Position numbers and translations under genes: made by a program | Origin: Candidatus Aramenus sulfurataquae | GTDB taxonomy: Archaea; Thermoproteota; Thermoprotei_A; Sulfolobales; Sulfolobaceae | Reading direction: 5' to 3' | DNA: 64,000 nucleotides | Assembly (NCBI GenBank): GCA_000565255.1 | Contig: ASRH01000005.1 | Location: 26,348-90,347 of the forward strand | The notes under the pieces: model-generated | The model's input: only the letters and a program-made list of their open reading frames with translations | The model's database searches: none | What the model was told of the DNA's origin: nothing | Shown here: piece by piece, positions 1-64,000 of the stretch | Layout: each line of letters begins with the position of its first letter | Position numbering within the stretch: position 1 is the stretch's first letter

Positions 1-911
1 CGTTCTTTAGAACGCTAACGCTAGCAGGAGACGTGCCCTTTAAGCAGGTCTTAATTAACGGGCAAGTGTTGGGCCCTGACGGCACTAGGATGAGTAAGAG
101 CAAGGGTAACGTAGTGTCGCCATTGGATAGGATTGACGAGTTTGGGGCTGACGCAATCAGGATGGCGCTTTTAGACGCAGCAATTGGGGACGACTTCCCG
201 TTCAAGTGGGAAGTGGTTAGGAGTAAGAAGCTATTCCTGCAAAAGCTCTGGAACGCAAGTAGGTTGGCCTACCCGTTCATTAGCGGTAGGAGTGTGGAAA
301 AACCGAGCTCCCTTCATATAATAGACAGATGGGTATTAGCGGAACACAAGAAGTTCGTGGAAAAGGCTATAAATGCCTATGATTCCTTTGACTTTTACGT
401 CATCCTCCAAGAGCTATACAACTACTTCTGGGAGATAGTTGCAGACGAGTATCTAGAGCTAGTAAAGTACAGGCTATTCCAGGACGACACCTCAGCGATA
501 TACACCTTGAGCAGGATACTTAAGGACATATTGATTCTCCTCCACCCCATCGCCCCGCACATAACTGAGGAGATATACTCAAGGATGTACGGAGAAAAGA
601 TAAGCATCCTGCTCGAGGAGCTTCCTAAGGTAGATGATATAAGAGAGGACGAAGAAGCCATAGAGGTCGGTAACGCCCTAAGGAGGGCCACTTCTATGAT
701 TAGGAACGCAAAGATCTCCAATAGGCTGGCCATGAATGCGCCAATAAAGGCCAAGATTTACGGCAGTAAGAATTTCTTGGAAAAGATAAGGGGAGTGGAA
801 GAAGATCTTATAAAAACCCTTAAGATAGTCGAGTTACAGTACGTGGAGCACCAAGAGGAGAAGGTAGAGATAGAGAAGTCAGACCATGGGAGTTCCAATC
901 ACCAGTCATGA
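1..911 (+). CDS. valS: Valyl-tRNA synthetase, C-terminal part (5' end outside window)
   Basis: Class I aminoacyl-tRNA synthetase that charges tRNA-Val in the cytoplasm. The frame is open from base 3, so the GTG at 33 is an internal codon and not a start. The KMSKS signature is present as [11 protein letters not shown] (bases 90-122), followed by the helical anticodon-binding domain ([23 protein letters not shown]) and a lysine/glutamate-rich C-terminus. The catalytic HIGH half lies upstream of the window. Val rather than Ile or Leu is inferred from the [13 protein letters not shown] context. The last 6 bases overlap the convergent aminotransferase gene. Confidence 0.93.
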
Positions 912-2108
912 TCTCTTTTTCTCATCAGCCTCTATTACCTCCTTTATCCTGTTTACGCCCTCTTTAATTTTCTCCTCATCTATGGCGAAGCTGAACCTCA
1001 AGAACCTCTTTCCGACTTCTAGAGGAAACACCTCTCCAGGTATTGTGATAACGCCAGCCTCTTCTATTAACCTCACCGAAAGGCCCTTTGTGTCTGTGTT
1101 CCACCGCTTTAGCAGTTCGCTCACCTCAGGGAACATGTAGAAAGCCCCTGAAGACTTGTACACCTTAAATTGCTTGATTTTTTTGAGCTCCTGATACATC
1201 ACGTCCCTCCTCCTATTGAACAGCTTAATCATCTCCTCCACGTCACCAAAGGAGTTGAATGCCTCCAAGGCCCCCCTCTGGGCGAAGCTGGTGGCACACG
1301 TGTATATGTTTGAAGCTAGTACACCAACTTTCTGTATGACCTCCTTCCTGGCGACTATGTAGCCAAGCCTCCAGCCAGTCATGCTGAAGGTCTTGCTAAA
1401 ACCGTTAACGTATATTACGTAATCCCTCCATGCTGGGTCCTGGAGTACACTCCTCATCTCTCCCTCAAAAACAAAGTAGTCGTAGATCTCGTCAGAGAGG
1501 AGTATTATACCCCTGTCCCTGGCGATCTCCTGAAGCCTTATTACCTCTCTGGGCTTAAACACCATGCCTGTCGGATTGTGCGGGTTGTTAAGAACTATCA
1601 TTTTAGTCTTACTCGAGATCAAGTTTTCCAACTCCTCAACGTTCAGCGAGAAGCCATCGCTTTCCGAGAAGCTCATCTTCGCGTAAACTGGTTTGCCTCC
1701 TAGTAGTTTAACCACCTCTGCGTAGGAGTAGAAAGCTGGGTCTGGCAAGATCACCTCGTCTCCAGGGTTAACGTAAAGGAGAAATGCCAGGAAGAGGGCC
1801 GTCTTTGCCCCTGGCGTAATCGCCACTTCCTCCTTCTTCACTTCGCCGTACTTTGAGGACAAGTAATCGGCTATCTTTTGCCTTAACTCATCTATTCCAA
1901 GCGCGGGGGTGTAGCCAGTGAATCCGTCGTCTAGCGCCCTCTTTGCTCCTTCCCTTATCCTGAGAAAGGTCTTGACGTCTGGCTGCCCTATGCCAAAGTT
2001 TATGGTCTTTATTCCCTTTTCCCTCTCCACCTTCCTCGCTATTTCTTGGTAAACTAGGGTTGATTCGCCCGTTAGATTGCCCAAGGAACTCGCGAAATCT
2101 GTTATCAT
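906..2108 (-). CDS. Class I/II PLP-dependent aminotransferase, aspartate aminotransferase type
   Basis: A 400-residue fold-type I aminotransferase. The motif NPHNPTG lies at about 175-181 and the Schiff-base lysine is K239 in [15 protein letters not shown]. The N-terminus ([19 protein letters not shown]) resembles Sulfolobus aspartate aminotransferases. It is the last gene of the minus-strand trp operon, 13 nt after trpC, so it could supply or transaminate aromatic or aspartate-family amino acids; substrate specificity cannot be read from sequence. The ATG start is the only good one. It overlaps valS by 6 bp, so the two transcripts converge. Confidence 0.88.
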
Positions 2109-2121
2109 TTGGGAAAAATCG

Positions 2122-2868
2122 TTAAACCAAGTCTTTAATTTTAGCTGGATCCGTCATTAGGGCAGAACCGATGAGGAAAGCGTTCGCCCCAGCCTTTTTG
2201 AGCTCGTTAATGGTCTCCCTGTTGTCTATCCCGCTTTCCGCTACCTTTATCACCTTGTTTGGAATGTGCTGCAAGAGCATCTTAACTCTCTCTACATCTA
2301 CCTTTAGGCTCTGGAGATCTCTGGAGTTTACGCCAATTATTTTGGCGCCGCTGTCCAACGCAATCTCCACTTCGTACTCATTGTGTACCTCGACGAGGGG
2401 TTCCATCTTGTAAGTCCTTGAGTACTCTATTAGGTTAGCCAGTTCCCTCTGAGTCAAGATCCTAACAATGAGAAGAACTGAGTCTGCCCCTATGTTGTAG
2501 GCTGTGTCTATTTGACTTTCAGTTACTACGAAGTCCTTCATCAACACGGGTATGTTAATCTCGTTGGCTATTCTCATCAAGGTGGAGTACGAGCCCCCGA
2601 AGAATTTGTCCTCCGTCAAAACGCTAAGGGCAGTGGCTCCGTTAGCCTCCATGAATTTGGCGTACTCTACTGGATCCCTCTCGGCCTTAAAACCCGAGGG
2701 AGACCTAGTCTTGTACTCCGCTATAATAGCGTTCCTTCCGCTCTCCATAGCCTTGAGGATAGCATTATATAACGAGAAAATTGGCCTCTTCCTCTTGGCA
2801 TCTACGTATGGCCTCCTAAGGGCGTTTTCCACTACCTCCTTGAGCCATCCTTCCAGATATCTGGGCAT
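2122..2868 (-). CDS. trpC: Indole-3-glycerol phosphate synthase
   Basis: Converts CdRP to indole-3-glycerol phosphate in tryptophan synthesis. It is a 248-residue (beta/alpha)8 barrel, the same size as the well-studied Sulfolobus enzyme. Expected catalytic residues are present: E51 and K53 in [11 protein letters not shown]111 in VLMKDFVV, E160 in [10 protein letters not shown] and N181 in GVNSRDLQ. The gene starts 2 nt after trpG ends and is followed by the aminotransferase, so it is translated from the polycistronic trp message. Confidence 0.97.
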
Positions 2869-2870
2869 CT

Positions 2871-3455
2871 CTATACCCTATTTAGGAAATTATAAAATAT
2901 CTTTTGACCTTCAGACGTCCCTATGCTCTCTGGATGGAACTGTACTCCGTATATCTTGAACTCCTCGTGGTGAAGTGCCATTATCTCGTCGTCCTCCTTA
3001 GATCTGGCGTCGATTATCAACGGCGACGACACGTTATCGACCACAAGGCTGTGGTACCTAGTGGCCTTGAACTCTCTTGGTAGGCCTTGAAATATTGGCA
3101 CGGACTGGTTCAGAAGCACGATGTTGCTGAGTTTGCCGTGAAAGACCTTCTTTGCCCTCCTTATCTTGGCACCGAAGGCGTAGCCTATGGCTTGGTGACC
3201 AAGGCATATTCCAAGGATAGGGATCCTCTTACCCAACTTCCTTATTACGTCTATAACTATGCCTATGTCTTCCTTCTTGTCTGGGGACCCAGGCCCTGGG
3301 GAGATTATTATCCTGTCTGGGTTTATCCTCTCCACTCCACTCAGCGCGATTTCGTCGTTCCTCACCACGATTGGATAAGTGCCCAGCTCTGCCACTGACT
3401 GGGCAATATTGTAGACGAAGCTGTCGTAGTTGTCAATTATTAGAGTTATGTCCAC
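2871..3455 (-). CDS. trpG: Anthranilate synthase component II (glutamine amidotransferase)
   Basis: Class I glutamine amidotransferase that delivers ammonia to TrpE. The nucleophile Cys sits in [14 protein letters not shown], the His/Glu of the triad in QFHPES, and the oxyanion region in SPGPGSP. Two GTG codons can start it, at 3464 and 3455. The second is preceded at about 5 nt by GGTGA, the Sulfolobales Shine-Dalgarno sequence, so 3455 is preferred; it gives a start of [13 protein letters not shown]. Either way the start lies inside the 3' end of trpE, suggesting translational coupling of the two subunits. Confidence 0.95.
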
Positions 3456-4710
3456 CTTTCTCACCTAAGGAAACTAGTAACGCTCTCATCTTGTGCTCAG
3501 TCTCGTAGTACTCCATCTCCGGCACGGAATCGTAAACTATGCCTGCACCTGCTTGTATCCTTATTAAGTCGTCGTTGACGAATGCAGTCCTTATGGCTAT
3601 AGCGAACTCCGCGGAGCTTTGGGAGATAATACCAACTGCCCCCGCGTAAGGTCCCCTCTTAAACGGTTCTATCTCCTCGATAAGGTTCATTGCCATTGGC
3701 TTCGGGGCCCCACTAACTGTCCCTGCAGGAAACGTAGCCTTAAGGACGTCTACTGGAGTCAAGTTCTTCCTTAACGTTCCCACAACCTTGCTAACTATGT
3801 GTTGGACGTGGCTGTACTTCTCCACGTACATGAACTCAGGGACTTTTACAGTCCCCGGCACGCACACCTTTCCTAAGTCGTTCCTTGCCAAGTCAACTAG
3901 CATAAGGTGCTCTGCCCTCTCCTTCTCAGACGCAAGTAATTCCTGTTCTAGGGCCAGATCCTCTTCTCTGGTCGACCCCCTAGGCCTGGTGCCAGCTATT
4001 GGGTAACTTTCCGCTATTCCCCTATTCACCGAGAAGAGTAGCTCAGGGCTAGATCCGATAAGCCTTCTCTTTCCAAACTTCAGGTAAAACATGTAAGGAG
4101 ACGGATTCACTTTCCTCAAATTGTAGTAAAACCTCATTAGGTCGCCCTTGTAAGAGAAACGATAAAACCTAGAAAGGACCACTTGAAACGTGTATCCTGA
4201 CTTTATGTATTCTAGGATACTCTTAACCCCTTCCTCAAACTCGCCCTTTTTCATCGACTCGTCGTACTTCTCTACCTTAAGTTCTCCTATCTCTCCGCAA
4301 TTGTAGTACTTTATATCACCGTCGAGGTAAACTTTACCCGCCTGGTGGTCGTAAACTATGAGGTTTTCCGGCAAGAAGAACTCTGCGTAGGGCCACTTCT
4401 CCGCGGGAAGCTTCAGATCCCTTACTCTTTCCCATTGCCTTACTGCGTCATAGGAAACGTAACCTACCATGTTCCCTAGAAACTTGAACTCGGGGTCTTG
4501 CTGTGGTAGGGAGCCTAACAATTTGTCCTCCAATGAGTCCCCTTCATCTACCCTATTGTACCTCTTTGCCCCCCACCCAATAATGCTGTACCTGGACAGG
4601 TTAGAGGGACCGTTGACGCTTTCCAAGAGAGCTACGTAGTCCTCTGAGCCTTCTATACACTTAAAAACCTCGTACGGTTGAGCAAAAGACGTTATTGGGT
4701 GGACTTCCAT
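3433..4710 (-). CDS. trpE: Anthranilate synthase component I
   Basis: Converts chorismate plus ammonia to anthranilate. It is a 425-residue chorismate-binding enzyme with [10 protein letters not shown]-like ([12 protein letters not shown]), [12 protein letters not shown] and IRTAFV motifs. Its length matches the compact Sulfolobus TrpE. A tryptophan feedback site is expected near the N-terminus ([16 protein letters not shown] resembles the LLES motif). It overlaps trpF upstream by 19 bp and trpG downstream by 23-32 bp, so it lies in the middle of a tightly overlapping operon. Confidence 0.97.
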
Positions 4711-5291
4711 TTTGCAACACCTACGATTTTCTTAACCTTGTTAAGATCTTTCTTGCCGGGATACACTTCAACCCCGCTTGATACGTCTATCCAACCCGGG
4801 TTTAGATCAACGAACTGCTTCACGTTCTCCTCGTTGATCCCCCCAGCAAGTCCGAGGTCTGGGTAGTCCCTCAAGACCTCCTTAGCGTACTCCAAGTTCA
4901 GCCTCTCACCCTTTCTGGGCGAGTCCAGCAGGACTAGATCAGAGTACATATACGCCTTGCCCACGTACTTATAATATTCTGCGCTTCCAGGGACGTAAAG
5001 TATGAACTTTTTATTATACGTGGTTAGCTCCTCGAGTTCGGCCTCGGAGAGAACCCTGTGTATTTGAATGAAATCAGCCTCCCCACCCTCTTTCACAATC
5101 GTCTCTATTGAACCCTTAACCTTGACTGCGACAATGGGCTTATCAGAAATCCTCTTGCTGAAGGAAACGAACTCGGGTTTAGCGAACCTAGGACTAACGT
5201 TGTCAATTACGACGCCTAGGAAGTCAACTTCAGTCTTGGAAACGCTTACTATGTCGAGTAGGGTGGATATACCACAGATCTTAACCTTCAC
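4692..5291 (-). CDS. trpF: Phosphoribosylanthranilate isomerase
   Basis: Catalyses the Amadori rearrangement of PRA to CdRP. It is a 199-residue barrel beginning MKVKICGIS, with the catalytic cysteine in KICGI and the general acid aspartate probably in the WIDVSSGVE segment near the C-terminus. [11 protein letters not shown] forms a phosphate-binding loop. It overlaps trpD by 11 bp and trpE by 19 bp. Sequence conservation of this family is low, but motif order and operon position make the call safe. Confidence 0.95.
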
Positions 5292-6327
5292 TTATACCCG
5301 CCTCCGCCATTAGGGTCTTAAGCTTAGACACATCTCCATGCCCTTCGACTATCTCGTATAACTTACGGCTAGCCGTGTCCATAAGCTGGGCGGAGAGCTC
5401 AAAGCCGTCGTGCAAGTCCTTAGCCACCCCAGAGGCGTAAAGGGCAAACGCTGTGTTAATCCTAGTGAACTCCCTTACTTCCTTGTCCTTACCGTAGAGG
5501 GCCCTCAAAGACCTTATGGCGGAGTCTTTGCTATCCTTTACTGTAAGTCTCTCAATTGGTATCTTCTCCTTCAAAAACTCGGAGAAGTCAACCACGTAAC
5601 TCTCTACCTTATTTCCCTCTACTTCGTAGACGTATGTTTTACCGCATGGGCTAACCTCATCAAGCCCCGGTTCACCGTGAACCAGTAACATCCTATCGTA
5701 ACCCAACTTGACTCCTGCTAGGGCTATCCTCTCCATAAACAAGGGAGAGAAGACTCCGGTCATTTGCCTCTTTACGCCTGCTGGGTTGGTAAGGGGGCCC
5801 AACACGTTGAATATTGTCCTTATCCCTAAGGTTCTCCTGACGTTTGCCACATTCTTCATAGCTGGGTGGTACAGTTGCGCAAAAAGGAAGACAAAGTTAT
5901 GCTTCTTTAACAGATCTTCTGCCAATTCGGGAGGAACAGCGATGTTGTATCCAAATGCCTCTAACACGTCTGCACTACCGCTCTTGCTGCTAGCTGCCCT
6001 GTTGCCGTGTTTTGCCACAGGATAAACTTGACTTACAACTATCGCTGAGATTGTGCTCACGTTAACTGTCCCCAGCCCGTCTCCTCCTGTGCCCGCTGTG
6101 TCCAGGGCGTTTAGAGGACCTACCTTAAGTGCGTGAGCCCTCATCGAGCTGGCAAATCCCACTATCTCGTCTACGGTCTCGCCCTTGGTCTTCAAGGAGG
6201 CTAGGAAGGCGGACGTCACTATCTCGTTGATGTTACCCTCAAACATCAAATCCGCGAGTTTCCTCGCCTCGTCCTCTGTAAGGTCTTTCCTCTCTGTCAC
6301 CTTGAGCAAGAGATCCCTAAAACTCAT
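5281..6327 (-). CDS. trpD: Anthranilate phosphoribosyltransferase
   Basis: Transfers phosphoribose from PRPP to anthranilate. At 348 residues it matches the dimeric Sulfolobus solfataricus enzyme. The glycine-rich PRPP loop is GTGGDG at residues 79-84, followed by NVST and [19 protein letters not shown] (PRPP/Mg and anthranilate contacts). It overlaps trpA by 11 bp and trpF by 11 bp. The glutamine amidotransferase is a separate gene (trpG) and is not fused as in enterobacteria. Confidence 0.97.
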
Positions 6328-7051
6328 CCAACACCCCCCTGAAGTACTTGACTAGAGAGATGGCTGACTTAACGCCCCTCTTCTCTACTTCCTCTATGTA
6401 AGCAGTCCCTATTGCAATTCCGTCTGCTCCAGCCCTCAATGCCTTTTTCATGTCCTCGACGTCAGACAAGCCAAACCCCACCACAAGCTTGTTCTCCACA
6501 AGTGTCCTTACCCTAGTTATCAAAGAGTCTACGCTCACGGGTATAGGAACACCCGTGGTAGGTCTCACGCCGTAGTACAAGAAAAGGTCGGAGTTCTTGG
6601 AGAGGTCGTGGATCATTGCGTCTGGGACCGAGGGCGAAGTAAAGATCACGGCCTTTAACCCGTGATCCCTTATTACCTTCACGTACTTGTCGTACTCATC
6701 TGTAAAGTCTATTATCAAGTCAGGGAAAAGCACCCCGTCAACTCCTACCTCCCTAAGCCTGGACAGAAACTCGTCCAGTTTTCCCAGCCAGTCTTCCAAG
6801 TAAGTTAACACAATCGTTGGCACGTTGCTCCTCTTCCTCGTCTCCTTTAACAGTTCCCATGTATCGCCTTCGCTAAGGTTTACAGCCTTATAGCTCTTCC
6901 TAATGACGGGACCGTCGTACTTGGCAAACTTCGGCTTCATGCCCACCTCTAGGACGTCGCTTCCCTGCGAAATAGCTCCGTCAATGAACTCCAAGTAACC
7001 TTCTACGTTTGGGTAACCCAACGTCATATAGGAGACTAGCATCTTTCTCAT
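6317..7051 (-). CDS. trpA: Tryptophan synthase alpha subunit
   Basis: Cleaves indole-3-glycerol phosphate to indole and G3P. The 244-residue TIM barrel has the catalytic Glu in DVLEVGM and the catalytic Asp in KYDGPVI. It starts at ATG 7051, overlapping the trpB stop in an ATGA junction. It is shorter than bacterial TrpA (about 265-270 residues), as is usual in Sulfolobales. Its partner here is a TrpB2-type beta subunit, whose family is known for weak alpha-beta association. Confidence 0.96.
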
Positions 7052-8319
7052 TTCAAAGACCTTTTCATCATTGACTCGTAGTTTGGCAGGTCGAGTAACC
7101 CGTGACCGCTTAAGTTGAACACTATGACTCTCTTTTCGTTGGTCTTCTTAGCCTCCAACGCCTCGTCTATGACAGCCTTTATGGCATGAGCTGATTCTGG
7201 GGCAGGTATTATACCTTGTGCTCTCATAAACAGCTTTGCCGCCTCAAAGATCTCTGGCTCGCTGTATTCCCTCCACTCCACTACTTTTTCCTTTATTAAC
7301 AAGCTCAGAGACGGTGCTGCACCGTGATACCTAAGTCCTCCAGCGTAAATTGGCGGAGGCACGTAGTCCTTGCCAAGGGTTATCATCTTAACTTGAGGTA
7401 ATAGACCCGCAGTGTCTGGGAAGTCGTAAACGTAATCTCCCTTGCTGAACTTGGGAATCTCGTAAGATCCTACTGCTATGAACTTCTTGCCCTTCTTGGC
7501 ACCGTAGAAGGGGAACGTGAATCCTCCGAAGTTACTGCCTCCTCCTACGCATCCTATTAGCACGTCTGGCTCTTCGCCTAGCTCGTCCAATTGCCTTATG
7601 GCCTCAAGCCCGATTACGCTCTGATGAAGGATCGCCACGTCTAATACGCTTCCCACTAGGTACTTTATCTCGTTCTTTAAGGCAAACTCTATTGCCTCGC
7701 TCATTGCTATACCTAGCGATCCCGGGTGATCCTTGTTCTCTGCTAAGATCTTTCTTCCAAACTCCGTTAAGTTCGTAGGACTGGCGTAGACGTCAGCTCC
7801 GTAAAGTTGCATTATGGTTCTCCTTTGGGGCTTCTGTTCGTAGCTGACCCTAACCATGAAGACAGTGGCGTTCATGTCGAACATCCTTGCGGACAACGCC
7901 ACTGCAGTTCCCCACTGTCCCGCTCCCGTCTCCGTAACCACGTGGTTTATCCCTTCCTCCTTAGCGAAGTACGCTTGAGGTAACGCTGTGTTTATTTTGT
8001 GAGAGCCAGTTGGCGTCGCTCCCTCAAACTTAAAGTATATCTTAGCTGGGGTTCCCAGCATTTCCTCAAGCCTCTTTGCCCTTAACAGTGGTGTCGGTCT
8101 TCCTATGTTGAGGTAAGCGTTTCTCACGTCCTCGGGGATCTTTATGAACCTCTCGACTGTGAACTGTTGCCTCAGCACCTCCTTTGGCATTATCTTCCTC
8201 AAGAGGTCTATCCTGGAGAACTCGGCTTCCGGTGGATCCCTAGGTGGAGGTAAAGGCTTAGGGAGGTCTGGTATTACGTTATACCAATACTTCGGTAAGA
8301 TTTCCTCTCTATCTACCAT
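7048..8319 (-). CDS. trpB: Tryptophan synthase beta chain, TrpB2 type
   Basis: PLP enzyme joining indole and serine to give tryptophan. It is 423 residues, longer than TrpB1, and has the TrpB2-type N-terminus ([20 protein letters not shown]). PLP lysine K108 lies in GSHKINTAL; the phosphate loop is GGGSNFGG. It is the first gene of the trp operon, starting at ATG 8319 about 40 nt after a TATA box, so the leader is very short and there is no room for an attenuator. Sulfolobales often carry a second TrpB2 gene elsewhere; none is in this window. Confidence 0.96.
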
Positions 8320-8356
8320 TGGTACAACAAGAACACCAAGAAGTTAATAAAAGTTC

Positions 8357-8370
8357 GGATATATAAGAAT
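8357..8370 (-). promoter_or_regulatory. trp operon promoter (BRE/TATA)
   Basis: On the minus strand the sequence reads ATTCTTATATATCC, with a TATA core at 8359-8366. Transcription would start about 25 nt downstream, near 8335, leaving a leader of roughly 15 nt before the trpB ATG. It lies in the 52-nt gap behind the acylphosphatase stop codon. No palindromic operator is obvious next to it. Confidence 0.6.
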
Positions 8371-8371
8371 T

Positions 8372-8677
8372 TCAGTACGTCTCAAAGGACTCAAAGTCCC
8401 CCTTGTACTCCTCAAAGCGATAATCTACTTTCTCTACCTTCGACAGCGGTGGACCCCTCTTGACGACCTCGAGGAGCTTGTTTAACGCTTCCTCGTAACC
8501 CTCCGCTATCACCTCCACAGTACCGTCTGGAAGGTTCTTGGCGTATCCTCTTATCCCCAGCCTCGCGGCGTTAATTTGAACGTAACGCCTAAACCCTACT
8601 CCCTGCACTAGACCGTAAACCCTTATGTACATTCTCCTCAACATACGCTTCACCTCAGTGTCGCTCCACTTCTTCAC
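8372..8677 (-). CDS. acyP: Acylphosphatase
   Basis: Hydrolyses acyl phosphates. It is 101 residues and very close to the structurally studied Sulfolobus solfataricus enzyme, including the short N-terminal tail [16 protein letters not shown] that is disordered in that protein. The phosphate-binding cradle with its catalytic arginine is in [14 protein letters not shown], and the conserved Asn in [13 protein letters not shown]. The match of the N-terminal tail supports the start at 8677 rather than an internal ATG. It is probably transcribed on its own; ino1 diverges upstream. Confidence 0.95.
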
Positions 8678-8737
8678 TGGTCCGGGTTTTCCCTTTCATC
8701 ACAAACATATTTTAACTCTTTGTTATGCTTAAAAATT

Positions 8738-9814
8738 ATGATCAGGATAGCAATAGCAGGACTAGGAAACTGTGCCTCCATGTTAATTCAAGGTATAGAG
8801 TACTATAAGCAGAGGGGGAGGAACTTCACTGAGGGACTAATTACACCGTTTGTGGGGAAATACTCCATCACCGACATAGAGGTTGTGGCTGCATTTGACG
8901 TTTCCAAGAACAAGGTGGGGAAGGACGTGGCAGAGGCCATATTTGAGAAGCCCAACATAACTCCCAGGATAGTGGAAATGAAAAAACTAGGAGTAAAGGT
9001 GAGTAAGGGACCGGTGCTAGACGGCGTCGCACCTCACATGTTTAACGTGTTTAACCCTGAGGTTGACGGAAAAATAGAGGACGTGGTAAGGGAACTGAAG
9101 GACTCAAGGGCTGAAATCCTTGTTAACATGCTACCAGTAGGTAGTGAGAACGCAACCAGAGCCTACGCCAGAGCTGCCTTAGAAGCTAACGTGGCCTTCA
9201 TTAACGCCATACCGGTCTTCATAGCCAGCGACCCCACCGGAAAGTTCCCTGAGATGTTTAAGGCAAAGAACATTCCGTTAGCTGGGGACGATGTAAAGGG
9301 GCAGGTGGGAGCCACGATCTTCCACAGGGCCATAACATCGCTCTTTAGGCTAAGAGGAGTAAAGGTGGAGGAGACCTACCAGTTAAACGTTGGAGGGAAT
9401 ACAGACTTCTTGAATATGAAGACCGAGGAGAGGCTTTACTCCAAGAGGATAAGCAAGACAAAGGCAGTAACTAGTACCTTAGACAACGCAGTGGAGATAG
9501 AGAGCGAGGGAAAAATAAGGATAGGTCCCAGCGACTACGTTCCTTTCCTCGGCAACACGAAAGTTGCTTATATTTACGTTAAGGGCTCGGGTTTCGCCGG
9601 CATGCCCATCAAGGTCGAGGCAAGTCTCGAGGTGGACGATAAGTCCAACTGCGCTGCTGTGTTAGTAGACGTAATAAGGGCAGTGAAGATCGCGTTAGAC
9701 AGGAAAATTGGTGGACCCTTGGACAAGGTATCTGCGTTCTACTTTAAGCACCCGCCAGTACAGGCTAAGGACGATGATGAGGCATACAAGTGGTTTAAGG
9801 AGTTCGTTATGTGA
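8738..9814 (+). CDS. ino1: Myo-inositol-1-phosphate synthase
   Basis: NAD-dependent cyclisation of glucose-6-phosphate to inositol-1-phosphate, which supplies inositol for archaetidylinositol-type ether lipids. The Rossmann loop [19 protein letters not shown] opens the protein; [11 protein letters not shown] and [12 protein letters not shown] are the NAD/substrate regions typical of archaeal Ino1. The ATG at 8738 is preferred over the upstream TTG at 8720: it puts the start directly at the Rossmann fold, and the AT-rich ATATTTTAAC around 8707-8716 is correctly placed for a leaderless transcript. Length is 358 residues. Confidence 0.94.
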
Positions 9815-10079
9815 GATTTGCGAGGAGAAGGAGAGCACCAGAGAGTGCAGACTATGTAAGAGGAGGGTATGCGAAGACGACTTTGTCCCAATTAAAGGGA
9901 TTTGCAAGATCTGCGAGATGAGCCTATGCGAGCTGTGCGGAGAAAGGTTGTCACTAGGGTATTGCGAAAGCTGTGGAAGGCTCGTTTGCCAAGAGTGTAC
10001 TTCTTTTTACGACGGAAGTAGAAGGATATGCAAGGAGTGCGCGAAAAATTTACTTTCTTCTCAAGCCTTGAAGCATTAA
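9774..10079 (+). CDS. Cysteine-rich multi-CxxC protein, probably zinc-binding (unknown function)
   Basis: About 101 residues with 15 cysteines, mostly as CxxC knuckles (CEIC, CRLC, CKIC, CELC, CESC, CQEC, CKEC), spaced like tandem treble-clef, LIM or B-box-type zinc fingers. The reading frame overlaps the last 41 nt of ino1; ATG 9774 or 9777 are the likely starts, as the cysteines begin right afterwards. Its 3' end overlaps ppsA by 30 bp on the other strand. Co-transcription with ino1 is likely. No enzymatic motif is visible; a protein- or RNA-binding adaptor is a guess. Confidence 0.75.
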
Positions 10080-12332
10080 TTTCTGCTCTATGCTAGCTAC
10101 TAACCTTCTAGTGCTGATCACAGCGTCCGGATTGACGCTCACGCTATCTATCCCTTCCTTTACCAGGAACTCGGTAACCTCTGGGTAAACGCTAGGAGCT
10201 TGCCCGCATATGGAGACGGTCCTCCCGTATTTGTGAGCTACTCTTATCAACTTTCTCATGGACCTCAGCACTGCTGGGTCCCTTTCATCGTAGTATCCAG
10301 TCCTGGCTAAGATCTCCGAGTCCCTGTCAACGCCAAGAGTTAATTGGGCTAGGTCGTTACTTCCTATGCTAAAACCGTCCACAAGCCTGGAGAACTCATC
10401 AGCCAGCATAATAACTGACGGTACTTCAGCCATCACCCAGACCTTGAAGTTCTTGCCTCTCTCTAGTCCCTCGTCCTCCATTATTTTCATTGCCTTCCTA
10501 AGTTCCGTCAGCGTTCTCACGAATGGGAACATTACCCAGACGTTGTTTAACCCCATCTCCTCCCTTACCTTCTTTATTGCCCTCACCTCTAGCCTGAATG
10601 CTGGTTCATACTGCGGGCTAATGTACCTTGAGACGCCCCGCCATCCTAACATTGGGTTCCTCTCCTCAGGTTCGAATTCTTCCCCTCCTATGAGCCCCTT
10701 GTATTCGTTGGTCTTAAAGTCCGAGAACCTAACCACTACTGGCCTAGGATAAATTGCGCTAGCTACCCTAGCCACTCCCTCGGCTAGCTTGTTCACGAAC
10801 TCCTCCGGTTTTCCTATTTTGATGAGGTATAGTGGGTGGTACCTTATCCACTCGCTCACTATGAACTCTATCCTCATAAGGCCTATTCCATCAAACGGAA
10901 GATCCACGTACTTCTCTATTACGTCAGGCTGGCCAAGGTTCATGTAAATCTTCGTACCAGTTACTGGGTAAAGACTGAGTAGGATATCCCTGCTCAGACC
11001 TTGAGCAGTTGCTGGCTTCTCCTCTACCTTTTCAGTTACTATCCTGCCTTCGTAGACCACTCCTCTAGTGGCGTCTACCGTGATGTCTTGCCCGTCCTTG
11101 ATGACCTTAGTTCCCTCCTTAGTGCCGACCACTGCTGGTATTCCAAGTTCCCTAGAGACTATCGCAGCGTGACTGGTTATTCCTCCCTCATCTGTGACTA
11201 TAGCCGATGCAATCTTCATGATCGGAACCCAGTCGGGATCCGTCATCTTTGTAACAAGTATATCGCCCTTTTGGAAGTCCTTAGCATCCTTAACGTCTAG
11301 TAAAATCCTCGCCCTCCCGCTCGCTATACCGGGGCTTGCAGGGAGTCCCTTGACGAGAACCTTCCTCTCGGGGACCTCTACCTCCTTCTCTTGCTGGGCT
11401 TTAGGCTTAGAGCTCCAGAAAGTCTCCGCCCTTGCTTGCACTATGAACACGTTATCCGGGAACTTCATGTCAGCGTCAATTGCCCATTCTATATCCATTG
11501 GCCTGCCGTAGTGTTCCTCTATTTTCAAGGCTAACTTAGCCAATTCAATGGCTTCTTCGTCAGTTAAGCTAATCCTGTCCGCCTCTTCGCCTTTTACCTC
11601 CACCTCGACGTTTCTCTTCTGAACTCTATCATAGTAGATCTTAAGGGTCTTATGGGATGTCCTCTTTTCCACGATCCTTAGAGTGGATTTCTCTATCACT
11701 ATCTCATCAGGGGTTACCTTCCCTCCCACTACAGCTTCTCCTAAACCCCACGAGGACTCTATTACTATAAAGTTCCTATCCCCGTTGGCTGGATGTAAGG
11801 TGAACATAACACCTGCTGACCTGGAGTTCACCATCTTTTGCACGACAACGGCTATTCCGACCTTTTCTACGTCTATTCCCTTTGCCCTCCTATACTCTAT
11901 GGCCCTAGCGTTGAAAAGGCTAGCCCAGACCATTTTTACGTTGTTGAGTAGCTCTGGCCTAGTAACGTTCAAGTAAGTGTCCTGCTGGCCTGCAAAACTA
12001 GCGTTTTCCAAGTCCTCTGCCGTAGCTGAGGACCTCACCGCGACCAAGATCTCCGTCCCTACCCTCTTGGCTAGTTCGTCGTAGGCAGAGAGTATAGCTT
12101 GCTCGAGGTCCTCTGGGATCTTTGACTTTAAGATAAGCTCCTTTATCCTCTTGCTAGCCTCTTCTACGTCCTTTTCCTGGTCTAAAATTTCCTTTATCTT
12201 CGTGTTAAGATTGTTGTGCGAAATAAAGTAGTAATAAGCCTTAGAGGTAATTATGAACCCTGGGGGAACCCTTATACCAAAACTCACCAGTTCGCCTAAA
12301 TTTGCCCCCTTTCCTCCTGCTATGTCTATCAT
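10050..12332 (-). CDS. ppsA: Phosphoenolpyruvate synthase (N-terminus uncertain)
   Basis: Makes PEP from pyruvate and ATP for gluconeogenesis. Order: N-terminal ATP-grasp domain ([23 protein letters not shown]), the central phosphohistidine domain with the swivelling His in [21 protein letters not shown], and the C-terminal PEP/pyruvate barrel ([24 protein letters not shown]). The first canonical start, ATG 12332, begins at MIDIAGGKG, which would drop about 20 residues normally found before the GGK motif. The same frame continues upstream ([19 protein letters not shown]) without ATG, GTG or TTG. A real start at ATT 12392, or one extra G after ATG 12405, would restore it. Confidence 0.95.
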
Positions 12333-12423
12333 GTCCTTTCTAAGCTTAGAAATATCGAGAATGTAACCACCGCCTATTACCTCCTCGACAATAACCCTCC
12401 ACCATTAATAATCTCGAACTTAT

Positions 12424-12440
12424 GACTTAAAAGTTTGCTT
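12424..12440 (-). promoter_or_regulatory. ppsA promoter (BRE/TATA)
   Basis: Minus strand reads AAGCAAACTTTTAAGTC, with a TATA-like CTTTTAAG core centred near 12429. The predicted start of transcription is about 25 nt downstream, at the ATG at 12405 in the other phase, or 12 nt before the in-frame ATT at 12392. This placement argues that translation begins upstream of the ATG at 12332. Confidence 0.5.
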
Positions 12441-12495
12441 AGAATGTAAAAGCGAACAAAAAACGGATTATATAGAGAAAATTTGTGAAAAAGGG

Positions 12496-13155
12496 TTATT
12501 TTTGAGAAGCGTTGCTCTTTTGCGTACTGGTTACGAAGGAAGGCAACTCTGGGAAGTTCTCCTTCATCCTCTGTTCTGCTATTGCAGATGCCTCCTCTAA
12601 TATCTTCCTTGCCTCTGGGCTAGCAGGTGCTTGTTCTAGGTTAGCACCCGTGAAGTCTCCAGCCTCTATTACGACCTCCTGTAAGCCCTCTTCCACGTCA
12701 GCTAGCTCCAAGCTTAGCTCCGGCATCATGCCGCGTATGGAGTTCCTCAGCTCCTTTACTACTCCGACTACTGGTATCAAGTTTGTGAACACATCTCCAA
12801 GCTCCGTCACAGTCTCCAGCCTGAGCTCCACTTGCTCCAACGCTATCTGGGTCGCTATTAACTGCTTCGTAACCTTCCTGATCTCGGCGATTTCATTGGC
12901 GTACATTGCAGCCCTTGCGGTGTCCTTAGACATCTGGGCGTCTACTACCCTCTCGAAGAGTACCCTGTCCCTTTCCTGCATCTTGGATATGTATACCTCC
13001 AGTCTGCTAATCGTAGACTTGAGCTTATAGTGGGCCATTACGAGTTTGTACCTTAGAGGCTGTTGCGACTTGAAAGCGCCCTTCAGTTTCTCCCCAATAC
13101 TAGGTTCCTGTTTTCCGTTCCAACCCTTAACGAACTCTTCTACCTTATTAGCCAT
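12496..13155 (-). CDS. cdvB2: ESCRT-III-like cell division protein, CdvB paralogue (CdvB2-like)
   Basis: A 219-residue Snf7/ESCRT-III family protein: basic N-terminal helices (residues 35-75, [20 protein letters not shown]), long helical hairpin ([27 protein letters not shown]), then an acidic C-terminal half ending in a likely Vps4/CdvC-binding tail (ENFPELPSF). It lacks the N-terminal CdvA-binding wing and broken-winged-helix tail of CdvB proper, so it is a B1/B2/B3 paralogue. Proximity to ppsA matches, from memory, the CdvB2 locus in Sulfolobus. It acts at the division septum and possibly in vesicle release. A short gene of unknown function diverges from it. Confidence 0.85.
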
Positions 13156-13185
13156 ACGGGTCTAATCATTACCTTGTATGGTAGT

Positions 13186-13215
13186 ATGATTTAATACGGG
13201 AATCCCATAATATAC
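13186..13215. promoter_or_regulatory. Divergent promoters of cdvB2 and the 94-aa gene
   Basis: The 77-nt gap has a TATA-like element on each strand. For the plus gene, CATAATATAC at 13205-13214 lies about 24 nt before ATG 13233, as for a leaderless mRNA. For cdvB2 the minus strand has CCGTATTAAATC near 13188-13199, giving a start near 13168 and a leader of about 12 nt. The two core promoters nearly touch, so the pair may be co-regulated. Confidence 0.45.
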
Positions 13216-13232
13216 ACGTGAGAAAGGGTATC

Positions 13233-13517
13233 ATGTCCAGGAAGTTCACAGCTAAATTACTTGGAGGAAAGCTTATATTGGAAAACGTCTCAGGTAAGAA
13301 CCTCTTTGTAAGGGAAGTTCTAGTTAAGTACAAGGTAACAGTAGTGACGCCACAGGGAGACGTGGGAGTTAGGACAATAACCGATGAGGTTAAGGTAGAG
13401 GGGGAGCTCAAGAAAGACGGGAAAATAGAGCTACCGTTGACAACTAGTGACGTCGTCGAGGTCTCCGTTATCTTTAAAGACGGCGATATTACCTTAAGGG
13501 AGGATATTTCGCTCTGA
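13233..13517 (+). CDS. Small beta-rich protein of unknown function, divergent from cdvB2
   Basis: 94 residues from ATG 13233; an in-frame GTG at 13218 is less likely because a TATA element sits exactly where a leaderless ATG 13233 transcript needs it. The composition is alternating hydrophobic and charged ([31 protein letters not shown]), suggesting an all-beta, immunoglobulin-like or OB-like sandwich. There are no cysteines, signal peptide or membrane segment. It overlaps the convergent ubiD-like gene by 29 bp. I do not recognise the family. Its head-to-head position with an ESCRT-III gene makes a link to division conceivable. Confidence 0.7.
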
Positions 13518-14931
13518 TCTTCTCCCAAATTGGCGTAATCCTCTTTACTACTTCCTCGTCGCTCTTAACCTCCTCTGGCCACTCCCTTCCCAGCTCTTCT
13601 TTGAACTTCCTAGTCGCGTCAATTCCCACTTTGCTCCCTAGAGGGGGATGTGGGGTAGTGTGATCTAGGGAGTCGGTGAGGACGTTCGGGATCACTAAGA
13701 CGTCCCTTGCTGGATCTACGGTTGAGGCTATAGCGTAGAGCACTTGGTTCAAATCGTGCACGTTAACGTCTGAATCAACCACTATGACCACCTTGAGTAA
13801 GCTCAGCTGCCCGGTCCCCCATATTGACATCATGGCCCTCTTCCCCTGCCCTGGGTAACTCTTCCTGATGGAGAAAATACCAATGCCCGTAAACAGCCCG
13901 TACTCTGGCAAGTTCATGTCCACTAGCTCTGGAACAATCATCTTAAGGAATGGTAGGAATAACCTCTCCACCGCCTTCCCTATCCACGCGTCCTCCAGTG
14001 GAGGCTTACCCACTGAAGTAGCGTGGAAAATGGGCGACTTCCTGACGTAGCTCCTCTCCAGCTTAAACACGGGATAGTAGTCCTGCGGAGTGTAGTAGCC
14101 CAAGTGGTCCCCGAAAGGTCCCTCTAACCTCAAGTCGTTTAGATCAACGTAACCCTCGAAGACAGACTCCGCATGGGAGGGAACTAGGATACCGTTGCTC
14201 AGCTCGTGAACATCCACGCCTTCTCCCCTCAGTATGCCAGCAAAGAGGTACTTGTCAAGCCCCGGAGGGACTGGAGACGAGGCAGTAAACGCTATTACTG
14301 GATCTACTCCGTTGACTATGGCCACAGGTATCTTGGTCACGCCTCTTTCCTTGTACTTTGATGCAGTCAAAGAGCCCCTCTTGAACGCCTGCCAGTGTAC
14401 TATGGCCTCCCTTTCGTTGAGCACTTGAACTCTGTAGACGCTTAGGTTGTAGGCGCCTGAGGGATCCTTAGTTATAACTATGGAAAAGGTAAAGTACCTC
14501 CCAGCGTCGTTTGGCCAAGTTTTGAGCGCAGGAACGTCCGTAAGGCCAATTGGACTCTCCTCGAACTTGGGACTGCTAGACTTTGGCATAAACTTGCCCA
14601 TCCTCAACGCGTTGCCCAAGGACTTAACCTTCTCAAGCAGGGTCACGGGAAGCTCTCCTAAGATGGAGAGGAATGACTGAGATATTCCCTCAAGATCTCG
14701 TGTACCAAATACGTCGTACACGCTTTCCATTGAGCCAAACACGTTTGTGAGGACTTTCCACCCCTCATAATTCTTCACCTTCTCAAAGAGCAGTGGGGGT
14801 AAGTTAGCGTAAGTAGCCCTTCTGCTCACCTCAGCTATCTCTAAAACCGGGTCGACATCGTCTTCAATGTGTATAATTTTGCCTCTTTCATCCATGAATT
14901 TTATATAATCTCTTAGGTCCTTGAAAGTCAT
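13489..14931 (-). CDS. UbiD-family prenylated-FMN decarboxylase
   Basis: 480 residues with UbiD architecture: N-terminal [21 protein letters not shown], a central prFMN-binding region ([24 protein letters not shown] with the catalytic Glu-rich segment [14 protein letters not shown]), and the C-terminal [17 protein letters not shown]. Such enzymes reversibly decarboxylate aromatic or unsaturated acids and need prenylated FMN made by a UbiX partner, which is not in the window. In many archaea a UbiD homologue acts in the mevalonate pathway, but Sulfolobales use a different decarboxylase, so the substrate here (quinone precursor or other) is open. Confidence 0.9.
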
Positions 14932-14954
14932 ATTATAAATTAGAATAATACAAA

Positions 14955-15025
14955 AAGCTTATATTTTTATGGAAATGAGCATTTGCTGACGGTGAATAAA
15001 GGTTGGAAACAGCCTAGAAGGCTCT
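14955..15025 (+). promoter_or_regulatory. thrC operon promoter and structured leader
   Basis: AAGCTTATATTTTTATGG at 14955-14972 holds a strong TATA element, which predicts transcription starting near 14990. The leader of about 35 nt contains a GGTGA at 14992-14996 and a perfect 5-bp inverted repeat AGCCT-AGA-AGGCT (15011-15023) ending two bases before the ATG. The hairpin would sit on the ribosome-binding region, so it could tune translation; this is inference. Confidence 0.4.
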
Positions 15026-16207
15026 ATGAGGTGTTTGAGTTGTGGCTACGAGTCCCCCCTTGATCAAAGGATTATAACTTGTCCCAAATGTGGGGGAATC
15101 TTGGAAATAAACATAAAGCTCAAGTCCTTCTCCTTCTCCAAGCTAAGAGGGAGAGGGGTCTGGAGGTATAGGGAAGCTATTCCCGGAAAGTACGATAAAA
15201 TTGTAACGCTGAACGAGGGGGGTACTCCTCTAATAAAGTCAAGGGAAAGAGGAGAAGTTTACTACAAGTTTGAGGGAGCCAACCCCACGGGAAGTTTTAA
15301 GGACAGGGGTATGACTGTTGCCATCAGCTCAGCCGTTAACACAGACCATAAGGTAGTAGTAGCTGCATCGACTGGCAACACGGCCGCCTCTGCGGCTGCT
15401 TACGCGGCGAGGGCAGGGCTAAAGATTTTCCTCCTCTTGCCTAAAGGCAAGGTTGCCCTAGGTAAACTTGCCCAGTCGGTGCTTTACGGTGCCACAATAA
15501 TAGAGGTAAATGGAAGCTTCGACGTCGCCATGAGCTCTGTAATGAAGATCTATAAAGAACTTGGTATAGTATACCCCTTAAACTCGTTTAATCCATGGAG
15601 GCTTGAAGGGCAGAAGACCATTGCTTACGAGATAGTGGAAGACATGGGGGTTCCAGACGCGGTAATAGTTCCAGTTGGCAACGCTGGGAACATATACGCC
15701 ATATGGAAGGGCTTCAAGGAGCTTATGGAAGCTGGAGTAATAGAGAGGGTTCCCAGGATGATAGGCGTTCAAGCTGAGGGAGCTTCCCCAATCGCCAACG
15801 CGATCATTAAGGGGCTTGACAAGCCAGAGTTCGTGGAAAACCCAGAGACCATAGCCACTGCCATAAGGATAGGTAAGCCTGTTAACTGGATGAAGGCTAT
15901 GAAGGCCATCAAGGAGTCTAAGGGTTATGCAATAACTGTCTCTGACAATGAGATAATGGAGGCACAAAAGGAGTTAGCCAGAAAGGAGGGAATTGGAGCT
16001 GAACCGGCGTCTGCCTCGTCCTTGGCCGGATACGATAAGCTATTAAGGGAGGGGTTTTTAGACAAGGGAGACAAGGTAGCGCTAATTTTAACCGGACACG
16101 CTCTAAAGGATCCAGACGCAATGCTAAGACAAGACAAGAGGATGATCTCTCTCAATCCGGAGGAGATTGAGAGGGTTATACTAGGTGAGGTAAGTGCCAG
16201 TCGTTAA
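15026..16207 (+). CDS. thrC: Threonine synthase
   Basis: PLP enzyme converting O-phosphohomoserine to threonine. It starts with a zinc-ribbon-like module (CLSCGYES...CPKCGG, residues 3-22) typical of archaeal ThrC. The PLP lysine is in GSFKDRGM, the phosphate loop GNAGN in [13 protein letters not shown]. The C-terminal [10 protein letters not shown] is diagnostic for ThrC over other fold-II PLP enzymes. First gene of a five-gene overlapping operon for aspartate-family amino acids; its last 14 nt overlap lysC. Confidence 0.95.
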
Positions 16208-17522
16208 AATAGGCGGTTCCATACAGAAGGACGAAAGGGACTTCTCGCTGATCGTGGAGAAAATTAGGAGTTACGCTAAAGGAAAGACCATAGTGGTCAC
16301 CTCAGCCCTAAAGGGGGTAACTAACCAACTGATCTCAGCTACAGAGAACAGGGACAAGGCAGTAGACATAGTCAGCGATATTTACGACAAACACGTCAAG
16401 CTTCTGTCCAAGGTCGCCGAGGGGCCTGCGTTTGAACAAGCCTTCAGGGAGATATCCAAACTCGCCGACGAACTCTTTAAAATAGCGTGGTCAATAAGGG
16501 TACTCGACGAGATGACGCCGAGGGTTAGGGACTACATACTTTCCTTCGGCGAGAGGATGGCCACGATAGTCCTTAACGCGTCCCTCAATTCCTCTAGGGT
16601 GGAGTCGACCGCATACCCCGAGCCCCCACTTGTCACGGACGATAACTTTGGAGACGCCAAGGTCATAGAGAAGCTCTCCGCGTTAGAGGTAAAGAAAATC
16701 TTGGACTTGAACGCCAACGTGGTCGTGGTTCCAGGGTTTATAGGGAAGACCGAGAACAACAGGTACACCACGTTAGGGCGCGGAGGTAGCGACTACACTG
16801 CCACTGTTCTTGGGAAGTTGACGGGCATAGAAGAAGTAAGGCTAATCACTGAAGTACCTGGCATAATGACGGGAGACCCCAAGAAGTTCCCAAACGCAGT
16901 GACCATAAAGAGGCTGTCGTTGGAGGAGGCAATAGAGCTCTCGCAGATGGGGGCTAAAAGGCTTCACCCGAGGACCTTCGAGCCCCTGTTGAACAGCAAC
17001 GTCCAAGTTATAATAGAGGGCCTCTACGACGAGGGTTACACAGTCGTGCAGGGGGAATGTAGCAACGATAAAGGAATAAAGGGCATAGCGGTGGTGGACG
17101 AGCTAAAACTCGTTACGGTAGAGAGCACGGACATAGTGGGAAAAGTTGGATCTGCAGCCAAGGTAATGAAAGAGGCGAAGGACTCAGGGGTAAACATAGT
17201 GTCCATCTCACAGCCGGCTTCAGAGACTACGATACAGCTAGTTGTAAACTCAAATAATGCTGAACTTCTTTCTAAGAGGCTAACGGAGTTGCCTGAGGTA
17301 GAAAGAGTGGAGCTCGAAGACGTGGATGCAGTTAACGTAGTTGGTTGCGGTCTCAAGTTCAAGGAAGTATACAAGGAAGTCCTCAAGGAGGCGTCCAACT
17401 ACAACGTGATCTCCGTATCTAGGGGACTCAACAACGTGAGCGTTACATTTATAGTGAAAAAAGACGAGTCTTTAAACCTAGCTAAAGATTTACACGAGGT
17501 TGTGCTAAAATGGACAAGATAA
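16194..17522 (+). CDS. lysC: Aspartate kinase
   Basis: First step of the aspartate pathway: phosphorylates aspartate. The amino-acid kinase domain begins VVKIGGS and contains [14 protein letters not shown] and the [13 protein letters not shown] nucleotide loop; two ACT domains follow (from about residue 300; [34 protein letters not shown]), predicting feedback inhibition by threonine or lysine. The GTG start at 16194 is supported by GGTGAGG at 16184-16190. The gene overlaps thrC by 14 nt and asd by 13 nt. Confidence 0.95.
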
Positions 17523-18556
17523 GGGTCTCGTTACTTGGCTCTACCGGGATGGTAGGGCAAAAGATGATAAAGCTTTTGGCGACTCACCCTTTTCTTGAGC
17601 TAACTAAGGTCAGTGCTTCGCCCTCAAAAATAGGTAGGAAATACCAAGAGGCGGTAAAGTGGGTTGAAGGGGGGGAGATCCCAGAGAGCGTAAGGGACCT
17701 AAGGATTGTGTCTACTAATCCAGAAGACCACAAGGACGTAGACGTGGTGCTCTCGGCCCTTCCCAACGAGTTAGCCGAGGACGTGGAGCTGAAGCTAGTC
17801 AGGGAGGGGAAGGTCGTAGTATCCAACGCTAGCCCATTTAGGATGGATCCAGATGTGCCCCTTATAAACCCAGAGATAAACTGGGAACATCTGGAGCTAC
17901 TAAAGACCCAGAGGTCGAAGAGAGGGTGGAAGGGGTTGCTAGTTAAGAACCCTAACTGCACTGCCTCGATCTTGTCAATGCCCTTCAAGTATATCTTGAA
18001 GAACTTGAAGATGGACAAGGTCATAATTACTACGCTTCAAGCAGTAAGCGGTGCTGGCTACAACGGACTTTCCTTTATGTCCATAGAGAACAACGTCATA
18101 CCTTACATCAAAGGAGAGGAGGAGAAGATACCAAAGGAGATGAATAAAATGCTGGGTAGCCTAAAGGAGGATTCAATAGTCCCAGCTGGCATAGACGCCA
18201 CTGTCACCTCGACTAGGGTACCTACAAAGGTGGGTCACATGGGCGTGGTCAACGTGATAACTGAAGAGGGAAAAGTGGAGGAGATAAAGAAGGCTTTAAG
18301 TTCCTTCAGGTCGTTACCCCAAGAAAGGGGTCTACCAACCGCCCCAGCCAAACCGATTGTCCTCCACGAGGCGGAGGACAGGCCACAGCCAGAGATTGAC
18401 CTAAAGACCGGAAACGGAATGGAAGTCCACGTAGGGCGGTTCAGGTTTGAGAACGGCGTCCTGAGGTTCGTCGTGTTGGGAGACAACCTAGTTAGAGGGG
18501 CAGCGGGAATAACTATACTCACCGTAGAGCTAATGAAAGAGCTAGGGTACATATGA
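17510..18556 (+). CDS. asd: Aspartate-semialdehyde dehydrogenase
   Basis: NADP-dependent reduction of aspartyl phosphate to the semialdehyde. NADP loop [12 protein letters not shown] opens the protein, the active-site cysteine is in [12 protein letters not shown], and the substrate/catalytic segment includes [10 protein letters not shown] and a His in VGHMGVVNV. The 348-residue length and the inserted loops fit the archaeal/fungal type of ASADH. It overlaps lysC by 13 nt and the next gene by ATGA, consistent with coupled translation. Confidence 0.95.
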
Positions 18557-19203
18557 AGGTAGACCTCCACGTTCACACCTTTTTCAGTGACGGAAAAGAG
18601 TCCCCAGAGACTATAGTGGAATACGCCAGGAAAAAGGGCATATACTTAGCCATTACCGACCACGACACCTCTAGAGGAGTAGAGAGGGTAAAGGGAAAGG
18701 TTATTCCTGGTCAGGAGGTCACTACCCAGTTTGGACACGTGGTGATTCTATGTAGCTTTCCCCCTTCTCCTCCGAGGGAAATTGGAGAGCTAGTTGATTA
18801 CGCTAAGGAAAACTCGTGCTTCGTCTTCCCATCACACCCCTTCGACTTATTTAGAAAGGGAATAGGGGACCACTTGTACGAGTACAAGTTCAACGCAATA
18901 GAGGTCTTTAACTCAAAGGCACCCGGGTGGGCCAACGCAAAGGCAAAGGATGCCTCAGAACGCCTACATCTTCTCGGGCTAGCGAACAGTGACTCCCACG
19001 TAAAGGAGGCAATAGGCTCTGCGTACAACCAAGTGGAAGTGGAGGAGTTCAACGTGGACGAAGTTCTTGAAGCCTTGAGAAGGGGGAGGTCTAAGCCCAT
19101 AGGGATAGGGCTCAGCGTAAAGGCTAAAATAATGATCGCAGAATGGTATATACAGAGGAAGCTGTTTGAGAAAAATACCCGCAGAGCTGTGCGTGAGGTG
19201 TAA
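18553..19203 (+). CDS. PHP-domain metal-dependent phosphoesterase
   Basis: 216 residues. Metal ligands are recognisable: HVH in [14 protein letters not shown], the ITDHDT aspartate/histidine pair, E of PGQEVTT, H of SHPFD, and the C-terminal NSDSH. This pattern fits stand-alone PHP phosphatases that act on nucleotide or sugar phosphates, or a histidinol-phosphatase-like enzyme. The ATGA overlap with asd makes it part of the aspartate operon, but a role in that pathway is not evident. Its 3' end overlaps the Nre-like gene by 38 nt. Confidence 0.85.
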
Positions 19204-20389
19204 GGGAAAAAAGCTCCTCTGTGGGTTAAACTCCTGCCCCATTCTAGAGAGGTTTAGGGCAGTAGTAAATACTACGCTTAGGATAGACCTCGAGTCAAAA
19301 AGGCTTGATGGTGCAACTCCCCCTAGCGTCGTGGTAGGAGAAAAGGGCTACCCTAATATTTCCCTGTCCTTTAACCTCCCGCCTGGGGTCTTCGGATACG
19401 AGGCAAAGGAGTACGAGAACCCACGGGAGTGGTGGGGAAGAAAGTCCATAAACGAGATCGTATCATATCGCGCGTCCCTTGTTTCTAACGTAATAAAGGC
19501 TAAAGTAAAGGACGTGTGGGAGCTTTACGACAAGGAGATAGCCTTAGCTGCTATCTCTCATACGCCAGTGGGATCAGAGAGCTTAATAGAGGGAAGGGTA
19601 GAGGCAAAGTTGCGCTTTGATGGCTACGTGATGCCAAGAGGCCCCTCAGTACTGGCCAAGAACGTCAAAGTAGTTGACAACCCCAAGCTGTCGAAAGCGT
19701 TCGAGAGACTCATCTTTGACGACGTGAACGCCCAGGAGGCTGTGAAGGAGCTCTACTCCTCTGGGGAAGAGGTGTATAAGATAATTAACGCAATGTCACT
19801 AGGTCTCTTAGGCAGGAAGAAGAACAGGAGGCTAGTCCCCACAAGATGGGCAATTACAGCCGTGGACTCCGCAATAGGGAAGCAACTCCTAGAGGAGGTA
19901 AGGGGTTACGAGTCTGTAGACAAAGTAGAGGTATACTACCAAAAGTACTTAGGCAACTACTTCCACGTCATCCTTTACCCCTCAGCATATAACGTGACGT
20001 GGGTGGAGATATGGCATCCCTTGAGCCTCTGGTCCAGCGAGCTCGTGGTCTCAGACTTAAGGGAGAACTTCTGGGGGGAGTACGACTTCATGGACGGAGG
20101 ATACATGGCTGCAAGGACCTCAGTCCTAGAGTACCTAAGCAAAGTGAGGAGGAGCGCAGGGGTAATCATTATCAGGGAGATAACTCCCGAGTACTTCGCC
20201 CCACTTGGAAACTGGCACATTAGGGAAACGGTAAGGAAGGCTATGGAGAATAAGGTCTCCACCTTCGACACACTCGAGGAGGCGATAAAGTTCGTCCAAG
20301 CCAGGCTAAGGGGAAAAGTTAACTTGACGGAGGTAAAGTCCATCCGCTCTGTGTTAACCCAAAAGACCATAGACTCCTTCTTCAAATGA
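19166..20389 (+). CDS. Nre-family archaeal DNA repair protein with C-terminal PIP box
   Basis: About 407 residues from a TTG at 19166, inside the 3' end of the PHP gene. The N-terminal [17 protein letters not shown] resembles the Nre zinc finger, followed by a large conserved core ([39 protein letters not shown]). The extreme C-terminus is QKTIDSFFK, a PCNA-interacting (PIP) box QxxIxxFF. Nre proteins are known in haloarchaea as PCNA-binding repair factors; catalytic activity is not established. It is odd to find it in an aspartate-pathway operon. It overlaps argF by 8 bp at the 3' end. Confidence 0.8.
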
Positions 20390-21302
20390 TCAAGGAGAAC
20401 ACCGCCATTGACGTGTAGAGCTTGTTCTCAGCTTGATCCCACACAACACTCCTCTTGCCGTCTATTACGCTTGCCTCCACCTCTTCTCCCCTCACAGCGG
20501 GTAGGCAATGCATGAATATTCCCCCAGATGCAGTGTACCTCATTAGGTCTTCCGTCACCTTGTAGTCCTTTAGCGTTTCCTTCTTCTGCTGGGCCACATT
20601 TTCTTGACCCATGCTCACCCACACGTCAGTGTATACCGCGTAACTTCCCCTAACAGCCTCGTAGGGGTCCTCGTAGAACTCTATGTTTGCACCAGACCTT
20701 TCCGCCTCCTCTTCTATCTTTTTCCATATGTCTGGCCTAGGCCTAAGCCCAGGCGGTGACGCGACCCTCAGCTCTAGGCCCATCTTTGAGGCGAAGGCCA
20801 TTAAGCTGACCAGTACGTTGTCGCTCCCGTCGCCTACAAAGGCTATAGTCTTGTACCCGCCGAACTTCTCCCTTACTGTCATGTAGTCGGCTAAGGCTTG
20901 AAGGGGGTGGGAGAGGTCACTTAGCAGGTTTATGGTGGGGACGCCGGAGTAACTCGCCAGCTTTACAAGGCTGTCGTGGGACAGGACCCTTGCCCCTATG
21001 CCGTTCACCATTCTGCCCAGAACCCTGGCAGTGTCCTCCACTGGCTCACCCCTGCTCCACTGTATCTCCGACTTGTTTAGCACTACCGCGTAACCCCCCA
21101 GTAAATTGATAGCGAGCTCCGTGCTAACCCTAGTCCTAGTGCTCGGCTTCTCGAAGATAAGGGCAACCCTCTTACCTTGTAACGGCTTAGGAACGGAATT
21201 GGAGTACACAAAATGCTTCATTAAAAAGGAGACGTCCATTATCTTCTCTATCTCCTCCTTCTCTAGGTCAAGCAGACATAACAGATTTTTACCTTTGAGC
21301 AT
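20382..21302 (-). CDS. argF: Ornithine carbamoyltransferase
   Basis: Transfers carbamoyl from carbamoyl phosphate to ornithine to give citrulline. The carbamoyl-phosphate loop is STRTR in [10 protein letters not shown], with [11 protein letters not shown], the ornithine-binding DVWVSMGQE (SMG loop) and the catalytic HCLP in [12 protein letters not shown]. 306 residues is the normal size. ATG 21302 is about 25 nt after CATATTAATCC on the minus strand, consistent with a leaderless transcript. The gene stands alone with a divergent regulator 8 nt away. Confidence 0.95.
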
Positions 21303-21310
21303 AAACCTTC

Positions 21311-21952
21311 ATGGAATTAGGGATTAATATGGATATCCTAAAGATCGCGGAGGAGGCCGTGAAGGCTAGGCAGGGAAACAGGCCAAAGTACGATGAGGCC
21401 CACGTGGTAATGGCCTTAGAGATAATAATGCAGGAACAGCCCATAGGGAGGATGAGCATAATGAAGAGGTTAGACCTCTCTGAGGCGCCCACAAAGACGC
21501 TAGTGAGGAGATTGAGGGAACTTAACGTTATCAAGGTTGACAAGGTGGGCGGGGCCGAGCTCACTGAACTGGGTAAAAGAGCAGTAGAGGAGTGGAAAAG
21601 GGCAGTTTCAATCCACTCGACAAGGTTAAACTCGATCAACTGGGACACCATGGAGATCGTGATTAGGAGGGGCGTGAAGATCCTAGAAAGGATGGGAATC
21701 ATAAACCTCAGGGACACCGTAATCAAGAACGGCGCCGAGTCCACGCTGATCGCTGTTGTCACAGACAAGGGCATAGAACTCCCTCCTAAGACCGACGAAC
21801 TTTCCATGGGAAACCTCTTACAGGAGATAAGGGAAAGCTGTCCCACTTGTGCCCCAGGGGATCTAATAGTCTTCGTCACCCCTCAGAACAAGTACATTGC
21901 ATATAAGGTTGCTGTGAACTTGGTAAAATATGAAGGTCGGGTTTCTGGTTAA
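21311..21952 (+). CDS. Winged-helix protein with DUF4443-like C-terminal domain
   Basis: 213 residues. The N-terminal half (about 25-90) is a winged helix: EAHVVMALEIIMQEQPIG, then SEAPTKTLVRRLRELNVI as recognition helix, then VGGAELTELGKRAVE. The C-terminal half (110-210) looks like DUF4443, with a CPTC pair in ESCPTCAPGDLIVFV. The start could be ATG 21311 or ATG 21329. It diverges from argF 8 nt away and overlaps the NAD-kinase-like gene by 23 nt, so it might regulate either. Function is not established. Confidence 0.75.
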   Translation: MELGINMDILKIAEEAVKARQGNRPKYDEAHVVMALEIIMQEQPIGRMSIMKRLDLSEAPTKTLVRRLRELNVIKVDKVGGAELTELGKRAVEEWKRAVSIHSTRLNSINWDTMEIVIRRGVKILERMGIINLRDTVIKNGAESTLIAVVTDKGIELPPKTDELSMGNLLQEIRESCPTCAPGDLIVFVTPQNKYIAYKVAVNLVKYEGRVSG

Positions 21953-22982
21953 CCCTTACGCGGGCTCGGGCGGGAGGATCGGGAGGAAGGGTAGCGACGA
22001 CCTCAGGGTTGAGAACCCAGAGATACCTTTTAGGGTAAAGAGGTTCCTCAACCTCGCCCCCAAGGTTAAGTACTTTGTCCCAAGAGGAAAGATGGGGGAA
22101 GTCTACTTTAGAGGAACAGACTTCGATTACGAGGTCATTGACGCTGGCAGGGACAACTCGACTAGGGAAGACACGATAGCTAGCGTGAAGATCCTTCAGG
22201 ACGTGGTAGACGTAATAACTTTCGTGGGAGGAGATGGGACAGCTAGAGACGTAGCGGGAGCACTAACTAGGGACCTGCCCATTCTAGGAATACCAGCAGG
22301 GGTAAAGATGCACAGCGGAGTCTTTGCTACAACTCCAGAGGCCGCAGCAAGGATCCTAAGCGATTTCGTCCAAGGGAACGCGAGAGTGGTCAAAGCTGAA
22401 GTCCTGGACGTTGACGAGGAGGAGTACAGAAGGGGGAACTTCGTGGTTAAGCTCTTCTTCGTCGTTAGCACGATATCCTCAGGGAACCTATTAACTCCGA
22501 GCAAGGAAGAGTACTCCTCTTCCAACGCTGACGACATTTCAGAGTTTGTAATAGATATGATGGAGGATAACGTATATTACGTTATGGGACCAGGAAAAAC
22601 TGTAAAAAGCATTGAGGAAAGGCTAGGATACTCTACTAATTTCCTCTCAACCGACCTATTCCTAGGCAAGAGGCTGATCAAGGCCGGGATCAGCTACTTT
22701 GACTTAATTAGTTTAACCGGGGAGTTAAAGGTGATCTTGTCTCCCATCGGTGGTCAAGGGTTCCTGATAGGCAGAGGGAACCAGGAGATAGGCCCTGAAG
22801 TACTAAAGAGAGTGGGGAAGAAAGGGATCATAGTTGTATCTTCAAGAGAAAAGCTGAGGAGCATAGACTGCCTGAGGATTGACACTGGGGATCCGGAGGT
22901 TGACAAACTCCTCCAGGGAGTCTACAACGTGATCGTAGGCTACAACGAGTTTATGCCGGTGAAAACGTGCAGTAATACATGA
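21930..22982 (+). CDS. ATP-NAD kinase-like protein (AcoX/COG3199 type)
   Basis: 350 residues, with the diacylglycerol/NAD-kinase fold signature [15 protein letters not shown] at the N-terminus and [15 protein letters not shown] (GGDGT motif) near residue 95. [20 protein letters not shown] fits the COG3199 subgroup and not canonical NadK. The probable reaction is phosphorylation of NAD or a related small molecule by ATP; the acceptor is uncertain. It overlaps the DUF4443 gene by 23 nt and is followed after a short gap by the whiP-like gene. Confidence 0.8.
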
Positions 22983-23016
22983 GAGAAATATTACTTCGCT
23001 AACACACAAACTCATT

Positions 23017-23772
23017 TTGGTACAGCATTTAAAATTTCTCGAAAATATATTGGCAATGGAAGACAGGGCTATCGACGAAGTTGCCGAGAACCTTTCGAAG
23101 ACTTACCTAAGGGGTTCTCCTAGGTCTAAACTGGTTGAGGCAGTTGTTGTCCTCCTGCACGCGAGGCCCTTGAGGACTTCTGAGATAGCCACGAACTTAG
23201 GTTACGAGACTAAGTACATAAGTAGTTACTTGAGCTACTGGAAGAAAAAAGGCCTTGTCTATCAAGAGGGAGGCAGGTGGTACTTAACTCCAGATGGCGA
23301 GAACTTAGCTAAGGCCATCATCGATTCCTACTCCAACTCTCGGTTCAGGGAAATGCTGGCAATAGCTAAACAACTCATTGATCCTGTTAATCAGCCAATA
23401 AACAACAAAAAGGGACAAGACGAGACAAAAGATGCCAAGGAAGTTTTGTCGTTTATTGACAGCAAAACCAGTAAGACTATCAAGAAACAACAAAAAGGAG
23501 ACCCGACGGTTTGTCTATCGGAAATCATCCAAAAATTAGATGAGGATGAGAGGGAAATATTAATTTACTTAATATCTAGGTATAAACAATGGGGCTCCAC
23601 ATACGTATACTTGGACCAATTGCAGGAGGAGTACAAAGCTGATCCCGCGTGGCTGTTCAAGGTATTGAGGGGGCTTCAGACTAAGAGGATCATCTACTTA
23701 TACAATGACCCCAAGTTAGGTTTCAGGGTTGGTTTCTCCCAAGTTGTCAAGAAGAAGCTAGAGGACTGCTAA
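23017..23772 (+). CDS. whiP: WhiP-like double winged-helix protein (candidate oriC3 initiator)
   Basis: 251 residues with two winged-helix domains: residues 30-100 ([20 protein letters not shown], then [19 protein letters not shown]) and 165-250 ([39 protein letters not shown]), joined by a polar Lys/Gln linker. This layout matches WhiP, the Cdt1-like winged-helix initiator protein next to oriC3 in Sulfolobus. The neighbourhood (thermosome, Zn proteins, cdvB2, ppsA) also matches that locus from memory. Start: TTG 23017 is the longest; ATG 23056 sits about 24 nt after TTTAAAAT (23028-23035) and may be the leaderless start. Confidence 0.65.
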
Positions 23773-23954
23773 AATCTACTTCTTTACTTTTGTGTAGAAT
23801 TATGGATCTTGCGTTGCTTAAGGTTTAGATTATACAAACTGGTTAATGCTTTTCTGACAAAAAATTACGCCCCTGTATAGTAGTGTTTAATAGGGCAAGA
23901 GTAGCAATGTATATAATACAAAAATCCCGAAAATAGGGTATAAGGTGAGAGTTC
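23773..23954. other. AT-rich intergenic region; candidate replication origin (oriC3-like)
   Basis: 182 nt without a gene downstream of the whiP-like gene, visibly more AT-rich than its surroundings. The 3' end contains a TATA element (GTATATAATAC near 23909-23919) for the next gene. I see short A and T tracts and an imperfect inverted pair around TTTGTGTAGAATTA / GATTATACAAA (about 23788-23842), but no confident ORB repeats. The origin assignment rests on synteny with the whiP-oriC3 locus and not on a recognised motif. Confidence 0.35.
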
Positions 23955-24281
23955 TTGTCTTCAAACAAGTCCGTAAAGATGTCAGAAGAGGAAATAAATA
24001 AGGCCCTTGCCAAGGCCGAGAAAGAGGCCGAGAAGAAGGATCATAAGAGAATATGGATAGAGAAGATGATGAAGAGCGCTAAAACCTATTACAAGGTATG
24101 CCCATATTACGACAAAAAGACCTCAAAGTGTTTCTTAGACCTAGCGAATAAGTGTACTAGGGAGGGGAGGTATGACAACTGTCCAGTATTTATGAAGTTC
24201 CTTGAGGACAAGTATCAGGAGCTAACGGCGAAGAAGAAGATACTTCCGCTAGATTTCTTAGACTTGGCTCAAACAGTATAA
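23955..24281 (+). CDS. Small Cys4 protein of unknown function beside whiP
   Basis: 108 residues. TTG 23955 is chosen as start because GGTGA lies at 23944-23948, 6 nt upstream; ATG 23979 is the alternative. The first 35 residues are a charged helix ([17 protein letters not shown]). Four cysteines follow at C49, C59, C67 and C76 ([23 protein letters not shown]), which could hold zinc or a 4Fe-4S cluster. The gene ends 1 nt before the zinc-ribbon gene, so the two form an operon. The CPYY start of the cluster recurs in the protein at 28.3-28.7 kb. Confidence 0.75.
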
Positions 24282-24282
24282 T

Positions 24283-25071
24283 GTGGAGGAGTTGGCCAGG
24301 AAGAAGGCTGACGTCAAGGAGGACAAGGCCGAGAAGAGCAAGAAGAAGCCAAACAAGGACAAGTATGTGGACCCTGAAAAGTTACTGGACGAGTACCTAG
24401 ACGACGCTGTAACAGCCCTCTCACTTTCCAATTTACAGCTCGAGAGGGACGAGTACAAGGAGCTCATAGAGGAACCCTTTGTAGCTGCGGTGGGTCAAGT
24501 CAAGAGTAAGCCGAAACTTTCGACCATCGTGAACAGGCTTTTGGCCAACAAGGAGGGATTTATGGAGTACCTTGCTATGAAGCTCGTAAGGATAAGGGAA
24601 ATTGAGAAGATGACCGACGAGCAACTAGAGTTCGTTGTCTACAACACCAAGAAAGGAATAGTAGCGTTAGCCCCCCAGCTCTATAAGGAGGCAGTAAAGA
24701 GAGGCAGAAGCGACTTGGTGGACATCCTCAGGTACGAGTGGGACACCTATGGAATAAGGTCTCCAATAAGGTGCACTAAGTGCGGTTTCAATTCAATTAT
24801 GCCAGACTTTACGTGTAGGGTATGCGGTTACGAGATGAGTATGAAAGAGGTGAAGGCCCAGATAAACTTGATAGGCCTCTTGAAGGACTACAGTAATCTG
24901 GATCCAGACGGTTTTAAGGAAATCCTCAGCACAGGCTATTTTTACTACACCGCCACAGGAGTCGTCCCTCCTTCTAAGTTTAAGCCCGAGCCTGGAGCAA
25001 TCTTCTTCGAGATAGTGCTCACCTCTTCTGAGAAGAAAGCCTTAAGCAGTACTGGCAGTACTCCTCGTTAG
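24283..25071 (+). CDS. Zinc-ribbon protein of unknown function
   Basis: 262 residues from GTG 24283. The first 30 residues are a Lys/Asp/Glu-rich tail ([17 protein letters not shown]). A helical region (35-155; [38 protein letters not shown]) leads to a zinc ribbon [19 protein letters not shown] (about 167-185) and a C-terminal [20 protein letters not shown] segment. This suggests a nucleic-acid or complex-scaffold protein. It is coupled to the Cys4 gene in front of it. Its 3' end overlaps the convergent gene by 53 bp. I do not recognise the family. Confidence 0.75.
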
Positions 25072-25747
25072 GCCTTACGTAAGCCCCACATATTTTACAT
25101 CTCTTTCCAGAGAATATAGTCAAAGAGTTCACGAATGTGTGGAATATTTCGTTATCCTGAAACTCCTTGTGGGACCATTTCAATATTTCATCTAAAACTT
25201 CGTCTTTTGTGTTTAACTCCCCGGTTATTTCTGAGAATCCCTTAAGCTCTTGTAACGGAGTGGAGAAGAGGGGAATAAAGAACTTCACTCCCCTGAACTC
25301 CGTGACTAGGTCGTAGTAGCTCAGGAATCCGTGGTTTAATGACGAGATAGAATATATCAAGTACGACAGGAAGAAGTCGGCTGTTAAGGGCAAAATGACC
25401 TTCTTGTAGTTTAGGTCAAAAACTTCCTTAAATAGGGTCCACAATGTCTCGTTTATGTCTCCCTTAGGTTCCACCTTCACTTCGTCGATTGTCAAGTTAC
25501 ATCCTTTACATATTCTGCTCACGATATCTTTTATTAGGGCTGCCACGTTTCCGTAAAAGGTGGGGTAGGCTATGAGTACTCTGTCGTTTTTCTCCAGGAA
25601 TCCGGTGGACGACAGCTCCCTCCTAACTCTCTTCACGATTTCGTCCCTAGCGCACTGGACGCAGAGTAACTTCCCGCTAACGTTTACCTCTCCCTCAAAT
25701 CTATTACACTTTACGCAGAGCACAACCTCCTTATTTTTACCCTGCAA
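25019..25747 (-). CDS. Degenerate TtuA/Ncs6-like protein (Ncs2-like), two zinc ribbons
   Basis: 242 residues. Architecture resembles the tRNA 2-thiolation enzymes TtuA/Ncs6: N-terminal zinc ribbon C11-C14/C29-C32 (CVKCNRFEG...[10 protein letters not shown]), an alpha-hydrolase-like core ([20 protein letters not shown]), and a C-terminal ribbon C217-C220/C231-C234 ([18 protein letters not shown]). The PP-loop SGGxDS is replaced by YPTFYGN, and the catalytic core cysteines are not evident. Eukaryotic Ncs2/Ctu2 is likewise an inactive partner of Ncs6, so a pseudoenzyme partner is a reasonable guess. It diverges from the thermosome gene. Confidence 0.5.
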
Positions 25748-25798
25748 ATTAAAAAGTTAGATCCAGAGATGTTCCTAATCTTGACGACGTAAAAAAGA

Positions 25799-25848
25799 AA
25801 AATTTATATATAAGCGATACTAAAGGTCTCCAGAAAAGGTGTCGTAAA
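25799..25848 (+). promoter_or_regulatory. Thermosome gene promoter and Shine-Dalgarno site
   Basis: An A-rich BRE-like stretch (AAAAAAGAAAAA, ending at 25801) runs into TTTATATATAAG at 25803-25814, one of the strongest TATA boxes in the window. Transcription should start near 25833. The short leader carries AAAAGGTG about 6 nt before ATG 25849. The strength fits a highly expressed heat-shock gene. Confidence 0.65.
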
Positions 25849-27519
25849 ATGTCATCCGTTCCAGTCTTACTGTTCAAGGAGGGTACTTCTAGGTCTACCG
25901 GTAGGGACGCGCTAAGGAACAACATACTTGCGGCAAGGACCTTAGCCGAGATGCTGAGGTCAAGTTTGGGTCCAAAGGGACTTGACAAGATGCTCATAGA
26001 CAGCTTCGGAGACGTAACGATAACTAACGACGGTGCGACAATTGTCAAGGAGATGGAGATACAACACCCCGCTGCCAAGCTTCTAGTTGAGGCAGCAAAG
26101 GCCCAAGATGCAGAAGTTGGAGATGGAACGACTAGCGCAGTTGTGTTAGCTGGCCTCTTCCTCGAGAAGGCCGAAAGACTGCTTGACCAGAACATTCATC
26201 CAACCATAATCATTGAGGGGTTCAAGAAGGCCTTTAACAGGGCAGTAGAGCTTTTGCCACAGATAGCTACTAAGATCGATCTCAGCGACCTAAAGTCCCC
26301 AGCTGCTAGGGAGGCGCTAAAGAAGATAACCTATACCACTATGTCAAGCAAGTTCATGGCAGAGGGAAACGAGCTCAACAAGGTAATGGACATAGTTATT
26401 GACGCAGTCACCACTGTAGCAGAGCCTTTGCCAACAGGAGGCTATAACGTTCCTCTTGACTTGATAAAGATCGATAAGAAGAAGGGAGGGACAATTGAGG
26501 ACAGTCAGCTCATCCACGGTATAGTGCTTGACAAGGAAGTAGTGCACGCGGGGATGCCAAGGAGGGTAGAAAAGGCAAAGATAGCTGTACTTGACGCTGC
26601 ACTAGAGGTGGAGAAGCCAGAGATCTCAGCTAAGATAAGCATAACTAGTCCAGAGCAGATAAGGGCATTCCTAGACGAGGAGGCCAAGTACCTCAAGGAG
26701 ATGGTCGACAAGCTCGCTTCCATTGGCGCTAACGTGGTGATCTGTCAGAAGGGAATTGACGACATAGCCCAGCACTTCCTCGCCAAGAAGGGAATCCTAG
26801 CTGTTAGGAGGGTGAAGAGGAGCGACATCGAGAAGTTGGAGAAGGCACTTGGCGCTAGGATAATAAGTAGCATCAAGGACGCCACGCCAGAGGATCTCGG
26901 TTACGCTGAGCTAGTGGAGGAGAGGAAGGTAGGTAACGACAAGATGGTATTCATTGAAGGGGCGAGGAACCCGAGGGCTGTGAACATCTTGCTGAGGGGT
27001 TCCAACGACATGGCCCTAGACGAGGCCGAGAGGAGCATTAACGATGCCCTACACGCTCTAAGGAACATCCTAATGGAGCCATATATCCTGCCCGGCGGAG
27101 GAGCAGTAGAGCTAGAGCTCGCGGCAAGGCTAAGGGACTACGCCAGGACTGTTGGAGGGAAAGAGCAGTTAGCCATCGAGGCCTACGCTGAGGCGTTAGA
27201 GGAGATCCCCGTAATCTTGGCCGAGACCGCAGGCCTAGAGCCAGTGTCCTCCCTAATGGAGATGAGGGCGAGACACGCGAAAGGGCTAGTAAACGCTGGT
27301 GTCGATGTAATTAACGGAAAGATAATTGACGACATGTACTCAATTAACGTGGTAGAGCCCATAAGGGTAACGAGGCAAGTACTGAAGAGCGCTACTGAGG
27401 CAGCCACTTCCATCTTGAAGATAGACGACTTAATTGCAGCCTCCCAGCTCAAGAGCGAGAAGAAGGGAGAGAAGGGAGAAGGAGAAGAGAGCTCTTCCCC
27501 TACTCCATCCCTAAGCTAA
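25849..27519 (+). CDS. thsA: Thermosome subunit (group II chaperonin, alpha type)
   Basis: 556-residue CCT/TF55 chaperonin subunit that folds proteins with ATP in a double-ring complex. Motifs: [34 protein letters not shown] (ATP site with catalytic Asp), the apical domain with its helical protrusion, and [11 protein letters not shown] near the C-terminus. It ends in a charged/serine tail ([16 protein letters not shown]) and not the GGM repeats of bacterial GroEL. Sequence is closest to the TF55 subunit beginning PVLLLKEGT in Sulfolobus; alpha/beta naming has varied in the literature. The other subunits are outside the window. Confidence 0.97.
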
Positions 27520-27529
27520 AACCTCATTT

Positions 27530-27883
27530 TTAGAACTTCTTATACATCACGACAGTGTCCGATCCTTCAAGGTCTTTATAACCGTCAATCTCTTGGAGGA
27601 CTTTCTCCGCAGCAGCCTTGATTTCCTGGTCAGTGTAACTGATTATTACCTCTTGGAGGAGTTTCTTAGCTAGCTCTATCCCAATGATTAGGACGAGGTC
27701 TGTGAACTCGGAGCTCAAGAGGTAATCTTTTAACTTCTTTGGATCTCCTCCATAAGAGGAAAACTTGTACTTGGATTCAGCGTTGGCGAGCAACCTCCTC
27801 ACGTCATCCAACCTCTTTAAATCGAGGGTGTTAGGCGTTAATACCTTGCTCGCCACATGCCTCAGGAAATCTGGTTGATCCAA
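27530..27883 (-). CDS. Conserved small helical protein, unknown function
   Basis: 117 residues from TTG 27883 (MDQPDFLRHVASKVL). It looks largely helical (LDDVRRLLANAESKYKF, FTDLVLIIGIELAKKLLQEVI) with a C-terminal acidic segment and no cysteines or clear motif. It ends 10 nt from the thermosome stop on the opposite strand, so the two genes converge. TTTTATACAC at about 27916-27925 (minus strand reading) is a TATA candidate 35-40 nt upstream. No family recognised; convergence with the chaperonin gene does not by itself imply a functional link. Confidence 0.6.
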   Translation of the reverse strand: MDQPDFLRHVASKVLTPNTLDLKRLDDVRRLLANAESKYKFSSYGGDPKKLKDYLLSSEFTDLVLIIGIELAKKLLQEVIISYTDQEIKAAAEKVLQEIDGYKDLEGSDTVVMYKKF

Positions 27884-27924
27884 TCCAATCCGCCTATTAA
27901 TGTTTTATTACCTATCGTGTATAA

Positions 27925-27957
27925 AAGACTTCAATATAATGATGCTTCGAAAGTCTT
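27925..27957. repeat. Inverted repeat between divergent small genes (possible operator)
   Basis: AAGACTT at 27925-27931 and AAGTCTT at 27951-27957 form a perfect 7-bp inverted repeat around a 19-nt spacer. It overlaps the TATA region of the minus-strand 117-residue gene and lies about 45 nt upstream of the plus-strand winged-helix gene, as would suit an autoregulated operator. No second copy was noticed in the window. Confidence 0.35.
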
Positions 27958-28001
27958 AATGAACACTTAAAAGTAAATTTTACATATTTATCATAGTGAC
28001 T

Positions 28002-28307
28002 ATGATGAGCGCTAGGAAGAGGAGAAAGAAGGTTGATACCGAAGACACGGAGGAAGTAGAGAGTAAGCTGAAGGTTGTTTACTCCGATAAGGACGTCGTT
28101 GTGATGACCGCTCCCAACGAGGAGGAGCTAAAGCAGATCTTGTTGGACCTCTTGTCGGAGAAGCCAATGAACTTGAAGGAGTTGCACAGTAAGCTATCTG
28201 GTATTGCGAGTGAGGACAAGATAAGGAGGGCTTTAGCCAGCCTCTCTGAAAAAGGACAGGTAACTTTACTGGACGACGGTAGATACGCAAAGCTAGGTAC
28301 CGAGTAA
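28002..28307 (+). CDS. Small winged-helix DNA-binding protein
   Basis: About 101 residues. A basic N-terminus (SARKRRKKV) and acidic stretch precede a single winged helix at 45-100: EELKQILLDLLSEKPMNLKELHSKLSG, then SEDKIRRALASLSEKGQVTLLDDGRYAKL. Starts ATG 28002 and 28005 are equivalent; the GTG at 27996 is also in frame. ACTTAAAAG at 27965-27973 is a suitable TATA box. It may be a local repressor acting on the inverted repeat upstream. The 3' end stops 8 nt before the convergent Cys-rich gene. Confidence 0.7.
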   Translation: MMSARKRRKKVDTEDTEEVESKLKVVYSDKDVVVMTAPNEEELKQILLDLLSEKPMNLKELHSKLSGIASEDKIRRALASLSEKGQVTLLDDGRYAKLGTE

Positions 28308-28315
28308 GAGCTCTG

Positions 28316-28696
28316 TTATTCAATTCCCCTTATTGGGCATTTTTGCCAGTATTTGCTGCACAGCTCAGCGGAGCTTTCAGTCAAGATCCTCCCCAGGACT
28401 TTGCAATAAGCGATGAAACCCGAGTTTGTCCTCAATAACTGGAAAAACTGACATTCGCTGTCCACTTTTTCCATCAAGACGTTTACTCTAGGGTAAAACT
28501 TCACTTCCTGTTCTATCCTTTCCTCGTCGTACACTTCAAGGCCTTGTTTCTCTTCTCCCTTGTCAACGTAAAACCTACATCCTTTGTATGTCTTAAAGCA
28601 CCTTTGGGGGCTAACTACGCTATCTGACGGAGTATCGAGCATAGGTGAAGTGCAGTAGCCGTTCTTGTAATAAGGGCATACCTCACGCTTCTGCAA
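28316..28696 (-). CDS. Double Cys4-cluster protein, unknown function
   Basis: 126 residues with eight cysteines in two sets: C7, C15, C33, C40 (CPYYKNGYC...RCFKTYKGC) and C82, C98, C113, C120 (CQFF...YCKV...LCSKYWQKCP). The two sets look like an internal duplication. Spacing is too loose for classical zinc fingers; two Fe-S clusters or one cluster plus zinc are plausible. TTG 28696 is the only start, embedded in the stop region of the 64-codon gene upstream, so both are one transcript. The CPYY motif recurs in the Cys4 protein beside whiP. Confidence 0.7.
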   Translation of the reverse strand: MQKREVCPYYKNGYCTSPMLDTPSDSVVSPQRCFKTYKGCRFYVDKGEEKQGLEVYDEERIEQEVKFYPRVNVLMEKVDSECQFFQLLRTNSGFIAYCKVLGRILTESSAELCSKYWQKCPIRGIE

Positions 28697-28877
28697 CGTC
28701 TCTCACTATGAGGTGTATGCCCAATAGCCCTTCCTCGTCCTTTGAGCCAGGGAGGTGGACTCTCGTGATAATAACGTTGTCCACCGACGACCTTACTCTC
28801 TCGATCACTTCCCTTATTTTCTCGTCGTTTACCTTCTGCCCCTCGTTTTCCACCACCAACACGTCCGCGACTTTCAT
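28683..28877 (-). CDS. Small conserved-looking protein upstream of the Cys-rich gene
   Basis: 64 residues from ATG 28877 (MKVADVLVVENEGQKVNDEK), with the pattern of a small alpha/beta protein: strand, helix (IREVIERVRSSVD), strand (NVIITRVHLPG), strand (LLGIHLIVRDVAEA). It overlaps the next gene by 14 nt and diverges from argS. It has protein-like composition and coupling to the Cys-rich gene, but no family is recognised. It could regulate or accompany its neighbour. Confidence 0.55.
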   Translation of the reverse strand: MKVADVLVVENEGQKVNDEKIREVIERVRSSVDNVIITRVHLPGSKDEEGLLGIHLIVRDVAEA

Positions 28878-28930
28878 GTTTTACAACTTCAGCTAGCAAA
28901 GAATTAAAAGCTACACACCCTATTACACAT

Positions 28931-30793
28931 GTGAACGTAATAAGGGAAGCAAAGAGGGAAATGGCCAGGGTAATATCGCAGGCTATTAACGTCGAGGAGG
29001 AAAAAGTCTTTAATAACATAGAATACCCCTCAAAGGAGGGACTAGGAGACCTCTCGCTCCCCCTGCCATCCGTCACGAGGAACCTCAACATTGACGTTAG
29101 CGGTAGGGGTAAGTACGTCAAGTCCTTCAGGAGGGATGGCATCTTCATAAACGTAGAGCTAGACGAGGTAAGCGTGTTTAATGATGTCTTCTCCAGTTTA
29201 AGTGAGGACTACGGGCTAGAGAAGGTGGATAAGCCAAAGAGGATAGTGGTGGAGCACACTAGTGCTAATCCAATACACCCCTTGCACATAGGCCACTTGA
29301 GGAACGCTATTCTGGGGGACACTTTAGTCAGACTTCTAAGGGCCAGGGGGCACCTAGTGAACTCGAGGTTTTACGTCAACGATAGCGGGAGGCAGGTGGC
29401 GATACTCATATACGGTCTATCCAAGCTGAACTACCCAGAGCCACCTGCTGGGGTAAAGAAAGACGAGTGGCTAGGTCTAATCTACGCCATGACCAACGTT
29501 ATTCTCGAGATAAGGCAGATAACCCAGGAGTTGAAGAACGCTAGTGAGAGCGAATACAAGGAAAAGATATCCAAGAGGGACGAGCTAGTTGCTGTGGCAC
29601 AAGGACTAAGGGAGAGGAACGAGGAGTACTTTGACGTACTCTCTGACGGCATAATGAAGGAAGAGGACCCTGAGAAGGTGATTCTCGACATAATCGAAAG
29701 GTATGAGAGGGGGGACGAAAGGACTAAACAGATAGTAAGGAAATACGTGAACTACGCATTAGAGGGCTTTATGGAAAGCCTTGGAAAGCTCGGGATATCC
29801 TTTGACGTCTTCGACTACGAGAGCGACCTCCTCTGGAACGGGGACGTCAGGAAAGTGCTCGAGGAGACAATGGACTCGAGGGCTAGGGTAAACTACAAGG
29901 GCACCTGGGCGTTGGATCTAGAGAACTTCATAGATGAGGCAGTCAAGGAGGAGCTCAGGATACCGAAAGGACTAGAGCTACCGCCATTGGTGTTAATGAG
30001 GTCAGACGGGACGACCTTGTACACCTTGAGGGACGTTGCCTATACTTTCAAGAAGTTCTCAGATTTTAAGGCAGACGTCGTGATAAACGTAATAGCCGAG
30101 CAACAAGCAGTACCTCAAATGCAATTGAGGGCAACACTTTACCTGCTCGGATACCCAGAGCACGCTAAGAACTTGCTCCACTATTCCTACGGGATGGTGA
30201 GCCTCCAAGGCATGAGGATGAGCGGAAGGCTAGGAAGGTACATTTCCTTTGACGAGGTGTATGAGAAAGTAAAGGAGGTCGTTGAGGCAAAGGTCAGGGA
30301 GAAGAAGGGCAACTTGGAGGAGCTAGACGAGATAGTCAACTCAGCAATAAGGTACGCCATAGTGTCCGTGTCAGCTAACAAGCCAGTTACTTTCAACGTA
30401 AACAAAATAACTAACTTGGAGGAGAATAGTGGCCCCTACTTACAGTACACCTACGCTAGGGCCTATAACATACTAGCTAAGGTAACAGATCACCTAGATG
30501 TGAGCAACATTGACCCCTTGGAACTGGTGGGCGAGAAGAGGAAAATCCTCATTATGATAGCTAGGTTCCCCGAGGTCTTCGCCAAGGCAGCAGACGACAT
30601 GAGCCCTGAAGTACTAACGGTCTTCCTGAGGCAGTTCTCAGACCTCTTTAACGCGTGGTACGATAAGGAGAGAGTGCTCCAGGAGAAGGACGAAAAGAAG
30701 AGGATTACGAGAATATTCCTCGTAAAGGGGGTAGAAGCAGTGCTAAGAAATGGTTTAAAATCTTTGGGCATAAAACCCTTGACTAAGATGTAA
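28931..30793 (+). CDS. argS: Arginyl-tRNA synthetase
   Basis: 620-residue class I synthetase. The HIGH motif is in NPIHPLHIGHLRNAILGD (ANPIHPLHIGHLRNA), with the N-terminal additional domain (residues 1-100) that contacts the tRNA D-loop. The KMSKS loop is replaced by GMRMSGRLGRY, usual for ArgRS. The C-terminal DALR anticodon domain has GPYLQYTYARAYNIL. GTG 28931 lies 25 nt after AATTAAAAG (28902-28910), as for a leaderless mRNA. Its stop is only 1 nt before a tRNA-Arg gene. Confidence 0.97.
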   Translation: MNVIREAKREMARVISQAINVEEEKVFNNIEYPSKEGLGDLSLPLPSVTRNLNIDVSGRGKYVKSFRRDGIFINVELDEVSVFNDVFSSLSEDYGLEKVDKPKRIVVEHTSANPIHPLHIGHLRNAILGDTLVRLLRARGHLVNSRFYVNDSGRQVAILIYGLSKLNYPEPPAGVKKDEWLGLIYAMTNVILEIRQITQELKNASESEYKEKISKRDELVAVAQGLRERNEEYFDVLSDGIMKEEDPEKVILDIIERYERGDERTKQIVRKYVNYALEGFMESLGKLGISFDVFDYESDLLWNGDVRKVLEETMDSRARVNYKGTWALDLENFIDEAVKEELRIPKGLELPPLVLMRSDGTTLYTLRDVAYTFKKFSDFKADVVINVIAEQQAVPQMQLRATLYLLGYPEHAKNLLHYSYGMVSLQGMRMSGRLGRYISFDEVYEKVKEVVEAKVREKKGNLEELDEIVNSAIRYAIVSVSANKPVTFNVNKITNLEENSGPYLQYTYARAYNILAKVTDHLDVSNIDPLELVGEKRKILIMIARFPEVFAKAADDMSPEVLTVFLRQFSDLFNAWYDKERVLQEKDEKKRITRIFLVKGVEAVLRNGLKSLGIKPLTKM

Positions 30794-30794
30794 T

Positions 30795-30869
30795 GGACCC
30801 GTAGCTCAGCCAGGACAGAGCGTGGGCCTCCGGAGCCCAAGGTCCCGGGTTCGAGTCCCGGCGGGTCCG
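30795..30869 (+). tRNA. tRNA-Arg (anticodon CCG)
   Basis: A full cloverleaf: acceptor GGACCCG (30795-30801) pairs with CGGGTCC (30862-30868), discriminator G; D arm GCTC/GAGC; anticodon stem TGGGC/GCCCA (30823-30827, 30835-30839) around loop CTCCGGA, anticodon CCG at 30830-30832; T arm CCGGG/CCCGG with TTCGAGT. There is no intron and no encoded CCA. It begins 1 nt after the argS stop. TTTAAAAT near 30752-30759 inside argS could be its promoter, or it may be processed from the argS mRNA. Confidence 0.97.
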
Positions 30870-31207
30870 CATGCCTTTTAAGGTTAAGATGGCACCCTCC
30901 GTAAAGGATTTTACGTGGGTAATGAATAGGGAAAGCCAGAAATCTGTCAGCAAATATTTGTTGGAGTTCCCCTACATCTACATTCTTCTGGTTCAATTTA
31001 CACGTGTGGCTACTCAGAGAACTGGTCAAGTTTTTTGATAGTTAAGAAGTTTGTCGTTCTTATATCAACAATATTAATTATAACACTATACTTATAAGTA
31101 ATTGATACTTACTATTCTAGCTCGTACGGGGAGAAGGTCATACCGGGAAAAGGTCTTACCATCAGTCATATGGAGAAGATTATTTAGCGTCAGCTGATAA
31201 ATATTAA
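30870..31207. other. 338-nt gap between tRNA-Arg and nrdJ with hairpin, repeats and promoter
   Basis: No convincing gene. On the plus strand there is a 49-codon ORF with ATG at 30891 (MAPSVKDFTWVMNRESQ, ending near 31040) of unknown value. A bipartite inverted repeat lies at 31035-31068 (TTGATA..AAGAA - 8-nt loop - TTCTT.TATCAA), preceded by a T6 run. The palindromic TATA-like ACTTATAAGT is at 31090-31099. A tandem repeat follows at 31129-31160. The region is AT-rich compared with flanking genes. Confidence 0.6.
31129..31160. repeat. Tandem 16-bp direct repeat upstream of the ribonucleotide reductase gene
   Basis: GGGAGAAGGTCATACC (31129-31144) is followed without spacing by GGGAAAAGGTCTTACC (31145-31160), 14 of 16 bases identical. 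Each unit ends in a GGT-NNN-ACC mini-palindrome. It lies 30 nt after a TATA-like ACTTATAAGT, so it would be at the 5' end of the nrdJ leader, or just upstream if the reductase uses a later promoter. It looks like an operator with two protein-binding sites or a leader element. Confidence 0.6.
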
Positions 31208-33712
31208 TTGAGTCAAATGCTAGCTAACATTAGCTTAGCAACTCTAAACAAGCTCTTCGTATTGAAGAGAGACGGTAGAAAGGAGGAATTCAAGTTTGAG
31301 AAGATACTGAACAAGCTCGGCTTCGTCCCAGACAAGGTAATGGACGGCATAGCACAAGACGTCCTCCAGCTTGCCAAGGACAACGTAATAGACACGAGGA
31401 CAATAGCCGACATTGTTGAGAGGAACTTGGTGGAGAACTCCTTGGAGCATCCTGAGCTAATGGATCTCGCTAAGAGGTACGTCCTTGCAAGGATATACAA
31501 TCACGTTTTTGGTAAGGGTAGATGGAAGCAGTTCGACGAGAAGGACTTGTTGATCACCTACAACTCCCTTAAGGTTCTAGAGGCCAGGTACTTGCTGAAA
31601 GACCCAAACACGCTGAGGTACATTGAGACTCCACAAATGATGTTCAAGAGAGTAGCCTCCTTCTTAGCAAAGGTCGAGGAGAGGTATGGAAAGGACGAGA
31701 AGGCTGTGAAGGAGATAGAGGAGAAGTTCTACGAGATAATGAGCGACCAAAAGTTCTTACCAAACACTCCCACGTTGATGAACAGCGGTACCAGGCTGGG
31801 AATACTCTCTGCGTGTTTCGTTCTTCCAGTAAAAGATTCTATGACTACTAGCGACGGAGACGGCATATATGATACCTTGAGGGCTATGGCTCTAGTCCAC
31901 CAGCAGGGAGGTGGAACCGGTTTCGATTTCTCAGAGCTTCGCCCCAAGGGCGATATTGTTGCATCAACTGCTGGCGTGGCTTCCGGTCCAGTATCGTTCA
32001 TGAAGATATTCGATGTATCTACTGATGTTGTAAAGCAGGGCGGAAAGAGGCGCGGAGCAAACATGGGTGTTATGCACGTCTGGCATTCCGATATAGAGGA
32101 CTTCATCCACGCCAAGACTGGACAGTTGAAAGACGTCCAACTTCAGAACTTCAACATTTCCGTTGGTGCGTATGACTACTTCATGGAAAAGGTGGAGAAG
32201 GGGGAGGAAGTCCCGCTCATAACGCCTAGAAAAACGAAAATCCCCGGCACTGACCACGACTACTACATAGTTAAGGCTAGGAACTACATGCATGAGGAGT
32301 GGGTACAAGAAGTAGTTCTGAACGAGTTAGAGGAGAAGGGTAGCGTCTACTTGGACGAGAGCAAAATCATCACCGTGGATGAGGCGCTAGTTATAGCAGA
32401 GAAGGAAGGCGCCATCACTAGGTGGGTGAACGCTAGAACTCTCTTCAACGAGATAGTAAAGGGCGCTTGGGACAGTGGTGACCCAGGCCTGCTCTTCATA
32501 GACACCATAAATAGGGGTCACCCAACTTGGTACCTTGGGAAAATACAGGCCACGAACCCCTGTGGAGAAGAACCACTGTTGCACTGGGAGAGCTGTAACT
32601 TGGGTTCAATAAACTTGGAGAAGTTCGTGAAGGAGGTAAACGGAAAGCCCGCAGTAGACTGGGATGGCCTCGCTGAGACCATTCGTTATGCAGTACGCCT
32701 CCTAGACAACGTCATAGACGCCAACCGCTACCCATTAAAGCAGATAGAGGAGGCCACTAAGAGAACAAGGAAAGTTGGACTCGGCGTAATGGGCCTCGCT
32801 AGGATGTTGATAAAGCTGGGCATACCCTACGACAGCGTCGATGCCGTGTATTTGTCTTACCAGCTCGCTAAGTTCATCTACTACCACGCTTTGAAGACGA
32901 CAATAGAGCTGGCCAAGGAGAAGGGGCCATTCCCTGGTTACGACGCTAGGCTCTACAAGGACATATGGGAGAACGCTAAGCCCCTAGAGGAGCTGTTAGC
33001 CATAGCAGGTATAGGAGATAGGCCTTCCGCCAAGGTCAAGGAGCTCGCCAAGGTCGTAGAGGCAATTGACTTCTCTAAGCTCAAGGGAGAGAGGCTTACT
33101 CACGGCTTGAGGAACGCCACCGTGGTTTCCGTAGCCCCAACCGGCACGATCTCAATCATAGCTGGAACCTCTTCCTCTATAGAGCCACTCTTCGCCCTAG
33201 CCTTCATCAGGAACGTAGCGGTTGGGAAATTCATGGAGATAGACCCCCTGTTCCTTGAGTACTTGAGGAAGTACGAGCTCGACAACCCAGAAGTGGTCAA
33301 GAAGGTAGCTGAGACCGGGATGGTAGGGGACAACGTCTTCATGCCCGCAACTATCCGCAAGTTGTTTAGGACTGCCCACGAAGTGCCTCCAGAGTACCAC
33401 GTGCTGCATCAAGCCGCTTGGCAACAGTGGAACGATTCTGGGACTTCAAAGACCATTAACTTGAGGTCTGAGGAGCCTCAGGAGACAGTTGAGAGGGTGT
33501 ATCTGATGGCGTGGAAGATGGGAATAAAGGGCATAACCGTGTACAGGGACAAGAGCAAGTCCCAGCAAGTCATCTACTTCGGCATAAAGAAGGAGAGGGA
33601 AGAGCTGGAGAAGAAGAAGGAAGGCAAGCTACTCCCCTCTTCCCTGAGGATGGAGAAGTACGTGGAAGTGAGCGAGAACTACGCCGGCGGATGTAAGACC
33701 TGCGAGTTATAA
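31208..33712 (+). CDS. nrdJ: Adenosylcobalamin-dependent ribonucleoside-diphosphate reductase (class II)
   Basis: 834 residues; makes deoxynucleotides from ribonucleotides. An ATP-cone (about residues 17-100, [18 protein letters not shown]) precedes the ten-stranded barrel. Catalytic signatures: [25 protein letters not shown] with the active-site cysteine, and [18 protein letters not shown]. The C-terminal GGCKTCEL carries the redox CxxC that re-reduces the active site. No NrdB partner is adjacent, consistent with class II. The start is TTG 31208 or ATG 31217. Regulation may involve the tandem repeat upstream. Confidence 0.95.
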
Positions 33713-33730
33713 AAAATACTTTTTTATACT
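33713..33730 (+). terminator. Terminator-like AT palindrome after nrdJ
   Basis: The stop codon is followed by AAAAAATACTTTTTTAT, a short A/T palindrome with a T6 run at about 33720-33725. T-runs are the usual archaeal intrinsic terminators. The same stretch also has TTTTTATACTC, which may be the TATA box of the next gene. Confidence 0.4.
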
Positions 33731-33760
33731 CTAACGCATATTTTTAAAATGTAGAAGATC

Positions 33761-34132
33761 ATGTCTCTTACATTACCGTGCGAGTTCTCTGTTAAAGAAA
33801 TACTGCCGGCTTTGAGGTCTATAATTGCCGAGAAGCTGGTCACGGAGAAAGGGATGCCAATCTATAGGGCAGCCAATGCTATGGGGCTAACCCCAGCTGC
33901 AGTGGCAAACTACGTGAACAAAAGGAGGGGGACTGGTATACGTGGACTTATAGAAAAGGACGAGAGGCTGATGAGCATGGTCAACGACCTCGTAGACAGG
34001 CTGACAAATAATAAGGTTGATAATCTCTCGACTTACTATTGCATACTCTGTTCAGAGGGAAAGAGGGCCCTAAAGAAGAGTGGGATGGAAGTCCCACCTT
34101 GCATGTACGAAAACTACGCCTTAATTAAATGA
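33761..34132 (+). CDS. HTH transcriptional regulator with C-terminal cysteines (COG2522 type)
   Basis: 123 residues. The N-terminal half is a helix-turn-helix (VTEKGMPIYRAANAMGLTPAAVANYVNKRRGTG, i.e. residues 30-60). The C-terminal half has C-x2-C in YYCILCSEGK and a further Cys in PPCMYENY, an arrangement seen in COG2522 regulators and thought to bind metal or an Fe-S cluster. It follows nrdJ by about 50 nt with its own possible promoter. Target unknown; the reductase is a candidate. The last 8 nt overlap the convergent gene. Confidence 0.75.
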   Translation: MSLTLPCEFSVKEILPALRSIIAEKLVTEKGMPIYRAANAMGLTPAAVANYVNKRRGTGIRGLIEKDERLMSMVNDLVDRLTNNKVDNLSTYYCILCSEGKRALKKSGMEVPPCMYENYALIK

Positions 34133-35108
34133 TTCTTTTCCTCAAATACTGTTCTATTAACCTTCTGACCTTTAGCTTTAACACATGGATTCCCCACCTT
34201 CTAAACGGTATCCTTACCCTGTCGAATTCCGGGACTACCTTCTCGCTTTCATCGACTATTTCAGCCTCCGTGATCCTGGCGGTAATGTATACTGTAGAAA
34301 TCACCGGGCTTTCCGACAAGTTGACTAAAGCTAAGGTTAGTTCTCCCTGAGCGTAGTCGAGGAAAAAGGGCACTATCGAAGCTGGCTCCAATCTGTAGAG
34401 GCTCACGTTGTACTTGGGCTTAAAGTCCAGCCTTACCAGAGGGTTCGAGAGATCCCAGCTTAGCTTGTAAGGCTTCACCTCCCTCCAGTTGTCCCCCTTT
34501 ACCATTAAAACCCCTTTTCCCTCTACCTTCACCCTTCCGTTCTCAAAACTTGTCTCGATTGGAGAGGAGGAGACGAAACAGAAGGCTTGCTTTAGTTCAA
34601 CGCAGATGAAAGGGGAGTTTGCAGGTTCCTTAGAGACCTCAACGAAAAGGGGGTTAAGGAACACAAAGTCTGGGTTGAAGTACCTAGTGTTCACGCTCAG
34701 GGAATTTTGCAACTCTTCCTTTTCTTCCCTCCGTTCTTCTATCACTTCTCCTGGCTTTAGGCTTCCCCTAGGCCAAGGGGAGGGATTTAAGTAGCTTTCC
34801 CCTTCCCCAGAAGGTATTAGGTCCTGGACTAGGCTAACGAGAGCTCTCTCGTTTAGTTTGCCAAAGCTCCAAGGTATACTCTTAACTTTCAATGGCGTCT
34901 TCACAATCACCTCATCTCCTTCTCCTTTGGCTCTGATGTATGTTCCGTCGGGACCAACGATCCTAGAGTTTAGTCTCCAGTAGACCTCCTTAGCCCCCGA
35001 AAGTTTAAGCAGTTGGGGTAACTGTTCTACCGACAGATCTTCGTCGTCTAGCCTTACGCTCTCTAACTTGTTTAAAAACGGAACACTAAGCAGAAAGTCC
35101 GGGAGCAA
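34125..35108 (-). CDS. Unknown protein, possibly a degenerate GH38 alpha-mannosidase relative
   Basis: 327 residues from TTG 35108, supported by GGTG about 6 nt upstream. LPQLLKLSGAKEVYWRLNSR and VGPDGTYIRAKGEGDE resemble the post-catalytic part of the GH38 mannosidase fold, and the C-terminal beta domain ends VRIPFRRWGIHVLKLKV like GH38 C-terminal domains. The Asp/His catalytic half is absent and no signal peptide is present, so enzyme activity is doubtful. This likeness is pattern-based and uncertain. The gene follows gatE by 63 nt on the same strand. Confidence 0.55.
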   Translation of the reverse strand: MLPDFLLSVPFLNKLESVRLDDEDLSVEQLPQLLKLSGAKEVYWRLNSRIVGPDGTYIRAKGEGDEVIVKTPLKVKSIPWSFGKLNERALVSLVQDLIPSGEGESYLNPSPWPRGSLKPGEVIEERREEKEELQNSLSVNTRYFNPDFVFLNPLFVEVSKEPANSPFICVELKQAFCFVSSSPIETSFENGRVKVEGKGVLMVKGDNWREVKPYKLSWDLSNPLVRLDFKPKYNVSLYRLEPASIVPFFLDYAQGELTLALVNLSESPVISTVYITARITEAEIVDESEKVVPEFDRVRIPFRRWGIHVLKLKVRRLIEQYLRKRII

Positions 35109-35171
35109 AACTTACACCGTCAGACAAATGCCTTTTCGTCACCTTTCAGGATCGGGGGTAACTCCTCACCT

Positions 35172-37064
35172 TTATATTTTCTCCAATTCCCTCTTTATTA
35201 ACTCAGCTACTTTCTTTCCCTCTGCCTTTCCCCTGACCTTCGCCATTACCCTTCCCATGACTAGGTTGAAGGCCTTGTCCTTTTTCCTCTTGATTTCCTC
35301 TAGGTTTTCTTGAATTGTTGCCTTGACTATTTTCTCCAGTTCTTGGTCGCTTATGGAAGAGAACTTGGAAATCAACTCGTTAATTGTCCCCTTACCTAGC
35401 GAGTACTCCAGTAAGATCTCCGGGATCGAGTCCTTGTTTATTTCACCGTCGTATACCCCGGATATCACTGCCTCTAAGACGTCGTCAGCAATGAGCTCTG
35501 TCTTACCTCCTTGGCTCTTTACGTATTTGACGGTGTTTTCGATTGTTGTCGCTATAACCACTGGGGGTACTTTGGGTGAGTACTTCCTTGTAAGCTCCTC
35601 GAAAAGGGATAAACGTGGACTATTTATAATCTGCTTAGCTAGCTCTTCTCCAAGTCCTAGTCCCATCAAACTCTTTAGCTTTTCCTCAGGAGAAGGAGGT
35701 ATGTAGGCCTTTGCCTCAGCTAGTAATTGCTCTGTGACCCTTATTGGAGGGATGTCCGTTTCTGGGTACATCCTTGCAGAGCCTGGTTGTGGCCTTAGGA
35801 ACTTGGTAGTGCCGTCTTCCTGTGCCCCCCTTGTCTCCTTGGGCACTCCCTCAAAAGCATAGATTACCCTGTCCCTTATTACCTCATACGCCTTCTCTAG
35901 CTTCTCTTTTGGTCCCACTATGAGTACGAAGGCATCGCCCTCCTCTACGCCTAGGGCTTCCTTGACCTTTTTGACCTCCTCCTCTGTTATGCCGTAATTG
36001 GGCAACTCGTCCGAGTGGAATATCCCTCCCAGACCTGCCAAAGCCCTAACGTAATCTGCCACTTCTGTGCCAAAGCGCCTATTCGGCATGACTTCCCATC
36101 CAAATATCCCCTTGAATTTCTTTACCTTGATGCCGTAAACCCTTCCCCCGGACTTCAGCGTGTTCTGGACGATCTTGCTCCTTGACTCCTGGAAGAGACT
36201 TGTCAAGTCCCTCCTGTCGAAGTTTCTCAATACTTGGTCCTTGGTTATCCTCCTCTTCAACTCGTCCCTTATCCTAAGTAGGTTGTACTGCCTCAAAGCC
36301 TCGTTTTCGATTATCGTTGGTATCAAGTCGAGTTCTTGCACACCTTTGATTTCTACCTTAACTCCTCCGGCAATGGAAACGTTCAAGTCCTGCCTTATAG
36401 TCCCTAGACCCCTCTTCACCTTTCCGGTCAGCCTCAGCATCTGGCCTATCTTGAAGGCAACCCTCTTAGCTTGTTCCGGGGAATATATGTCAGGTGCAGT
36501 CGAGATCTCTATTAGGGGTATACCAAGTCTATCCAAGTTGTAAACTACCTCATTTCCCGTGTCCTCCACTTTTCTCGCCGCGTCCTCCTCTATGGCCACA
36601 GTCTGTATCCCCACTTCTCCTTCTTCATCTTGGATCGAACCCCCTAGTCCTATAATCGACGTTCTCTGGAACCCGGAGGTATTTGACCCATCTATTACTT
36701 CCTTTCTCATCACGTAGATTTCGTCGACAACTTTGCCCTTGAACGCCAGCGTCATCGCTATGCCTATTTTTACAGCCTCTCTGTTCATCTCGTGCGGGGG
36801 CTCCTCGTCGCACTCCACTAGACAACTGCTCTTCTCTGGTACCCTATAGATGTATTTCTTCCCCTTTTCCCACTCAAAGAGCGCTGCTACATCCACTTCG
36901 CCTATTTCACTCATGACTGGCCTCAAGTACCTCTCCAGGGTCGCTTTGTACTCCTCGGTGAGCAATGTAGGGCAGTTGCAGAACAGCTTGTGCTGAGTGT
37001 CGAGTTGCTGGTGAATTTCAAGCCCTACCTTTAATCCAAGGGATCTATAGTCCAGCTTACTCAT
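35172..37064 (-). CDS. gatE: Glutamyl-tRNA(Gln) amidotransferase subunit E
   Basis: 630-residue tRNA-binding and kinase subunit of the archaeal GatDE enzyme that converts Glu-tRNA-Gln to Gln-tRNA-Gln. The GatB-like cradle has [24 protein letters not shown] zinc/Mg site, and [25 protein letters not shown]. It includes the AspRS-like insertion domain specific to GatE (residues about 280-400) and a C-terminal YqeY-like tail. It overlaps gatD by 8 bp. Confidence 0.96.
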
Positions 37065-38382
37065 AGTTCCACCTTGGGTAAAAGTCCACTGAATGTCTAT
37101 AGTTTATTTCTCCAGCCATATTAGTCAACATGAGCGACCTGACCTTATCGACGTCGTCTTCGTGGGCCAAGACCCACATCAACTTCACTAAGGCCACTTC
37201 CGGAAGCATGTCCTCCAGCGGAACTACTCCAGCTTGTTGGAGAAGTCTTCCAGTAGTGTAGACGTTCATGTTGACTCTCCCAAAGAGGCACTGGGAGGTC
37301 ATTCCCAGGAAAGCTCCCTCCCTTGACGCCTTCCTGAACTCTTCTAGGAACTGAGTGGACGTGTGTCCAAGTCCAGTCCCCTCTATTATGATCCCCCTCA
37401 CATCTTTCTCCTCAACTAGGTACTCAACGATAGAAGGGTCCATTCCAGGGTAATACTTAAGGAGAAAGACCCGATTATCGAACTTTGAGTCCAGTACGCT
37501 CTCCTCCCTTTTAGGGAAGAAGTCCGACCTCAAGAGCTTCACCTCCCTTTCCCTCCAAAACACCTTAGCGAGGGGTCTGTCGTTAATGCTCTGGAAGGCG
37601 TCCCTCCTGCTGGTGTGCATTTTCCTTACCTTAACTCCCCTGTGTGCTAGGGTGTAAGTGTCCGAGCTTTCACCGTGCATGTTCACGACTACTTCCCCAA
37701 AGGGGGCGCTCTTAGCGAGGATAACAGAGCTGAGCAGGTTAATTGGGGAGTCGCTACTTGGTCTATCACTGCTTCTTTGGGAACCAACTAGGACTACTGG
37801 GCCTTGAAGGCCCTTAAACGAAAAAGCTAACGCTGAGGCCGTGTAGGCCATGGTGTCTGTGCCGTGGGCTACAATTACGCCTAAACTACCCTCGTCAAAG
37901 GCTTTCTTAACTGACTCGGCTATTTTCACCCAGTTCTCTGGCGTCATGTTTTCGCTGAGTATACTGAAGAGTATCTCGGATGAGACCTTCGCTATCTCGT
38001 TGATCTCTGGTAGGAACTGCACTATTTCCTCAGTGGTCAAGGCTGGCCTAACTGCACCTGTCTCGTACTCCACCTTGCTCACTATGGTACCTCCAGTGCT
38101 TATTATTTTGACCTCTCCTTTCCTGTTATCTCCCTTTCCAGTCAAGGGCTTTCCAAGCCCCCTCTTTTCCACCAGTTTGACGCTGGCGTTCTCCACGGAG
38201 ACTCCCACGTTATAGCCGTTGTCCATTTTTACGACCACGATGTCGTCGTCCTTGGAATAGGAGGGCATTAATATACCCTTTACCCTCACCTTTTCTTTCT
38301 CTATTTCAATAATGTCCCCTATTTCAGCCCCAATTTGAGATAACACGTCAAGGGCTTTACCTTTATAACTTTCAAGAGGCAT
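37057..38382 (-). CDS. gatD: Glutamyl-tRNA(Gln) amidotransferase subunit D
   Basis: 441-residue asparaginase-like subunit that releases ammonia from an amide donor for GatE. Catalytic threonines are in [13 protein letters not shown] and [15 protein letters not shown] (TDT motif), with the lysine of the triad expected further on. An N-terminal barrel domain (residues 1-75; [21 protein letters not shown]) precedes it, as in other GatD. It is upstream of gatE in the same operon. A divergent arrangement with S30e is not present: S30e is transcribed in the same direction just upstream. Confidence 0.96.
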
Positions 38383-38424
38383 TTGAGAAAAAATACTTTA
38401 AGTTGAATAAAAACCTTGTGAAGG

Positions 38425-38583
38425 TCATTTTCTTTGTTGATGTGAGGAAGCCTTAACTATTCTCTTCTCGAACTCCATCCTATTCCTTAGCCTAGGTGGC
38501 TCCTTTGACTTCTCCTTTGGCTGTATCTTTGGCGTCTGGCTCCTTACCTTTCCAGCCTTTGTTAGCGAACCGTGAGACGGCAT
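38425..38583 (-). CDS. rps30e: Ribosomal protein S30e (52 aa)
   Basis: A short frame on the minus strand from ATG 38583 to TGA 38425 encodes [20 protein letters not shown] and continues to the basic [15 protein letters not shown] and a C-terminal SSHQQRK. The start [14 protein letters not shown] is the signature of archaeal/eukaryal S30e. The gene is 52 codons, easily missed by length cut-offs. It lies between gatD and nop5, 42 nt upstream of gatD on the same strand, and shares a promoter region with nop5. Confidence 0.93.
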
Positions 38584-38610
38584 ATTGCTTTCAGAAGTAA
38601 TATACCGAAA

Positions 38611-38625
38611 ACAAGAAATTTAAAC
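38611..38625. promoter_or_regulatory. Shared TATA-like element of the divergent S30e and nop5 genes
   Basis: GAAATTTAAACTTAG contains the near-palindromic core AAATTTAAAC, readable as a TATA box on both strands. Distances are about 36 nt to nop5 ATG 38657 and about 36 nt to S30e ATG 38583, giving symmetric leaders of about 10-12 nt. No second clear TATA element is seen in the 73-nt gap, so one element may serve both genes. Confidence 0.45.
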
Positions 38626-38656
38626 TTAGAGCTTTAAGACTTCTGGGCTAAACATA

Positions 38657-39886
38657 ATGAAAATCTATCTCGTCGAGCACGTTATAGGCTCGTTTGCCTT
38701 TGACGAGAACGGTAAGCTCGTCGATTACGTCTTAAACCCTAGGGATCTGGGCAAAGTAGTTGACATGCTTATAGATCACGAAGAACACGGAAACCCCTTC
38801 CCTTCCGCCCTTGAGCTCCTGCAAAAGCTAAAGCCTTCTGAGGTCGTGGTGGAGAACGAGGCTGAGGTAGCGAAATTCCAGGGGTTAGTCGCTAAGGTAA
38901 CCACACAGATACATAACTTAGGAGCCAGGGAATTTAGGCAGTCTTTGGTTAAGTATGCTTTAGAAGCCAAATACGCTCAAAACGAGGAGGAACTTTACTC
39001 CTTCCTTTACCAAGTTTCCTTTGAGTACACAAGAAGGAAACTGAGGAAGGCCTCTCAGAAGAGGGATCTGTTGGCAATTCAAGCCGTTAGGGCGATAGAT
39101 GACATAGACAAGACGATCAACCTGTTCTCGGAGAGACTGAGGGAGTGGTACAGTCTTCATTTCCCTGAACTAGATAAGATGGTAGAAGACCATCAGCTCT
39201 ACTCTAAGATAGTCTCTTACCTTGGTTATAGGGACAACATAACGCAAGAGGCGCTAAAGGAACTCGGGCTAAACGAGTCTCGTGCGTCAAAGATTGCAGA
39301 CGCAGCTAGGAAGAGTATAGGTGCTGACATATCGGAGGACGACATAAACTCCATAAGGATGCTCTCTAACACTATCCTCGAGCTTTTCAAGATAAGGAAT
39401 GACCTTGCAGATTACGTAGAATCAGTAATGAGGGAAGTCTCACCTAACGTTACCGCTCTAGTGGGACCGGTCCTTGGAGCAAGACTACTTAGCTTGGCAG
39501 GTAGCCTAGAGGAGTTAGCAAAGATGCCAGCAAGCACGATCCAAGTGCTCGGTGCAGAAAAGGCCCTCTTTAGGGCACTGAAGACGGGTAGCAGGCCTCC
39601 AAAGCACGGCATTATATTCCAGTTCCCCGCCATTCACTCGTCTCCAAGGTGGCAGAGGGGTAAGATAGCTAGGGCTCTAGCTGCTAAGCTGGCAATCGCA
39701 GCTAGGGTAGACACCTTCAGCGGGAGGTATATAGGAGACCAGTTAGTGGAACAGCTAAACAAGAGGATTGAGGAGATCAAGACTAAGTACTCGCAGCCAC
39801 CTCCCAGAAAACAACAGAAAGAGGAAAAGCCTCAGGGAAAAGGTAAAAAAGGTAAAGGAGATAAGAAAAAAGGTAAGAGAAGGTGA
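38657..39886 (+). CDS. nop5: Nop5 (Nop56/58 homologue), C/D-box sRNP core protein
   Basis: 409 residues. The N-terminal domain (1-120) binds fibrillarin, a coiled coil (125-255) dimerises, and the C-terminal NOP domain ([53 protein letters not shown]) binds L7Ae-RNA. The tail is lysine-rich ([19 protein letters not shown]). With fibrillarin and L7Ae it forms the RNP that directs 2'-O-methylation of rRNA and tRNA. Its stop codon lies inside the Shine-Dalgarno/k-turn element before fibrillarin. Confidence 0.96.
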
Positions 39887-39900
39887 TGAACCATTTCTGA
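39882..39900 (+). promoter_or_regulatory. K-turn-like element at the nop5-fibrillarin junction (L7Ae autoregulation)
   Basis: GTGATGA (39883-39889, box C) and CTGA (39897-39900, box D) are separated by ACCATTT. They can form sheared G-A pairs plus U-U, G-C and two A-U pairs closed by a CCAT loop, a k-turn or k-loop. The element contains the nop5 TGA stop, the GGTGA ribosome-binding site (39882-39886) and an ATT codon (39893) in the fibrillarin frame. L7Ae binding to a k-turn in the nop5-fibrillarin transcript has been reported for Sulfolobus acidocaldarius, so L7Ae could block fibrillarin translation here. Confidence 0.6.
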
Positions 39901-39928
39901 GAGCATTAAGACAGTAAAGGAAACAAAG

Positions 39929-40594
39929 ATGGAGAACATATTCGAGTGTATTTACGTTGATGGGGTTACTAGGCTTTGCACTAAAAACTTAGCTCCAGGC
40001 TACTCTGTCTACGGCGAGAGACTGATTAAATTTGAGGGGATAGAATACAGAGAGTGGAACGCATTTAGGAGTAAGCTAGCGGGAGCCATACTTAAGGGGC
40101 TAAAACATAACCCGATAAAGAAGGGCACCAAGGTCCTTTACTTGGGTGCAGCGTCTGGTACCACACCAAGCCATATTTCCGACATAGTGGAAAAAGAGGG
40201 CAAAGTCTACGGCGTAGAGTTTTCCCCAAGAGTCGTTAGGGAGTTAATCCTTGTAGCACAGCGTAGGCCAAACCTATTTCCAATACTAGCTGACGCAAGG
40301 TTCCCACAAGCTTACAGTTTGCTAGTTGAGGATCCAGAGGTACTCTACGTTGACATAGCCCAGCCAGATCAAACCGACATTGCTATTTACAACGCTAAGT
40401 TCTTCCTGAGGGATGGCGGTTATCTCCTCCTGGCGGTAAAGGCGAGGAGCATTGACGTGACTAAGGAACCAGAGGAGATATTTAAGGCTGAGGCAGAAAA
40501 ACTGAGGAAGGAGAACTTTGACGTAGAGCAGATAATTAACTTAGATCCCTACGATAAGGACCACTCCATGATAGTTGCAAAATTCAAGGGTTAG
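39929..40594 (+). CDS. flpA: Fibrillarin-like rRNA/tRNA 2'-O-methyltransferase (start may be ATT 39893)
   Basis: SAM-dependent methyltransferase of the C/D-box RNP. Residue landmarks: [30 protein letters not shown] (SAM motif I), [14 protein letters not shown], and the catalytic KARSIDVTK lysine region. ATG 39929 gives 221 residues, but the frame runs upstream without stops through [11 protein letters not shown] to an ATT at 39893 that has GGTGA 6 nt before it. Sulfolobus fibrillarins, as I recall them, carry a matching 11-12-residue N-terminal extension, so the ATT may be the true start. The gene is followed directly by DUF61. Confidence 0.95.
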
Positions 40595-41008
40595 ATGATG
40601 TTAGACAAGATAATAGACCTAGGATTCAAGGACATTTTTTCCTCAATGCCAGCCGAGTTTGTGACTTTGGACGAGGCCGTAAAGGGGAAAAACGTAATTA
40701 GACTTGGAAACGGCTTTCTCCACAAGTTTGACGAGCGGGAGGTAGACAGAGCCTCTAAGTCAATCCCCATCTACCTTTGGGCGTTAGTCAAATTGCCTTT
40801 TGTTATACTGAAGCTCGAGACCCCGGGAGACTACGTAGTTAACGGCGACGAGTGGAGTAAGAGGGCAGTGTCCCTCCTGTTGGGAAAGGACAACTCGGAC
40901 TACCTGACCTCTGGAGACGTAGAAAGACTTTTAATGGGATATAAATCATTAATATTTATAACTATCTCTTATTCTATACTAAGTAGCATAAATACAGATA
41001 ACGAATAG
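40595..41008 (+). CDS. UPF0216 / DUF61 family protein
   Basis: 137 residues. The family pattern is seen in MPAEFVTLDEAVKGKN, HKFDEREVDRASKSIPIYLW, LVKLPFVILKLETPGDYVVN and EWSKRAVSLLLG. ATG 40595 directly abuts the fibrillarin stop, so it belongs to the nop5-fibrillarin operon. Function is unknown; recurrence beside RNA-modification genes suggests RNA processing, but that is inference. The C-terminus (YKSLIFITISYSILSSI) is hydrophobic but too short to call a membrane anchor with confidence. Confidence 0.8.
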   Translation: MMLDKIIDLGFKDIFSSMPAEFVTLDEAVKGKNVIRLGNGFLHKFDEREVDRASKSIPIYLWALVKLPFVILKLETPGDYVVNGDEWSKRAVSLLLGKDNSDYLTSGDVERLLMGYKSLIFITISYSILSSINTDNE

Positions 41009-41022
41009 AGAAGGAATGGGAG

Positions 41023-41925
41023 ATGGAGGACAAGTTAGCTGACGTCGTTGATATATTGGAGAGGAGTAACGTAGACTACTCCGTAATATATTACCCAGAA
41101 AAGAGTAAGAAGTCAATCGACATAGTGGCGAGGGATCCGTCTAGAAAACTAGTTATAAAGGTATCAATGGACAAAGTGTCCAAGGAGGAGATAGTAGAAC
41201 TGGAAAAGTTCGCCTACCTAGTCAACAGCTTTCCCGTGTTAGTGACGGACGAAACAGAGGAAGATATAGCGATCCAGAAGGACAAGGTTGTAGGGCTCTC
41301 GCTGGAAGGTTTTAGGAAATTGATAGAAGGCGAGAAGATATTTATATACAGAACGCGTGGCGGCATATTTGTTAAGATAAGATCAGAGGTAATGAAGAGG
41401 AAGAGGGAGAAAATGAGCTTCAGCATGGGAGATCTAGCGAAGATGCTAGGGGTGTCCAGGAAGACGATCTACGATTATGAGAACGGAGAGTGTGACGTGT
41501 CCATAGAGATTGCAGAGAAGTTGGTTGACATCTTTGGACCAGAGATAATAGGAGACGTATTCGAAGATATGAACAACAGATCAAGAATAGAGCTAGAAGA
41601 TGAGGAGAAAAACCAAGTGTCGAAGATACTAGCAGACGAAGGCTTCAGCATTGCCACCTTGAAGCTAACCGCTGTCGACGTTGTAGCTTCTAGAGGTAAT
41701 GAGAAGGTTTTAATTGCAATAGGGCCAAAGAGGGCTGAATTCGCGCGCAGAAAGGCGGAAGAGGCTAAGAAGCTAGCAACGAAGCTAAACGCTTCACTAA
41801 TCACAATAGTAAGGACTTATAACATGGTAAAGGAGCTAGAGAAAGATGGATTTAAAGCCTATATGAGCGATGATTTAACGAGCCTAAGAGATGAAATTAA
41901 AAGAGATAACAGAGGGAAAGGCTAG
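41023..41925 (+). CDS. HTH-type transcriptional regulator (archaeal COG1395 family)
   Basis: 300 residues. A central Cro/C1-type helix-turn-helix, at about 128-185 (FSMGDLAKMLGVSRKTIYDY, ENGECDVSIEIAEKLVDIFG), is flanked by two alpha/beta domains; the N-terminal one (SVIYYPEKSKKSIDIVARDP) looks restriction-endonuclease-like but lacks an obvious active site. This is a widespread archaeal family of putative regulators with unknown targets. It overlaps trm1 by 35 nt and follows DUF61 by 14 nt, at the end of the nop5 gene string. Confidence 0.82.
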   Translation: MEDKLADVVDILERSNVDYSVIYYPEKSKKSIDIVARDPSRKLVIKVSMDKVSKEEIVELEKFAYLVNSFPVLVTDETEEDIAIQKDKVVGLSLEGFRKLIEGEKIFIYRTRGGIFVKIRSEVMKRKREKMSFSMGDLAKMLGVSRKTIYDYENGECDVSIEIAEKLVDIFGPEIIGDVFEDMNNRSRIELEDEEKNQVSKILADEGFSIATLKLTAVDVVASRGNEKVLIAIGPKRAEFARRKAEEAKKLATKLNASLITIVRTYNMVKELEKDGFKAYMSDDLTSLRDEIKRDNRGKG

Positions 41926-43033
41926 ACTACTAGTTCCAGATCCCGAGGAGTACAAGAAGGAAGAGAAGTACGATCCTTCGTGGGCTCCCGTCTTCTATAA
42001 CCCTAGGATGGTCTTCAACAGGGACGTGAGCGTGGTTGTAGTAAGTGCGCTTTCTCCGAAAAGTATTGTGGACACCCTTTCTGCAACAGGCGTAAGGGGA
42101 ATAAGGTATTACCTCGAGTCCTCAAAAACAGAGGAGGTGCTGTTTAACGACAAGAGCCCTAACGCGGTGGAGCTCATAAGGAGAAACGTGGAAGTTAATG
42201 GAATAGAGAACGCTAAAGTGTACAACAGAGACGCGAATTCCCTACTTTACGAGCTCAAGGTGGACTACGTAGACGTAGATCCTTTTGGATCCCCGGCTCC
42301 CTTCGTACTCTCATCAATAAATGCCACCAAACGCGGAGGAAGCGTGGCCTATACTGCAACAGACCTTTCCCCCTTAGAGGGGAAGGCCAGGAGATCGTGT
42401 TTGAGAAAGTACTATGTGCATAACCAAAGGCTCAGTTTCTCAAAGGAGGTTGGGATAAGGGTACTTGTCTCTAAGGTAGTGAGGGACTCAGCGGTTCTTG
42501 AGAGAACAGTGGTCCCCCTTATCTCCTTCTACTCTGATTACTACTACAGGGTTTTCTTCAGAGTGTTGGGAGGGGCAAGGAGGGCAGATAATGCCCTAGA
42601 AGAATTAGGGTATTTTATTGAGTGTCAAGACTGCGGGTACCACGAGGGGACTAGGGAAAAGTGCGTGGACAAGTGCCCATATTGTGGTAGCAAGAACGTA
42701 AAGGTAGTGGGACCGGTGTGGCTGGGTAAGCTTGTGGACGAAGAGTTCCTTGGAAAGGTGATGTCGTCAATTGACAAGTTCGAATATCTAACCAGTTTCC
42801 AAATGGTTAAGGAGCTGTTGACGAGCTTAAGGGATGAGAACCGGTTCCTGGCGTACTATAACCTGGACTTTCTAGCTTCAAGGCATAAGATGAACGTCCC
42901 CCCAACTAGAGGCATGCTAGAATGCCTTGGAGAGGCAACGAGAACGCATTTTGATAAAAAAGGGATTAAAACTAATAAAAAATACGAAGAAGTTTTGGAA
43001 TGCCTAAAAACGTCATTTAGCTATAATAGATAA
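41891..43033 (+). CDS. trm1: tRNA (guanine26-N2)-dimethyltransferase
   Basis: 380-residue SAM-dependent enzyme that forms m2,2G26 in tRNA. The N-terminus has EITEGKARLLVP and FYNPRMVFNRDVSVVV; catalytic motif IV is DVDPFGSPAPF. A zinc-binding segment typical of Trm1 is CQDCGYHEGTREKC...CPYCGSKN at about 245-270. It starts inside the HTH gene (35-nt overlap), consistent with coupled translation, and its 3' end overlaps TFE-beta by 21 bp on the other strand. Confidence 0.95.
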   Translation: MKLKEITEGKARLLVPDPEEYKKEEKYDPSWAPVFYNPRMVFNRDVSVVVVSALSPKSIVDTLSATGVRGIRYYLESSKTEEVLFNDKSPNAVELIRRNVEVNGIENAKVYNRDANSLLYELKVDYVDVDPFGSPAPFVLSSINATKRGGSVAYTATDLSPLEGKARRSCLRKYYVHNQRLSFSKEVGIRVLVSKVVRDSAVLERTVVPLISFYSDYYYRVFFRVLGGARRADNALEELGYFIECQDCGYHEGTREKCVDKCPYCGSKNVKVVGPVWLGKLVDEEFLGKVMSSIDKFEYLTSFQMVKELLTSLRDENRFLAYYNLDFLASRHKMNVPPTRGMLECLGEATRTHFDKKGIKTNKKYEEVLECLKTSFSYNR

Positions 43034-43387
43034 AATCCATTGTGACAGCTTTGAACAAGAGTTTGGATTGACGTGAGTACCCTCATTGCATTTGTAAAGG
43101 AACTTACACGAGAAACATGGGATGTCGGCAACGCTATTGAGCTCTACAAGGAGTTTGGGTTCCTCAAAAACTTGAACGGCAAATAGCTTTACGACGCTTT
43201 TCCCATTTTCCTTGACCGACTTCTTAATGACTTGTTTCTTTTCGATAAGCTTTTTAATTATAATGCTGAGCTCTCTAGTCGAGAGCCCGACCGACTTGGC
43301 GAGCTCTTGCTGTGATATGCCTTGGCTACCCCTTTCAGCTATCTTTTGGCGGACCATATCTTCGTACGTTGATGTTTTTGATTCCAT
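43013..43387 (-). CDS. Transcription factor TFE-beta (RPC39-like, Fe-S)
   Basis: 124 residues: an N-terminal winged helix (about 10-70; ISQQELAKSVGLSTRELSII, IEKKQVIKKSVKENG) and a C-terminal cluster domain with C91, C94, C100 and C111 (CFSCKFLYKC...NSCSKLSQW). This matches crenarchaeal TFE-beta, which pairs with TFE-alpha to help open promoters and carries a cubane 4Fe-4S cluster. A TATA-rich promoter (AATATATATAG) and AGGTGG Shine-Dalgarno lie upstream. It sits next to TFB and near TBP. Confidence 0.88.
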   Translation of the reverse strand: MESKTSTYEDMVRQKIAERGSQGISQQELAKSVGLSTRELSIIIKKLIEKKQVIKKSVKENGKSVVKLFAVQVFEEPKLLVELNSVADIPCFSCKFLYKCNEGTHVNPNSCSKLSQWILSIIAK

Positions 43388-43458
43388 TCAAACCACCTGT
43401 GTTGGCTATATATATTATATACTACTTCATGCTTATTTAGTTTGCTTTCCAACAAAAA

Positions 43459-44337
43459 CTATAAACTTACTTCAATATCAAAATTATTAATAATTTCCTT
43501 GTATCTATTCCTTATTGTAACCTCCGTAATCCCTAACGCCTCAGCTACTTCTTTTTGCGTCTTCTTGACATCCAAGAGAGTACTTATCAGATAAACGGAA
43601 GCAGCACTTAACGCTAGGTATCCCTTACCGCTTGTTAGTCCTGTCTTGTACATTATGTCAACGATCTCCGCTGACTTGATGGCTACTTGTTGGGGTAGCC
43701 CCAACTTATCCAAGATCTCTGGGATGTAGACGACTGGCTTTACCTTAGGTCTGAAGTTCTGAACCTTCTTCGATACCTCTTGTACCCTTTGCAGAGCTTT
43801 CCAAAGTTCACTTGAGTTTAGCCCATACCTGTTTCTTATCTCTTGAAGGTGTCTGGGAATATTGTTTATCTGGCAAGAGTAATACAGGACTGCGGCAACT
43901 AGAGTGTACATGTCGATTCTTCTAGCGAGTCCAGTCTCAACTAGTTTCCTCAAAATCAACGCTGCAGTCTCTTTAACGAACTCGGGAAGCCCTAACTTAG
44001 AGGCCTCGTTATTGAGAACTGACAAGTAGGTCACAAGCTTCTTGTCTTTTGAGGACACTCTAAGCTTGTTCTGCAACCTTTGCATCTTAAGGAGCTTCAC
44101 TCTGTCCTTAACCCTTCCGTAGCCTATCTTTGTGGTGAGGCCTTGGTCGTGAACCTTTAACGTTAGAGGTGAGCCCGTCCTCTCCTTTTCTAGTTTATCC
44201 TCGTAATCGTAGGCCCTCCATTCCGGTCCTTGATCCACTAACCCCTCCTCTATCACGAATCCGCAATTAGAGCAGATGTACTGACCGCGTTCGTAGTCAT
44301 ATCTTACGCTCTCAGAGTTGCAAACAGGGCACTTCAT
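43459..44337 (-). CDS. tfb2: Transcription initiation factor B paralogue (TFB2-like)
   Basis: 292 residues. A complete N-terminal zinc ribbon ([24 protein letters not shown]), B-reader/linker ([21 protein letters not shown]) and two cyclin repeats ending [22 protein letters not shown]. It differs from Sulfolobus TFB1, whose zinc ribbon lacks cysteines and whose linker reads VGGPLNNTIHDRGLST; here it is [18 protein letters not shown], so a TFB2-type paralogue is likely. It is coupled to gar1 by a 4-nt overlap. It recruits RNA polymerase to TBP-bound promoters. Confidence 0.9.
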
Positions 44338-44615
44338 TTCCTTCCTCTCCTGTTCCTTCTCTTCTCCTCCAGGACAACGTATAGCTTACCTTTTGGTACC
44401 TCCTTGCTTACTGGATTCACTAGCAAATAAGGCTCGTTTATGTTTCCTATTACATCCAGGACTTTACCTATTCTGTTCCCCCTTTCGTCAACTAGCGTTT
44501 TCCCAACTACGCTGTTGTGAACGTAATCAAACTTGGAATCAGCCCTTATCAACATCTTGCCTTTGAGTGTCTCTTTCTCGTAAAATCCAATTTCAATTAC
44601 TCGAGCTCTTGTCAC
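44334..44615 (-). CDS. gar1: H/ACA RNP protein Gar1
   Basis: 93 residues with the Gar1 beta-barrel signature [21 protein letters not shown] followed by NEPYLLVNP and a basic tail (KRRNRRGRK). Gar1 works with Cbf5, Nop10 and L7Ae in RNA-guided pseudouridylation. GTG 44615 is the likely start; TTAATATTAA at 44641-44650 can serve as its TATA region. It is translated ahead of TFB with a 4-nt overlap, an arrangement known from other Crenarchaeota. Confidence 0.93.
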
Positions 44616-44900
44616 ATGAGTTATTGTTGAAAATAAATGCTTAATATTAACCTTAATAATACCACCCTATTTATACGAGGAGGTAATACGCGATTGGGAT
44701 GGTAGATTATTTGGGACTCATGTTTAAAAAGGGAATAAGGCGGATATAAGGAGCGACTTTCTATAACAAGTTGATATTATTTGACTATAGCACGCGATTT
44801 CCTATGTTTTCAAGATATACGCATGTTCCCATGGTTTCCAAGAGTTTGCCTTTAGATGTCTAGGAAAAACTATATTAACGCATTTAGTTAGTTAATCCCA
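44616..44900. other. 285-nt gap between gar1 and the coiled-coil gene; possible small transcript
   Basis: The two ends hold the promoters of the flanking divergent genes (TTAATATTAA for gar1; CTATATTAAC at 44869-44878 for the coiled-coil gene, about 27 nt from its ATG). The middle has further TATA-like sites (CTATTTATAC near 44668-44677; GTTTAAAAAGG near 44720) and a GAGGAGGT near 44678-44685 ahead of a 16-codon ORF (ATG 44698, MVDYLGLMFKKGIRRI). ACGCGATT occurs twice (about 44687 and 44791). No rRNA, tRNA or clear box C/D sRNA was found. Confidence 0.4.
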
Positions 44901-45857
44901 ATGAGTAAACTGGCCGACGACGCTGAAGAGGAGCTTCTTAAGAAAATCTCAGACTTGAAGGAAGAACTCGAGAAGTTAGACGTAGAATACAATAAGGTCC
45001 TCCAAGAGTTAAGGAGCCTCAAGCAGAAAAAGTCCGAGTATTTCGAGAAGCTGAACTCCGTTAGGTCCCAAATAGAGACCGTGAGGAAGGAGTATACCGA
45101 TAGACTTACCGAGTTAAAGCAGTTAAAGGAAAGGAAGCAGAGCCTTCTTTCTGCCCTCCAGGAAATGAGAAAACAGTTAGAAGAGTTGAAGGCTGTGAAC
45201 GACAAGCTCCAGGGACTTAACGTGAATTCTGTGGAGAAGAAGATAAAGAACCTAGAGTGGAGGTTGCAAACCTTTACGCTCTCCCTTGAGGAGGAAAAGA
45301 AGATCATCGAGAAAATAAGCGAACTGGAGAGGAAACTCGAGGAGGCTAGGAAGGCGCTCAAAGTTAAGGAGAGGAGCAACGAGGAAAGGGCGGAGTTTTT
45401 AGCGAAGAGGCTAGAACTCTCTACCGTAAGAGAGAAGATGAAGAAGATCTTTGACGAGATTAACGAGAAGAGGAAAATACTGCAGGGACTTAAGGAAGAA
45501 AGGGAGAAGCTAAAGAAGGAAATTCTAGAGGTTAAGGCAAAGATAGAGGAACAAAGGAGCAAATTAGCTAAGATAAAGGATGAAAAGAGGGCAAAGAGCG
45601 AGGAACTGAGGAAGTATCAAGAGCAACTTAAAAAGAGCAAGGACGAGGTATTTAACAGCTATTACGCCAGAGCGAAGGACGTCAAGGAGGGTAAAGGAGA
45701 GACGAAGGGTTACGCAGAAAACGGCAAGAGCAAGGAAATATTGGACAGGAAAAAGAAGATCGCTGAAGAAAAGCTAAAGAACGGCGAAAGACTGTCATTT
45801 GAGGAACTTTTAATACTTTATGGCGATCAAAGTAAAGATAATGGAGGCTCTGGCTGA
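44901..45857 (+). CDS. Long coiled-coil protein (COG1340-like), unknown function
   Basis: 318 residues, of which about 1-255 are one continuous coiled coil (heptads such as [40 protein letters not shown]). The C-terminal 60 residues are basic ([37 protein letters not shown]). No head, ATPase or membrane domain. Long helical proteins of this kind are often annotated as COG1340. It overlaps the DUF373 gene by 38 nt, so a membrane-anchored scaffold is possible. The function is not known. Confidence 0.8.
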
Positions 45858-46893
45858 AAGGACTGCAGTAATTTACGTTGACATTGACGACGATCTAGGC
45901 AGAATAGGCGTTCAAACGCCCGTAATAGGAGAAAAGGACGCTTTTTTAGCCATTCAGAAGGCTTCTGAGGCCATCCCAGACGACTCTGACTTCAATGCCA
46001 TGGTAGTTACGCTAAATCTATACAAGAAGTTGAAAGATAAAGGCAACGTCGAGATTGTCTTCATTGCGGGCTCGGAAAAAGGGGGAATTGAAGCGCAGCT
46101 CAGACTGTCTTCAGAACTGGACGATGTAATTAGGAGACTAGGTATCACGAGCGCTATCGTAGTCTACGATAGTCCCGAGGACGCAAAGGCTATCCCAATT
46201 ATACAGTCCAAGCTCAAGATAACGGGGATACAAAGGGTCATAGTAGAACAGTACAGGGGAGTTGAGGAGACCTACATTCTCATAGGGAGGTACTTGAAGA
46301 AGGTAATAACCGAACCCAGGTATTCTAGGATATTCCTTGGAGTTCCTGGCATAATTTTCGTAATAGGTAGTGTGTTTTACATCCTCGGACTGGCGTCATA
46401 TCTTTTACCTGCTGTCCTCTTGGTAATAGGACTCTCCATGCTGGTAAGGGGATTTGCAATTGATGACATGATAGAAAGGTGGTGGCAGACTTCCACTATC
46501 ATGGTGATAGTGGGAATCCTATCCCTCATCTCATTAATTATAGGTATAATTCAAGGATATGTGACTGGCCAGTCTCTTAAGGGCTCCTACGTTTACGTGT
46601 CTTCTTCAATAGCCAATGCCATGCTACCTTACCTTACCTTCTCAGTCGTGATTTTATTTGCAGGGAAGGCCTTAGAAAACGCCATAGAGAAGAACATAAG
46701 GGTATGGCATGACTTGATAAAAATAGCTGCTATAATAGTTTCTGCATACATGATATCAAGTGCTTTGTATAACATTGAGAGGGGAATTTATATAATCCAG
46801 GCTCAGCTCTTCTACACGTTGTCTGTCTCGTCAATGATAATAATCATGACGTACATAGCCCTTACAATAATCGAAAAATATAAGCTCACTTAG
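45820..46893 (+). CDS. DUF373 family membrane protein
   Basis: 357 residues from ATG 45820 (an in-frame ATG at 45841 would also do). The first 165 residues are a soluble alpha/beta domain ([34 protein letters not shown]); the rest holds six or so hydrophobic membrane helices ([39 protein letters not shown], and others). This matches DUF373, found only in archaea, with unknown role. The 38-nt overlap with the coiled-coil gene implies joint expression. The 3' end overlaps the next minus-strand gene by 8 bp. Confidence 0.88.
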
Positions 46894-47098
46894 CCATCTT
46901 GGAGACTTTTTCCTTGATCTCTAGGGGCAGATTATCCAACTTTAAGACTGAGGCCTTTCTGGGCCTGGTCTTTGGCGTTATATTTAATAAAACATAGCGC
47001 TCAGCTGAGTTCTCGTCCCTGTTCTTTAGTAGTCTGGCCTTAACGTAAAAGCCCTTTCCCGTATCTATGTACACGTACTTTTTGTGTTTAAGGGTCAT
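46886..47098 (-). CDS. Small basic protein of unknown function
   Basis: About 70 residues. The frame extends to GTG 47107, but ATG 47098 gives [20 protein letters not shown] and is preferred. It looks like a small beta-barrel followed by a helix ([33 protein letters not shown]), with high Lys/Arg content that suggests nucleic-acid binding. It follows tbp on the same strand after about 23 nt, so it may be co-transcribed with it. No family recognised. Confidence 0.6.
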
Positions 47099-47121
47099 GG
47101 TTATCACAATAACCTAAAGCC

Positions 47122-47727
47122 TTAAATTTCTATCTCGTCCTCTTCTTCTATTGGCCTCACGCAATCTAGTTCCTCTAACTTGTCGAAGATTTTCTTGACG
47201 GCCTTGTATACTTCCTCCTCTCTTTTTGCCCCAGTTATGACCATCTTTCCGCTACTGAATATCAAGAGGACGACTCTGGGGTCGTCCATCCTATATATCA
47301 GCCCAGGGAATTGCTCTGGCTCGTACATGTTGTTCTCGAGCAAGAAAGCGGCCTTGTCCAAGTTGACGTGGACGTGGAGGTTTGCGGAAGCAACAATGTT
47401 CTGGATCTGAATTTTGGGCTTACCGGTAATCTTTATGCTGTACTTCTTTAACGTCTTTATTATCCTCTTTACGGCCTTTATTAGCTCCTCGGTGCTCTTT
47501 GCCCCAGTTACTACCATCTTTCCAGACTTGAATATGAGAGAGGTAACCTTGGGCGTCTCGAGCCTAAATATTAGCCCAGGAAACTGGTCAGGGTCGTATT
47601 CTACGTTTGGAACGCTCCTCTCCATGGCGTAAAGGTCTAAGGACTCATCTAAAGTTACGGTAGCTACTATGTTTTCAATGCTTATAATCGGTTTATAAGC
47701 TATTGAATTGGAAATAACACTCACCAC
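47122..47727 (-). CDS. tbp: TATA-binding protein
   Basis: 201 residues with the two symmetric TBP repeats: [10 protein letters not shown]...[14 protein letters not shown]...KMVVTGAKS and [10 protein letters not shown]...[14 protein letters not shown]...[10 protein letters not shown] short acidic C-terminus follows ([11 protein letters not shown]). It binds TATA boxes with TFB to start transcription. GTG 47727 or 47724 is the start: both are near the point predicted for transcription from the TATA box at 47743-47754, so the message is probably leaderless. It is followed by a small basic gene. Confidence 0.97.
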
Positions 47728-47742
47728 ATATAGTTCTTATAT

Positions 47743-47754
47743 ACTCATTTATAA
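47743..47754 (-). promoter_or_regulatory. tbp promoter
   Basis: Minus strand GGTTTATAAATG has its TATA core about 24 nt before the GTG start pair at 47724/47727. A second TATA-like GTATATAAG lies nearer (47733-47742) but is too close to the start for use. TBP may thus act on its own promoter. The preceding phosphoesterase gene on the same strand ends at 47764, only 10 nt away. Confidence 0.5.
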
Positions 47755-47763
47755 ACCCCCGGG

Positions 47764-48528
47764 TTAGAAAAGGACGTTCTTTAAAAGGCCTAATTCAGGA
47801 AATTCCATAATACCCTCGGACTCAATTATTACGTAAGGCTTTGCCTTCTCTAGAACTCCAAAGTTCCTTACTATGGGGCTCATGTAGTTGTTGTGTATTA
47901 GTGAGATATCGTTCCCTGCCTGGTACGTGCCGACAGAGGGCAGGACAATCACCTTACTGCCGTTTGACTTCAGGGGGACTACTAGGAAGGCTTGCAGTTT
48001 CTTCGCAAACCCTAGCCTATCCCTTATGGAAATCCTCGGGTGCTCGTGCCCTATTACGTAAGTTGTGTTATCCCTTATCTCAACCTCTTTGTGCCCATGA
48101 AGGAGAAACACGTCCCCTAGGTCCAAGTAGTCCACCACTTCAACGTTGTCGAACTTGTCCGTTACCAAGGTTACGTAATTGTCGTGGTTACCTTTAACCA
48201 ACGTAACCTCTATTCCGTCGTCTTTTAAAATACTTAGAATTTCGTTTAGGTCGTCTCTCTCCTCCTTTCCTAGTTTATTAAATAAATGCTTGAAGTCGCC
48301 GTTGATTACTATTCTCTTGAACTTGAATACCTTTCCGGAGTTCCTGTAGACCTCCATGAATCTCTTCTTCTGAACTTTTGGAAGGAACATTCCTTTCCTT
48401 GCCATCTCCTCCTCGTAACCTATGTGGACGTCGGAGAGGACTATGGCGTCGATGTTCTTTAGGTAAAGTACTGGCAGATCTGAGGCTATGTAAATACCAG
48501 GGGATATTTCTAACAATAAGATCACCAT
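47764..48528 (-). CDS. Calcineurin-like metallophosphoesterase (COG1407 type)
   Basis: 254 residues. Metal-binding motifs are in order: DVH in [18 protein letters not shown] in [14 protein letters not shown] in [12 protein letters not shown], a His in LLHGHKEV and GHEHP in [12 protein letters not shown]. Proteins of this class are nucleases or phosphoesterases, often near helicases, but the substrate is unknown. ATG 48528 overlaps the TATA-like element of the divergent dphB, only 30 nt away. It ends just before the tbp promoter. Confidence 0.88.
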
Positions 48529-48558
48529 TTATAAGAGTTTTTCATACTTTTACCCAAA

Positions 48559-49329
48559 ATGTCGTACCTATATTTAGTTGGGTTGGGCTTGTCAAAAAGA
48601 TTTCTTACAAAAAAAGCTATGGACTATTTAAAGGACTCCGACCTAATATACTTTGACACTTACACCTCTTTTTCGTGTGACTTGAGCGCAGAGTCCCTAG
48701 AAGAGCTTATCGGGAAGAGAGTCATTCCGGCAACTAGAGCTCTACTGGAAACTGGGTTCAAGGAAATAATGTCCCACTTAGAGTCCGGAAAGAACGTGGC
48801 AATAGCGTCAGTAGGCGACCCAGTGATAGCGACCACCCACGTGAGCCTTGCAGTTGAGGCAAAGAACAGAGGGCACGAGGTCGTCGTAGTTCCAGGAGTT
48901 TCAGTTCACTGTTACATAATATCCAAGTCCATGCTCTCATCCTACAAGTTTGGAAGGTCAGTAACAGTGGTGTACCCCTACAACGACGTTATCGACTACG
49001 CCCCCTATTACGTCGTGAAGGAAAACCGGGAACATGGGCTCCACACCATCGTCTACTTGGACGTCAAGGACGGAAAATTCATGGACGCTAGGGAAGCCCT
49101 TACCTACTTGATGAAGATGGAGGAGAAAAGGAAAGAGAACGTGATCTCGCGTGAGGACGTGGTTGTTGTGGGGCAGAGACTAGGTTGTGACGACGAAAAA
49201 GTAATTGCAAAGACCGTAAAAGACGTCCTTGAGGGGAATCTAGACCTTAGCCCTCCGCCACACATAATAATAATTCCCGCGAGAAACTTACATTACATGG
49301 AGGTAGAGGCACTGAAATGTCTTCATTGA
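48559..49329 (+). CDS. dphB: Diphthine synthase
   Basis: 256-residue tetrapyrrole-methylase-fold enzyme that adds methyl groups to the modified histidine of elongation factor 2 on the way to diphthamide. Motifs: [34 protein letters not shown] and VVPGVSVHC. It starts at ATG 48559; ATTTATAAGAG at 48527-48537 is correctly placed as TATA box for a leaderless mRNA. The 3' end overlaps the cytidylyltransferase gene by 13 nt. Confidence 0.94.
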
Positions 49330-49997
49330 GAGAAAGAGCGAAAAAGTACATAGAGGGAATGGAAAGGAGGCTTAACAGCGTCCACTTGCCAGATTACCAG
49401 AAAATCTTGGACCTAGCTAGACAGTACACCGAAGACGCCAAATACTACTTAGAGAAGGGAGACGAAGAGACGGCAATAGTTGACGTGGTATACGCGGAGG
49501 GACTTCTGGACGCTGTGCTAATTATAAACAACGTGGATCCAGAATCCGACGTATCTAAGAGGGTGTTTGTGGGTGGGACATTTGACATTATTCATCCAGG
49601 GCATATAGAGTTCTTGAAGGAGGCCTCTAGACTTGGAAGGGTATACGTTTCTGTTGCTAGGGACGTTAATTCGGAAAAGGCAAAGGGGAGGAGGCCGATA
49701 AATGATGAAAACCAAAGGCTCGAGGTTGTAAAGAGCATAAGGTACGTGTATTCTGCATTTCTTGGCGATGAAAAGGACTTTCTAAAGAGCGTGGAGAAGG
49801 TAAAACCGGACGTCATTTTCTTAGGACCCGACCAAAAGGTCGACATGGAAAAGCTTAAACAGGAATTGGAAAAGAGGGGCCTTTTCCCGGAAATTGTGAG
49901 GATGAAGGAAAGAGTCAACGCGTGGAAGCATAGCAGTACCTCTTCAATTATAAAGGAAATAGTAAGCAGGTACTGCACCAACTCCGCAGAAAGGTAG
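49317..49997 (+). CDS. DUF357 plus cytidylyltransferase domain (RibL-like FAD synthetase)
   Basis: 226 residues. The N-terminal 80 residues are a helical DUF357 module ([20 protein letters not shown]). The C-terminal part is a nucleotidyltransferase: [15 protein letters not shown] with HPGH (HxGH), and the SSTSSIIK (ISSTxxR/K-like) motif near the end. The family includes archaeal RibL, which makes FAD from FMN and ATP. Next to a CTP-dependent riboflavin kinase (convergent, 11 nt away), FAD synthesis is the most likely role, but glycerol-phosphate or pantetheine-phosphate relatives cannot be excluded. Confidence 0.75.
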
Positions 49998-50008
49998 GGA
50001 TCTAAAGC

Positions 50009-50668
50009 TTAAACATAAGCCTCAATCTCTACGTCGTCTCCGTCCTTTAAGTTCAGTTTTTCCCTCAAGTGATAGGGTGATATAATTTCGATAACGCTTT
50101 TTGGATGTGTGCTCCTTAGAGGGAACACTATTGCAGCAGGCTTCAGTCCGTTTATTGAAGCAGGGAAAGCTTTCACTGCACCAAGAATCCTGTTCTCGCT
50201 CTTGAACTCTGGGATCAGTATATGCCTTTCTGTGTCCAAGATGAGTCTGTTCTCTAAGGACACTCTATCGTAAATGACTAGGTTAAGGGTACCTGGATAC
50301 GGCGTAAATCCCAAGAACTTCTCGAAGGACTCCTTGTAGTAAGGTAGCGAAATGAATATTCTACCCTCACCTAGTCCTGACGTCACTTTTCCGATTATCT
50401 TTATCGCATGTGCGGAGGTAACAGCGTTTTTCAGTAGCTCTAGGCATTGGGAAAGGACTTCTTGACCTTTCTCTGTAAGGGAAATTATTTCCCCAACTGG
50501 GGTGATAGTCCTCCTTATAAACCCTTTCTCCTCCAATTCCTTTAACTTCCTTGACACAGTTTGCTGGGACATTGATAATTCTCTAGCTAGAGTCTCTTGA
50601 GTGACTCCTCTGTTTTTATTAGAGGCACACACGATCTTCGCAATTAAGCAAGAATCCAGCATGCTCAA
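50009..50668 (-). CDS. ribK: CTP-dependent riboflavin kinase with N-terminal winged helix
   Basis: 219 residues. Residues 1-85 are a winged helix ([40 protein letters not shown]) and 90-219 the archaeal RibK/DUF120 barrel: [33 protein letters not shown] and [18 protein letters not shown]. RibK phosphorylates riboflavin to FMN using CTP. The fused HTH suggests FMN-dependent control of transcription, as known for some archaeal RbkR proteins. It overlaps taw1 by 4 nt. It converges with the RibL-like gene. Confidence 0.92.
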
Positions 50669-51759
50669 GTTCCCTCAGTACAGCCAAGCTCGGCTTCCTC
50701 GTACTCGCCGTGGATGTCGTCTTCCTTGTCCTTAGCCCTCCAGTCCCATTTCTGGGTCCACGCGTTACCTATCTGTATTGGTCTATCTAGCCTACTCAGC
50801 AACACTATTCTGCTTGGGACGTGCTCGGACAGTATTTTATACCCCGTGTACTTAGCTAGTAGCTCGGCAAACTCTCTTATTTCCCTGTGTCTGGGCATGG
50901 CGTCTCTGCTGAGCCTATAGGTGGACGGACCTACGTGCATGTACGCCTTCACTTCGATGTAAGTGGGCATAGAGATCTCTATAAGTTTTGCAAATTCCCT
51001 AGCGTCGTCCTCGCTCATGTTGAAACCCTTTATCATTGTCATCCTAATTACCGTGGGAGAACTGAAGCTAGGCATCATCCTCAAGGTCTCCATTACTAGG
51101 TTCCACGAGTTTGCAACAATCGGTCTATTTATAAGTTTATGCTTCCTTTCGTTCGGAGCTTGGAGGGACACGAAAAGTTGAGTTGGTTCCTCTTCTAGGC
51201 TGGCAAGTATGTCCGGTCTTACTCCACTGGTTACAAGAAAAGTAGTCATGCCCCTCTTGTGGTACTCCTTTATCAGCTCCCCTAGCCTCTCGTAGAGCGT
51301 TGGCTCACCCGTTAAGCTTATGGCTACGTGAGCGGGCCTTGAAGCTGCCTTAACCAGTTCCTTGTCTACGCCTTCTCTTCCGTAGTAACCAGAAACTGCC
51401 TTTACGTGTTCCTCTATACTCCTCTCTGCTATGTACTCCGGGTCGTCTGAGACTGGCATTTTAGTCTCGTCCCATTCTAGTCCTATGTCCTCTGGTTCCA
51501 GTCTCCAGCAGTGGATACACCTAAACCAACACCACGCAGCCACAGGGGTCATCTGGACGCACCTGTGGCTCTCGATCCCGTAGAACTTTCCCTTATAACA
51601 ATACCTGTGAGCGGTCAAAGCCTTGTGAGTCCAGTAGCACTTCTTATAAGCACTGTGGCTACCTATAATATGATACTTTTCCTTCTCCATCTCGTCAACT
51701 ATCCTGCTTAAGGTGTCTATTCTAAACTTAGGAGTCTCCATGAGCGTATTCATTAACAT
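50665..51759 (-). CDS. taw1: 4-demethylwyosine synthase (radical SAM)
   Basis: 364 residues. Makes the tricyclic base of wyosine at G37 of tRNA-Phe. The first Fe-S cluster comes from C41, C54 and C67 (Cx12Cx12C, as in M. jannaschii Taw1), and the radical-SAM cluster from C77-C81-C84 (CWFRCIHC). [17 protein letters not shown] is a typical SAM/substrate element. Start is ATG 51759 or 51753; TTTTTTAAATC about 20-25 nt upstream gives a leaderless transcript. The 113-nt gap behind it (51760-51872) shows only this promoter. Confidence 0.94.
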
Positions 51760-51872
51760 TTTTCCCGTGATTTAAAAAACTTATTCACTGCCAGAGATAA
51801 CGAAATCAGTTTGTCCCGTACTCTGTTGAGAACGTCGTGATTGCTTGTTGTTTTATGTGACGATAAAAAGGT

Positions 51873-53291
51873 TTATTGTAGGGGCGCCGTAGCGTCGTAG
51901 ATCTTAGTCAGCTTTTCCACAAACATGCTGATACCAACTAGGAAGGTATCGGAAAGATACCTGCCCATTAACTGTAAACCTACTGGCAGGTTGTTGTAGA
52001 AGCCAGCAGGCATGGAAAGGGCTGGGATCGCAGCTAGGTTGGCTATAACTGTGTTTACGTCCATAGCGTACATCTTCACTGGGTCATCTACCATTTCGCC
52101 CAGTTTTGGAGGCAATATGGGCATGGTAGGAGACACTAGGACGTCAAACTTGGCAAACAACTGGTCTAGGCTGTTCTTTATTAGCCTTCTAACCTTAAGC
52201 GCCTTAACGTAGTATTGGTCATAGTACCCTGCACTTAGGATAAACGAACCCAGCATTATCCTCCTCTTTACCTCCAAACCGAACCCATCTCCCCTGTTTT
52301 TGCTAAAGGTCTCCTTCCAGTTCCCATCACCGTATTTGCTGTAGCCATATCTTACTCCGTCGTATCTTGCTAGGTTTGAGCTAGCCTCGGACATGGCAAT
52401 GATATAGTACGCAGGCAAAGCGTACTCAGCGTAGCCCAGCTTAGTCTCCTCTACCACCGCTCCCTCCGAGGACAGCTTATCTATTATCCTGTTAATAATC
52501 CCCTTAACTGGCTCCTCTGAAGCCTCTAGGATGTCCTTAAGTACTCCCACCTTTAATCCGTTAACCGAGATCTCAGAGGGGACCTCCTTGACCTCGTAAG
52601 GTATCGTAGTGGCGTCCCTTGGATCGTCTCCAGCTATAATGCTGTATAGCAGACCTAGGTCCTCGGCGTTTTTAGACATGGGACCTATCTGCTCAAGGCT
52701 GTTCGCGTAAGCCACCAACCCATACCTGCTTACGGTACCGTAGGATGGCTTGAGCCCAAACGTCGCAGTGAAGGCAGCAGGAGCCCTTATGGATCCTCCT
52801 GTGTCTGTCCCAAGTGCCAGGTCCACGAAACCCGCAGCAAGTGCCGCTCCGCTCCCCCCAGAAGAACCTCCTGGAGTTCTCTCGAGATCCCACGGGTTCC
52901 TCGTTGGGCCAAAATAGCTGGTTTCCGTGGTTGAGCCCATGGCGAACTCGTCCATGTTGGTCTTGCCCAATATCACTGCCCCTTCTCTCTTGAGCTTCTC
53001 TACCACAGTAGCGTCGAAGGGTGGAACGTAGTCCTCCAACATTTTCGAGGCGCAAGTGGTCCTTATGCCCTTAGTTGAAATGGCGTCCTTTATTCCTATT
53101 AGGACTCCGGCAAGCCTTCCTCCCCTTTTTATAGACTCCTTCACGTCACTTATTACCTCTTCCTTGCTCCTCAGCGTTATGAAGGAGTTGATTTTCTTTT
53201 CGAACTTAGATATCCTATCGTAATATCTCTCTACGTACTCCTCGGGGTCCAGTCTCCCTTCTTTTAGGTCCTTTACTACTTGGGAGATCAT
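51873..53291 (-). CDS. gatA: Asp/Glu-tRNA amidotransferase subunit A
   Basis: 472-residue amidase-signature protein. The Ser-cisSer-Lys triad is readable: K in [10 protein letters not shown], Ser in GSSGGSGAA and Ser in [12 protein letters not shown]. GatCAB amidates Asp-tRNA-Asn (or Glu-tRNA-Gln) in many archaea; here GatDE is also present, so GatCA with an external GatB probably handles Asn. GGTGAT precedes its ATG at 53291, and it starts directly after gatC. gatB is not in the window. Confidence 0.95.
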
Positions 53292-53570
53292 CTAATCACC
53301 GTAGGTGCTAGGTCCTACTATGAACCCGTTTTCCTTTCGCTTAACGTTTGACAAGGCTTCGCCTTGCGTTAGAGAGCTTTGTGCAACGTCCTTCCTCAGT
53401 TTGCCCTGCGAAATGGGGTGGAACAAGGGTTCAACGTTTGATAAGTCAAGTTCGTTAATCTTGTTAAAGAATTGTAGTATCTTCTGGACATCCCTCCCGA
53501 TTCTCTCCTTCTCCTCTTCCTTTAAGTCGATTAGGGACAGTCTCTGCAACTTGTCGACTAGGTCGCTCAT
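53292..53570 (-). CDS. gatC: Asp/Glu-tRNA amidotransferase subunit C
   Basis: 92 residues. GatC is a small wrapping subunit of GatCAB that bridges GatA and GatB. The family features are a helical N-terminus (LVDKLQRLSLIDLKEEEKERI), FFNKINELDLSNVEPLFHP and RKDVAQSSLTQGEALSNV with the final VGPSTYGD. Its start overlaps the cutA stop (ATGA), and gatA starts directly after its stop, so cutA-gatC-gatA form one operon. Confidence 0.92.
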   Translation of the reverse strand: MSDLVDKLQRLSLIDLKEEEKERIGRDVQKILQFFNKINELDLSNVEPLFHPISQGKLRKDVAQSSLTQGEALSNVKRKENGFIVGPSTYGD

Positions 53571-53884
53571 TTTCTCACGCTCTCAACTATCCACTTTAAG
53601 TATTCCGGTAGACCCCCAGATATATCTATTGATATGACCTCTGGGAGTGTGTAAGGGTGGAGCTCCTTGACCCTCTTAATCACCTTCTCCAACGACTCCT
53701 TGTCGGTTTTAATTATTAGGAGCCCTTCGTCGTCTTCCACAGTCTTTCCCTCCCATACGTAAAACGATTTCACGTAAGGGACCAAGTTAACGCAGGCAGC
53801 GAGCCTCTCGTCTATCAATGCCTTAGCTATCTTTTTCCCAGTCCCCATTTCCGGTACCGTGCTCAAAACGACGACAGCAGACAT
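53567..53884 (-). CDS. cutA: CutA family divalent-cation tolerance protein
   Basis: 105-residue ferredoxin-like trimeric protein. Conserved CutA elements: VVLSTVPEMGTGKKIAKALI, ERLAACVNLVPYVKSFYVWEGK and the C-terminal HPYTLPEVISIDISGG. It has been linked to copper tolerance in bacteria; its role in archaea is uncertain. First gene of the cutA-gatC-gatA operon; the divergent gene on the plus strand starts 43 nt away. ATG 53884 fits the family start. Confidence 0.92.
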   Translation of the reverse strand: MSAVVVLSTVPEMGTGKKIAKALIDERLAACVNLVPYVKSFYVWEGKTVEDDEGLLIIKTDKESLEKVIKRVKELHPYTLPEVISIDISGGLPEYLKWIVESVRK

Positions 53885-53927
53885 AATTAACTCTTTTTTG
53901 TGCGAAGTTAAAACTAATGTGGAGTGA

Positions 53928-54308
53928 ATGAAGGTAAAGGAACTTCTAGCGTTGGGTTGGAAGAACTTGGACTTAGCGCTCGAATACGGCGTGGAAGAGG
54001 CAAGGTATCTAGGTAAAACGTTAATTGGGTTGACTTTATCGAACGGACTCGGGCTAGTTCTTTACTTGGATCCGTTCTCCGAGGAAGTTCGCTCACTACT
54101 GTTAATGTCCCCTAGGAAGCTGGAAATAGGGAGGTTTCTAGGAGTTTTCAAATATGAGGGGGGTAACACTTATTTTATTTACGATATAATAGATATATCA
54201 CAATTACAAAGTTTAGGTCAGTTGGAAGTAGTATCAGTGGAAGTGGTTAGGGATGTTCTCGAAGACTTTTTACTTGAGGCGCTGGCTGGACGAGGAGACG
54301 TTCTCTAG
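53928..54308 (+). CDS. Unknown protein upstream of XPB helicase
   Basis: 126 residues from ATG 53928. Alternating helices and strands ([56 protein letters not shown]) suggest a small alpha/beta fold. No cysteines or catalytic signature. Its last 56 nt overlap the start of the XPB gene in another frame, so both are co-translated. It may be an XPB partner, but it does not look like the Bax1 nuclease known to pair with the other Sulfolobus XPB. Confidence 0.65.
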
Positions 54309-55884
54309 GCTACTCACGTTTTCCAGGTTCTTGGGCAGGGACTCCAACGGCTCCCAGTTTGCCTTGGATATAGAGAGGGCAAGGAGGAACAGGGTTAGAC
54401 TATCGGAGATCAAGAGCACTCTAGAAGAGCTGGGCGTGGAACTTACAGAGGACGAAGTAAGTTACTTGGCTAAGGCTCTACCAGAGTACGACGTTGAATT
54501 TCAACTCGTTAACGGCAAACTATACGTGATACCTAGGGTATACGTGATGGACATCATTAAACGCGCTGGGCTACATTTGACCTACGATAGGCAGAGGAAG
54601 GTATTTGAGACGTATCCTTATTATTATCCCCAGCTAAAGAAGATCTTTATCGAGAACGGACTAAAGGTGAAGGAGCTGACTCTAGGATTCAAGGAGTTCG
54701 AGTTGGAGCTGAACGTTAATCTGAGGGACTATCAGCAAGAGGCTATTAATAAGTGGAAGAAGAACGACTTCAAGGGTGTTATAGCATTACCTACTGGGGC
54801 TGGAAAGACGGTAGTTGGAATTAAGGCAATAGAAGAGGTAAAGAGGCCTACTTTGATCGTCACCTTTACAAGGGAACAAATGTTACAGTGGAGGGATACG
54901 CTGATCAGGTTTTCGGCAAAAAGGCCAGAGTTAGGTTTATTTTACAGTGCAGAAAAGACCATTAAGCCAATAACTATTTCGACGTACCAAACAGCCTTCA
55001 GGCACATTGCCGAGCTTTCGGACAAGTTTGAGCTAGTGGTGATAGACGAGGTACACCACCTTCCAGCCGAGAAGTTCAAGGAGATCGCGCTAGGCCTTAT
55101 AGCTGAAATGAGGTTGGGGCTTTCCGCGACTCCCTATAGGGACGACGGCAAACACGTGGAGCTCTTTAAGCTCATGGGAGGAGTTATCTACTACAGGTCT
55201 GTGGACGAGTTAATAGGCAGGGGGTACCTCTCTCCTTACGAGATAGTGCAAATAAAGGTGTATTTAACGCCAGAGGAAAGAAAGAGGTATTTCGAGCTCC
55301 TCAAAAAGTTCAACGCCTTAGCAAAGGGGAGAAAGGTTTCGGAGCTCGTTAAGATGGCCAAAGACGGAGACGAGAAAGCAATTGAAGCGCTGAAGCTTCA
55401 CAACGAGATTAAGAAGATAGTAGGATTTGCACAAAACAAGATGGCTAAAATAAAGGAAATCTTGGAAAAAGAGAAAGGCAAGGTCCTAATCTTCACCCAG
55501 TATGTAGAACAAGCCGAGGAAATAGCTAAGGCGTTTAACGGACTCCTCATAACGGGGAAGATGTCAAAGGCGGAGAGGGAAAAGGTACTAAAGGCCTTTA
55601 AGTTCATGAAGAGCGGCATCCTAGTGCTCACCACTGTAGGAGACGAGGGTTTGGACATACCCGACGCCAACGTCGGTATCATCGTTACCGGCACAGGATC
55701 CAGGAGGCAGTTTATTCAGAGGCTTGGCAGGCTCTTGAGGCCTTACGAGGGGAAGAAGGCGCTACTTTACGAGATCCTTGTAAGAGGTACTCCAGAGGAG
55801 TATCAAGCTAAGAGAAGGAAGGAGCAGGACCTAACCGACATTCTGCTTCAAATGTCCTCAGAGTACCCTGACGATAAAAAGTAG
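54253..55884 (+). CDS. xpb1: XPB-family DNA helicase
   Basis: 543-residue superfamily 2 helicase. An N-terminal damage-recognition-like domain (1-150) precedes RecA domain 1 with Walker A PTGAGKT (180-186), DEVHH (motif II) and RED-like residues, and a Thumb-like insertion ([20 protein letters not shown]). RecA domain 2 has [12 protein letters not shown] and [12 protein letters not shown]. It is likely an XPB1-type protein because no Bax1 gene is adjacent. It is thought to open DNA in repair or transcription. Overlaps the downstream minus-strand gene by 37 bp. Confidence 0.92.
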
Positions 55885-56339
55885 AACAGCGAGTAGGCAA
55901 GAGGAATTAAGACGTCTAGCCTCTCCCTCGTGTGTACTACTACCTTTCCATCTTTAACGCTCAGGAGGGGTAATCCACCTAGGGTCACCACTTCAGTGCC
56001 CTCTCCCTTTCCGTCGACCTTAAGTCTAGCTTCCCCCAATAATTTTCTGGCAGTAAAGGCGGGAAGGAACTCCTTGCTCTTCACTTCAAGCCACCCAGAC
56101 ACCTCGATGTCTCCTAGCCTTACTTCAATGTTTTCGGTCCCCTTTACTCTTACACCGTCGACCCAAAGGGTGAACTGTGCTTTCCTCTCGCACCCTATTG
56201 AGGCAATAGTTAGCGGGGGAAAAACGACGCTTCTGCCGTTTACGGTTGCCAAGAAGGGCTTTACTGCTATCACGTCCCCCACTTCGATCCCTTTCTCCTG
56301 GGGTTTACAGAATCCGTAATGCTCGTCTATATAAGGCAT
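55848..56339 (-). CDS. Unknown protein, probably beta-rich
   Basis: 163 residues from ATG 56339 ([17 protein letters not shown]). Mostly beta-strand patterns ([39 protein letters not shown]) with a hydrophobic C-terminus ([19 protein letters not shown]) that could be a tail anchor. TTATTTAG near 56362-56369 on the minus strand is correctly spaced for a leaderless transcript. It converges with XPB. No family recognised. Confidence 0.6.
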
Positions 56340-56377
56340 ATGAAACTTTTTAACGGTGCTCTAAATAATCTTACCGA

Positions 56378-56425
56378 ATGATAGAACTTGTAAGGGCTGA
56401 CTGTGATGAATAACCGGGCTAATGA
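56378..56425 (+). ncRNA. Candidate C/D-box sRNA
   Basis: ATGATAG (box C-like, 56378-56384), 12-nt spacer, CTGA (box D', 56397-56400), 2 nt, GTGATGA (box C', 56403-56409), 12-nt spacer, then ATGA (poor box D, 56422-56425). Two equal 12-nt guide-length spacers at the right positions are typical of archaeal C/D sRNAs of about 50 nt. CTTTTTAACGG about 25 nt upstream could be its TATA box. Box D and box C each deviate, there is no obvious terminal stem, and targets were not searched, so this stays tentative. Confidence 0.3.
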
Positions 56426-56427
56426 CC

Positions 56428-56706
56428 ATGAGGTGGCTTAAGAAAAGGGAAGTAGTTGTATACTACTTGCTCTACAGGAAGTTTAGGTTTGACAAGTTTA
56501 ACGCGGGGGAGGCTTTAGACGCCCTCAAACCCTATTTCTCTAAAAAGGTATCATTGAGCGTGATCAAATACCTTTCTAAAAAGGGGCTCGTAAACAGCCT
56601 AGGAAACTCAGAGTACAGCCTAGTACCTTTCGAGGAATTCCTTTACTTAACCTCTTACGAGTACATAAAGAGGAGGTCTACTCTTCGTCGTAGAACTCGA
56701 GGATAA
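56428..56706 (+). CDS. Small winged-helix-like protein
   Basis: About 92 residues from ATG 56428 (an in-frame ATG at 56422 is equivalent). KKREVVVYYLLYRKFRFDKF, FNAGEALDALKPYFSKKVSL and VIKYLSKKGLVNSLGNSEYS outline a single winged helix, with a basic C-terminal tail (YIKRRSTLRRRTRG). This looks DNA-binding. It overlaps the minus-strand gene downstream by 29 bp. Function unknown. Confidence 0.62.
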   Translation: MRWLKKREVVVYYLLYRKFRFDKFNAGEALDALKPYFSKKVSLSVIKYLSKKGLVNSLGNSEYSLVPFEEFLYLTSYEYIKRRSTLRRRTRG

Positions 56707-56998
56707 CCTTGACCTTTACCTCTTTTTTAGAAAGCGGAGGAATGTTGTTGCCAAAGTCCACGCCGATAGAGACGGGGTTCCCCATGGAGTCGGTAAATCT
56801 GACGTCAGCTACGTAGTGCTTTTGAGGACCTTGCGTCATTACCTTCATAAGCTCATCGTATATCCTCGAGAGTGCCATTTGAAAGGCCAACGGGCTTGAT
56901 AAGTCCTCTGGCCTTAGCTGAACTGAGGTTAGGTTTCCCATTATCTCTCCGATCTTAGCCTTTGCCTCGAACTCAATCTTATACGCGGGTTGACTCAT
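56678..56998 (-). CDS. Unknown small protein
   Basis: 106 residues from ATG 56998. It has a mixed helix/strand pattern: YKIEFEAKAKIGEIMGNLTS, an amphipathic helix (LAFQMALSRIYDELMKVMTQ) and strands HYVADVRFTDSMGNPVSIG ending in KKEVKVKVILEFYDEE. No cysteines. It lies downstream of alba1 on the same strand after about 77 nt. No family recognised; could be a small structural or regulatory protein. Confidence 0.6.
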   Translation of the reverse strand: MSQPAYKIEFEAKAKIGEIMGNLTSVQLRPEDLSSPLAFQMALSRIYDELMKVMTQGPQKHYVADVRFTDSMGNPVSIGVDFGNNIPPLSKKEVKVKVILEFYDEE

Positions 56999-57075
56999 TC
57001 ATCTTCACATATCTATGATCTTGCTAAGGATATTAAATGTATGGGAAACACGCTAAAAAACCTTAGACGTTATCT

Positions 57076-57372
57076 TTAAGCCCTTTTCCTGATGGATATC
57101 TCTATAGTGGATACTCTGGACTGCCTTCCGTCCTGGCTAGTTACAACTTGGCTGCCTATGCCAATGGCCTTTATCTCTATCTTGTCCGGAAGGAACCTGT
57201 TCCTGACTATCTCCACAGTATCTACTGCCTTGCTTATTGCCCTTCCTCTAGCCTTTATCACTATTTCTGGCACACCCTGGTTTAGCAGAGTCAGAGCTGC
57301 TAGGACGTAGTTCATTACTGGCTTTTTACCTACTAGTACTACGTTGCTTGGAGTTGGTGCGGTCGAGCTCAT
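57076..57372 (-). CDS. albA: Chromatin protein Alba (Alba1)
   Basis: 98 residues. Alba coats DNA and RNA as dimers. Family motifs: [20 protein letters not shown] (the K of VGKKPV is the acetylation-prone lysine in Sulfolobus), [20 protein letters not shown] and the C-terminal [12 protein letters not shown]. The ATG at 57372 is preceded by AGGTGAT, a perfect Shine-Dalgarno. It diverges from the reverse gyrase gene 114 nt away, with alba2 on the other side of that gene. Confidence 0.95.
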
Positions 57373-57486
57373 TTTATCACCTTTGTCGCATGATGTAGTA
57401 ATGGGAAAGTTAAAAAAGTTATCCTACACGGTAACATCTAGGTTAATATCTTTTAAAGTAGTTTCCATGCTAAGAAAATCATCGTT
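57373..57486. promoter_or_regulatory. Divergent alba1 / reverse gyrase promoter region
   Basis: On the minus strand TTTTTTAAC (about 57410-57418) is a TATA candidate with a leader of about 18-20 nt carrying GGTGAT before alba1. On the plus strand ATCTTTTAAAG (57449-57459) lies about 32 nt before ATG 57487 of reverse gyrase, giving a leader of a few nt. The two promoters point away from each other across about 30 nt, which may allow joint control of chromatin and supercoiling genes. Confidence 0.45.
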
Positions 57487-60400
57487 ATGATAAATTCAGT
57501 GTACATCGGATCTTGCCCTAACTGCGGAGGTCCCTTAGAAGCTACACATGCCTTAGAAGGTCTTCCCTGCAGTAGGTGCCTACCGGGTAACATTGAGGCC
57601 TTTAGGGGTATGGCCTTTAGGGATAAGGTAAAGGCTGTGTACAACATCTTAGTGTCCAGGAACAGCTTAAAGGGATACTGGGAGCTTTACTACTCCTTTG
57701 AACTTTACGACGAGGTGATTTCCTATTTCAAGAAGGTCACGGGTAATGAGCCTTGGTCTATGCAAAGGTTTTGGCTCAGGAGGTTGGCCGAGGGAGCAAG
57801 CTTCTCCATGTCGGCACCTACTGGGCTAGGGAAGACCACGACTATTATGGTCTACTCCTCTTATTTGGGGGAAAACGTACTTTACCTCGTCCCAACTAAA
57901 TCCCTCCAAGAGCAGATATGTAGCAAACTGGGAAAGATTGCGCAAGTGGCATGTGGCAAGGTGGACGAGAAGAAGATAAGTGTAGTAACTGTTAACTACC
58001 TAAATAGGAACTTCGAGAGCATCAAGGGATTTAGGCCTAAGTTCATTGGGGTAGACGACGCCGACGCCATAGTAAAGAGCGGCAAAACTACCGACAAGTT
58101 AGTAGCCATCATGGGGATATCACAGGACGTATACGAGGACGCTATAAAACTCGTTAGCCTCAAGAGGTTAGTCCTTTTGTCTGAACATAAAGAGGACATT
58201 GAGGAGAAGATAAGGAGAATAGAGGCTAAGATAGCGTCTTTCCACGGCAACGTGGCTCAACTTGTGGTCGCTAGCGCTACCATGAGGCCAAAAGGAGCGA
58301 AGCAAAAGGCCCTCAAGTACATTACAGGTTTTGATGTGAGCACTGCTCAGATCTACGCCAGGAACATAATTGACGCCTATTACTCGGGCGATTTCGTAAA
58401 CCTCGTCGAGAGGCTTGGCGAGGGAGGGCTAGTGTTAGTTTCTAGGGAGTACGGCAAGCAGAAAATGAAGGAGCTCCAGCAACTCTTAGAGGACAGGGGA
58501 ATAAGGGCAGACCTTGCCATAAGCGGTAGGAAGTTTCTGGAGAGGTTTTCCAAGGGGGAGACAAGCGTAATCATAGGTTCTGCCTCCTACTACGGCGTCG
58601 CAGTCAGGGGAATAGACGAGCCCAAGAGGCTAAAGTACGTTATCTTCTACGGGGTGCCCAAAAGCAGAGTAAAGGCAATGGAGGCCCTCTATAACCCGTT
58701 TACTCTATTAAGGGTCTCAAAGCTCTTGAACGTGGAAGTAGACGAGAACAAAATCCTTAACCTAAACTCCGCCGAGTCCCAAGCGTTAAGGATAGCCTTC
58801 CTCAAGTCCCAAACGCTAACCGGTAAACTGGGAGAGGTTCAGCTTTACCTAAAGGGCAAAATAGAGGAGGTAAGAGAGAGGCTAAAGTCTTTAGACGGCG
58901 ACTTAGATGGAGACAGCTTCGTAATCAGGAGGGCGGGGAGGGAGCTGTACATAGAGTTCCCAGATCCAATAACTTACCTTCAGGGGTCAGGACGCAGTAG
59001 CAGGCTTCTAAACGGCGGACTTACCCTTGGGCTAAGCGTGGTACTAGTGGACGAGCTCAAGTTGCTATGGATGCTCACAAAGAGGCTAAGGTATGTGATG
59101 AATTCCTTTGAGTTCGTTAACTTCGCTTCCCTGGACCTAGATAAGGTAAAAGCTGAAATGGAGAAGAGCAGGATGGATAGCAATACCCCAGTGGACGTGT
59201 CTACTGCCTTAATGATAGTGGAATCGCCCACGAAGGCTAAGACGATCTCTAGGCTCTTTGGTTCCCCTGCCAGGAGGACAATAGGCGGTATACCTGTCTA
59301 TGAGACTGTGGTGGTGGATGGAAATAAGGTTTATGTGCTGGACGTCGTAGCCACCAAGGGTCACTTGACCGATCTTACCCTGGAGGAGAGGGGATACTAC
59401 GGAGTTGAGGTAGGCAACAATAGGATTTCCCCCTACTATTCTCCTTTATTTAGATGTATAAATTGCAAAAGGGTGATCAGCGCTAACGTTGACAAGTGTC
59501 CCTACTGCGGTTCCACTACCTTTACCTCAAGCGTTTCTACCGTAAATGCTCTCAGAAAATTGGCAATGGAGGTAGACAAAGTACTCATAGCTACAGATCC
59601 AGATACTGAGGGAGAGAAGATAGCCTACGACGTAGCAGTCAACGTGAAGGGATACAACGATAACGTGTTTAGGATAAAGTACCACGAGGTGACAAGAAAG
59701 GGCATACTGGAGGCCTTGAGGAACCAAGGTTACCTAGACTTAAACGCTGTGCACAGCCAAATAGTTAGGAGAATAGAAGATCGTTGGTTAGGTTTTGAGT
59801 TGAGCAAGGCCCTAAAGCTAAGGTTTAACTCTCCCAACCACGGAGCTGGAAGGGTGCAAACGCCGGTATTGGGATGGATAGTGGAGAGAACGAAAAAGTA
59901 TAAGGCTTCGATGGGCTGGATCGCCAGGGTAAAGCTAGGCGACTACGTCCACAGCCTCTTCTTAGACGATAAAGAGAAGGCGAAGGTAACCAAGGTAAAG
60001 GTGGAGAAGCTTGAGGAGAGGGTGGAGGTTCTTTCTCCGCTACCTCCCTATACTACAGACGCACTGCTAATAGACGCTTACAGCTACTACAAGATACCCG
60101 CGGAGAGAGTAATGAGGATAGCCCAAGACCTCTTTGAGCTTGGGCTGATAACCTATCATAGGACTGACAGCATCCACGTGTCCTCTAGGGGTATTGAGGT
60201 AGCTAAGGAGTACTTGGAGAAGAAGGGGATCGGCCACTTCTCCCCGAGGAGCTGGGGAGACGAGGGGACGCATGAGGCCATAAGACCAACTTACCCCGTT
60301 GACGTGGAGGAGCTGAAAAAGGAAATATCAGACAACCCCAACAAGTTCTTCGTAAAACTCACGTGGTCCCACTTGGCAGTCTACGACCTTATATTTAAGA

Positions 60401-60936
60401 GGTTTATAGCAAGCCAAATGGAGAATGCAATAGGGAAATTCGCTAAGTACAAGATTACCGTTAACGACAACGTAGTGAGCGAGGTCGAGTTTCTCTCTGA
60501 AGTAACTGGGGGCTTCTCGTTGGTGGCGAAACCGAGAACCCACTCTCTGCCCTTAGGCGAGCTACAGCCCCAGTACGAGGTCGTTAGAGGCTCAAAGGAA
60601 AGGCTACTCAACTACGCTGAGGTGATAAGGCTAATGAGGGAAAAGAACATAGGTAGGCCGAGTACCTACGCCAAGACCATCCAGAACTTGATACGTCACG
60701 GCTACGTTGTGCAGAGCAAAAAGAGGGGATACCTAATAGCCACTAAAAAGGGCATGGAGGCCTTCGATTACTTGTCCACCAATTTCCCAAACTTGGTCTC
60801 GGAGTCTACTACGTCTGAGCTCGTGGAAAAGATGGACTTAATAGCAAAGGGCTCGTTAGCTCCGGAGGACGTTATATTCAGCATCCTCGCCCAGACAACT
60901 TCAATAGGCCTTACTCAATCTAATCAAGAGGTATGA
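57487..60936 (+). CDS. topR2: Reverse gyrase (TopR2-like)
   Basis: 1149 residues; introduces positive supercoils, a hallmark of hyperthermophiles. N-terminal zinc finger C10-C13/C28-C31, helicase-like domain with Walker A PTGLGKTT (111-118) and VDDAD as motif II, then a topoisomerase IA domain: TOPRIM LMIVESPTKAKTISRLFG, ATDPDTEGEKIAYD, a second zinc finger CINC...CPYC, and the catalytic tyrosine in GLITYHRTDSIHVSS. Position beside alba fits, from memory, the TopR2 locus of Sulfolobus. Complete, no frameshift. Confidence 0.95.
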   Translation: MINSVYIGSCPNCGGPLEATHALEGLPCSRCLPGNIEAFRGMAFRDKVKAVYNILVSRNSLKGYWELYYSFELYDEVISYFKKVTGNEPWSMQRFWLRRLAEGASFSMSAPTGLGKTTTIMVYSSYLGENVLYLVPTKSLQEQICSKLGKIAQVACGKVDEKKISVVTVNYLNRNFESIKGFRPKFIGVDDADAIVKSGKTTDKLVAIMGISQDVYEDAIKLVSLKRLVLLSEHKEDIEEKIRRIEAKIASFHGNVAQLVVASATMRPKGAKQKALKYITGFDVSTAQIYARNIIDAYYSGDFVNLVERLGEGGLVLVSREYGKQKMKELQQLLEDRGIRADLAISGRKFLERFSKGETSVIIGSASYYGVAVRGIDEPKRLKYVIFYGVPKSRVKAMEALYNPFTLLRVSKLLNVEVDENKILNLNSAESQALRIAFLKSQTLTGKLGEVQLYLKGKIEEVRERLKSLDGDLDGDSFVIRRAGRELYIEFPDPITYLQGSGRSSRLLNGGLTLGLSVVLVDELKLLWMLTKRLRYVMNSFEFVNFASLDLDKVKAEMEKSRMDSNTPVDVSTALMIVESPTKAKTISRLFGSPARRTIGGIPVYETVVVDGNKVYVLDVVATKGHLTDLTLEERGYYGVEVGNNRISPYYSPLFRCINCKRVISANVDKCPYCGSTTFTSSVSTVNALRKLAMEVDKVLIATDPDTEGEKIAYDVAVNVKGYNDNVFRIKYHEVTRKGILEALRNQGYLDLNAVHSQIVRRIEDRWLGFELSKALKLRFNSPNHGAGRVQTPVLGWIVERTKKYKASMGWIARVKLGDYVHSLFLDDKEKAKVTKVKVEKLEERVEVLSPLPPYTTDALLIDAYSYYKIPAERVMRIAQDLFELGLITYHRTDSIHVSSRGIEVAKEYLEKKGIGHFSPRSWGDEGTHEAIRPTYPVDVEELKKEISDNPNKFFVKLTWSHLAVYDLIFKRFIASQMENAIGKFAKYKITVNDNVVSEVEFLSEVTGGFSLVAKPRTHSLPLGELQPQYEVVRGSKERLLNYAEVIRLMREKNIGRPSTYAKTIQNLIRHGYVVQSKKRGYLIATKKGMEAFDYLSTNFPNLVSESTTSELVEKMDLIAKGSLAPEDVIFSILAQTTSIGLTQSNQEV

Positions 60937-61167
60937 AATCCTCCTTTTTTCCCTTACTTCGCTTCCAGTCTGAGCGTTCTCAAGTTTAACCCCTTCACCT
61001 AACTTGTCCTTGAGCTGGTTATAGACGTCAACTAACTTGTTTATCTCCCTTCCATACCCCTTCAGTTCTACCTCGTTCACGCCTTGGTTAAACATGGACA
61101 GGATCTCTAGGACGTGTTCATCAACTGTTTTGGAACTGGTTATAACAATTTGCGTTTTATCTGCCAT
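60901..61167 (-). CDS. Alba paralogue (Alba2)
   Basis: 88 residues with an Alba fold: IVITSSKTVDEHVLEILSMF, NEVELKGYGREINKLVDVYN and a C-terminal ISYLLIRLSKAY. The DNA-binding KKP segment of Alba1 is replaced by SSKTVDEHV, as in Alba2 proteins, which form heterodimers with Alba1. It overlaps the 3' end of reverse gyrase by 36 bp on the other strand. A TATA box (TTTATAATA, around 61197-61205) gives a leader of about 10 nt. Confidence 0.9.
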   Translation of the reverse strand: MADKTQIVITSSKTVDEHVLEILSMFNQGVNEVELKGYGREINKLVDVYNQLKDKLGEGVKLENAQTGSEVREKRRISYLLIRLSKAY

Positions 61168-61187
61168 TTTACTTCACTCACAAAACT

Positions 61188-61213
61188 CCACATTTTTATT
61201 ATAAATCTTGTGG
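61188..61213. promoter_or_regulatory. alba2 TATA box bracketed by an inverted repeat
   Basis: CCACA (61188-61192) and TGTGG (61209-61213) form a 5-bp inverted repeat around the TATA box ATTTATAATAAAAA of alba2. A protein bound there would cover the promoter. The repeat is short and could be chance. The rest of the 107-nt gap (61168-61274) shows no gene. Confidence 0.25.
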
Positions 61214-61274
61214 AATCACGCTCAGTAACACGGGCCCTAATCACCTTTCATCTTAAGTGTGAGGCTCATCACTA

Positions 61275-64000
61275 CTAAGAGTATTTTAAGTTCTGTATAT
61301 AAGCTACCGCGTTCAGCAGTAGGTAAGGCAATACCTTCTTGTTGACGTAGTAGAACCTCGGCGACAAATTGCTCACCAGCGGGTCTACAGGATCGGTTAT
61401 CCTGAGCTCGGCTATCTCCTCGTAAGGTATCCTTACCCTTATATCGTCCTTTAGCAAGTCCTTGGGCTTGAAGATGATCTCCGAGTTTCCATCGCCGTTA
61501 ACTTGCCTCAGCACTGCTATGAAGGTCTCGTTGTCGTTTAACACAGTGAACGAGGTATAGTAATCGTTTGACTCGACTATCTTGGGAAGTTCGTCCATAA
61601 CGCACCATCTGGTCTCCCCGCTGTCGACGTCTATGAAGCTGGTTATCCTATACTTGGAAGAGGGTTTTCTCATTTGCTTTAACTTGTTCTCCAAGCTCTT
61701 CTCTGGAATGCTTATCTGCTCGGATAGCTCCGATATAGTGTAAGCGCCTCCTTTCAGGGACTCGTAGATCAGGGAGTAAACGCTCAGCAACCAAGGCTTT
61801 ATTGGGGCGTGGGACAGCACAGCGTCTGCCAATGGAGTCCTTTTATCTGTTTTAATTACCTTAATTTCCTTACTCTTGATCTTTCCGATGAACTTCAGTG
61901 TCCCCTTTATGCTGAAGTACTTGCTCACCGTCTGTCTAAGGGCTTCTGCTACAAGGGTCTTGTCTTCCTTTAGGTCAACTTTCCCTATTTTCCCGAAGCT
62001 GACCTGTATCTCCTTTAGAACTGAGAAAAACATAGGCGACCTAAGTATGGCCTTCACTATTAACCTCTTCAGCTTCCTCTCCTCTACTTTGAGCAAGTCC
62101 TCCAAGAAGTCCCTGTCCGAACTAATCGAAAAGCCGTAAATAGAGGCCCTAGCGTAAGAGTTCAATGAGTCCTTAGAGGAGGACAAGTAAAGGAGGAGGT
62201 GAGCCATTGTGTTGGAGACCTTTTCGTTTATGAGCGTTGTGTAGATCACCTCCTTGTCCTTCCTCTCCACTATTACGGTAGACCTTGAAGGCAATGGGAG
62301 GTTCTCCTTGGCGTACAAGGAGACCAGTTTCTTGACCTCCTCAACGGAGCTCCTCTCCACAATTCCTTGATCCAAGTTATCTAGGCCTCTTAGGACCTTC
62401 TCGAGTTGCTTGGGCAATAGATACGATTTGGGTATCCCGTCCCCCCGCCATACGGGGATTTCCCCCTCATTTGCGTTCGCTGGCACTACGTCTATGGTCA
62501 TTTTGCTGCTGTTTACCCTAGTTATCTTCCAAAGTTTTCCCCCAACCCTTATGACGTCCCCAATTCTAATGTGCTTGTAAACGTAGATTGCATCTATTTC
62601 TCCAACTACGTTGTCGTTATGCTTCAAGGTGAAGGCGTCGTTACTGTTTATGAGGGAGAAGAACTCGGAGAAGTTCCTGCTCCACGTGAAGTTCTTGTTC
62701 TTGTTGAAGTTCCAGAGCTTGAAGAAGAACTTTCCTATGCTTAGCCTCTCACCGTCCTCCATCAAGAGGTTGTTCTTAACAAGGTAATCGACAAGCTCAT
62801 CGAACTTCTCCCTCGACATGTTCCTGAAGGGATAAGACTTGGTTAAGACGTCGTAGACGTAGTCCTTAGATACATCATCTGTCTGAAGAACCATCCCGAG
62901 AATCTCCCTAGTCGCCACGTCCAGGGGAGAGGTTATCTTAGGTTTCTCAACTATTCCCTTCTTTGCCAGCTGGTATATGGCGATGGCCTCTATTACGTCA
63001 AAGTCGTAAACGCATAATATCTCCCCTCTAGGCACGCCCTGGACGTAGTGGCCGCTTCTCCCTAACCTCTGTAGGAAGGAAGCGACGGAGGGAGGAGGTC
63101 GGTACATGATAATCTTCTTAATATCACCAACGTCTATTCCGAGCTCAAGGGTCTTAGTACAAATCACTGCCCTTACCTTTCCCTTTCTCAAGAACTCCTC
63201 AACGTTGCTCTTGGACTCCCTAGAAATTGAAGAGTGGTGGACGAAGATTCCGTCAACGTTTAGCTTCTCGAGCTCCTCGTGAAGTCTCTCGGTTAGAAAC
63301 CTCGAGTTGGTGAACACAAGGGTTGGGGGCTCAATTGAGGAGATTAACTCCCTTGCGGAGTTCGACCAGACTTCCTCACCCTTAATCTTCCTTATCTTTA
63401 GCTCGAAGCTCTTCGAATCCCTAACCTTGACCACCGTGGTCTTCCTGGAGGAGGAGCCAGAGAGGAAAGACGCAACTACGTCCTCGTTGGTTATGGTCGC
63501 GGAGAGGCCTATCCTCTGGAAATCGTAACCAGAGTACGCCTTTAGCCTCTCGAGCAATACGGCTAACTGGACCCCCCTCTTGGAATTTATAAGTTCGTGG
63601 ATCTCGTCTACTATGACCCACTTGACGTTCCTGTAAAACTCCCTAAACTTGGAGGCCCAGTCTAGGTCTATTTCAAGGCCCTCAGGGGTGGTGACGAGGA
63701 TGTGGGGGGCCCTCTTTAGCCTCATGTTCTTCTCCTTTTGGGGCACCTCTCCATGCTTCCTGCTAACCGTAAAGCCTAGCCTAGAGGACCACCACTCTAT
63801 CCTGAGGGTTATGTCGTTAATCAGAGCCTTGAGGGGGGTAACGTAAATTAACGACACCGGGCTTGACCTAGTGTCCAACATTTGGCTAAGCACTGGCAAA
63901 AGGGCAGCCTCCGTCTTGCCATAGCCCGTTGGTGCTATTATTAGCGTATTATTCCCGCAAAGTATTGGCGTTAATGCTTTCCTCTGTATGTCAGTAAGCT
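61275..64000 (-). CDS. Lhr-type superfamily 2 helicase (5' end outside window)
   Basis: The frame stays open to the end of the window, so the TTG at 63899 is internal. Before it, APTGYGKTEAALLPVLSQM is the Walker A region. Further motifs: YVTPLKALINDI, VTTPEGLEID, VDEIHEL (motif II, DEIH), GLSATITNEDVV, CTKTLELGIDVGDI and FLQRLGRSGHY. A long C-terminal part (winged helix and Lhr-like barrel domain; DVVPANANEGEIPVWRGDG) is typical of archaeal Lhr helicases that act in DNA repair. Over 900 residues in total. Confidence 0.9.
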   Translation of the reverse strand, partial: LTDIQRKALTPILCGNNTLIIAPTGYGKTEAALLPVLSQMLDTRSSPVSLIYVTPLKALINDITLRIEWWSSRLGFTVSRKHGEVPQKEKNMRLKRAPHILVTTPEGLEIDLDWASKFREFYRNVKWVIVDEIHELINSKRGVQLAVLLERLKAYSGYDFQRIGLSATITNEDVVASFLSGSSSRKTTVVKVRDSKSFELKIRKIKGEEVWSNSARELISSIEPPTLVFTNSRFLTERLHEELEKLNVDGIFVHHSSISRESKSNVEEFLRKGKVRAVICTKTLELGIDVGDIKKIIMYRPPPSVASFLQRLGRSGHYVQGVPRGEILCVYDFDVIEAIAIYQLAKKGIVEKPKITSPLDVATREILGMVLQTDDVSKDYVYDVLTKSYPFRNMSREKFDELVDYLVKNNLLMEDGERLSIGKFFFKLWNFNKNKNFTWSRNFSEFFSLINSNDAFTLKHNDNVVGEIDAIYVYKHIRIGDVIRVGGKLWKITRVNSSKMTIDVVPANANEGEIPVWRGDGIPKSYLLPKQLEKVLRGLDNLDQGIVERSSVEEVKKLVSLYAKENLPLPSRSTVIVERKDKEVIYTTLINEKVSNTMAHLLLYLSSSKDSLNSYARASIYGFSISSDRDFLEDLLKVEERKLKRLIVKAILRSPMFFSVLKEIQVSFGKIGKVDLKEDKTLVAEALRQTVSKYFSIKGTLKFIGKIKSKEIKVIKTDKRTPLADAVLSHAPIKPWLLSVYSLIYESLKGGAYTISELSEQISIPEKSLENKLKQMRKPSSKYRITSFIDVDSGETRWCVMDELPKIVESNDYYTSFTVLNDNETFIAVLRQVNGDGNSEIIFKPKDLLKDDIRVRIPYEEIAELRITDPVDPLVSNLSPRFYYVNKKVLPYLLLNAVAYIQNLKYS

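What the first reader, a model, noticed from the sequence alone, without database searches (positions are those of the whole stretch)
31035..31207. Tandem 16-bp repeat and bipartite hairpin upstream of class II ribonucleotide reductase
Seen: GGGAGAAGGTCATACC directly followed by GGGAAAAGGTCTTACC (14/16 identical), a palindromic TATA-like ACTTATAAGT 30 nt before it, and an inverted repeat TTGATA..AAGAA/TTCTT.TATCAA at 31035-31068. No coding need explains them. Inference: an operator or leader RNA that sets dNTP supply. The HTH/Cys regulator gene right after nrdJ might be the trans-acting factor.
Basis: partly seen in the sequence, partly recalled or inferred. Interest (0 to 1): 0.52.

Follow-up and report, generated by a model that had tools for sequence, protein, structure and literature searches.

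The report
Archaeal RNR box with linked regulator
The repeat sits on a short DNA switch that many related archaea keep in front of the gene that makes DNA building blocks, and the gene next door is the best candidate for the protein that reads it.

Summary
The 16-bp tandem repeat is real (31129-31160) and the only adjacent pair of that quality in the window. It is a local duplication: the only congener held (G001) has one copy. What matters is inside it, GGTCATACC and GGTCTTACC, variants of a 9-bp odd palindrome GGTA(A/T)TACC. That box stands upstream of nrdJ in 28 of 30 Sulfolobaceae (shuffles 0.9), about 65 bp before the ATG, with an A/T-rich TATA position some 21 bp downstream. It recurs upstream of nrdJ in 30 of 50 other Sulfolobales (shuffles 2.1) and of class III nrdD in 10 of 30 (shuffles 1.2), so it looks like an archaeal RNR operator. 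The HTH gene 33761-34132 follows nrdJ in 30 of 30 Sulfolobaceae, has four invariant cysteines in 21 of 21 aligned, and co-occurs with the box across the order (23 of 26 genes against 17 of 54; post hoc, genomes related). It is the best candidate binder, but unproven: one family keeps box-like sites without it. The hairpin and the ACTTATAAGT palindrome are not conserved, and a leader RNA is not supported. NrdR, the known RNR regulator, is a different protein. The searches made found no report of this system.

The parts
31136..31144 (+). Upstream (auxiliary) RNR box GGTCATACC, 8/9 to GGTAATACC, left edge -81 from the ATG
31152..31160 (+). Main RNR box GGTCTTACC at the conserved position (left edge -65 from the ATG)
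   Evidence: same position class in 27 of 30 Sulfolobaceae loci
31129..31160 (+). 16-bp tandem duplication carrying the two boxes; single copy in the congener G001
31172..31187 (+). Inferred BRE/TATA region (GGAGAAGATTATTTAG), about 20 bp downstream of the main box
   Evidence: A/T-rich columns +30 to +34 from the box start; start site not mapped
31217..33712 (+). nrdJ, class II ribonucleotide reductase (ATP-cone, all-alpha and barrel domains)
33761..34132 (+). HTH protein with four invariant cysteines (C7, C94, C97, C114); candidate binder of the box

Best explanation
The repeat is a doubled operator of the nrdJ promoter. The operator unit is the 9-bp odd palindrome GGTA(A/T)TACC, which sits some 20 bp upstream of the inferred TATA box, where an upstream-bound factor can act on the TBP/TFB complex. 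Shown: the box, its position, its spread over class II and class III RNR genes in the order, and its single copy in the congener. Inferred: the adjacent HTH protein, whose four invariant cysteines look like a metal, Fe-S or thiol site, binds the box and sets RNR transcription, by activation rather than repression because the site does not cover TATA or the start. The second copy in this genome would add an auxiliary site 16 bp away.
For: Box at 8/9 or better within 150 nt of nrdJ in 28 of 30 Sulfolobaceae loci; shuffles mean 0.92 (max 4 in 300), other 150-nt windows of the same loci mean 0.49. Left edge -58 to -67 in 27 of 30; only the 9 columns and the TATA region stand out. 30 of 50 nrdJ genes of other families (shuffle mean 2.05, max 7) and 10 of 30 nrdD genes (shuffle mean 1.22, max 6). 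HTH gene directly downstream of nrdJ in 30 of 30 Sulfolobaceae, near it in G033, G053, G062, G050 and G040 beside a thioredoxin-fold gene and in G105. Co-occurrence: nrd-type recognition helix, 23 of 26 RNR genes with box against 17 of 54 without that helix (Fisher 2.4e-6); threshold-free test on HTH E-values p 8.6e-5.
Against: No binding or expression data. Family f5 keeps box-like sites with no HTH found (G034, G054, G071); G042 has boxes at nrdJ and nrdD with only a distant HTH. Eight of 30 genomes with an HTH at E 1e-10 or better lack a nrdJ box (G110, G125, G032, G063, G142, G074, G109, G112). The helix definition and the 1e-15 threshold were set after seeing the data, and genomes are related. 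4-bp half-sites with one spacer base are tighter than usual lambda-type HTH operators (recalled). No box is seen between nrdJ and the HTH gene in the spacers printed for 29 of 30 loci (by eye), so self-regulation through it is not supported.
Confidence: 0.65

Rival explanations
1. The box is a true RNR operator, but another, more widespread factor reads it; the HTH gene is linked for another reason.
For: Box-like sites without detectable HTH in f5 and with only a distant one in G042; HTH paralogues are several per genome.
Against: Linkage in 30 of 30 Sulfolobaceae and co-occurrence over the order; recognition helix conserved in most genomes where the box is.
Confidence: 0.25
2. The box is a basal promoter element (extended BRE or a general upstream element) rather than a regulator's site.
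For: Near-constant distance to the TATA region.
Against: In G000 and G001 the 60 GGTMATACC places exceed the reversed control only slightly (29 and 31 against 21 and 22) and nearly all others are in reading frames or an RNA gene; nrdJ is the only promoter seen to recur over several genera in the box-TATA-ATG pattern.
Confidence: 0.05
3. A leader RNA (bipartite hairpin plus repeat) controls nrdJ.
For: Hairpin 31035-31068 folds with z -3.4.
Against: Second arm missing in G001; 31068-31216 folds no better than shuffles; no Rfam match there; the box lies upstream of the inferred TATA.
Confidence: 0.02
4. The tandem duplication itself is neutral; only one of the two boxes matters.
For: G001 has one box; most Sulfolobaceae have one strong box.
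Against: Weaker second sites at 7/9 or better occur upstream in many relatives (left edges -76 to -98; L048 14 bp and L050 16 bp from the main box).
Confidence: 0.45

Closest known systems
NrdR and NrdR boxes (most bacteria, rare in archaea; PMC9110341, passages seen)
   Same: RNR-specific transcription control through palindromic boxes, often in pairs, serving RNR genes of different classes; cysteines in the regulator.
   Different: NrdR has a Zn-ribbon DNA-binding domain and an ATP-cone; the candidate here is an HTH protein with no match to either. NrdR boxes are described as a pair about three turns apart, often over the polymerase site; here one 9-bp box lies upstream of the inferred TATA.
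ThiR-type regulators (HTH fused to ThiN; name recalled)
   Same: The HTH domain is distantly related: the profile matches the N-terminus of an HTH+ThiN protein of this genome at E 7e-10.
   Different: No ThiN domain and no Pfam family over its cut-off in the window's protein; linked to RNR, not thiamine genes.
XRE/Cro-CI-like HTH proteins (HTH_3, C.Esp1396I, HigA)
   Same: HTH_3 is the Pfam family matched by most members (16 of 21 at E up to 1, best 5.4e-4); Foldseek's top rows are such proteins.
   Different: No significant fold match (best Foldseek E 0.44; best Z 3.9); the cysteine-bearing C-terminal part has no named relative in the searches made.

Membership tests
NrdR | ATP-cone domain in the regulator | tested here: not met
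   Pfam scan of the HTH protein: no ATP-cone
NrdR | Zn-ribbon DNA-binding domain | tested here: not met
   No such Pfam or NCBIfam match listed; model is all-helical
NrdR | An nrdR gene elsewhere in the genome | not tested
   No genome search was left for it
NrdR | Boxes upstream of RNR genes of more than one class | tested here: met
   nrdJ and nrdD, but with another box sequence
ThiR-type (HTH+ThiN) | C-terminal ThiN domain | tested here: not met
   the ThiN fusion is a separate gene, L239
XRE-like HTH | Significant match to an HTH family or fold | tested here: inconclusive
   HTH_3 best E 5.4e-4 among members; Foldseek E 0.44, Z up to 3.9
Archaeal RNR box (proposed here) | GGTA(A/T)TACC upstream of RNR genes beyond chance | tested here: met
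   28 of 30, 30 of 50, 10 of 30
Archaeal RNR box (proposed here) | Bound by the linked HTH protein | not testable with these tools
   Needs gel shift or ChIP

The most novel reading that the evidence does not exclude
Sulfolobales archaea have an RNR-specific regulatory system unrelated to NrdR: a four-cysteine HTH regulator, a redox or metal sensor, that reads one 9-bp box at both class II and class III ribonucleotide reductase genes and ties dNTP supply to thiol or metal state.
Probability: 0.5. Interest if true: 0.72.

Novelty: new variant of a known kind. Interest (0 to 1): 0.6.

Why it matters
How archaea control dNTP synthesis is largely unknown; NrdR is described as rare in archaea (PMC9110341). 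A box shared by RNR genes of two classes and a linked candidate regulator give a directly testable system in genetically tractable Sulfolobus, a model for the archaeal cell cycle.

Tried and rejected
A first relative search included the tRNA and mostly returned tRNAs. Structural homologues: none significant. The box in the nrdJ-HTH spacer or between HTH and the thioredoxin-fold gene: not found. Papers: searches listed no report of this box or regulator; the library holds few subscription papers, and the ThiR paper is not held. PMC5134839 (passages) says Sulfolobus RNR is class II; the passages seen tell nothing of nrdJ control. NrdR's presence in these genomes was not searched.

Dropped rows: G016 (Sulfolobaceae, 87% complete) has no nrdJ found. 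Of 56 non-Sulfolobaceae genomes with nrdJ, six were left out because the start of the gene was not located (G053, G072, G122, G126, G127, G138). Of 40 nrdD genomes over the cut-off, 30 were examined; of the other 10, G058 was looked at (no box). The divergent nrdJ of family f8 was fetched in part but not counted, nor were the other-class loci (one, L259, has GGTATTACA). Twenty of the genomes had no HTH sequence fetched and were scored as lacking the nrd-type helix; G049 and G099 (helix PAISNY, boxes 9/9) were scored as lacking it too.

Full report
Observation. The two 16-mers lie at 31129-31144 and 31145-31160 and agree at 14 of 16 bases. No other adjacent 16-mers in the window reach 14/16, and 0 of 5000 shuffles of the interval do. 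The hairpin 31035-31068 and ACTTATAAGT (31090-31099) are there too. The conserved start of nrdJ is the ATG at 31217.

What is conserved. nrdJ was found in 30 of 31 Sulfolobaceae genomes (none in G016). In 28 of 30 a 9-mer matching GGTAATACC or its complement at 8/9 or better lies within 150 nt of the ATG, against 0.92 on average (max 4) in 300 dinucleotide shuffles and 0.49 (max 3) in other windows of the same loci; 11 are perfect. In 27 of 30 its left edge is at -58 to -67. The two misses are L065, where two GATAATACC sites lie at -168 and -151, and L070 with GGTCATACT at -60. A genus-weighted profile shows only the nine columns and an A/T-rich stretch 30-34 nt after the box start, taken as TATA. 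In the window the promoter-proximal copy, GGTCTTACC at 31152, holds the conserved place and GGTCATACC at 31136 is extra. The congener G001 has one GGTCATACC at -65 and lacks the second hairpin arm and the ACTTATAAGT palindrome. Weaker upstream second sites are common in relatives.

Beyond the family. Among 50 nrdJ genes of other Sulfolobales families, 30 have a site at 8/9 or better within about 220 nt upstream (mononucleotide shuffles mean 2.05, max 7). Among 30 class III nrdD genes, 10 have one (shuffle mean 1.22, max 6), including perfect ones in G051 and G106 (f2) and G049 and G099 (f10), genomes without an nrdJ match at the threshold. Start sites in these genes were assigned by rule and may be off. 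Families f9 and most of f3 lack the box. In G000 and G001 all 60 GGTMATACC places were looked at: apart from the two nrdJ sites nearly all are in reading frames or an rRNA-like gene; two, not shared by the genomes, are in spacers. The rRNA identification is by recall. The box-TATA-ATG pattern in 31 genomes recurs over several genera only at nrdJ (8 genomes); the genes of the other places were not all checked.

The candidate reader. The gene 33761-34132 lies directly after nrdJ on the same strand in 30 of 30 Sulfolobaceae. In f4 and f11 (G033, G053, G062, G050, G040) a gene with thioredoxin-like domains on the other strand stands between them or beside the HTH gene (Pfam run on two of the five), and in G105 the HTH is about 1.3 kb downstream of nrdJ. 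The protein has four invariant cysteines in 21 of 21 aligned Sulfolobaceae members and a recognition helix, TPAAVxNY, kept in most families. The predicted model is helical (mean pLDDT 77, three-sequence alignment) with no significant structural relative. A ThiN-fused protein of the same genome has a distantly related HTH.

Co-occurrence. Over 80 RNR genes outside Sulfolobaceae, those in genomes with a strong HTH match have the box more often: at E 1e-10, 30 of 46 against 10 of 34 (p 0.003); at E 1e-15, 29 of 38 against 11 of 42 (p 1e-5); rank test p 8.6e-5. With the helix PA(A/S)(V/I/A)xNY: 23 of 26 against 17 of 54 (p 2.4e-6). The 1e-15 threshold and the helix were chosen after seeing data, and the genomes share ancestry, so these p-values overstate. 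Against: f5 genomes without HTH keep box-like sites, G042 has boxes at both RNR genes without a strong HTH, and f9 genomes G109 and G112, whose helix reads VSQY, lack the box. The last fits either reading.

Mechanism. Shown: an RNR-linked DNA element with fixed promoter position. Inferred: binding by the HTH protein; activation, from its place upstream of TATA; sensing of metal, Fe-S or thiol state, from the cysteines and the thioredoxin-fold neighbour. Confidence is about 0.93 that the box is a functional RNR operator, 0.65 that the HTH protein reads it, and 0.55 that it activates.

Known systems. NrdR does the same job in bacteria and is called rare in archaea (PMC9110341, passages), but the candidate shows neither NrdR domain. 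I found no report of this box or regulator in searches (listings only, apart from the two papers named).

Noticed in passing
window 8653-8706 (-): C/D-box RNA sR2 (RF01139) at 48 bits.
   Followed up: no
window 30795-30870: tRNA-Arg(CCG) directly after argS and before nrdJ; several relatives also have a tRNA here, some on the other strand.
   Followed up: no
L141, L142, and nrdJ of G135, G137, G142, G121, G145: nrdJ frames of 1037-1310 codons whose matches break near query residue 440-450, as if an intein sits there.
   Followed up: no
L242-L246: A thioredoxin-like gene (PF13192, two stretches in the two that were scanned) lies next to the HTH gene on the other strand, near nrdJ; possibly the RNR reductant.
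   Followed up: partly
window 31035-31068: A hairpin with z -3.4 that the congener does not keep; could be a terminator or chance.
   Followed up: partly
G109, G112, G067 (f9) HTH genes (L334, L335, L234): Recognition helix reads VSQY instead of VSNY; in G109 and G112 the nrdJ box is missing. A possible specificity change.
   Followed up: no
L239: HTH+ThiN protein (PF10120) in the window's genome, a distant relative of the nrdJ-linked HTH protein.
   Followed up: partly
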